IMG/VR virus record: IMGVR_UViG_3300005563_000090
Span: 1-27,559 of that record
DNA: 27,559 bases
DNA from: a virus
Direction: 5' to 3' (one strand)
Part shown: piece by piece, positions 1-27,559 of the stretch
How the letters are laid out: each line of letters begins with the position of its first letter
Position numbering within the stretch: position 1 is the stretch's first letter
The notes under the pieces: model-generated
Told to the model about the DNA's origin: nothing
The model's input: the letters and a program-made list of their open reading frames with translations, nothing else
Database searches by the model: none
Made by a program: the position numbers and the translations under genes

Positions 1-303
1 TGGCCGCCGATGACCCCGGCGACCGTCGCCAACCTGAAGGCCATCAACATCCATACGGTGGAACAGCTCGCCGAGGTCCACGACGGCATCCTGCCCAACC
101 TAGGGCTCGGTGGCCGCACCCTGCGCGACAAGGCCAAGAATTGGCTGGAGAATGCCGCTGGGGGGGCCGTCGTCTCGCGACTTCAGGCCGAGAACGAGCG
201 CCTGAAGGAAGAGCAGGGCGTGCAGGCCAACACCATCAAGGATCTGACCGCTGCCGTAGCGAGGCTCCAGGCGCTCAGCGCTAAACAACCGGGTGAACTA
301 TGA
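1..303 (+). CDS. Phage structural-region protein, 5' end outside window
   Basis: The frame is open from the first base of the window (Trp-Pro-Pro before the first Met at base 10), so this is probably the C-terminal part of a longer gene. The first half of the visible part contains a short helical stretch of the form VANLKAINIHTVEQLAEV followed by a glycine-rich LGLGGRTLRDKA motif, which looks like a helix-hairpin-helix-type module. The second half (about residues 55-95) is a predicted coiled coil rich in Glu, Lys, Gln and Leu. It sits just upstream of the head-tail adaptor and ends in a 4-base ATGA overlap with the next gene, so it belongs to the head/connector cluster. I do not recognise a specific function. 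A scaffold or connector accessory role is only a positional guess. Confidence 0.75.
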   Translation, partial: WPPMTPATVANLKAINIHTVEQLAEVHDGILPNLGLGGRTLRDKAKNWLENAAGGAVVSRLQAENERLKEEQGVQANTIKDLTAAVARLQALSAKQPGEL

Positions 304-641
304 GCGAAGCCGCAATCAACGTCGGCGGGGTCGCCCGGAGAGAGATCGGGTTCAAGCCCGGCCCTGTGTTCTTCGAACGAGACGGCGTGGTGATGTTCCA
401 GATCGGCCTCGACGCCTCCTCGATCATCGGCCCCTATCCCGCAAAGGAAAAGGACAAGATCGAATACGAGGGCGAGTGGCGCCGGTTCCAGGCGGAACGC
501 GCCGCTGGGGAGGCCCCGCCCACGATTGACGACGAAAAGGCCCGCATCCGCCAGGAACTCCAGCGGCTAGGCCTCAACCCCCATCACATGGCCGGGCTGC
601 CCAGGCTCCGCGCCATGCTCGAAGAGGCTCGCCGTGGCTGA
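300..641 (+). CDS. Hypothetical phage protein in head-tail cluster
   Basis: 113 residues. The start ATG overlaps the preceding stop (ATGA), which argues for translational coupling. The N-terminal half (to about residue 60) has a beta-rich pattern with FERDGVVMFQIGLDASSIIGPY. The C-terminal third is helical and charged, ending in an LGLNPHHMAGLPRLRAMLEEA segment. No signal peptide or membrane segment is visible. It lies directly before the adaptor gene, whose GTG start is inside this gene's last codons. I cannot assign a function. Synteny suggests a small virion assembly or structural protein. Confidence 0.75.
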   Translation: MSEAAINVGGVARREIGFKPGPVFFERDGVVMFQIGLDASSIIGPYPAKEKDKIEYEGEWRRFQAERAAGEAPPTIDDEKARIRQELQRLGLNPHHMAGLPRLRAMLEEARRG

Positions 642-1350
642 TCTCCTCACCATCGTCCGGCAAAGCTGCCGACTGCTCTCCCTGGAGCCCCCGGATGAGG
701 TGGTGGACTCGCCCGACGCCCAAGTGCAGCTCCTCTACCAACTCGCCATCGAGGAAGGCGAAGAGCTTTCCACCAACGGTGATAAGGACTGGCAGGTCCT
801 GACCCAGCAGAAGATATTCTACACCGTCGCCGATCCGGTCCAGGTCGATGCGGTCCCTGATGACTTGGATCATTTCATCGATAACAGCTTCTTCAACCGC
901 ACCACGCGTTTGCAGATGGTGGGGCCGATCACGCCGCAGATGTGGCAGGCGATCCAGGCCCAGCCGCAGCTCAACCTTGTCTACTTGGCGTTCCGTCAAA
1001 GGGACGGGGCGTTCCTGATCACCCCAACGCCAGCCGCCGATAACGAGATCGCCTATGAGTACGTCTCCAAGAACTACGTCCAAGCGGCAAACGGGGATCT
1101 GAAGGCGACCTTCACCGCCGACACCGATACGCCCCTGCTTCCTGACGTTCTGTTTCGTCTCGGAATTCGCTGGCGGTTCCTCAAGTCGAAGGGCCTCGAC
1201 TATTCCCAGGACTTCGACACCTACCAGCGGCAGGTTCAGCAGATGATGTCCAGGGACGGGGGGGCGACAAAGTTGGATGTCACAGGGCGGACGCTCTACA
1301 ACAGCTTCGGCTTTCCGAACCTTCCATTGGGCAATTTCCCCGGCGGCTGA
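634..1350 (+). CDS. Head-tail adaptor protein (SU10-adaptor / P22 gp4-like class)
   Basis: 238 residues, GTG start inside the previous gene (8-base overlap). The layout matches phage head-tail adaptors that follow portal and coat genes: an N-terminal helical segment (LTIVRQSCRLLSLEPPDEVV), a polar LLYQLAIEEGEELSTNGDKDWQ stretch that recalls the usual adaptor 'LL...EL....DW..L' pattern, a beta-rich middle with LVYLAFRQRDGAFLITPTPAADNEIAYEYVS, and a C-terminal helical part (LLPDVLFRLGIRWRFLKSKG...YQRQVQQMMSRDGG). In this family the protein forms a ring below the portal that connects the capsid to the tail. Assignment is from family pattern and synteny; the exact subfamily is uncertain. Confidence 0.8.
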   Translation: MADLLTIVRQSCRLLSLEPPDEVVDSPDAQVQLLYQLAIEEGEELSTNGDKDWQVLTQQKIFYTVADPVQVDAVPDDLDHFIDNSFFNRTTRLQMVGPITPQMWQAIQAQPQLNLVYLAFRQRDGAFLITPTPAADNEIAYEYVSKNYVQAANGDLKATFTADTDTPLLPDVLFRLGIRWRFLKSKGLDYSQDFDTYQRQVQQMMSRDGGATKLDVTGRTLYNSFGFPNLPLGNFPGG

Positions 1351-1433
1351 GCCCATAGCAGCTTAGCCGTTTATCCGGTATCATACTACCGCAACACAGC
1401 GAGAAAGGAGAACGAGCATAGGGGATTAAGACC

Positions 1434-1889
1434 ATGGCCGCCGGGGTCTTCACGGTATTCAACCTCGCACGCCCGAAACTGGCGAACGGGACATTCGATC
1501 TTGACAGCAACACGTTCAAGATCGCGCTCACGACGTCGTCCCAAGCCATCGCGGCCAACTTCGCCGGGACCTCGACGGACTGTCGCTATTCGGATCTCAC
1601 CAATGAGCTTCCAACCGCCAGCGGCTACACGGCCGGCGGGGCGACGCTTGGGTCCGTAACCTGGTCCGGCTCTTCGGGAACGGTCACCTTCGACGCCGCG
1701 GATACGGCATGGACGCTCTCCGCCGGCATCACCTTCAAATACGGCATCATCTACGCCTCATCGGTGACCAACAGCCCCTTGCTGGCCTTCTTCGATGCCG
1801 ACACCGGCGGCGGCTCAGTCTCGCCTTTGGCTGGCACCCTGACCATCCAATACAACGCCTCCGGCATTTTCACCCTGACGCAGACCTAA
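1434..1889 (+). CDS. Putative virion structural protein (tail or decoration)
   Basis: 151 residues with a sequence dominated by Ser, Thr, Gly, Ala and alternating hydrophobics, as in beta-sandwich phage structural proteins. The pattern TFDLDSNTFKIALTTSS near the N-terminus and YGIIYASSVTNSPLLAFFDADTG in the C-terminal third recall a small family of tail or appendage proteins seen in phages of proteobacteria. An AGGGGA ribosome binding site lies about 8 bases before the ATG. The 83-base gap upstream, unusual for this operon, contains a small inverted repeat (CGGTA/TACCG) and could hold a promoter or processing site. Function beyond 'virion structural' is inference. Confidence 0.7.
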   Translation: MAAGVFTVFNLARPKLANGTFDLDSNTFKIALTTSSQAIAANFAGTSTDCRYSDLTNELPTASGYTAGGATLGSVTWSGSSGTVTFDAADTAWTLSAGITFKYGIIYASSVTNSPLLAFFDADTGGGSVSPLAGTLTIQYNASGIFTLTQT

Positions 1890-1899
1890 GGGGGCGGCG

Positions 1900-2469
1900 A
1901 TGTCGAATAACGTCACCCTTCCGGGAACGGGCGTCCCGGTCGAATCCATCGACATTGGATCTGGGGTTGAGCGCCAGGTTGTCACAGTTGGCGACCGGGG
2001 GGGCAACGCGGTCGATGTCATCGGCAGCCTCACCGAGACCGCCCCCGCTACCGATACCGCCTCCAGCGGCCTTAACGGGCGCTCACAGCGCATCGCCCAG
2101 CGGCTCACGACACTTATCGGGCTGACTCCCGGGCCGGCGACCAGCAACAGCCGCCTGCTGTCCTCCGCCGCGAGCACCAACGGGACCAACGTCAAGGGGA
2201 GCGCTGGAATACTGTTGAACGTCATCGGCTACAATGCAGTGGGGACGATCGCTTACCTAAAGCTCTACAACAAAGCGACGTCGCCCACGGTTGGGACCGA
2301 TACGCCGACGCATACCTTCGTCCTGCCGCCCTATGGGGTGTTCAACATCCCGGTAAACTACAGCTTCGCCACGGGCATAGGTTTTGGGCTGACGACAGCC
2401 GCCGCCGACAACAGCACCGCAGCGGTCGCGTCCGGCGATATCACCTGCCTCAACTTCCAATACATCTGA
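1900..2469 (+). CDS. Putative phage tail/appendage structural protein
   Basis: 189 residues. The N-terminal part (to about residue 95) is Ser/Thr/Gly rich. The C-terminal half from LLNVIGYNAVGTIAYLKLYNKATSPTVGTDTPTHTF has the look of a compact jelly-roll domain that I have seen in many uncharacterised phage structural proteins placed near tail genes. There is a GGGGGCGGCG purine-rich stretch before the start. Its TGA stop overlaps the start of the LamG-like gene by one base (TGATG). Possibly a fibre or appendage component; specific role unknown. Confidence 0.7.
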   Translation: MSNNVTLPGTGVPVESIDIGSGVERQVVTVGDRGGNAVDVIGSLTETAPATDTASSGLNGRSQRIAQRLTTLIGLTPGPATSNSRLLSSAASTNGTNVKGSAGILLNVIGYNAVGTIAYLKLYNKATSPTVGTDTPTHTFVLPPYGVFNIPVNYSFATGIGFGLTTAAADNSTAAVASGDITCLNFQYI

Positions 2470-3152
2470 TGTCAGTCCGGTTCGACGCTGCGACAGATTA
2501 TCTGACCCGAACGACTGGCCTGCCGTCGCCGACGAACTTCTCTGCGTCGTTCTGGCTTTACGTCAGCGTTGACGCGACATGCATTCCGTTTGGCTTGATC
2601 GACACGACGGGCGCTGTCGTCGCGGGTTTTGCGTGGTTCAAAGTATCGGACGGTGGAACTTTTGAACTCTGGACCAATGGCGGAACGGTCCATGCTGCGT
2701 TCGGCTCGCGACCAGCGGTAGCCTCGTGGGCTTACGTCACGATCACCGGGGCCGGAACGGGCGCCAACCAAGTCAACGCATCGTGGTCGGGGATCAACTC
2801 AAGCACCGTGGTCACCGCGGCAGTTACGATGACCACCCCTGCCACAGTAACCAACGTGTACGTTGGCAGCGATGGGCCGATCAATCAGGACTTCCTCAAT
2901 GGGCGGATTTCCAACCTAAAGATTTGGGACGCGGTTCTCACTGCAAACGAACTCGTCACTGAGAGATACAGCTATCAGCCCAAGCGGTGGGCCAACCTGA
3001 ACTCCTGGTATCCCATCCTTGCGCCAGCGGCCGCGAATGTCGGGCTCGACCTCAGCGGCAACGGGCGCAATCTAACTACTGGCGGGACGCTCGCCGTCGA
3101 GGCCAACCCGCCAGGGGTTCGTCGCGGCTATGAGTGGGCCTACGCCGCTTAG
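2469..3152 (+). CDS. LamG / concanavalin A-like lectin-fold protein, probable receptor-binding
   Basis: 227 residues. The sequence follows the laminin-G-like / concanavalin A jelly-roll pattern: FSASFWLYVSVDA early (first strands), a central WAYVTITGAG stretch, then the diagnostic GRISNLKIWDAVLTANELVTERYSYQP in the C-terminal third, and a final NLNSWYPILAPAAANVGLDLSGNGRNLTTGG segment. In this family the domain binds sugars or mediates adhesion. In a phage tail cluster it most likely contacts the host envelope. Start overlaps the preceding stop by one base. No signal peptide. Confidence in the fold is high; the receptor-binding role is inferred. Confidence 0.82.
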   Translation: MSVRFDAATDYLTRTTGLPSPTNFSASFWLYVSVDATCIPFGLIDTTGAVVAGFAWFKVSDGGTFELWTNGGTVHAAFGSRPAVASWAYVTITGAGTGANQVNASWSGINSSTVVTAAVTMTTPATVTNVYVGSDGPINQDFLNGRISNLKIWDAVLTANELVTERYSYQPKRWANLNSWYPILAPAAANVGLDLSGNGRNLTTGGTLAVEANPPGVRRGYEWAYAA

Positions 3153-3161
3153 GAGGGCGCC

Positions 3162-3869
3162 ATGTCTCTCCTCCTGCTGTTCAACCAGCCCGGCGGGGCC
3201 ACCACCACCATAACCCCAGGCTTGGGGACACTGGTCATCACCGGCTATGCCCCGGCCACGGTATCGGCCGGAGTGGTCACGCCCGGCCTCGGCACGCTCG
3301 TCATCACCGGCTACGCGCCGCTCTTAACGGGACCCTACACGGTCACCCCAGGCGTGGGGACCCTGACGATAACCGGCTATACGCCGACGCTGGTGTTCAC
3401 GTCGGTCATCAAGCCGGACGTCGGAGCCCTGGTCATCACCGGTTACGCGCCGGCCGTCACAGCCGATGGCGTTGTCTCGCCTGGTGTGGGCCAGCTCGTC
3501 ATCACGGGCTACGCGCCAACCGTAAAGAACGCCCAGGTGATCGTCCCGGGGCGCGGGCAACTGGTCATCACCGGCTATGCGCCTGTCCTCGCGGATACGG
3601 GCGGAACAGCGGTTAGTCCCGGCCTCGGCGAGCTAGTCATCACTGGCTACGCCCCCTCGGTCGAGTTCGGGCGCCCAGCCAATGAGCTGATCCCGATCAT
3701 CCAGGACATGGAGATATTCCGCAGGCAACTCAACGCCATTCTTTATGCGCTGCAAAGAGCGCAACCGTTCTTCGGAGATGATTTCCCGGTGGACGCAATA
3801 GAAGGTCAGTTGTTTGTGCAGGCGGGTGTTTTGTATCAACTTGAAGCCGGGGTCTGGACAGCGGTATGA
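3162..3869 (+). CDS. Repeat-containing tail/fibre protein with seven PGxGxLVITGYAP repeats
   Basis: 235 residues. From about residue 18 to 166 there are seven tandem copies of a roughly 22-residue unit built on PGxGxLVITGYAP followed by a variable linker; the sixth copy has a slightly longer linker. The unit alternates two short beta strands and is expected to form a repetitive beta structure. The last 70 residues are different: PANELIPIIQDMEIFRRQLNAILYALQR is helical, then a short LFVQAGVLYQLEAGVWTAV tail. An AGGAGG ribosome binding site is placed just before the ATG, and the stop overlaps the next start (ATGA). Probably a fibre or shaft component; the helical end may be a trimerisation or docking region. 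Confidence 0.75.
   Translation: MSLLLLFNQPGGATTTITPGLGTLVITGYAPATVSAGVVTPGLGTLVITGYAPLLTGPYTVTPGVGTLTITGYTPTLVFTSVIKPDVGALVITGYAPAVTADGVVSPGVGQLVITGYAPTVKNAQVIVPGRGQLVITGYAPVLADTGGTAVSPGLGELVITGYAPSVEFGRPANELIPIIQDMEIFRRQLNAILYALQRAQPFFGDDFPVDAIEGQLFVQAGVLYQLEAGVWTAV
3197..3660 (+). repeat. Seven-copy ~66-bp coding tandem repeat
   Basis: The DNA encoding the PGxGxLVITGYAP units repeats at about 66 bases, with the block CTGGTCATCACCGGCTA recurring in near-identical form in several copies. Copies differ at many third codon positions and in the linkers, so this is an old, diverged array held by protein selection, not a recent duplication. Confidence 0.75.
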
Positions 3870-5509
3870 TCAGGCAAGCACTTGGACGGGTGCGGCAAGC
3901 GCAGCGCACCAACGCCAGCCAGTCGCAAACAGCGGTGGGAAGGTCGGTTCCGGCCCCCGTTGGGGGGTGGAACGCCAGCTCGGCCCTGGCGGACATGAAG
4001 CCATCGGACGCGGTGATCCTCGACAACTGGATTCCGCGGGCGGCCTACGTGGAAATACGTAAAGGCACCCGGGCTTGGGTGACGGGCGCTCCGGGTCCTG
4101 TAGAGACCTTGATGACCTATCGGGGGTCGAGTCCCGACGAGCTTTACGCGGTGTCCGATGGGGATGTCTACGACGCCACCTCGGAGGGGGCGGCGTTCGA
4201 AAGCCCGGTCTACACCGGACTTTCCAATAGCCGGGTCCAGTTTCGCAACTTTGCCAATGACGGGGGCCAGTTCCTGATCTGCGTGAACGGCGAGGACACG
4301 CCTTTTCGCTACAATGGGTCCGGCTGGGCCACCCTGCCGATCACCGGAACCTCAGGGTCCATCATCCTGACGTCGTCGAACCTGATCGACGTGGAGATGC
4401 ACAAGCGACGCCTGTTCTTCGTGGAGAAGGACAGCCTGCGGGTCTGGTTCCTGGAGGTCAACGCGATCCAGGGAGAGGCCCAGCTATTGGATCTTGGGCC
4501 GGTGTTCCAATTGGGGGGAAGCCTCCAATGCATCGGCACATGGACGCTGGATAACGGGACGGGGGTGGACGACCTGATCGTCTTCATCACCGATCAGGGG
4601 GAGGTCGCGGTCTATCAGGGGACCGATCCGGCGGACGATACCAACTGGGTGCTGTCCGGGGTCTATCATGTGGGGATTCCGCTTGGCCGGAGAGCCCTGT
4701 TCAAGTTCGGCGGCGACCTCAACCTCCTGACGACCGTAGGCGTCATTCCGCTTTCCCAGGCCCTCCGGGTTGATCGGGCGCAGGAGAACACCGTCGCGAT
4801 CACCGCGAAAATCCAGAACGCCTTTTCTCAGGCGACCCAGTCCTATCAGGACAACTTCGGCTGGTTCGGCATCGCCTACCAGAAGGGGTCGCTCGCCATC
4901 TACAACATCCCCACGGTCGATCTCACCGAGGCGGAGCAGTACGTCCAAAACCTCCAGACCGGCTCCTGGTGCAGGTTTACCGGGCTCAACGCGATCTGCT
5001 GGGCCATAGCCGACGACAACCCTTATTTCGGGTCGCCATCAGGGGTCTATCGTTGGGATACGGGTGTCACCGACGCCGGGGTCACCCTAACCGCCGACCT
5101 GAAGACCGCATTCAACTACTTCGGGGATCGGGGACGGCAGAAGCGGTTCACCATGCTTCGCCCGACCCTGAACACCACGGCCAACATCAAGCCGGCGGTG
5201 GAGATGCTGGTGGACTTCCATGAGCGCGAACCGGTCGCGGTCCCCACCACGATCATCGATCGATCCCTGACGCTTCGCATCCAGGAGAACTGGACCACGG
5301 TAACCGGGCTTGGCTACTGCGGGGCGGTCAGAATGCGGGCGGCCCTTATGCTGGAGGCCGGCATCGTCTCGGAACTCGCTATCGGGGACGGGGACCTGGT
5401 TGGGACCGGGGACGGCTATACCATCGCGACAGACTCCGGCGAGCCCGTGGACGCCCAGATTCAGTTCATCAGCGCCAACGTGCTGTTCCAGCCGGGGGGG
5501 CAGCTCTGA
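3866..5509 (+). CDS. Large tail/nozzle or packaged-DNA stabilisation-like protein
   Basis: 547 residues, start overlapping the previous stop (ATGA). The N-terminal motif VPAPVGGWNASSALADMKPSDAVILDNWIPR, followed by a chain of beta-strand repeats (ELYAVSDGDVYDAT, FRNFANDGGQFLICVNGEDTPFRYNGSGW, KRRLFFVEKDSLRVWFLE), is typical of a conserved podovirus tail protein family with a beta-propeller-like core, related in position and length to P22 gp10 stabilisation proteins. Such proteins close the portal channel and form the tail tube or nozzle. No signal or membrane segment. The family resemblance is strong by pattern; the exact name (gp10-like versus nozzle) is inference. Confidence 0.75.
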   Translation: MIRQALGRVRQAQRTNASQSQTAVGRSVPAPVGGWNASSALADMKPSDAVILDNWIPRAAYVEIRKGTRAWVTGAPGPVETLMTYRGSSPDELYAVSDGDVYDATSEGAAFESPVYTGLSNSRVQFRNFANDGGQFLICVNGEDTPFRYNGSGWATLPITGTSGSIILTSSNLIDVEMHKRRLFFVEKDSLRVWFLEVNAIQGEAQLLDLGPVFQLGGSLQCIGTWTLDNGTGVDDLIVFITDQGEVAVYQGTDPADDTNWVLSGVYHVGIPLGRRALFKFGGDLNLLTTVGVIPLSQALRVDRAQENTVAITAKIQNAFSQATQSYQDNFGWFGIAYQKGSLAIYNIPTVDLTEAEQYVQNLQTGSWCRFTGLNAICWAIADDNPYFGSPSGVYRWDTGVTDAGVTLTADLKTAFNYFGDRGRQKRFTMLRPTLNTTANIKPAVEMLVDFHEREPVAVPTTIIDRSLTLRIQENWTTVTGLGYCGAVRMRAALMLEAGIVSELAIGDGDLVGTGDGYTIATDSGEPVDAQIQFISANVLFQPGGQL

Positions 5510-5637
5510 TGCTGTGGACCGGTCGCAACTCTGGCTGGATGTGTAAGAACTCGGCCGCATCCGGGCTGATAGGGCTATGTCTCCCGTCCCTGCGCGTCTG
5601 CCTTCCGCGCCGCCACAGCCTAAAGAGCATACCATGA
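5509..5637 (+). CDS. Small coupled ORF, 42 residues, unknown
   Basis: A 42-residue ORF (MLWTGRNSGWMCKNSAASG at the start, then a Leu/Cys/Arg-rich end) fills the gap between two larger genes. Its ATG overlaps the preceding stop as TGATG and its own TGA overlaps the acetyltransferase ATG as ATGA. This perfect double coupling is hard to explain by chance and is the main support. It contains three cysteines and a short hydrophobic centre (SGLIGLCLPSLRVCL). No function is recognised. It could also be a non-functional linker that only couples translation. Confidence 0.5.
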   Translation: MLWTGRNSGWMCKNSAASGLIGLCLPSLRVCLPRRHSLKSIP

Positions 5638-6212
5638 GGGTCGTCTACGGCAAGGATCAGCTCGTCGCGAAGTGGGTCGCGCTGCACATTCCACAGATGG
5701 CCCACAATCCAGATTTCGGACCATGTGTCGCAGTTGGCATCGTGGACAGCAACGAAACACCTATCGGGGGGGTGGTGTGGCACAATTACCATCCACATTA
5801 CAGGTCAATCGAGGTTTCCTGCGCCGCGGAAAGCCCCAAGTGGTTGACGAAACCCATAATATCTGAGATTTTCCGATACGCGTTCGACCAACTTAAGGTC
5901 GTTCGATGCACCGCGATCACACCGGCCAAGCCGACGAGCGCATCACGGTTCCTTGAAACGTTTGGATTTCGCCCCGAGGGCGTCATCCGCAAGGGACTTG
6001 GCGATGACGATGCTGTGGTCTGGGGCCTCCTGGATTCCGAGTGGAAGTTCAACCGGTTCAACGACCGGCGTCCCGTCTCGCACGTCAAGCGGCGACCTGA
6101 CCCCAAGTTACGCCATCAACCGCGTGACGGAGCGTCTTCTTATCAACGCCAAGGTCCCGAGCAACGGCGCAAATCCCCTCGCCAGAAGCGACGCGGCGTC
6201 GTGCCTCAATAA
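5634..6212 (+). CDS. GNAT-family acetyltransferase, tail probably altered by HNH insertion
   Basis: 192 residues from the ATG at 5634, chosen because an AAAGAG site lies 6 bases upstream and it overlaps the preceding small ORF; a longer start at 5577 lacks these. The GNAT fold is seen in VAVGIVDSNETPIGGVVWHNY (strands 2-3), the helix KPIISEIFRYAFDQL, VVRCTAITPAKPTSASRFLETFGFRPEGVIRKGL (strand 5 to 7 with the usual N/S-x-x-S-xx-F/LE-xx-GF pattern). GNAT genes at this spot are common in podophages; the target is unknown. The last 43 residues (from about 6085) are Arg/Gln/Pro rich and lie antisense to the HNH gene, so the native C-terminus was probably near residue 150 and the tail is read-through of inserted DNA. 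Confidence 0.82.
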   Translation: MRVVYGKDQLVAKWVALHIPQMAHNPDFGPCVAVGIVDSNETPIGGVVWHNYHPHYRSIEVSCAAESPKWLTKPIISEIFRYAFDQLKVVRCTAITPAKPTSASRFLETFGFRPEGVIRKGLGDDDAVVWGLLDSEWKFNRFNDRRPVSHVKRRPDPKLRHQPRDGASSYQRQGPEQRRKSPRQKRRGVVPQ

Positions 6213-6597
6213 CCGTGGCGACGGTAAGTCGCGCGTTGGGGTTGGCCTCGCCTGTGAGGCGGGGAGGGCATCCGCCCTTGTAGCGCTCGGGGTGGACGAA
6301 CCACCCCGAGCGACGGCGAGCGACGGCGTCCTGCATGTTCTCGGCGCGAGTGCCTGGGCGCAGGTGGGCCGGGTTGACGCATTTCGGGTTGTCGCAATTG
6401 TGCAGAAGGTGAAGGCCCTCTGGAATGGGGCCGTTCGCCATCTCATACGAGATGCGGTGAGCAAGCCGCTTAGGAGCGGTGCCCCCCGGGCGAAACAACC
6501 CATACCCTTTGTTGTTCAAGTTTGCCGTCCACTCCCAGCAATCGCCGGGATCTTTAACAGCAACTTTGGGCCAAAAGCGCTCTTCCATCGGTTTCAT
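6085..6597 (-). CDS. HNH homing-type endonuclease, antisense insertion in late operon
   Basis: 170 residues from the ATG at 6597. Pattern of phage HNH endonucleases: RFWPKV and CWEWTANLNNKGYGLF in the N-terminal part, then the nuclease core HRISYEMANGPIP (H48), LHLLHNCDNPKC (H63, H66, C68, C73) and VNPAHLRPGTRAENMQD (N75, H78). The C-terminal 45 residues (LTVATVIEARRRVASGEGICAVARDLGVDKKTLRHAVDGVTW) form a helix-turn-helix recognition module. A longer start at 6633 is possible but the promoter described separately places the transcript start at about 6598. It is the only minus-strand gene in the first 16.7 kb and separates two late genes, as expected of a free-standing mobile endonuclease gene. 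It nicks or cuts DNA at a specific site by family knowledge; the site is unknown. Confidence 0.9.
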   Translation of the reverse strand: MKPMEERFWPKVAVKDPGDCWEWTANLNNKGYGLFRPGGTAPKRLAHRISYEMANGPIPEGLHLLHNCDNPKCVNPAHLRPGTRAENMQDAVARRRSGWFVHPERYKGGCPPRLTGEANPNARLTVATVIEARRRVASGEGICAVARDLGVDKKTLRHAVDGVTWGQVAA

Positions 6598-6603
6598 GGA
6601 GGT
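6598..6603 (+). promoter_or_regulatory. Strong ribosome binding site GGAGGT deciding a TTG start
   Basis: GGAGGT ends 11 bases before the TTG at 6615. An in-frame TAG at 6609-6611 excludes any earlier start, and no other ATG, GTG or TTG follows close by in the frame, so the next gene must begin at this TTG. The site directly abuts the HNH start codon and its -10 box on the other strand. Confidence 0.6.
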
Positions 6604-6604
6604 A

Positions 6605-6633
6605 ATTATAGCGCTTGCCGTCTCTCCAGCCAA
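6605..6633 (-). promoter_or_regulatory. Sigma-70-type promoter for the HNH gene, apparently leaderless
   Basis: On the minus strand TTGGCT (6628-6633) and a perfect TATAAT (6605-6610) are separated by exactly 17 bases. The -10 with its two upstream bases reads GCTATAAT, close to the alphaproteobacterial GCTANAWC form. The predicted transcript start falls 0-2 bases before the HNH ATG at 6597, and the minus strand has no Shine-Dalgarno in front of this ATG, so the message would be leaderless. Confidence 0.6.
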
Positions 6634-8798
6634 GTGGAGATTTAGTCATCGGCAAGTCAACACCCGCGCCTCCGACGCCAATCGATCCGGTCGCCACAGC
6701 AAACGCTCAAAGCGCGGCCAATATCAACACGGCGACGCAGCAGCAAAAGCTTAACCTGATTAACTCTCAGACCCCATACGGGTCGATTACATACAACCAG
6801 GACCCTAATTCACCGGGCGGGTATACTCAGAACGTCTCGCTGAGCGCCGATCAGCAGCAGATGTATAACAGCCTGACTAACGCCCAGAAGCTGGCGTTGG
6901 GGCTGACGCAAGATCAGATCGGTCGAGTCCAGAGCGCGTTGGAATCTAATCCCACGTCGCCCAACCTCCAGATGTCCCTCGACTACCACGGCAACCCGAT
7001 CAATCCGGGTCAGATCGTGTCGAATATCGGCGCGCCCCAACTCAACGGGACCATCGGAAACGCCGGGAGCCAGATCACCGGCTTCTCCGGATCGGGACCC
7101 CTTCAGACGGGCATCAACACCAACCAGCAATTCCAGACCTCGTTCGACAAGGGCGGCAACGTCGGAACGTCGATTGGTGGGGTGGACCCCATCACCAAAT
7201 CGTTCAGCCCTGGAAGTTCGTCCATCACGTCGTCCATCGGCCAGCAGCCTTCGATCACTGGCTCGTACAACACGCCGGGGGGGCTTCAGAGCAGCATCAA
7301 CACCGGAGCCCCGCTTCAGAGCAGCTTTCAGAACACCAGTCTCCAAAGCGCGGTAGGGCCGACCGATTTCACCCAGGACCGCAATGCGGTCTCGGACTCT
7401 GTGTGGCAGCAGGCGGTTTCGCGGCTCGATCCGCAGTACGGAAAGGCCCAGAACCAGCTCGACGTCCGGCTGGCCAATCAGGGCATCGGCATCAACTCGG
7501 CCGCCTATGGCAACGCCCAGGACGTGTTGGGGCGACAGAAGAACGACGCCTACAACCAGGCCCTTTATTCTGCGATCCAACAGGGGGCGAACGAACAGAA
7601 CACCCTCTTCAATCAGAAGCTTCAGCAGGGCCAATTCGCCAATCAGGCGGCCGGGCAGCAATACGCCCAGAACCAGGGCTTGGCGCAGTTCGGCAATGAC
7701 GCGGCCTTGGCTGATTTCAATCGGAACCTTCAGGCGGGGCAGTTTGGCAATCAGGCTCAGCAGCAGGCCTACACCCAAGCCCAGCAGGGCGCGCAGTTCC
7801 AGAACCAAGCCCAACAACAGGGCTATGAGCAGGCCATGGGCGCGGCGGATCTTCAGAACGCCGCAGCGGCTCAGCAGTTCGCCCAAAACCAGAACCTCGC
7901 ACAGTTCCAGAACCAGGCGCAGCAGCAAGGCTATCAGCAGGCCCTCGGGACCGCGCAGTTCGGCAACGAGGCGCAGGCCCAGAAGTTCGGCGAAAACCAG
8001 ACCCTGGCCCAATTCGGCAATGACGCCCTGTCGCAGGACACTACGCGCCAGATCGCGGCGATGCAGGCTGCCAATGCGGCGCAGGGACAGCAGTTCTCGC
8101 AGAACCAGGCCCAGGCGCAGTTCGCCAACCAGGCGCAGGCGCAGCAGTTCTCCCAGGAGCAGGCGCGCCAGCAGGCTCAGAACCAGGCCGCTTTACAGCA
8201 GTGGCAGATGGCCTACGCCAACGGCCAGTTCCAGAACGCAGCCCAGGCGCAGCAATACGCCCAGGCGCTGGGGATGGACCAGAACGCCTTCAACCAAGCG
8301 CTCCAGACGGCGCAGTTCGGGAACACGGCCCAGAACCAGAACTTCGCCAACCAGCTCCAGGCGTCGAACCTGCCGATCAACCAGCTGATCGGCCTTTTGG
8401 GCCTGGGCCAGGTGCAGCTTCCGAGCGGCCCGGGCTACACCCCGACGCAGGTTGCGCCCACGGATATCCTGGGGGCGCAGTCCTTGGCGGCCCAGCAGCA
8501 GCAGAACGCCTACAACTCGCAGATGCAGCAGAACAACAGCCTGCTCAGCGGTCTGTTTGGGCTCGGCTCGGCCGGCATAATGGCGTTCTCGGACGAACGC
8601 TTGAAGCGCGACGTCAAGAAGGTCGGCGCCCGTCCCGATGGGCTCGGCGTCTACCTCTTCCGCTACCTCTGGGATCAGGCCGTCCATCTCGGCGTCATGG
8701 CCCAGGAGGTGTTGTGGGTGAAGCCCGAGGCCGTTGTGAGAGACGCCAGCGGGTTCCTGGCCGTGGACTACGGCAAGCTTGAAATGGGGATTGCTTAA
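6615..8798 (+). CDS. Large Gln/Ala-rich virion protein with nonapeptide repeats and C-terminal S74-type chaperone domain
   Basis: 727 residues, TTG start after a GGAGGT site. N-terminus: GKSTPAPPTPIDPVATANAQSAANINTA and QTPYGSITYNQDP, a conserved opening of a podophage virion protein family. Residues about 120-260 are Gly/Ser/Asn-rich repeats (SITSSIGQQ, LQSSINTG). Residues 332-586 are an array of 9-residue units in which Phe or Tyr recurs at every ninth position. The C-terminus from S659 (SDERLKRDVKKVG...YLFRYLWD...HLGVMAQEV...VDYGKLE) is a short peptidase S74 / intramolecular chaperone domain, which in tailspikes and fibres self-cleaves at the Ser after trimerisation. TAATG overlap with the next gene. 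Likely a fibre-like or internal virion protein; which one is not settled by sequence. Confidence 0.82.
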   Translation: MPSLQPSGDLVIGKSTPAPPTPIDPVATANAQSAANINTATQQQKLNLINSQTPYGSITYNQDPNSPGGYTQNVSLSADQQQMYNSLTNAQKLALGLTQDQIGRVQSALESNPTSPNLQMSLDYHGNPINPGQIVSNIGAPQLNGTIGNAGSQITGFSGSGPLQTGINTNQQFQTSFDKGGNVGTSIGGVDPITKSFSPGSSSITSSIGQQPSITGSYNTPGGLQSSINTGAPLQSSFQNTSLQSAVGPTDFTQDRNAVSDSVWQQAVSRLDPQYGKAQNQLDVRLANQGIGINSAAYGNAQDVLGRQKNDAYNQALYSAIQQGANEQNTLFNQKLQQGQFANQAAGQQYAQNQGLAQFGNDAALADFNRNLQAGQFGNQAQQQAYTQAQQGAQFQNQAQQQGYEQAMGAADLQNAAAAQQFAQNQNLAQFQNQAQQQGYQQALGTAQFGNEAQAQKFGENQTLAQFGNDALSQDTTRQIAAMQAANAAQGQQFSQNQAQAQFANQAQAQQFSQEQARQQAQNQAALQQWQMAYANGQFQNAAQAQQYAQALGMDQNAFNQALQTAQFGNTAQNQNFANQLQASNLPINQLIGLLGLGQVQLPSGPGYTPTQVAPTDILGAQSLAAQQQQNAYNSQMQQNNSLLSGLFGLGSAGIMAFSDERLKRDVKKVGARPDGLGVYLFRYLWDQAVHLGVMAQEVLWVKPEAVVRDASGFLAVDYGKLEMGIA
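7608..8372 (+). repeat. 28-unit 27-bp (9-residue) coding repeat array
   Basis: Units of the form F/Y-x-N-x-A-x-x-x-Q repeat with an exact 9-residue step from Phe332 to Phe577 (then Leu586), with one 2-residue slip near the end (around residue 556-568). At DNA level the step is 27 bases; recurrent blocks such as CAGTTC and AACCAGGC mark each unit. A few positions replace the aromatic by Leu, Thr, Ala or Trp. Confidence 0.8.
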
Positions 8799-9880
8799 TG
8801 GGCACGTCAGCACCAGCGGCCGGCGTTCCCGCGCCGAACCCAGACGCGAGTGCAGGGGGGCTTAACGCCACCCTCATCCAACTTCTTACCGGTCAGGCCC
8901 AAACCGGCCCGCAGGCGCAAACACCAGCGGCGCCGAGCCAGGACCCTTGGCTCCAGATGCAGCAACAGGCTCACGATGCGGCCAATAGCCAGTGGGGGAC
9001 GCTCCAGTCCCCAGGCGCCACTCCGTATCAGGTCGGCTCGGCGCTGCCTAAAGGGCAGAATGCGGACGGTTCGTGGGCTTCGGGAGAGGACTGGGCGGCT
9101 CAAGCGCAAAAGAACCAGGATGCGCAAACCGCCAAGTTTGGCGCGTCTCCGGGCATCAACTACAAGGGGCAGACCGGCCCTTATGGCCCGGTAGGCGACC
9201 TCGCGCCCAACCAATATGTCGCGCGGGCCGATCAGTGGGCGGCGAATGGGTCAGGCCCAGCGATTGCGCCAGCGATACAGCAGGCGATCAACGAAGATCC
9301 TCGCCTGTCCGACCTCTATTCCAACCTGCCCATCCAGAAGATCAACAATGTCGGGAATGGCTTCGGCGTCCTTCCTGGGGCGCTTACCCCTGGCGTGGCC
9401 TTACACAACGCGGGCCAGATTCCGGCGGCCTATAACGATCTCCTGAAATATTCCGCCCAGAACCCTGGGAGCCCGCAAGGAATGGGCAACCTCGGACCCA
9501 ACGTGGCGCAATACGCCACAGCCCACCCCTACGCTAGCGAAACGACAGGGGTCAACCGGAACCCGGTCGCGGGCTCAGCGAGCTACTACGACTATAGCTC
9601 ACCGAACGGCAATCCCGCCAACTCCGCAGGGGCGCAGAAGGCAAACGCTCAGCAGCCATCTGCACTCAACGCAAACCCGCAATTGCAGATGCTGGTCCAG
9701 TTGCTGATGGGCGCGCAAGGGGGCCAGACCAAGCCGCCCGCGGGGGCTGGTGGCTTGCCGCCGGCGCCGAACGCCATGGCGCCTCAGGCAATGTCCCCCG
9801 GGTTCCAGACCGTTCCGGGCGCCAACCCGCTCCTGAGCCGATCCCAGACCCAGCTCAACGCCCTGAATAACTACAGGTAG
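8798..9880 (+). CDS. Putative internal virion / structural protein, low complexity
   Basis: 360 residues rich in Ala, Pro, Gln, Gly and Asn. The N-terminal and C-terminal thirds are low complexity; the middle (WASGEDWAAQAQKNQDAQTAKFG, then GPYGPVGDLAPNQYVARADQWAANG, then AIAPAIQQAINEDPRLSDLYSNLPIQKINNVGNGFGVLPG) looks folded. No membrane segment or catalytic motif is seen. TAATG overlap with the preceding gene and an 8-base gap to the next put it inside the ejection-protein set. Function not recognised; a core or ejection protein of the virion is the positional inference. Confidence 0.72.
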   Translation: MGTSAPAAGVPAPNPDASAGGLNATLIQLLTGQAQTGPQAQTPAAPSQDPWLQMQQQAHDAANSQWGTLQSPGATPYQVGSALPKGQNADGSWASGEDWAAQAQKNQDAQTAKFGASPGINYKGQTGPYGPVGDLAPNQYVARADQWAANGSGPAIAPAIQQAINEDPRLSDLYSNLPIQKINNVGNGFGVLPGALTPGVALHNAGQIPAAYNDLLKYSAQNPGSPQGMGNLGPNVAQYATAHPYASETTGVNRNPVAGSASYYDYSSPNGNPANSAGAQKANAQQPSALNANPQLQMLVQLLMGAQGGQTKPPAGAGGLPPAPNAMAPQAMSPGFQTVPGANPLLSRSQTQLNALNNYR

Positions 9881-9888
9881 CCCGCGAG

Positions 9889-12063
9889 ATGGCAACGACG
9901 ACCGCGATCTCTCCCTCTGGGGTCTACACGGACTGGAACACCGGTCCGGAAGCCGCGCCTTACATCAAGCGGTCAAAATACCTCGCGGCTGCGCTCCAGG
10001 GGATGCAGGACAGCGGCCAGCATATCCAATCCTACCCGGAACTTGGCCTGAAACTGCTGGCCAACGCGGTCCTGGCGTATGGGGACAAGCGGAACGACGA
10101 GAAGCTGAAAGCGGCCCAGCAAAAGGACATCGGCAACGAGATGTCCAACATGCTGACGAGCCTAGGCGGCTCCAGTGCGCCAGCCTCTCCCGCGGCGACC
10201 ATTGCGACACCCGATACGGCGCAGCCCGACACGACGATTGCCGCGGCTCCGCAATCCGCGCCGATCACATCGTCCGAACTTGCGCCGGCCACTCCGGCAG
10301 CAATGGGGCGCCCAAGCCGCGACCTCGACCTCCTGGCTCGCACCCTGATCGGCGAGGCGGGGAACCAGGGTCCGCAGGGCCAACAGGCCGTGGCCCAGGT
10401 GATTCTCAACCGGGCCAAGCAAAGCGGCCAGCCCATCGCCGACGTGATCATGGCGAAAGGGCAGTTCGAGCCGTGGAACAACCCCCAGAAGCGCTCCCAG
10501 CTGCTTCAGCTCGATCCGAACTCGCCGCAGTATCAAGAGGCGCTGACGAACGCCCAAGCCGTCCTCAACGGCTCGGCGCAGCTTCCCCCGGAAATCGCCG
10601 GGGCCGACCACTTCTACGCCCCGAAGGCGCAGGCGGCATTAGGGCGGCCGACGCCTTCGTGGGACAATGGAACCGGGATCGATCTTGGGGGTCACCGGTT
10701 CTTCAACCTGAACGGCGGCCAATCGCCAGCCCCAAGCGCACCCCCGCAGGGCTCCGCTCCGCCGGCCCCCATGGGTGCGCCTCCGCAGCCACAGATGGCC
10801 AACGCCCAGCCGCAGCTCTCGATGCCGGAACTGGCAGGCCCTCAGGGCGGCCCACAGCCCTTCCAGATTGCCCAGAACGGCGGACTGCCTCCCATGCCAT
10901 CATCGGCTATGGGCGGGGCTCCTGCGGCTCCTCAGGCTCCTCCGGGGGGTCACGGAGCTACCGCAGACGAAATTGCGCTGATCAAGAGCCTGATGGGCAG
11001 TGGCAACCCGCAGAAGGTCGAGGCGGCCCGGCAATTGGCGCTGAAAATCCAGCAGCGGATCGCTGCTCCGCCGTCCTACAAGATCCAGATGATCAACGGG
11101 GTCCCGGCCTATGTGCCGGAAGACCCCCGCGACGGCGGCATGTTGCCGATCCAGGTCCCCGACAGCTTTCGCTCGCAAACCCAATCGGCCGAGAGCGCGG
11201 GCATCCCCGCGCCCCATGGCACAACCTATACCGTGGACCCGCTCGGCAATCGAACCGCGATCTATACGCCGGCGCCCGGGTATCAGCAAAACGGGAGCGG
11301 CCTTGCTCCGATCCAGGGCGGCCCGAACGATCCGCGCGCGCCACAGAACGCTTATAGCGCGCCGTACAAGATCGAGGGCGCGCCGGGCCTTTATGTCAAC
11401 TCGCCGACCGGCAAGCCCGAACTGGCTGCGGCGTCGGAATATGGGCCGGCGCAACTGGCGGAGCTTCGGAACAACATCCTGAAGTCGGATGAGTACAAGA
11501 CCGCGACCGAATCCTACGAAGCCTTCCAGGCGATGAGGGACAATGTCGGGAAGGCGAACGGCATGTCTGCCTACTCGATCCGCGACACCTTCGCTCGCGC
11601 CATCAACCCTGGCGCTGTCGCTCGTGTGGGGACAATCCAGGCCATCGAACACGCCCAAGGCGTTCCGGAGCAGATCAAGTCCTTCCTGCTGAACCTGAAG
11701 GGCGAAGGCAACATGTCGCCCGAGGTCCAACAACAAATTCTGGATGCGACGCTGCCGTTCGTCAAAGCCAACATGAACAGCGCCCAGCGGCTAAACCAAT
11801 CGAATGCCGACTATGCGCACCGCCATCATATTGATCCGCTGGATGTCACGGCGCCGCTTCCGGAGTTGCCGGGCCGCTTTGTTGTGCCTAAGGTTGCGCC
11901 CAATGGATCAAACCCACTACCCGGGAATGGCGCTCCTGCCGGTCATAACGGCGTGGGTGGTGTTCCTGCTCGTCCGGTCCCTGGTGGGCCGCCAGTCAAA
12001 GCGCCGGATGGACACTCCTACACCGTCGACCAGAACGGTCGATACTATCGGGTGGATCCATGA
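9889..12063 (+). CDS. Virion protein with SleB-like cell wall hydrolase domain
   Basis: 724 residues. Residues 145-272 match the SleB / hydrolase_2 pattern of peptidoglycan hydrolases: DLDLLARTLIGEAGNQG with the likely catalytic Glu156, QQAVAQVILNRAKQSG, IMAKGQFEPWNN, then ADHFYAPKAQAALGRPTPSWDNG and GGHRFF. The region after it (about 275-350) is Pro/Ala/Gln linker, followed by a long helical C-terminal part with NLKGEGNMSPEVQQQILDATLPFVKANM. The gene lies among ejection proteins, so the hydrolase probably opens a local hole in peptidoglycan during DNA entry rather than causing lysis; the endolysin is separate (14455). The stop overlaps the next start (ATGA). Domain assignment is solid; the entry role is inference. 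Confidence 0.82.
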   Translation: MATTTAISPSGVYTDWNTGPEAAPYIKRSKYLAAALQGMQDSGQHIQSYPELGLKLLANAVLAYGDKRNDEKLKAAQQKDIGNEMSNMLTSLGGSSAPASPAATIATPDTAQPDTTIAAAPQSAPITSSELAPATPAAMGRPSRDLDLLARTLIGEAGNQGPQGQQAVAQVILNRAKQSGQPIADVIMAKGQFEPWNNPQKRSQLLQLDPNSPQYQEALTNAQAVLNGSAQLPPEIAGADHFYAPKAQAALGRPTPSWDNGTGIDLGGHRFFNLNGGQSPAPSAPPQGSAPPAPMGAPPQPQMANAQPQLSMPELAGPQGGPQPFQIAQNGGLPPMPSSAMGGAPAAPQAPPGGHGATADEIALIKSLMGSGNPQKVEAARQLALKIQQRIAAPPSYKIQMINGVPAYVPEDPRDGGMLPIQVPDSFRSQTQSAESAGIPAPHGTTYTVDPLGNRTAIYTPAPGYQQNGSGLAPIQGGPNDPRAPQNAYSAPYKIEGAPGLYVNSPTGKPELAAASEYGPAQLAELRNNILKSDEYKTATESYEAFQAMRDNVGKANGMSAYSIRDTFARAINPGAVARVGTIQAIEHAQGVPEQIKSFLLNLKGEGNMSPEVQQQILDATLPFVKANMNSAQRLNQSNADYAHRHHIDPLDVTAPLPELPGRFVVPKVAPNGSNPLPGNGAPAGHNGVGGVPARPVPGGPPVKAPDGHSYTVDQNGRYYRVDP

Positions 12064-14093
12064 CCACCCTGACGCCGGTCGCTGGCGATCCCTTCGCCTC
12101 CGGGACGTCACGCCTCCTCGGCCTCCCGCAAAGAGATAGCCTCGGCCAGACTGGCGGCCAGCCGGTCGGTTATGACCCGTTCATGTCCCCGGCTGAAGAT
12201 GCCGGCCGCGCGTTCGTATCGCATCTCGGCCCCGGTGTCGCCAATCTCGCGGGCGCTCCCGGCGATTTCCTGTCGGCGGTGGATGCGGCGTCGAAGTGGA
12301 CCGCGAAGAAGGTCTACAACGCCCTCGGCCAGGAATACCCCGAACAGGGGGCGATGACCGACAAGCAGGCCCGCACCATCCTGGGCGTGACCCTTCCGAC
12401 CAGCCAAGAGCTTCGCACCGAACAGAACAAGGCCTTCGGGACTCCACACGCCCCCCACACTCAGGCGGGGCGCTATGCGGCGGCGATCTCCGAGCAGACC
12501 CCCGCGGCGCTGCTTGCCCCTGGTGGCCCGCTCGCCAAGGGGATGGTGGCGGTTGGTTCCGGAGCGGGTGGGGAGTTTGCCGATCAGGCCACCGTAGGGA
12601 CGTCGTTTCACCCCTATGCCAGGCCCGTTGGGCAGATCGTCGGGAGTCTTCCTGGAGCGATCGTCGGGGCGATGACCCCGTCTCCTCAAAAGGTGGTTGG
12701 GCAAGCGCTCGGCGACCTCTCCGATCAAGAAAGGTCCGCCGCGATCGCTCTGATGCAAGACGCCCAACAGCGCGGCATCCAGCTTACCCCGGCTGAAGCG
12801 GTCCAGCAGGTCACCAACAACGGCACCGGCATGGGCCGGATGCAGCGGGTGATTGAGGGGACGAAGCGCGGCCAGGACCAATTGGCTCCCATGTTCGCCC
12901 AAAGGCCAGATCAGATACGGCAAGCGGGGATGACCTTTGCCGACCAGATCGCGCCACCGAACACGCAGCCTTCGCTCATCGGCCAGCAGGCGCAGGAAGC
13001 CGCTCAAGGCGGCCTGGACCTCACACGTCGGACCATCAACAACGCCGCGGAGCCGCATTACCAAGCCCTTCGCGGCCAGATCATTCCCGACGCGCAGTTC
13101 GCCCAACTGACCGCAGACCCGTCGTTCCGCGCCGCCCTGGCCGAGCTTAGGGGCAACCCGGAACTGAATGGCCCGATTGTCGGACTCCCGGATAACGACC
13201 TGTCCGTGGTCAACGAGGTTGTCAAACACCTCGACACAGCAGCCACCGCGGCCCGGCAGACCGCTGCCAACCCGGCGGGCAACAACCGGCTAGCATCTCT
13301 TCGTGGCGACGCCCGCTCGGCCGCCGATGCGTTGGCTGCAAACGTGTCGCCGGACTGGCGCCAGGCGCGGGACATCGTCGCCCAGGGGCGCCAGCAATAT
13401 CTCGATCCGCTCAACGCGGGGCCTGCGGGCCAGATCGCACGCACGAACAGCGTCCCCACACAGACCGGCGCTCTTTATCCAGCAAACCCGCTGGAGGGCG
13501 CTCCTGGCGAGACGACGCAGGCCCTCCAGCTCATGCGCGCCGCTGAGGCTGAAGCCGCCCAGCGCGCCGGCGGCGCTATAGCAACGCCAGGTGTCGGGGC
13601 TGACCTGACCCGCCAGCATCTGGTGCGGGCGCTGAACGAGGCAACGGCCAGTCTGCAACCGGGGCCGAACCAATGGGCTGGGGCGAAGTATGCCAAGGCC
13701 ATTGCCGGCAACCCAGAGCAGGCTGCGGCCCTTCGGGCAGGCGTTGGCACGGTTGCGGGGCCAGATACCGCGGACGAACTCGATACCCTCCTGAACGTCA
13801 TGCGCGCCACGGGCAAGCGCCAGCCCCCTGGCTCCATGACTGCGTTCAACTCGGAAGATCTGAAAGGGCTTGGTTTGGCCCTCCCGGAAACCAAGTCCAG
13901 CATCGGTAATCCCCTGACGTGGATCAGGAAGGGCGAAACCGCCCTGCGCGGCGCCCAACAGCGGCGCAATACCGATGCCCTGGTGCAATTCCTGTTGTCC
14001 AACCCTGACGAGGCGGATCGCTTCCTCGCGGGCGCATCTCGCTACGCCCCGAACCGCCAATCGGCTCTCGGCAAAGCTCTGAGTGCGCCATGA
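12060..14093 (+). CDS. Putative internal virion (ejection) protein
   Basis: 677 residues. The first 100 residues include a DPFMSPAEDAGRAFVSHLGPGVANLAGAPGDFLSAVDAA segment. Residues about 140-205 form a Gly/Ala/Val-rich, weakly hydrophobic stretch (LLAPGGPLAKGMVAVGSGAGGEFA and IVGSLPGAIVGAM) of the sort found in ejection proteins that meet the inner membrane. The remainder is mostly helical and Gln/Ala-rich (LTPAEAVQQVTNNGTGMGRMQRVIEGTKRG, AEPHYQALRGQ). Size, composition and the position after the SleB protein and before lysis genes match large internal virion proteins of podophages. No catalytic motif is recognised. Confidence 0.75.
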   Translation: MTTLTPVAGDPFASGTSRLLGLPQRDSLGQTGGQPVGYDPFMSPAEDAGRAFVSHLGPGVANLAGAPGDFLSAVDAASKWTAKKVYNALGQEYPEQGAMTDKQARTILGVTLPTSQELRTEQNKAFGTPHAPHTQAGRYAAAISEQTPAALLAPGGPLAKGMVAVGSGAGGEFADQATVGTSFHPYARPVGQIVGSLPGAIVGAMTPSPQKVVGQALGDLSDQERSAAIALMQDAQQRGIQLTPAEAVQQVTNNGTGMGRMQRVIEGTKRGQDQLAPMFAQRPDQIRQAGMTFADQIAPPNTQPSLIGQQAQEAAQGGLDLTRRTINNAAEPHYQALRGQIIPDAQFAQLTADPSFRAALAELRGNPELNGPIVGLPDNDLSVVNEVVKHLDTAATAARQTAANPAGNNRLASLRGDARSAADALAANVSPDWRQARDIVAQGRQQYLDPLNAGPAGQIARTNSVPTQTGALYPANPLEGAPGETTQALQLMRAAEAEAAQRAGGAIATPGVGADLTRQHLVRALNEATASLQPGPNQWAGAKYAKAIAGNPEQAAALRAGVGTVAGPDTADELDTLLNVMRATGKRQPPGSMTAFNSEDLKGLGLALPETKSSIGNPLTWIRKGETALRGAQQRRNTDALVQFLLSNPDEADRFLAGASRYAPNRQSALGKALSAP

Positions 14094-14458
14094 GCCTAGC
14101 CCAACAGGTCGCAGCGATTGAAGCCGAAAACGCGGCCCTGAAGGCTCGCGTCGCGATCCTAGAGCAGCGGTTGGCCCTGGATGAGCCTGAGATCGCCGGC
14201 ATCGACTACATGATCCACTATCGCCTGCCTCGGCAGCAGGCCGAAGTGCTGTACCGATTGGTGGCCTCTAATGGGCGCCCCGTCAGCCGCGAGGGAATCG
14301 AGGCCGCGATCACACAGCGCGACCATAGGGCCGACCTCTCGCCCAACCATGTGCGGGTAATCATCCACCATCTGCGTAAGGCGATAGGCCGCGACGCCAT
14401 AGAGACCATTCCACGCGTAGGTTGGCGCATCTCTCCTGAGTTCGGGAGGGCGGCATGA
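14090..14458 (+). CDS. Winged-helix DNA-binding protein (OmpR/PhoB C-terminal type) with coiled coil
   Basis: 122 residues. Residues 3-30 form a leucine-zipper-like coiled coil (VAAIEAENAALKARVAILEQRL). Residues 44-118 read as an OmpR/PhoB-type effector domain: YRLPRQQAEVLYRLVASNGRPVSREGIEAAI, SPNHVRVIIHHLRKAIG (recognition helix with the conserved VxxxIxxLRK pattern), then IETIPRVGWRIS for the terminal hairpin. There is no receiver domain. It is coupled by ATGA overlaps to both neighbours. It could regulate late or lysis transcription as a dimer; the target is unknown. The fold is well supported, the role is inference. Confidence 0.82.
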   Translation: MSLAQQVAAIEAENAALKARVAILEQRLALDEPEIAGIDYMIHYRLPRQQAEVLYRLVASNGRPVSREGIEAAITQRDHRADLSPNHVRVIIHHLRKAIGRDAIETIPRVGWRISPEFGRAA

Positions 14459-15255
14459 CCCGCGCCGTCCCAAAAGGAGCTGCCGACTTCATCATCGGGT
14501 TCGAGCGCTGCGTCCTGCGCGTCTATGATGACAAGTTCCCCAACCGCATCAGCAAGCCCGGCGACGTTCCCGTGGGCCGCTGGACGGCCGGGGTCGGGCA
14601 CACATCCCCATCGCTTCACCCCGGCATGACCGTCACCAAGGAGATGGCCGCGCTATGGCTTCTCGATGACCTGCGAGACGCCGCCAGGAAAATCGAACTG
14701 AAGATCGGGGCCGCAGCGCTGGGGTCATTGGGAGAGAACCAGTTCATTGCCCTTTTGAGCTTCGTGTTCAACCTTGGAACGGGCGATCCTCGCAAGCCTG
14801 AGTGGACCATCTGGAAGCTCATCCGGGCTGGTAAGCTGGACCAGGCCAAGGACCAATTCTCCCGCTTCGTGAATTGGGGCGGCAAGCCAGCGGCGGGTCT
14901 GATCCGCCGGCGCAATGCCGAGCAGGCGTTGTGGGTTCTGGACATGGAAGTGGAGGAGGTCGATCCGCCCTCCAGCGTGACCCGCGCCGAGCCGACCCCG
15001 CCCACCCCAACCATGTCCACACCCGTAGGGAAGGGGACCGTCGCCGCCGCCGGTGGCGCGGCTGTGGTCGCCACGCCGCTGACCTTCGAGGGTGTCGGGA
15101 AAGCGGTCGCCTCCGTCCACGACCAGCTCGCCAACGTCCACGGCTTTCACATCACCAAGGACATGGTCATCGGGGCGCTGACCCTCGCGGCCGTGTTCCT
15201 CGTGTCGTTGGCGCTGTTGAAGCTGTACCAGCACTTGCGGACGGCGCACCCATGA
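14455..15255 (+). CDS. Endolysin: GH24 lysozyme with C-terminal transmembrane segment
   Basis: 266 residues. The lysozyme domain spans about residues 5-165: FIIGFERCVLRVYDD with catalytic Glu17, RWTAGVGHT with Thr44 of the usual E-D-T triad (an Asp at 25/26), and ENQFIALLSFVFNLGTG plus FSRFVNWGGKPAAGLIRRRNAE, as in P22/T4-type lysozymes. The spacing between Asp and Thr is enlarged by a KFPNRISKPGDVPVG loop. A Pro/Thr linker (170-192), a weak hydrophobic patch (194-208), then a clear membrane helix at 237-257 follow. No N-terminal signal. It degrades the glycan strands of peptidoglycan by family knowledge. The C-terminal anchor is unlike classical signal-arrest endolysins, whose anchor is N-terminal. 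Confidence 0.88.
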   Translation: MTRAVPKGAADFIIGFERCVLRVYDDKFPNRISKPGDVPVGRWTAGVGHTSPSLHPGMTVTKEMAALWLLDDLRDAARKIELKIGAAALGSLGENQFIALLSFVFNLGTGDPRKPEWTIWKLIRAGKLDQAKDQFSRFVNWGGKPAAGLIRRRNAEQALWVLDMEVEEVDPPSSVTRAEPTPPTPTMSTPVGKGTVAAAGGAAVVATPLTFEGVGKAVASVHDQLANVHGFHITKDMVIGALTLAAVFLVSLALLKLYQHLRTAHP

Positions 15256-15383
15256 CCCGCAATCCGCTCCTCACCGCAGTCGCGTTCGGCAGCCTCGCGG
15301 CCTTCTGGCTTGCACAGTGGACCGTCCACATCTGGCAGCCCGACCTTCCCGCAAACCTCATCGTGGCCCAGGTGGGTCGATAG
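15252..15383 (+). CDS. Small single-pass membrane protein in lysis cassette
   Basis: 43 residues beginning MTRNPLLTAVAFGSLAAFW and ending LPANLIVAQVGR. Residues 6-20 are hydrophobic enough to span the membrane, followed by aromatic residues typical of the interface. Its ATG overlaps the endolysin stop (ATGA). Size, single membrane segment and place make it a holin-related or pinholin-like candidate, or an endolysin partner, but no family is recognised. Confidence 0.65.
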   Translation: MTRNPLLTAVAFGSLAAFWLAQWTVHIWQPDLPANLIVAQVGR

Positions 15384-15391
15384 GAGAGACC

Positions 15392-15712
15392 ATGTCCATC
15401 AACGTCAACGCAATAGCCAAAGTCGTTTCAGTGGCCGTCACGGTCGCTGCGCCCCAAGCCGTCCAAATCGCCGAACAACTGCTTGCGCTGATCCAACTCG
15501 CTGAAGACGCCTATGATGGTCTGAAGGGCGACCAAAAGCTTCAGGCTGTCCAGGCCGGACTCTACACCTACGTGAAGCAACTCGACCCAAATCTTGACGC
15601 CCAGTTCGCGCGCCTGTGGGCGTTCCTCGCGCCCGCCGTCTCGGTGATCGTCACCATCTACAAGCTGGCGGGGATTTTCACGTCCAAGTCGGCTCCGGCG
15701 CAGGCGGCCTGA
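15392..15712 (+). CDS. Putative holin-like membrane protein
   Basis: 106 residues from the ATG at 15392, preceded by AGGAGAG with good spacing; a longer in-frame start at 15317 would overlap the upstream gene. Residues 7-35 are hydrophobic to amphipathic (VVSVAVTVAAPQAVQIAEQLLALI), the centre is a helical LAEDAYDGLKGDQKLQAVQAGLYTYVKQLDP, and residues 75-97 (LWAFLAPAVSVIVTIYKLAGIF) are a strong membrane segment. The layout resembles some phage holins with helical middle region. Between endolysin and spanin it is the best placed holin candidate together with the 43-residue neighbour. Direct family evidence is lacking. Confidence 0.6.
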   Translation: MSINVNAIAKVVSVAVTVAAPQAVQIAEQLLALIQLAEDAYDGLKGDQKLQAVQAGLYTYVKQLDPNLDAQFARLWAFLAPAVSVIVTIYKLAGIFTSKSAPAQAA

Positions 15713-15715
15713 GTC

Positions 15716-16216
15716 ATGGGCGGCTTCCTCTTCCAGTGGGTTGGAATGCCCATCATTTGCCTGGTGATCGGCTTCGGGGCCGGTTGGCGGGTGCATGACT
15801 GGAAGGACGCGTCCAGCCAAGTCCGGACTGTGGTGAAGGTCGCCAAGGTCGTCGAGAAGCAGGGCGCGATCAACACCGTCGCCGCTCAGAAGGAGCAAGC
15901 GGCGCAGGACCGCATCGTGCTCGTCACCAAGACCATCGTTCAGAAGGTCCCTGAATATGTCACCGCTGAAGCTGATGCCCGCTGTGTTGTGCCTAACGGC
16001 TTCGTGCGCATCCACGACGCCGCAGCCGCTGGTGTGCCCCCCGTTCCCAACGCCGCCGGCAAACCTGATGACGCCCCCTCAGGCGTTGAACTCTCTTCCA
16101 TCGCCGAAACCGTAGCTGGGAACTATGGGGCTGCCCATCTGAACGCTGAACGCCTTCTGGCGCTTCAGGAGTGGTTGAAACAGCAGGGCGCGGTGCGTGG
16201 CGTGAGTATCCAGTAA
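15716..16216 (+). CDS. Rz-like inner-membrane spanin
   Basis: 166 residues. Residues 9-26 form one N-terminal membrane segment (GMPIICLVIGFGAGW), followed by a periplasmic helical stretch (DWKDASSQVRTVVKVAKVVEKQGAINTVAAQKEQAAQDRIV). The C-terminal domain, CVVPNGFVRIHDAAAAGVPPVPN ... GVELSSIAETVAGNYGAAHLNAERLLALQEWLKQQG, is typical of Rz-like spanins of alphaproteobacterial phages. It would connect inner and outer membranes at the last step of lysis. A separate outer-membrane lipoprotein (Rz1) with a lipobox was not found in overlapping frames, so this could be unpaired or its partner may be elsewhere. Confidence 0.78.
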   Translation: MGGFLFQWVGMPIICLVIGFGAGWRVHDWKDASSQVRTVVKVAKVVEKQGAINTVAAQKEQAAQDRIVLVTKTIVQKVPEYVTAEADARCVVPNGFVRIHDAAAAGVPPVPNAAGKPDDAPSGVELSSIAETVAGNYGAAHLNAERLLALQEWLKQQGAVRGVSIQ

Positions 16217-16224
16217 CCAAGGGC

Positions 16225-16264
16225 GCCCTCTGGAATCCTCCGGCTAAGAACGATTCCAGAGGGC
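16225..16264 (+). terminator. 13-bp perfect hairpin after the lysis cassette
   Basis: A perfect 13-base inverted repeat (GCCCTCTGGAATC at 16225-16237 and its complement at 16252-16264) flanks a 14-base loop, 9 bases after the spanin stop. There is no clear T-run after it, so it is not a textbook intrinsic terminator. It may act as a terminator or mRNA stabiliser at the end of the late operon. Confidence 0.55.
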
Positions 16265-16413
16265 TAACCACCGTTCAGCAGCGGATGACTGCCTCCCGGC
16301 CAATCCAAGCTGAGCCTTAGTAAGCGTGAGTGCAACAAATGATAATGGGGTCACGGATGGGCCACTTTCCGCCGCTAGGTTCGGCAACGATCACAACGTC
16401 GGGGGTGTTCTAA
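16265..16413. other. Intergenic stretch before the XhlA-like gene
   Basis: About 150 bases without a gene. A weak promoter-like GATAAT lies at 16341-16346 with TAGTAA 17 bases upstream, a poor -35. Nothing else is recognised. Confidence 0.3.
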
Positions 16414-16701
16414 ATGACGGACCCGACGCTAGGAGAGCGCATGGCGGCCGTTGAAAAATGGCAAGAGGGCCACGACAAGCTCTGTGCCGAAAGATATCGG
16501 ACAATCGGAGAGGGCCTACATGACCTCAAGGGGGTCATTGCCTCGATCAAGACGGGCCAGAACAAGGCTGTCTGGCTCGCCGCGTCCATCCTGATTGCCG
16601 TCGTGGGCTGGATGGGGTCTCAGCTCTACGGGGGCCTACAGGCGGAGATACATCGGTCGCAGGTGGCCCCGGCGGCGGTCTCGACGCGAACAGGGGGTTA
16701 G
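16414..16701 (+). CDS. XhlA-like small membrane protein (holin or lysis accessory)
   Basis: 95 residues. An amphipathic helical N-terminus (LGERMAAVEKWQEGHDKLCAE... then IGEGLHDLKGVIASIKTGQ), a single membrane segment at about residues 52-72 (AVWLAASILIAVVGWMGSQLY), and a short polar tail. This soluble-helix-plus-one-TM layout resembles haemolysin XhlA / small holin accessory proteins. It lies behind the hairpin, so it may be transcribed separately. Convergent with the minus-strand gene at 16702; the two stops abut. Confidence 0.65.
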   Translation: MTDPTLGERMAAVEKWQEGHDKLCAERYRTIGEGLHDLKGVIASIKTGQNKAVWLAASILIAVVGWMGSQLYGGLQAEIHRSQVAPAAVSTRTGG

Positions 16702-17046
16702 CTAGCCGAGGTTCCAACCGTGCTCTTTAAGGCTCCGCACAACCTTATGCATCTCGTCGTCTACCTCAAGGAGCCCCTTCGGTTCCCAGCTCTCCAGGCC
16801 GGTGAAGGCCAACACCGTACCGCCGCCGAAGCGAGGCCCGACGCTGCGAACACGGTTCACTAGGATTTGGACATCGCCCCCGCCGACCTCATGGAGCGTT
16901 ATCATCTGCTCCCCGCGCAGCTTCGCGGCGAGCGCGGCGACCCCTTCGCGTGAGGCTCCAGCCCTGGCCGCGTTGGCGAGGATTGCCAAGCTAACGGACA
17001 CCTCAGCGTCGCTCACTTGGCCGGCAGTCTTCACTTGCTCTGTCAT
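16702..17046 (-). CDS. Hypothetical protein, small beta-rich C-terminal domain
   Basis: 114 residues. The first 45 are helical and Ala-rich (DAEVSVSLAILANAARAGASREGVAALAAKL). Residues 47-112 (EQMITLHEVGGGDVQILVNRVRSVGP...TVLAFTGLES...LLEVDDEMHKVVRSLKEHG) look like a compact beta domain closed by a helix, with a superficial likeness to FlbD-type small proteins (start of ITL..., a 'xxVNxxxIxxV' strand, ending with 'V.E....V...'). That likeness is weak. GGTGGG ribosome binding site before ATG. First of three minus-strand genes that read away from the integration region; function unknown. Confidence 0.6.
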   Translation of the reverse strand: MTEQVKTAGQVSDAEVSVSLAILANAARAGASREGVAALAAKLRGEQMITLHEVGGGDVQILVNRVRSVGPRFGGGTVLAFTGLESWEPKGLLEVDDEMHKVVRSLKEHGWNLG

Positions 17047-17102
17047 CCCACCATTTTACCCCATGAGCGGCTAGCCCGCCACACCAGCCCTTCCCTGGGC
17101 CT

Positions 17103-17342
17103 CTACCCGTACCTTGGCCGCCGGCTCGCCTTCGGGTGGGTCGGCGGCTTTTGTCGTTTCAGCACACGCCGATCATTCATCCCGGCAAGCCAAAGGGCGA
17201 GCCACAAACCACCCCAGCAGCCGCCAATCCCGATGAAGGCGGCGGTAATGGCTTGTCGACTTACGAGCGGGAAGCTGTCGCTGCTGACCGTCTGGGCAAT
17301 TGCGCGCGCGAGCGCGGCGACCTCAAAGGCTAGCGTCGCCAT
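17103..17342 (-). CDS. Small membrane protein, unknown
   Basis: 79 residues. One membrane segment at about residues 32-53 (ITAAFIGIGGCWGGLWLALWLAG), with an Arg/Lys/Pro-rich C-terminal tail (RRVLKRQKPPTHPKASRRPRYG) expected in the cytoplasm. A GGAGAG site lies before the ATG, inside the end of the upstream gene; the upstream TAG is immediately followed by this ATG. Likely co-expressed with the membrane protein at 17343. The role could be superinfection exclusion or membrane-related lysogeny functions, but this is only a guess from position. Confidence 0.6.
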   Translation of the reverse strand: MATLAFEVAALARAIAQTVSSDSFPLVSRQAITAAFIGIGGCWGGLWLALWLAGMNDRRVLKRQKPPTHPKASRRPRYG

Positions 17343-17606
17343 CTAGCTCTCTCCGTCAATACGGGCGGGGAGGGCTGACTGCGCCAATCCGCGAAGCCCG
17401 AAGATCAGGCCGATGATGCTGACCGCCGTCCAAAGCTGCCCAGAATGGTCGGATACGGCGACAACTAGGTTATAGACCCAGCCGGCGGAGCCAGCAGCAT
17501 AGAACGTGCGCCGTATGGGCACCGGCATGTGTTCGAACCAAAAGAACCACGATTTTGGACGGACAAGAACACCCTCGCGCCCGCTCACCTTGACCTCCGA
17601 ATTCAC
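17343..17606 (-). CDS. Small membrane protein, unknown
   Basis: Up to 87 residues from a GTG at 17606. A GGAGG motif lies 5 bases before an internal GTG at 17588, which is the better start (81 residues). Two hydrophobic stretches: a weak one around residues 35-50 (FYAAGSAGWVYNLVVAV) and a clear one near 58-75 (LWTAVSIIGLIFGLRGLAQSA). Directly adjacent to the next membrane protein (stop and start touch). The two look like a pair. Function unknown. Confidence 0.6.
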   Translation of the reverse strand: MNSEVKVSGREGVLVRPKSWFFWFEHMPVPIRRTFYAAGSAGWVYNLVVAVSDHSGQLWTAVSIIGLIFGLRGLAQSALPARIDGES

Positions 17607-17610
17607 GCGG

Positions 17611-17874
17611 TCAGTATAGACTTAGTGCCCTGACTCCGATAGTATTTCTGCGTTGAATCCCTGAGCGGGAGGAGGCTGTTGATCGGCGAAGGGTAGCGGG
17701 GGCAGGAGTTCCCCGTGAGAGTACGTCGGGAGGCCAAGTCCTGGGGTTTGCGGGCGGTCGCGCAAGGCTTCCTCCATTCTCGGCTTTACTTGCGCTGGGC
17801 GGGTCGGCGTCCAAAAAGCGGTCCTGCGGGGCCGCTCCGATCACCACCCTAGCCTTTCGGCTCAATGCTCCCAT
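17611..17874 (-). CDS. Doubtful ORF, possibly frameshifted with an overlapping frame
   Basis: Start at the ATG at 17874, which has AAGGAG 6 bases upstream inside the preceding small gene. About 87 residues. The first third (GALSRKARVVIGAAPQDRFLDADPP) has coding-like GC-rich third positions; the later part (Ser/Arg/Thr-rich) does not. From about 17777 on, a different frame (17622-17777) is the more protein-like one. Either only one of the two is real, or they are one gene split by a one-base shift. Confidence 0.3.
   Translation of the reverse strand: MGALSRKARVVIGAAPQDRFLDADPPSASKAENGGSLARPPANPRTWPPDVLSRGTPAPATLRRSTASSRSGIQRRNTIGVRALSLY
17622..17777 (-). CDS. Candidate 51-residue ORF, unknown
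   Basis: 51 residues beginning MEEALRDRPQTPGLGLPTYS, acidic, Pro-rich, ending in AEILSESGH. It is the more protein-like frame over the segment. No good ribosome binding site is seen before the ATG, but the frame is open upstream to about 17840 and might be entered by a frameshift from the overlapping frame that begins at 17874. Confidence 0.35.
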   Translation of the reverse strand: MEEALRDRPQTPGLGLPTYSHGELLPPLPFADQQPPPAQGFNAEILSESGH

Positions 17875-18004
17875 ACCCCGCTCCTTCAAGCTCTGCGATG
17901 ATTTCCAACAGGGTAGGGAAGGCTTCGGCTCGGTGCTCGAAATACGCCGTGATCAGCGCCTGGAGCCGGCGAAGAGTGTGTTCTCGCGGGTCGGTCTCTT
18001 CCAT
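17849..18004 (-). CDS. Small acidic helical protein, 51 residues, unknown
   Basis: 51 residues: MEETDPREHTLRRLQALITA, then YFEHRAEAFPTLLEIIAELEGAG and a short tail. The sequence reads as two amphipathic helices, with codon use like neighbouring genes, so it is probably real although short. Its frame is open further upstream (to about 18060) with a Lys/Arg-rich stretch but without a clear start. AAGGAG near its end can serve the next ORF. Divergent from the plus-strand gene at 18067. Confidence 0.5.
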   Translation of the reverse strand: MEETDPREHTLRRLQALITAYFEHRAEAFPTLLEIIAELEGAGYGSIEPKG

Positions 18005-18066
18005 GAGCGCCAAACGCCTTTTCGGCTGAGTCGGATCGGACTCATTTTCGGCCGCGTTGGCCTGAC

Positions 18067-18315
18067 ATGAACAAGTCGCTCCCCTTCAACGTCTACCTCA
18101 ATGGCCAGCGCTTCGGAGGCTGGTGGGAGATTGACGGCAAGGATGTGCTGGTCAGCTCAGCCTATGGGTCACGTCGGGCGCCGAAGGGCAGGGGGGACCC
18201 GGAGAAGGTGGCGCAGCGGTTGCTGGAGGCGATCGTCACGGGGCAGCTCACTCCATCCGCTCCGTCAGCCGCAACAGCTCCTCGGTCTGGCTCCCGCTCC
18301 CGACGATCCGCTTGA
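18067..18315 (+). CDS. Small conserved-looking phage protein, unknown
   Basis: 82 residues. Residues 5-60 (LPFNVYLNGQRFGGWWEIDGKDVLVSSAYGSRRAPKGRG, then DPEKVAQRLLEAIVTGQ) look like a compact beta-beta-beta-helix domain that I have the impression of seeing in other phages of alphaproteobacteria. The last 22 residues are Ser/Ala/Arg-rich low complexity and overlap antisense the gene at 18248. It is the only plus-strand gene between the lysis cassette and the integrase. The ribosome binding site is weak. Function unknown. Confidence 0.6.
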   Translation: MNKSLPFNVYLNGQRFGGWWEIDGKDVLVSSAYGSRRAPKGRGDPEKVAQRLLEAIVTGQLTPSAPSAATAPRSGSRSRRSA

Positions 18316-18559
18316 CCACGACCTCCACCGGCCTTCCCCCGCACTTCACCATCCGCCCACGCTTCTCGACCAAGTGGGAGCATCGGAGCTTGTCGTAGAG
18401 CTTCACAATCGGCACGTCATACAGCCTAGGCCACGGATGCATCCTAAGCGCTGGCCCTGTGGATCTCCTGCACTTCGGGTTCCCGCACCTGATAAGCAGG
18501 GACCAGTTGCCCTCCAGGCACATCCTGGGCGTGATCGAGCTGTCGCCGGACAAGAACAT
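18248..18559 (-). CDS. Putative zinc-ribbon protein next to attP
   Basis: About 103 residues from the ATG at 18559 (MFLSGDSSITPRMCLEGNWS); a longer frame extends to 18685 but its upstream part is low quality and runs into the attachment site. Two cysteine pairs, LLIRCGNPKCRRSTG and, about 35-50 residues later, LRCSHLVEKRGRMVKCGGRP, suggest a four-Cys zinc ribbon. Between them lies LRMHPWPRLYDVPIVKLYDKL. End is VVKRIVGSGSQTEELLRLTERME. Being immediately beside attP it might be an accessory or regulator, but there is no functional evidence. Confidence 0.6.
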   Translation of the reverse strand: MFLSGDSSITPRMCLEGNWSLLIRCGNPKCRRSTGPALRMHPWPRLYDVPIVKLYDKLRCSHLVEKRGRMVKCGGRPVEVVVKRIVGSGSQTEELLRLTERME

Positions 18560-18580
18560 GCGCGGAACATTATTCGGGAG

Positions 18581-18617
18581 CCGGCCGGGACTTCCAGTCC
18601 CGAACTGCACTGGCCGG
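18581..18617. repeat. Nested inverted repeats left of attP
   Basis: CGGGACT (18586-18592) and AGTCCCG (18596-18602) form a perfect 7-bp stem with a 3-base loop, framed by CCGGCC (18581-18586) and GGCCGG (18612-18617). CCGGTT is also directly repeated just after. These may be a terminator for transcripts approaching attP or integrase/Xis arm sites; nothing decides between these. Confidence 0.35.
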
Positions 18618-18685
18618 TTCCGGTTCGTTCCAACTCTCTGGGCGCCGGATCGGGGCGCGTTGGGCCAAAAGGCCTTGTGTTTCAA

Positions 18686-18747
18686 TGGTGCGGACGCCGG
18701 GACTCGAACCCGGACGACCTAGGGCCAACGGATTTTAAGTCCGGTGT
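18686..18747 (-). other. attP: attP: 3' half of a tRNA-Leu(TAA) gene
   Basis: On the minus strand this reads as the 3' half of a class II tRNA: an anticodon arm with loop CTTAAAA (anticodon TAA, Leu), a long variable arm (TTGGCCCTAGGTCGT), a perfect T-arm (CCGGG TTCGAGT CCCGG), acceptor strand CGTCCGC, discriminator A and an encoded CCA. The matching 5' acceptor (GCGGACG) and a D-arm are absent; the 5' side instead runs into the integrase stop at 18758-18760. It is therefore not a working tRNA but the core of the phage attachment site, which would restore the host tRNA-Leu gene after integration. Strand exchange in or near the anticodon loop is typical for this class. Confidence 0.8.
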
Positions 18748-18757
18748 ACGGGCCGAG

Positions 18758-19897
18758 CTATCCAACTGTTTTCGCAGGCTTTTCAGACGCGTCTCCGTCT
18801 GCCGGATCATCGACTTCGGGAGTCGACCGGGACACCGCGGCCAGCGCGTCCCTCAAATCCTCCTCCATAGCGTGCGCGTAAACGAGGGTGGATTGCATGC
18901 TGGAGTGGCCGAGCAGCTTCTGCGTGATCCGCAGGTTGCCGGTCTTGCGAAGCATCTGCATGCCCGCGTCGTGGCGCAGGTCATGCGCGCCGCGGGCACC
19001 CTTTGACGCGCGCAGGCCCGTATCGGTCACAGCGCGCCCCAGGCGCTTCTGGGCATGCCAGTAGGTGATGGGGACGAGTTCGCCCGCCTCCTCGCGGAAC
19101 CAGGGCGTATCAAGCCCCGCGGCGCGCGCCCTGCCGATCCGCGCGGCCAACATGGCAGCGTCCTCCGGCATCAGCGGCAGGGCGTGGATCTGGCCGTTCT
19201 TGCGCCGCTTATGGATCGTCAGTCGCAGGGCAACCGGATCCACGTCGGCCAGGCCGAAGAACATCTCGGACAGCCGCAGGCCATAGCGGCCCATCATCCT
19301 GGCGAAGTCCTCAAGGTGCAGCGGCACCGCGGCGAACAGCTTCGCGACCTCAGCCCTGGAGTAGTTCTTCGGCTTCGGCTTGGGCTCGGGAAGCGTCAGC
19401 TCCGCCCAATCGATCTCGGGGAAGGCGACCGGTTCTCCCTTGCCGTCATTCAGCATCTTCCGCGCCAGCTTCAGGATGGGGCGGATGGTGGCGACGATGT
19501 CTCGGTTGATGGTCGCGTTCGTAGGCGGTCGCTTGCTACGCGTCAGCCGCCCGCGCCGGCGCTGTATCGCCTCGATGATATCCGAGAAGGCGACTTCGTT
19601 GACCGGCTTGGTTTTGCCGATCAGTTCGACGGCCACGGATGCGCGGTCTTGCAGTTCGTCGGCAGTCTCCAGGTGCGCCTTCGTCTGCCACCAGATCGTG
19701 GCTGCGTCGTCCAGCGTCGGGATGCGGCGCGCTGCGGGGCGGTTTAGTTCCCCCCGTGCCGCCGCGACCCGCTTGACTTCTTCGACGCGCTCCGCCTTTG
19801 AGCGAGTCGTTGCTCCCGTAGAGCCGTGATACCGACGACCTTGGTATTGGAAGTCGTAGTGCCAGAACCGCCCCTTGCCCGGCTTGTAGACCGACAC
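18758..19897 (-). CDS. int: Tyrosine recombinase integrase
   Basis: 379 residues from a GTG at 19897, with GGAGAG just upstream; the frame is open further to 20194 but that part is a shadow of the excisionase gene. N-terminal arm-binding region: YKPGKGRFWHYDFQYQGRRYHGSTG. A core-binding helical domain follows (about 60-170). Catalytic domain: R208 in GRYGLRLSE, Lys in HKRRKNG (230-233), H305 and R308 in HDLRHDAGMQML, H331 in LLGHSSMQST, nucleophile Y340 in LVYAHA. All expected residues are present. It points at attP and its last codons touch the tRNA-like segment. It catalyses site-specific integration and excision at a tRNA-Leu gene. Confidence 0.94.
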   Translation of the reverse strand: MSVYKPGKGRFWHYDFQYQGRRYHGSTGATTRSKAERVEEVKRVAAARGELNRPAARRIPTLDDAATIWWQTKAHLETADELQDRASVAVELIGKTKPVNEVAFSDIIEAIQRRRGRLTRSKRPPTNATINRDIVATIRPILKLARKMLNDGKGEPVAFPEIDWAELTLPEPKPKPKNYSRAEVAKLFAAVPLHLEDFARMMGRYGLRLSEMFFGLADVDPVALRLTIHKRRKNGQIHALPLMPEDAAMLAARIGRARAAGLDTPWFREEAGELVPITYWHAQKRLGRAVTDTGLRASKGARGAHDLRHDAGMQMLRKTGNLRITQKLLGHSSMQSTLVYAHAMEEDLRDALAAVSRSTPEVDDPADGDASEKPAKTVG

Positions 19898-20157
19898 GGC
19901 CTCTCCACCCTTTCCCCGAACCGCTCGCCCGCCAAGTAGGCGCGCAAGTCGGCCTCGGTATATCGGCGCGTCGAGGCGCCCACTATCACGCTGCGGATGA
20001 CGCCGCTTTCCGCCATCGCCCGCAAGGTCTTTTCGTTCAAGCCTAGGATCGGCGCTGCGGCCTGCGCGGTGATCAGGGCGCTGTCGCTGAAGGCGCGGGC
20101 GAACAGCGCCTCTGTTGCGGCTCCCAGGCCGCGAGGTTGTTCGGCGAGGGCGCTCAT
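19744..20157 (-). CDS. xis: Excisionase-like helix-turn-helix protein overlapping int
   Basis: 137 residues. Residues about 27-77 (SALITAQAAAPILGLNEKTLRAMAESGVIRSVIVGASTRRYTEADLRAYLAG) match the MerR-like winged helix of excisionases / HTH_17 proteins. This is a natural place for a directionality factor, directly before integrase. The remaining 55 residues are Arg/Ser/Gly-rich and 154 bases of this gene overlap int in another frame, with no stop before 19744. The ATG overlaps the preceding stop (ATGA). The Xis function is inferred from fold and place. Confidence 0.72.
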   Translation of the reverse strand: MSALAEQPRGLGAATEALFARAFSDSALITAQAAAPILGLNEKTLRAMAESGVIRSVIVGASTRRYTEADLRAYLAGERFGERVERPCRSTSRARGGSGTTTSNTKVVGITALREQRLAQRRSASKKSSGSRRHGGN

Positions 20158-20432
20158 TCCGTCGCCATCCTCTCGGTCGTGGGGGTGGGCTCATCCAGGT
20201 CTTCCTCCATTTGCAGGAGCGCGAGCTGGGCGGCTTTCAGCGAGGCGCGGGTCGGCTTCCCCTTCATGACCAGCCAATAGCTTAGACTCGGCCCGGTGCT
20301 TGCGGAGACCACACGGGCGCCGCGAAACGATAGCTCATCGATGAGGATGTGCTCGGACGGTGGCATGTAGCCTCGCCTCCAGGCGTCGTAATCGACGGGT
20401 GACAGGACGGGCGGGTGCTTGGTTTCAGCCAT
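20154..20432 (-). CDS. Hypothetical early protein
   Basis: 92 residues from the ATG at 20432, which has a strong GGAGGGGGAG site; the longer frame to 20549 lies over the end of the upstream gene and is Gly/Pro-rich. Residues 10-75: LSPVDYDAWRRGYMPPSEHILIDELSFRGARVVSASTGPSLSYWLVMKGKPTRASLKAAQLAL, ending in an acidic DLDEPTPTTERM tail. No known motif. Coupled to the excisionase-like gene by ATGA overlap, so could be a partner of lysogeny control. Function unknown. Confidence 0.68.
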   Translation of the reverse strand: MAETKHPPVLSPVDYDAWRRGYMPPSEHILIDELSFRGARVVSASTGPSLSYWLVMKGKPTRASLKAAQLALLQMEEDLDEPTPTTERMATE

Positions 20433-20478
20433 CACTCCCCCTCCCCCCGCCGCGCGCGGGGCGGCCCCACCTGCGTGA

Positions 20479-21063
20479 TCATGCTGCGGCTCCCATCGGT
20501 TCGTCGCAGACCCAGCCAAACCGCCGAGCCCGCAAGGCGGCCATGACACCGCGACGGATTTCGCGGCCGGTCAGGTTCTCGTGTGCGATCCGTTGAAGTT
20601 CAGGGACCGTGTGCTTGGATTTGGCGCCGAAGGGCTTCGCGAGGGCGAATAGCTCGGGCTTGAGCAGCAGCCACATCAGACTGCGGTTATCCCATCGGTC
20701 GTGCGCCTCGCTCAGCCGCATGGGGTGGGGAAGGGCGAACGGCCCGTCGCCCTCCTCAAGCCATTCCACACGCCAGCGGCCCTCAAAGCTCAGCGACCGG
20801 ATGGCCTCGGCCCATTTGGCGGCGTAACAGACAATCACCGGACAGCCGATGCGCAGGCCAAAGTTCACTTGGCGCTCAAGCCGCGATAGGGTGTCCAACT
20901 CGCTCTTGATCTCCAGTAGGATCAGGCGGTCTTCGGTGACGGCGGCCAGATCGAGGCGCACGCCGCCAAGGTCGAACTCGTGGATGATCCGTGCGTCCGG
21001 CCACGCCGACCGTAGCAGCGCCTCCGCTTTTGCTCGGATGCGGGCTTCGGCTTGACTTGCCAT
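20479..21063 (-). CDS. PD-(D/E)XK nuclease-like protein (MmcB-type resemblance)
   Basis: 194 residues from the ATG at 21063 with GGGAGGTG upstream; the longer frame is a shadow of the next gene. Residues 1-95 show the PD-(D/E)XK pattern: RIIHEFDLGGVRLDLAAV with E29 and D38, ILLEIKSELDTLSRLERQVNF with E51, K53 and Q65, then PVIVCYAAKW. This resembles MmcB-like DNA repair proteins of alphaproteobacteria, found near DNA metabolism genes. The C-terminal 80 residues contain LMWLLLKPELFALAKPFGAKSKHTVPELQRIAHENLTGREIRRGVMAAL, which may recognise DNA. It may process DNA ends during replication or repair, or be inactive as a nuclease. Motif is clear; role is inference. Confidence 0.76.
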   Translation of the reverse strand: MASQAEARIRAKAEALLRSAWPDARIIHEFDLGGVRLDLAAVTEDRLILLEIKSELDTLSRLERQVNFGLRIGCPVIVCYAAKWAEAIRSLSFEGRWRVEWLEEGDGPFALPHPMRLSEAHDRWDNRSLMWLLLKPELFALAKPFGAKSKHTVPELQRIAHENLTGREIRRGVMAALRARRFGWVCDEPMGAAA

Positions 21064-21064
21064 G

Positions 21065-21433
21065 CTACGCCACCTCCCCGGCGCCCGCAGGCTGAAGGGC
21101 GGCGCGGGCGTCCTGGGATGCGAAGTTGATGAGCGCGCCGCAGGTGCACGGAAGCGGCTCGGGGAACCCTTCGGCGGTCCCGCCCTGGCCGTCATCGCCC
21201 CAGATAAGGCAGGCCGTTGAGTGCGACGTGCCGGTGACGCGTGCCAGCCCGTAGGCTCGCTGGCGGAACCAACGGAGCGTGTCCTCCAGCCGCTCCCGCT
21301 CGGCGATGGCGGCAATGGCGAAGCGGAGGTCGGCGGCGGCCTGGCTGAAGCCGCGAGGCAACGACAGTTCGCCTAACTCGTCATAGTGGGCCGCCAGCTT
21401 CTCGAGCCGGGCCACGGCGTCGGGGGTAGTCAT
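21065..21433 (-). CDS. Hypothetical early protein
   Basis: 122 residues. Helical N-terminal half (MTTPDAVARLEKLAAHYDELG, then FSQAAADLRFAIAAIAERERLEDTLRWFRQRAYGLA). The second half has SHSTACLIWGDDGQGG and LPCTCGALINF with three cysteines. The nuclease-like gene's ribosome binding site lies in its last codons. ATGA overlap with the upstream gene. Function unknown. Confidence 0.68.
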   Translation of the reverse strand: MTTPDAVARLEKLAAHYDELGELSLPRGFSQAAADLRFAIAAIAERERLEDTLRWFRQRAYGLARVTGTSHSTACLIWGDDGQGGTAEGFPEPLPCTCGALINFASQDARAALQPAGAGEVA

Positions 21434-21651
21434 GGGCGCTCACCATCGGCGATTTCATCGGCCGCGAAATATCCGGCGTGAAAGGCTCTTGCGATCACGC
21501 ATCCCAAGCCCAGGATGCCGGGGATCAGCAGCATGAGAGACGCTGGCCGCCACCATGGCGCGAGGAAGATAGCCGCCGCACCGATGAGGCCATTGCCCAT
21601 CAGCGGCAGAAGCTTGCGCCAGTACCATTTGTGGAACGGTTCGTTGCCCAT
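21430..21651 (-). CDS. Small two-pass membrane protein
   Basis: 73 residues from the ATG at 21651, which overlaps the preceding TGA (TGATG). Two membrane segments: NGLIGAAAIFLAPWW (about 19-33) and PASLMLLIPGILGLGCVIARAF (about 35-56). The N-terminus (NEPFHKWYWRKLL) is positively charged. The rest of the longer frame to 22080 is a shadow. May insert in the host membrane; role unknown. Confidence 0.65.
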   Translation of the reverse strand: MGNEPFHKWYWRKLLPLMGNGLIGAAAIFLAPWWRPASLMLLIPGILGLGCVIARAFHAGYFAADEIADGERP

Positions 21652-22289
21652 CACGCATCCGCCGGCGGGGGAGGGGCGGCGGGGAGGGCGGTCCACATCG
21701 CTCCTATGACGAAAGCTTCGCGCTGAAAGTTCGCGAGATCGCTTTCGTTCGGGTAGGCGACGACAGAGGCCGCAATGGCCCTTTCCCGAACCGCCGCCAC
21801 GGCCTCCGGCACGAGCCTTTGCGCCCCAACCGATGGAAGGGCGGCGAGGATGGCGCGAAGCATGGTCGCGGCCTTCCACTCGTCTGTTTCTTCGGGGGCA
21901 AGGAAGCTGTAGTTTGGGCCGTAGCGGGCGTCCCGGTACCAGCGATCCGCCTCGCTGCGCCGCCGGCCCAATTCCTCCAGCCGGCCTACCATCTCGGCCA
22001 CCCCCTCCCGGTCCACGCCCCCCTCTGGAGGGGTTGAGGCGACGGCGGACGCAGCCGCGTCTATCCTGTCCCGAACCCATTGGTTGAGTTTTCGGCCAGT
22101 CCGCCGGGCGACCTCTACATCATCCTCTGGAGCGACAGGGGGTGGGGAGGCGAGGGCCTCCAAAAGCTCCTTCCCGAAGGTGCGGTGTGATAGGTATTGC
22201 ATGGCAATGGCGCTGACCGAGCGTTCCCCGTGGGCCATCGCGTAAGCTACCGTTGACAGGCGCTCGTTGCGTTCCGTCGCCTCGCTCAT
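21651..22289 (-). CDS. Hypothetical early protein
   Basis: 212 residues. Mainly helical: ERLSTVAYAMAHGERSVSAIAMQYLSHRT, then RTGRKLNQWVRDRIDAAA, and EMVGRLEELGRRRSEADRWYRDARYGPNYSFLAPEETDEWK, then LVPEAVAAVRERAIAASVVAYPNESDLANFQREAFVIGAMWTALPA. Pieces of this type (for example EELG...EADRW) occur in many small phage proteins of unknown role. 4-base overlap with the upstream Lar-like gene. No function recognised. Confidence 0.68.
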   Translation of the reverse strand: MSEATERNERLSTVAYAMAHGERSVSAIAMQYLSHRTFGKELLEALASPPPVAPEDDVEVARRTGRKLNQWVRDRIDAAASAVASTPPEGGVDREGVAEMVGRLEELGRRRSEADRWYRDARYGPNYSFLAPEETDEWKAATMLRAILAALPSVGAQRLVPEAVAAVRERAIAASVVAYPNESDLANFQREAFVIGAMWTALPAAPPPPADA

Positions 22290-22705
22290 TTCGGGCTCTC
22301 GGTGCGGAGGGCGGCGAGAGCGGCCTGCACATCGCCAAGCGCCAAGGTGATGTTGTGCTGGTAGGCCTCCGTAGAAGCGACCGTTAGGCCGAGGGCGTGT
22401 TGAAGTTGGAACTCGGCCTCAACTAGCCGCGCCTCCACCCCCGCCGTCGCGAGCGCCGCCACGCCTCGGCGGTTCCAGGCTGCGATGGCGTCCTCCCGCG
22501 TCTTGCCGCAACGTTCGATTATACGAGGTGACGGCTGCCCTTCGACGCGCGGACACCAATGCCTGACGTCCCAGCTAACGGGCGCCTGCGGCGGTTTAAG
22601 GCCCCCGTTCCAGGTTCCACCGTTGGCGCGAATTTGGTCAGGTTGTCCGCCGCAGAACGGGCACGGCAGGAGCGCGGGATCGGCTGCTGGGGTGGTGCTA
22701 TTCAT
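22286..22705 (-). CDS. Lar-like zinc protein (restriction alleviation family resemblance)
   Basis: 139 residues. LLPCPFCGGQP (C15, C18) near the start, two more cysteines at C51 and C66, and EDAIAAWNRR (71-80) give the standard Lar pattern: CPFCGG then a second Cys pair then (D/E)AI..WN.R. Lar of Rac prophage modulates type I restriction; other family members are of unknown role. The second half (residues 85-135) is an unrelated helical segment, EAEFQLQHALGLTVASTEAYQHNITLALGDVQAALAAL. Overlaps both neighbours by a few bases. Assignment to the family is good; anti-restriction activity is only inferred. Confidence 0.75.
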   Translation of the reverse strand: MNSTTPAADPALLPCPFCGGQPDQIRANGGTWNGGLKPPQAPVSWDVRHWCPRVEGQPSPRIIERCGKTREDAIAAWNRRGVAALATAGVEARLVEAEFQLQHALGLTVASTEAYQHNITLALGDVQAALAALRTESPK

Positions 22706-23000
22706 GGCCGAGCGCCTTTCTGCCGGCTGCCGTTACAAGCAGGTCTCCGTCCGTTTGAACGAGGAGCAGTCCCATACGCTCAAGGGCAGCAATCCTCGGG
22801 CGATGCTTCTTGTGGGCTCGGCCGTTATTGGCGGGCTCGTTGTGATCATTCATCGACTTGATCGTGCGGAGGAGATCAAATTCGGCGCGCGTCGGCGCAG
22901 GCGCGGCAGGAGGGATGTAGTATCGGTCCTTTGCGCAAGGCTCCGAGCACGACATGCCGTGGGGGCAGCGAGCGTCTTTCAGGGGGCAAACGCGGATCAT
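22698..23000 (-). CDS. Putative winged-helix protein with N-terminal Cys cluster
   Basis: 100 residues. The N-terminal 25 residues contain four cysteines (VCPLKDARCPHGMSCSEPCAKD), a possible metal site. Residues 35-98 (APTRAEFDLLRTIKSMNDHNEP, then RPRIAALERMGLLLVQTDGDLLVTAAGRKAL) read as a winged helix with a terminal 'xLTxxGRxAL' motif common in such domains. It may bind DNA. Function unknown. Confidence 0.66.
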   Translation of the reverse strand: MIRVCPLKDARCPHGMSCSEPCAKDRYYIPPAAPAPTRAEFDLLRTIKSMNDHNEPANNGRAHKKHRPRIAALERMGLLLVQTDGDLLVTAAGRKALGHE

Positions 23001-23030
23001 GTCAGCCGCGCCCCGCCGGGGGATCGAGGG

Positions 23031-23213
23031 TCAGCGGTCGGCATCGGGAGGCTCCGAAACGAGCGTGGGGCGCGTCAACCGACGCAGGGTTTTGCAAAGG
23101 AGGTCGATGTCCTCGACTTGATAGGCGACCAGCCCGAGGCCCATTGCCTGGGCGCGCGCCGTCACCTCCTCGGTGAAGTCCAGCGCTTCCGTGAGCTTCC
23201 CCTCACCCTGCAT
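23031..23213 (-). CDS. Small hypothetical protein, 60 residues
   Basis: 60 residues with AMGLGLVAYQVEDIDLLCKTLRRL as the core, protein-like and amphipathic. The ATG overlaps the end of the upstream gene (11 bases), consistent with the dense operon. A 30-base gap separates it from the next gene. Function unknown. Confidence 0.55.
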   Translation of the reverse strand: MQGEGKLTEALDFTEEVTARAQAMGLGLVAYQVEDIDLLCKTLRRLTRPTLVSEPPDADR

Positions 23214-23421
23214 CGCTGGCCTCGCCGGTCTGGGGGGGGGCGTAGCCGGGGACGGGCATGTGCTCGGCGGCGCGCATCAGCGCGGTCAAGGCGCGGCTGC
23301 GGGTTTCCCACGCCGCGCTCCACGACGAGTTGTTGTAGGGCTTGCGGGTTCGCCAATACTCGGTATCGAGCACGGCTTTCGCGTATTGTGTGGCAGCAGA
23401 AAGGAGGGCCTGCTTTGCCAT
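23203..23421 (-). CDS. Small hypothetical protein, 72 residues
   Basis: 72 residues from the ATG at 23421 with GGGGGAGGG upstream. Core: MAKQALLSAATQYAKAVLDTEYW, then NNSSWSAAWETRSRALTALMRAAEHM and a Pro-rich tail. Longer frame to 23859 is a shadow of the next gene. Unknown function, helical. Confidence 0.62.
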   Translation of the reverse strand: MAKQALLSAATQYAKAVLDTEYWRTRKPYNNSSWSAAWETRSRALTALMRAAEHMPVPGYAPPQTGEASDAG

Positions 23422-23423
23422 GC

Positions 23424-23978
23424 TCAGCCCTCCCCCACGGCAGCCTGATCGCCGGTCAGGGCGGATAGGGCGGTCGCGAGGCGCTGATAGGTTTCTTCGG
23501 ATATGCCGTTGCGCACCCCTGGAGCGCCGTCCGTATCCACCGTCATGAACTCGTACTGGACGGCCAGTAACGCCGCCTCCACCAGCGCCTTGACAGCCGC
23601 ATCGGGCGGTGTGGGCGCGGGTTCGCCGTTGAAGTAGACCGCGCGCATAGGCAGCCGATCCGGCGCTACCTCCCGCAGGAAGTCGGTGATCATGGCGACA
23701 GTCGGCCCGATCCCCATCCGGCAATAGGTGGCCGTCAGACATGCCAGAGCGCGGTTCTGTTGCTCCGGTGTCCACCCGCCCCCTCCATTCGCCGGCGCGA
23801 GGCTGGCGCGGGCGGCCTGGAGAAGGGCGGGGGCGACACGGCCTAAGGCGCGATACCAAAGGCGCACCGCCTCAGGTGTGCGAACGTCTAGCTCGTCTCG
23901 CCAGACAGACGCCTTCACGCCTGAGAACAGCCGCTCCAGCTCCTCCACCTTCTCTAGCGTGAGGGGGGTGTCAGACAT
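23424..23978 (-). CDS. Hypothetical early protein
   Basis: 184 residues from the ATG at 23978 with GGGGAG upstream; the longer frame to 24077 lies over the end of the next gene. Start: MSDTPLTLEKVEELERLFSG, then AVRLWYRALGRVAPALLQAARASLA, WTPEQQNRALACLTATYCRMGIGPTVAMITDFLREVAPDRLP, ending with a helical tail. No known motif. 8-base overlap with the upstream gene. Function unknown. Confidence 0.66.
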   Translation of the reverse strand: MSDTPLTLEKVEELERLFSGVKASVWRDELDVRTPEAVRLWYRALGRVAPALLQAARASLAPANGGGGWTPEQQNRALACLTATYCRMGIGPTVAMITDFLREVAPDRLPMRAVYFNGEPAPTPPDAAVKALVEAALLAVQYEFMTVDTDGAPGVRNGISEETYQRLATALSALTGDQAAVGEG

Positions 23979-24318
23979 GTTCGGCTCCCCTGGGTTGGGT
24001 GCGGAGGAGGGCGGCGCGGATGGCCGGGAGCGTCTTGAGCGCCGGATCTGGCTCGGTCGGCAAGCGGATGAAGCCAAGCTCCACGCCGTTGACGATGAAC
24101 TGCTCAGCGAGCTTGAGCGCGGCCGTCAGAACCTCGATCACCTCCGCCGCCTCTTGCTGGATCGGCGGCGTCTCGAATTGTCGGGTGAAGGTGTTCGACC
24201 CGTTCAGAGGCCCGGCGCCGTCATTGACCGCCAGGACGTATTTGCCGCGAAGCCTATCGGTCAGGCGCATCACTGGCGCCTCTCCCGCACCGTGCGCACC
24301 CGCGCGGGAACTAGTCAT
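23971..24318 (-). CDS. Hypothetical early protein
   Basis: 115 residues from the ATG at 24318, with AAGGAAA upstream; the longer frame is not protein-like. Contains LTDRLRGKYVLAVNDGAGPLNG and EAAEVIEVLTAALKLAEQFIVNGVELGFIRLPTEPDPALKTLPAIRAALL. Composition fits a small helical protein. Function unknown. Confidence 0.64.
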   Translation of the reverse strand: MTSSRAGAHGAGEAPVMRLTDRLRGKYVLAVNDGAGPLNGSNTFTRQFETPPIQQEAAEVIEVLTAALKLAEQFIVNGVELGFIRLPTEPDPALKTLPAIRAALLRTQPRGAEHV

Positions 24319-24371
24319 GGGGTTGGTTTCCTTGTGGAATTTTGGTTCGGTCGCTATTCGCTTCCGCGTCA

Positions 24372-24876
24372 CTAGCGGGCCGGGTCTGCGAGCCTTTCGA
24401 GGATGAGCAGCCGCCCTGCGGTCCAGCCGCACCGGGTCCATCCAGCGTGGCGAAAGCAAGCACCCGGATTGGCTGACCGGACAGCTTTCGGATTGACGTA
24501 GGTGTAATGCCGCAGACCAGGCCAGACGTGATCAGCGATGCGGTCAGCCTGTCGGATAAGCTCCGACGAGAGGTGCCGGCTTTCGTTCCTGAAGACCGCG
24601 CAGTTGACGCCTTCCTGGCCACTGTCGTCGATGAACTGTCGCCACACGAAAAGAGCATCTCCGTCTGCGGTTCGGAGCACGATGGTTTCACCGGGGCCGA
24701 CGAACTGGCCGGATGTGCGCTTTGACTTTTGCGCCGAGTAGTGGCGTCGGTAGAGGGCGAGGCACGTTCGATCCCCGTCCTTCGTGAGCCACCACAGCGG
24801 GCCAAAGGGCCGCTAACGGCCTTCGAAGGTTCGCAATCACCCATCGTGCGTCGGGGAAGCGAAGCGACCGAACCAT
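24372..24876 (-). CDS. Conserved-looking early protein with apparent frameshift
   Basis: The downstream frame (24372 to 24812, 146 codons) reads GPLWWLTKDGDRTCLALYRR, HYSAQKSKRTSGQFVGPGET, LRTADGDALFVWRQFIDDSG, GVNCAVFRNESRHLSSELIR, HYTYVNPKAVRSANPGACFR and HAGWTRCGWTAG, strongly protein-like and reminiscent of an uncharacterised family in bacteria and phages. It has no ATG, GTG or TTG before 24680, and an in-frame TAG lies at 24813-24815. The natural start is the ATG at 24876 (MVRSLRFPDARWVIANLRRP, with AGGGGG upstream), but that frame ends at 24688 unless a +1 shift occurs near 24800-24812, next to a CCCTTTGG run. Either a sequencing error, a real indel, or programmed frameshifting. A short form from the GTG at 24680 (102 residues) is the only single-frame alternative. 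Confidence 0.6.
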
Positions 24877-24888
24877 GATCCCCCTTCA

Positions 24889-25065
24889 TCACTGTCCCGC
24901 CTCACGGGGCACGACGGAGCTGGAAAGATCGGCGAGTACGGACAAAAGCCCGACTTCGATCAGGCGCGTCATCGTGGGCTGATAGGGATGGGCCTTCCTC
25001 GCGGCCTCGACCTTATCCAGCAACTCCACCGGCAGGCGAACGGTTATCGAGCGCGTCTCGCCCAT
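24889..25065 (-). CDS. Ribbon-helix-helix (Arc/CopG-type) DNA-binding protein
   Basis: 58 residues. RSITVRLPVELLDKVEAARK followed by HPYQPTMTRLIEVGLLSVLADL is a standard ribbon-helix-helix: a short strand (ITVRLP), helix A and helix B with a buried leucine pattern. A purine-rich AGGGGGAAG site precedes the ATG, and the previous gene's TAG directly adjoins it. Such proteins dimerise and bind operators through the beta strand. A transcriptional regulator of the early operon, or part of a toxin-antitoxin pair, is possible; no toxin is evident beside it. Confidence 0.72.
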   Translation of the reverse strand: MGETRSITVRLPVELLDKVEAARKAHPYQPTMTRLIEVGLLSVLADLSSSVVPREAGQ

Positions 25066-25170
25066 CTACTTCCCCCTTGCAGCTTGAGCCCAAGCAATCA
25101 AGATTGGCTCTCCAGGTAATCCAGCCTTGAATGCGGCGTATCGCTCAACACACATTGCGCCAACGCTCAT
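25066..25170 (-). CDS. Tiny coupled ORF, 34 residues
   Basis: 34 residues (MSVGAMCVERYAAFKAGLPG, then EPILIAWAQAARGK). Its ATG overlaps the HNH stop (ATGA) and its TAG abuts the next ATG. This double coupling and a helical, protein-like sequence are the support. Function unknown. Confidence 0.45.
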   Translation of the reverse strand: MSVGAMCVERYAAFKAGLPGEPILIAWAQAARGK

Positions 25171-25907
25171 AGGAGCCTCCCGAGCGACTGCATGTAGTCG
25201 ATAGGGTCCTTTGCATTCTTCCTGACGTTGCAGGTTTGGCAGAGGAGTTGGATGTTGCGGGGAACGTGCTCACCGCCGCGGGCAAGCGGCATTATGTGAT
25301 CAACGTGATAGCCCTTCTTGATGGAGCACGCGCAAATCGCGCAGCGCCACCTTTGCGCGCCACCAATCCGGTTTACGGTGCCGCGAGGAAGACGTCCGAC
25401 TTTTCGACTACCTCGGCGCTGGGCGAACTCGCGCACCTTGTCAGGATTGGCGGCGCGGTAAGCCCGACACCACGCGCGATCAGTGCCGGCCTCACGATAG
25501 CGCTGAAGGCGCGCCTCTGTACCGCCGCGCCACCGTGGATTAGCCTCGCCGCGCAGGCGGACATATCGGCCCTCTGCAAAAGCAAGGCGAATTCCCGCCA
25601 GTCGGTTCTCGACAGCCTGTGGGGAGTTGAGGGCGACCAATCTCGCCGCGTTGCACTTTTGGGAGCAAAAGCGGCCGCCACCGTTTGTGATCTGGACCTG
25701 GCGGGGAATGAATGACTTTCCGCAGGTTTCGCAATCTCGCCGACGGGCTTCGCGCTGAGCCTCCCGCCATGCCGCGCTGCACTCGGCGCTGCACCCTGGA
25801 TATTCCTCGACCTTTGAGGGTGGAAGCCACATTGGGCGACCACACTGCCGGCAATGCACCGCCACCTTGCGTGGGTTTTCGATAAAGCGGGTTGCGTGCC
25901 ACGTCAT
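25167..25907 (-). CDS. HNH endonuclease with N-terminal zinc modules
   Basis: 246 residues. Two Cys4 modules in the first 90 residues: C19/C22 with C39/C43, and C59/C62 with C81/C85 (DCETCGKSF ... RFCSQKC). The C-terminal HNH nuclease has CAICACSI (C189, C192), GYHVDHIMPLARGGEH (H201, D203, H204), NIQLLCQTCNVRK (N218, C223, C226) and a final NAKDPIDYMQSLGRLL. All key HNH residues are present, so it is probably active as a nicking or cutting enzyme. Overlaps the next HNH gene by 4 bases. It may be a homing nuclease or may take part in packaging or genome degradation. Confidence 0.86.
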   Translation of the reverse strand: MTWHATRFIENPRKVAVHCRQCGRPMWLPPSKVEEYPGCSAECSAAWREAQREARRRDCETCGKSFIPRQVQITNGGGRFCSQKCNAARLVALNSPQAVENRLAGIRLAFAEGRYVRLRGEANPRWRGGTEARLQRYREAGTDRAWCRAYRAANPDKVREFAQRRGSRKVGRLPRGTVNRIGGAQRWRCAICACSIKKGYHVDHIMPLARGGEHVPRNIQLLCQTCNVRKNAKDPIDYMQSLGRLL

Positions 25908-26314
25908 GGACGCGCCGCCTTCCGCTTGCTCGGGAACGGACGGGACGGGATGGTTTGTCCCTTAGGCCAAATCCCGAGGTGCTTTGCCCGCATCCGGTAG
26001 GTCTTGGACTTCTCTGCGTTGTCCGCTGCGGTCTTGGCCTTGTGCTTCTCGGCGAGTACGGGAGCGAGGTTCTTCTCGCGATTTTCTCCCCCGTTCTTGA
26101 GCGCCCTGATGTGGTCGATCTCCCAGGCGTCGCCGGGCATGATCTTCTTGCCGGAGAGGTAGCATCGACCTCCGAAGGCCTCGAACACCCGAAGCCGAAC
26201 GCGAGGCGGGACCTTCGTGTCTGGCGTCGCGCCAATCCATTCTGGCACGCTGCGCGCGGTCGCCTCACCATCCGTGGCGATGATCTTGCGCTCTTCGAGG
26301 GTGTAGCGGGGCAT
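25904..26314 (-). CDS. HNH endonuclease
   Basis: 136 residues. MPRYTLEERKIIATDGEATA... then VRLRVFEAFGGRCYLSGKKIMPGDAWEIDHIRALKNGGENREKNLAPVLAEKHKAKTA carries the HNH core: E65, D67-H68, N82 and a Lys/His-rich end. This compact form, without zinc knuckle pairs apart from one cysteine (C51), is common in phages. The remainder is basic (RMRAKHLGIWPKGQTIPSRPFPSKRKAARP). Overlaps both neighbours by 1 to 4 bases. Its target is unknown. Confidence 0.84.
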   Translation of the reverse strand: MPRYTLEERKIIATDGEATARSVPEWIGATPDTKVPPRVRLRVFEAFGGRCYLSGKKIMPGDAWEIDHIRALKNGGENREKNLAPVLAEKHKAKTAADNAEKSKTYRMRAKHLGIWPKGQTIPSRPFPSKRKAARP

Positions 26315-26577
26315 CAGGCGGCCACGGGGGTTTTTGAGGCCCCCGCTCCCTGGCCGCCGTAGAACTTGTCCCGCGCCTCAGCCGTCAGCGAGTAGACCGC
26401 CGGCCGCCTTCCCACGGATGAGATGATCCCACGCTCAGCAAGCCGCAGGAGGGGCTTGGATAGGTAGGTTGGATCTGCACCCGTCCAGTCGGCTATATCG
26501 GCCCTGGTGGCGTCCTGTTGAGCCAGGAAGTCCACTATCTCGCGCATGAGGGTGTTGGGGGGAGGGAGCTTGATCAT
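26314..26577 (-). CDS. Winged-helix DNA-binding protein
   Basis: 87 residues. LMREIVDFLAQQDATRADIADWTGADPTYLSKPLLRLAERGIISSVGRRPAVYSLTAEARDKFYG is a MarR/ArsR-like winged helix: helices 1-3 with a recognition helix (TYLSKPLLRLAERG) and a beta wing (ISSVGRRPAVYSLT). No extra domain. It may regulate early genes. The start overlaps the previous gene's stop by 4 bases, and its own stop overlaps the HNH start. Confidence 0.78.
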   Translation of the reverse strand: MIKLPPPNTLMREIVDFLAQQDATRADIADWTGADPTYLSKPLLRLAERGIISSVGRRPAVYSLTAEARDKFYGGQGAGASKTPVAA

Positions 26578-27083
26578 GCGGCCCTCGCGGATTGCAGGGC
26601 GCTGGGCTCCACGCCGATCATGGCGGAGACGAACTCCAGCACGGCCGTCTTGCTGGCCTGGAAGTCCTTCGCGCCCATGGCCTTCATGGACTGCGACTTG
26701 GCCGTGTAGACCGTCACCACGGCTTCGGAGGCGACCACGACGGCGTATTCGTCGAGGGGCTTGATGAACGCCGCAAGCCGCTGCGCCTCCGCCTTGCTGG
26801 CGCAGACGATGGACCGTTCGTCCCGATATCCGGTGCGGATCAGCGCATATTTGCGAAGGTGCTCAACGGTTGCGAACCTGTCAGCCTGGTCCTCGGGCAG
26901 GTTGTTCCACGCCTCGGTGAGGGACGCGAAGTAATGGCCATGGCTCGCCAGCGACCGAACGTGATGCTCGATCATCTGGTATTCGGCGCCGGTGTCGAAA
27001 TAGCTGGCGGCGGCGTTGTGGAAGCGGCGCAGCGGAACCAGCGATGCGCCATCCCAGGTGTAGGTGATCAGCGGGGCGGTCAT
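26574..27083 (-). CDS. Conserved phage protein beside YqaJ
   Basis: 169 residues. MTAPLITYTWDGASLVPLRR opens a conserved-looking protein with YFASLTEAWNNLPEDQADRFATVEHLRKYALIRTGYRDERSIVCASKAEAQRLAAFIKPLDEYAVVVASEAVVTVYTAKSQSMKAMGAKDFQASK. I recall similar proteins next to recombination genes in alphaproteobacterial phages but no activity. No nuclease or ATPase motif is seen. It is between YqaJ and a winged-helix gene, with 4-base overlaps on both sides; a role in DNA recombination or replication is inferred from place. Confidence 0.75.
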   Translation of the reverse strand: MTAPLITYTWDGASLVPLRRFHNAAASYFDTGAEYQMIEHHVRSLASHGHYFASLTEAWNNLPEDQADRFATVEHLRKYALIRTGYRDERSIVCASKAEAQRLAAFIKPLDEYAVVVASEAVVTVYTAKSQSMKAMGAKDFQASKTAVLEFVSAMIGVEPSALQSARAA

Positions 27084-27559
27084 GCGGCCACCCGTTGCGG
27101 CCGAACGGCCTCCATAAGCGCCGCCATCTTGGCGTCCAACTCGGCGAGGAAGGTCTTCACCTCGGCTTCCAGAGCCGCCAGGCGCGCGACGTCCCTATGC
27201 CAGCGGCGCACGAAGAGCCGCATGTCTTCGGGGAGGCGCGGATCGAACGAAACGAAGTCGCACCACTGGCGCCCGGTGCAGGCCATCTGCCAGTCCATCT
27301 GGGTCTGGTATTTGCCTGGGATGGTCCCGCTGATGAGGGTGTCTACGTGGGTCGCCGTGTTTGGGCATTTGATCTCAAGCAGCCCGTCAGCGCCCACCCG
27401 GCCATCAGGGCTGGCATGGGTGCCGGCGAGCGTCGGATGCTTCACCAGCCCGACAAGCTCCACCTCCGCGTCCCTGTGGAACTCGTAGGCCGTGCGGGCG
27501 TCCGCTTCGTTGTCGGTGCCCCGCTGCATGGCGGGGCTGACATAGGAGTCCGTTGGTTC
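27080..27559 (-). CDS. YqaJ-family viral exonuclease/recombinase, 5' end outside window
   Basis: The frame is open to the right edge (upstream residues DSYVSPAM), so the gene continues beyond 27559 and the ATG at 27529 is internal. Visible motifs: SPAMQRGTDNEADARTAYEFHRDAEVELVGLVKHPTLAGTHASPDGRVGADGLLEIKCPN, that is, the conserved E (in ADARTAYEF context), the D of SPDG and the E-x-K of LLEIKCPN, with YQTQMDWQMACTGRQWCDFVSFDPRLP. These are the catalytic residues of lambda-exonuclease/YqaJ-type PD-(D/E)XK 5'-3' exonucleases. It resects DNA ends for single-strand annealing recombination. The partner annealing protein is not visible here. Confidence 0.9.
   Translation of the reverse strand, partial: EPTDSYVSPAMQRGTDNEADARTAYEFHRDAEVELVGLVKHPTLAGTHASPDGRVGADGLLEIKCPNTATHVDTLISGTIPGKYQTQMDWQMACTGRQWCDFVSFDPRLPEDMRLFVRRWHRDVARLAALEAEVKTFLAELDAKMAALMEAVRPQRVAA

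Follow-up and report, generated by a model that had tools for sequence, protein, structure and literature searches.

The closest described counterparts of the protein studied here, as far as position in the genome is concerned, are the first ejection proteins of podophages (P22 gp7, T7 gp14; IVPB), which are encoded after the gp14/IVPA-like gene and before the other ejection proteins, and which normally are near 200 aa long (181–240 aa; PMC8954989). In the study of phage phiGT1, a GNAT gene was assigned as IVPA, i.e. the homologue of P22 gene 14, and matches to IVPB and IVPD were noted in Mx8 (PMC10386132). As for architecture, the tape measure proteins of long-tailed phages, in which aromatic-marked repeats are gained and lost as units and repeat number reads as length, show a mixed 11-11-18 period (PMC3271669), and the nonad alpha/beta coiled coils share with the present protein a spacing of nine residues (Hartmann 2016; PMC4786415). 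S74 proteins such as endosialidase and MyRF carry at their C-terminus the PF13884 domain, usual on tail fibres, with a Ser and a Lys five positions apart (S587/K592 in MyRF, S911/K916 in endoNF).

We analysed one stretch of viral DNA of 27,559 nucleotides (IMG/VR record IMGVR_UViG_3300005563_000090, hereafter the window), which encodes a protein with two repeat arrays, A and B (Table 1). The protein belongs to phrog_6121, a family labelled as virion structural protein, and shows weaker similarity to phrog_4287, whose label is DNA ejection protein.

Table 1. Features of the window that bear on the repeat protein (positions are those of the window; aa, residues of the repeat protein).
Feature	Position	Strand	Details and basis
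Adaptor (tubeA, SU10_adaptor-like)	634..1350	+	phrog_6013, E 3e-44; PF24175 just below cut-off
TubeB/nozzle protein, phrog_5107	3866..5509	+	Gene of this slot in phiGT1 described as tubular tail B, P22 gp10-like
GNAT-like protein in the P22 gene 14 (IVPA) slot	5577..6212	+	phrog_4470, E 2e-32; PMC10386132
Repeat protein gene	6615..8798	+	727 aa, TTG start; phrog_6121 family, PHROG match E 8e-61
N-terminal base domain, conserved, aa 1–112	6615..6950	+	Alignment; helix, three strands, helix
Array A, aa 113–259, about 14 units of about 10 aa	6951..7391	+	Autocorrelation (10 and 20); length coupled to that of array B
Module 1, aa 260–317, helical hairpin, proposed stalk tip	7392..7565	+	Alignment; AF2
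Array B, aa 318–572, between conserved modules, 14 units of 18 aa	7566..8330	+	Periodicity; AF2 helices
Aromatic positions F332 to F577, spacing 9	7608..8345	+	Sequence count
Tandem DNA repeat inside array B, 108 bp, 2.0 copies, 76% match	7790..8005	+	
Module 2, aa 573–631, conserved family block	8331..8507	+	Alignment; module profile
Glycine-rich hydrophobic tail, aa 632–658, proposed mature C-terminus	8508..8588	+	Hydropathy; ends of S74-less homologues
S74/intramolecular chaperone autocleavage domain, aa 659–727, Ser659 + Lys664	8589..8795	+	Pfam PF13884
Cell-wall hydrolase domain protein, second ejection slot	9889..12063	+	PF07486, E 1.6e-12; synteny
Large protein, third ejection slot	12060..14093	+	Position only

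The genes follow the order adaptor, tubeB, GNAT, repeat protein, hydrolase or other protein, and large protein, with one extra gene (8798–9880) between the repeat and hydrolase genes of the window. The same order holds in EBPR podovirus 2, in Sulfitobacter phages and in Mx8 (which differs downstream), and the array-bearing loci examined keep it as far as they extend. No tail-tube gene was recognised in the operon, which contains a podophage gene set only. Judged by gene order, the repeat protein occupies the first ejection-protein slot, as P22 gp7 and T7 gp14 do; the view of the first-pass annotation that it may be an ejected virion protein draws support from gene order only. It is the slot that we claim and not the family, because no homology to either protein was found (hhalign probability 0.1% for each, with single sequences as targets). 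The PHROG families also differ (598 and 805 for the P22 gp7/T7 gp14 kind vs. 6121), and, unlike those small proteins, members of the present family range from 238 aa (the shortest possibly partial) to 1199 aa. Whereas the first ejection proteins are characterised by several transmembrane helices, the repeat protein has no clear one (best 19-residue hydropathy 1.18, in one stretch).

Some other genes of the window deserve mention. The phrog_5107 label 'amidase, lysis' looks wrong for the gene at 3866–5509, which synteny and the phiGT1 notes indicate to be a tubeB/P22 gp10-like nozzle. Between adaptor and tubeB, a 235-aa protein (3162–3869) without any match among Pfam families contains about six repeats of about 24 aa, of the type VTPGLGTLVITGYAP. 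An HNH endonuclease gene (PF13392; 6085–6633, minus strand), possibly a homing insertion, lies between the GNAT and repeat genes. The gene at 18758–20194 (minus strand) reads, from its sequence, like a tyrosine recombinase (integrase), and the phage is therefore probably temperate.

Relatives of the repeat protein were drawn from IMG/VR and from named phages, and 72 homologues (43 + 29), less than 80% identical, were analysed. Locus searches were run with single proteins, since the family has too few conserved stretches for alignment queries; 42 new matches, many of them probably fragments, had no usable anchors. Scans of genome contigs gave no relative in the first scan and two Rhizobiaceae loci in the second. 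The base domain, module 1 (RLDPQ..LANQGI..S.AY; in relatives RLDPQ..LANQGI..GS.AY) and module 2 (RNQPINEI.AL.SG.QV..P in relatives, also RNQPINEI.ALLSGSQV) are common to all relatives. The variable parts are the two arrays on either side of module 1, A preceding it and B following it, with 0 to about 33 units. Cultured homologues with clear anchors have zero units, bar one-unit cases such as Mx8, and no already-studied phage bearing the arrays was found among the cultured homologues checked (0–1 units); the environmental genome MW202489 has one unit. Among Rhizobiaceae phages and prophages, unit numbers of 0 and of about 7 both occur, so that host family alone does not set the length of the variable region.

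Array B had been described in the first-pass annotation as an exact nine-residue aromatic repeat of 28 units. In steps of nine from F332 (codon at 7608) to residue 548, F, Y or W is found at 21 of 25 places, the exceptions being L413, T476, A485 and A521; the single slip of two residues reported for the stretch occurs after 548, and is followed by F559, F568 and F577, which brings the count to 24 of 28. A single phase holds 21/25 aromatics of the region, whereas 20,000 shuffles averaged 5.3 and never gave more than 11. The spacing is thus real, but the repeat is not exact as to sequence, nor are nine residues its unit, since both self-identity within the region (0.18 at 9 residues, 0.37 at 18, 0.43 at 36) and the indels of homologues give 18. 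The homologues do keep the aromatic phase: of the 484 spacings between successive aromatics in B, 282 are exactly nine (54 homologues, not all distinct).

The lengths of B point to a helix. Dividing |B| by 18 leaves, in the 41 well-anchored proteins, only remainders of 3, 6, 10, 14 or 17, five classes that are separated by whole helix turns and exclude half units; they account for 69/70 array lengths. A scan of periods from 3.0 to 4.55 residues gave a single peak at 3.60 residues (R 0.89; 0.38 or less elsewhere), and random lengths never exceeded R 0.50 in 20,000 trials. Homologues differ in |B| by multiples of 18 or by whole helix turns, and in no case by 9 alone. As nine residues would leave a helix rotated by half a turn, this is the behaviour required of a continuous helix, which would have to change by 18. 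On this comparative evidence, the true unit of array B is 18 residues, or five whole helix turns, and nine is the aromatic spacing only; the aromatics alternate on opposite faces of the helix, 180 degrees apart. AF2 predicts helix, with moderate confidence, at 296–465, 475–552 and 556–583 of the window protein, i.e. over 296–583 with two short breaks, and at 201–323 of the homologue L018. We infer that array B is a continuous straight alpha helix. The first-pass proposal of a long, straight, non-heptad helical rod, with 18 residues making five turns, agrees with both the phase optimum and the AF2 helix; the flat sheet of helices or tube wall that went with it received no such support.

The array that precedes module 1 had been overlooked. 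Array A consists of glycine-rich units, e.g. GPLQTGINTN or GGLQSSINTG, and comparison of the homologues indicates that it grows in step with array B, unit for unit, their unit numbers being equal. The lengths follow |A| = 8 + (|B| − 3) × 10/18; a free fit gave |A| = 7.6 + 0.566|B| (R2 0.993, residual SD 4.6 aa, n = 39 with B < 400; L028, with weak anchors, and L048, with an inserted domain, were left out), the slope of 0.566 ± 0.008 lying about one standard error and a half from 10/18 = 0.556. Independent contrasts gave r 0.992 on a tree from which the arrays had been left out, and the control segments, i.e. the N-terminal part and the tail, showed no correlation with |B| (rho 0.19 and −0.14). 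Array A is too long for the rule in L045 and L072, whose A units measure 11 and 12 aa, respectively, but the numbers of units in A and B agree nonetheless (16.6 vs. 16.2 and 6.4 vs. 6.4); in L054 it is about one unit too long. A two-unit superperiod is also shared by A and B (rho 0.67, n = 21, uncorrected for relatedness). Covariation of charge between the arrays (rho 0.70) was dropped as evidence, because module 1 correlates equally well with both.

The rule was written down before the scan for further relatives, which supplied 29 new proteins sharing less than 80% identity with the earlier set and among themselves. In 27 of these, |A| deviated from the prediction by −3 to +6.3 residues; the two misses (L181 and L148) have an extra non-repeat stretch inside A. 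|B| fell in the five predicted classes in 28 of the 29 (8 expected). In array A of L048 and L181 there is an inserted domain of the type AYLAANPDV...HY..YG..EGR.

Close relatives show the coupling directly. The modules of L184, L190 and L191 are 98–99% identical, and their B/A lengths differ by 72/40 residues, i.e. exactly four B units and four A units between near-identical proteins, and by 144/80; L184 and L190 share 99.9% identity along 2.4 kb of mostly upstream DNA. The remaining close pairs differ by 18/10, 36/20, 54/30 and 108/60. No case of B changing without A was found among 31 close pairs, and changes in A only were confined to the inserted stretch of L181 and to differences of 1–2 residues. 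The positions of the changes also match: in ten indel events, the gaps in A and in B are the same number of units away from module 1, on its two sides. The mean mismatch is 0.59 unit for an antiparallel arrangement vs. 4.18 for a parallel and 2.60 for a random one (P 2e-5), some gap positions being uncertain by about one unit; the ten events were picked to avoid double-counting, and all 15 pairs gave P 2.3e-4.

Such coupling implies, in our reading, an antiparallel stalk registered unit for unit between a conserved tip and a conserved base. In the AF2 model, module 1 (pLDDT 92–96 at 270–320) is a hairpin made of helix 252–288, a turn and the start of the long helix, so that the end of A would lie next to where B starts; A running back along B is then the simplest arrangement. 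Array A is low-confidence coil in AF2 monomers, and contact with B is thus not directly predicted. The base domain is modelled with pLDDT of about 80–90 over most of its length. Over about 250–331 the model resembles known antiparallel helix hairpins, although such matches are common for helical models; VIA matches are largely confined to the hairpin and do not reach the level that is required for helical proteins, a Foldseek search against the PDB gave nothing at E ≤ 0.001, BFVD matches are mostly unnamed S74-type proteins, and the family profile retrieved from the PDB S74 domains only. With 27 Å per unit (18 × 1.5 Å), each A residue would cover about 2.7 Å, which suggests an extended chain; the equal unit numbers likewise make the rod probably a helix plus an extended chain rather than helices alone. 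The stalk would be about 38 nm long for the 14 units of the window protein, and 0–90 nm across relatives.

In antiparallel coiled-coil hairpins such as SMC arms, two arms must likewise match in length. Unlike SMC arms, the arms of the putative stalk differ, an 18-residue helix unit facing an extended unit of about 10 residues, and unlike tape measure proteins the unit is 18 and not 11, with a second, different array coupled to the first unit for unit. Our searches found no description of these arrays in the literature, and unit-for-unit matching of two unlike repeats appears to be undescribed. That the two arrays pair antiparallel, unit for unit, as a new architecture whose length evolves as both gain and lose units in concert, near-identical phages differing by 11–22 nm with the same tip and base, seems to us somewhat better than an even guess.

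The C-terminal S74 match scores 25.5 bits (curated cut-off 22), and Ser659 and Lys664 have the spacing of the MyRF and endoNF dyads. The tail before it is the most hydrophobic stretch of the protein. Thirteen S74-less homologues end mostly 23–35 residues past module 2, and S74-bearing homologues have the Ser 20–43 residues past it; together with the Ser-Lys dyad, this suggests that S74 is cut off, leaving the glycine-rich hydrophobic tail, and probably the domain cuts itself off. Unlike in other S74 proteins, the domain is here on a stalk in an ejection slot and is dispensable in the family. In L079–L081 and L028 it is replaced in place by a domain of the type CWVAREVYG..NPKW..FR.W, without Pfam match, which is perhaps another self-removing or chaperone domain. 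In L091 (MW202675, 3176–6733), the S74 motif lies inside a 1185-aa protein annotated as internal virion protein D and is followed by an apparent lytic transglycosylase region; there S74 may separate fused ejection proteins.

All in all, we consider the repeat protein likely to be a stalk of variable length, encoded where P22/T7-type podophages have their first ejection protein. Array B would form one straight helix, with array A folded back along it, the module 1 hairpin as far tip, and a base made of the N-terminal domain, module 2 and the hydrophobic C-terminal tail; S74 would help the oligomer to assemble and then cut itself off before Ser659. The number of units would set the distance from tip to base, and the stalk, ejected ahead of the DNA, would keep the two a defined distance apart, within or above the cell envelope.

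The most serious competitor, which we nevertheless hold to be less probable, is that B helices of several subunits close into an alpha-barrel tube for DNA, with A in the grooves and units setting tube length. Aromatics on opposite faces would suit helices with a neighbour on each side, the sequence is poor in charged residues, and DEV gp72:gp73 does form a helical tube (PMC10925440); S74, however, suggests trimers, too few for a DNA-wide tube, and one helix face may be covered by A instead. Trimers are what is expected if the protein were a tail needle or central fibre outside the nozzle, not ejected, with the repeats setting needle length. S74 domains trimerise fibre proteins (PMC8326128) and, being usual on tail fibres, count against the ejection-slot explanation; the repeats suit a trimeric helical rod, and no separate needle gene is present between tubeB and GNAT, unlike gp26 in P22. 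We regard a needle as unlikely, as the gene, directly behind the gene-14-like GNAT and ahead of the hydrolase, is placed like that of P22 gp7, and only two ejection proteins would remain if it encoded a needle. Moreover, there is no profile similarity to P22 gp26 (single sequence as target), vB_PspP-H6/1 has in this slot an S74 protein with the annotation ejection protein, and 13 homologues lack S74.

The length law would also result if A and B made no contact and each spanned the same externally fixed distance, their lengths matching indirectly. This is improbable, because it predicts neither matching unit numbers where A units have 11 or 12 aa nor indels equally far from module 1. We attach very little weight to a nonad alpha/beta coiled coil as in Tcar0761, with nine residues making a helix and a beta layer: the spacing is the same and such nonads exist, but lengths never change by 9 alone, the optimum is at 3.60 residues, and AF2 predicts plain helix, all of which argue for a continuous helix with an indel unit of 18. 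Finally, the Q/N/A/G-rich composition and the coil predicted for A would fit low-complexity linkers of drifting length and no fixed structure, an idea to which we give practically no credence in view of the 18/10 coupling over 0–33 units, the helix phase and the prospective test.

With so exact a coupling between the lengths of two separate parts, the repeat protein is a rare case in which comparative sequence alone yields the order and register of contacts within one protein. For the ejection apparatus of short-tailed phages, which is poorly understood, it would provide a countable ruler with 27 Å per unit, and it would offer a natural template for rods of a desired length. The coupling also imposes a constraint on array growth, in that both arrays must change together, and makes it testable whether the reach of the stalk matters for infection.
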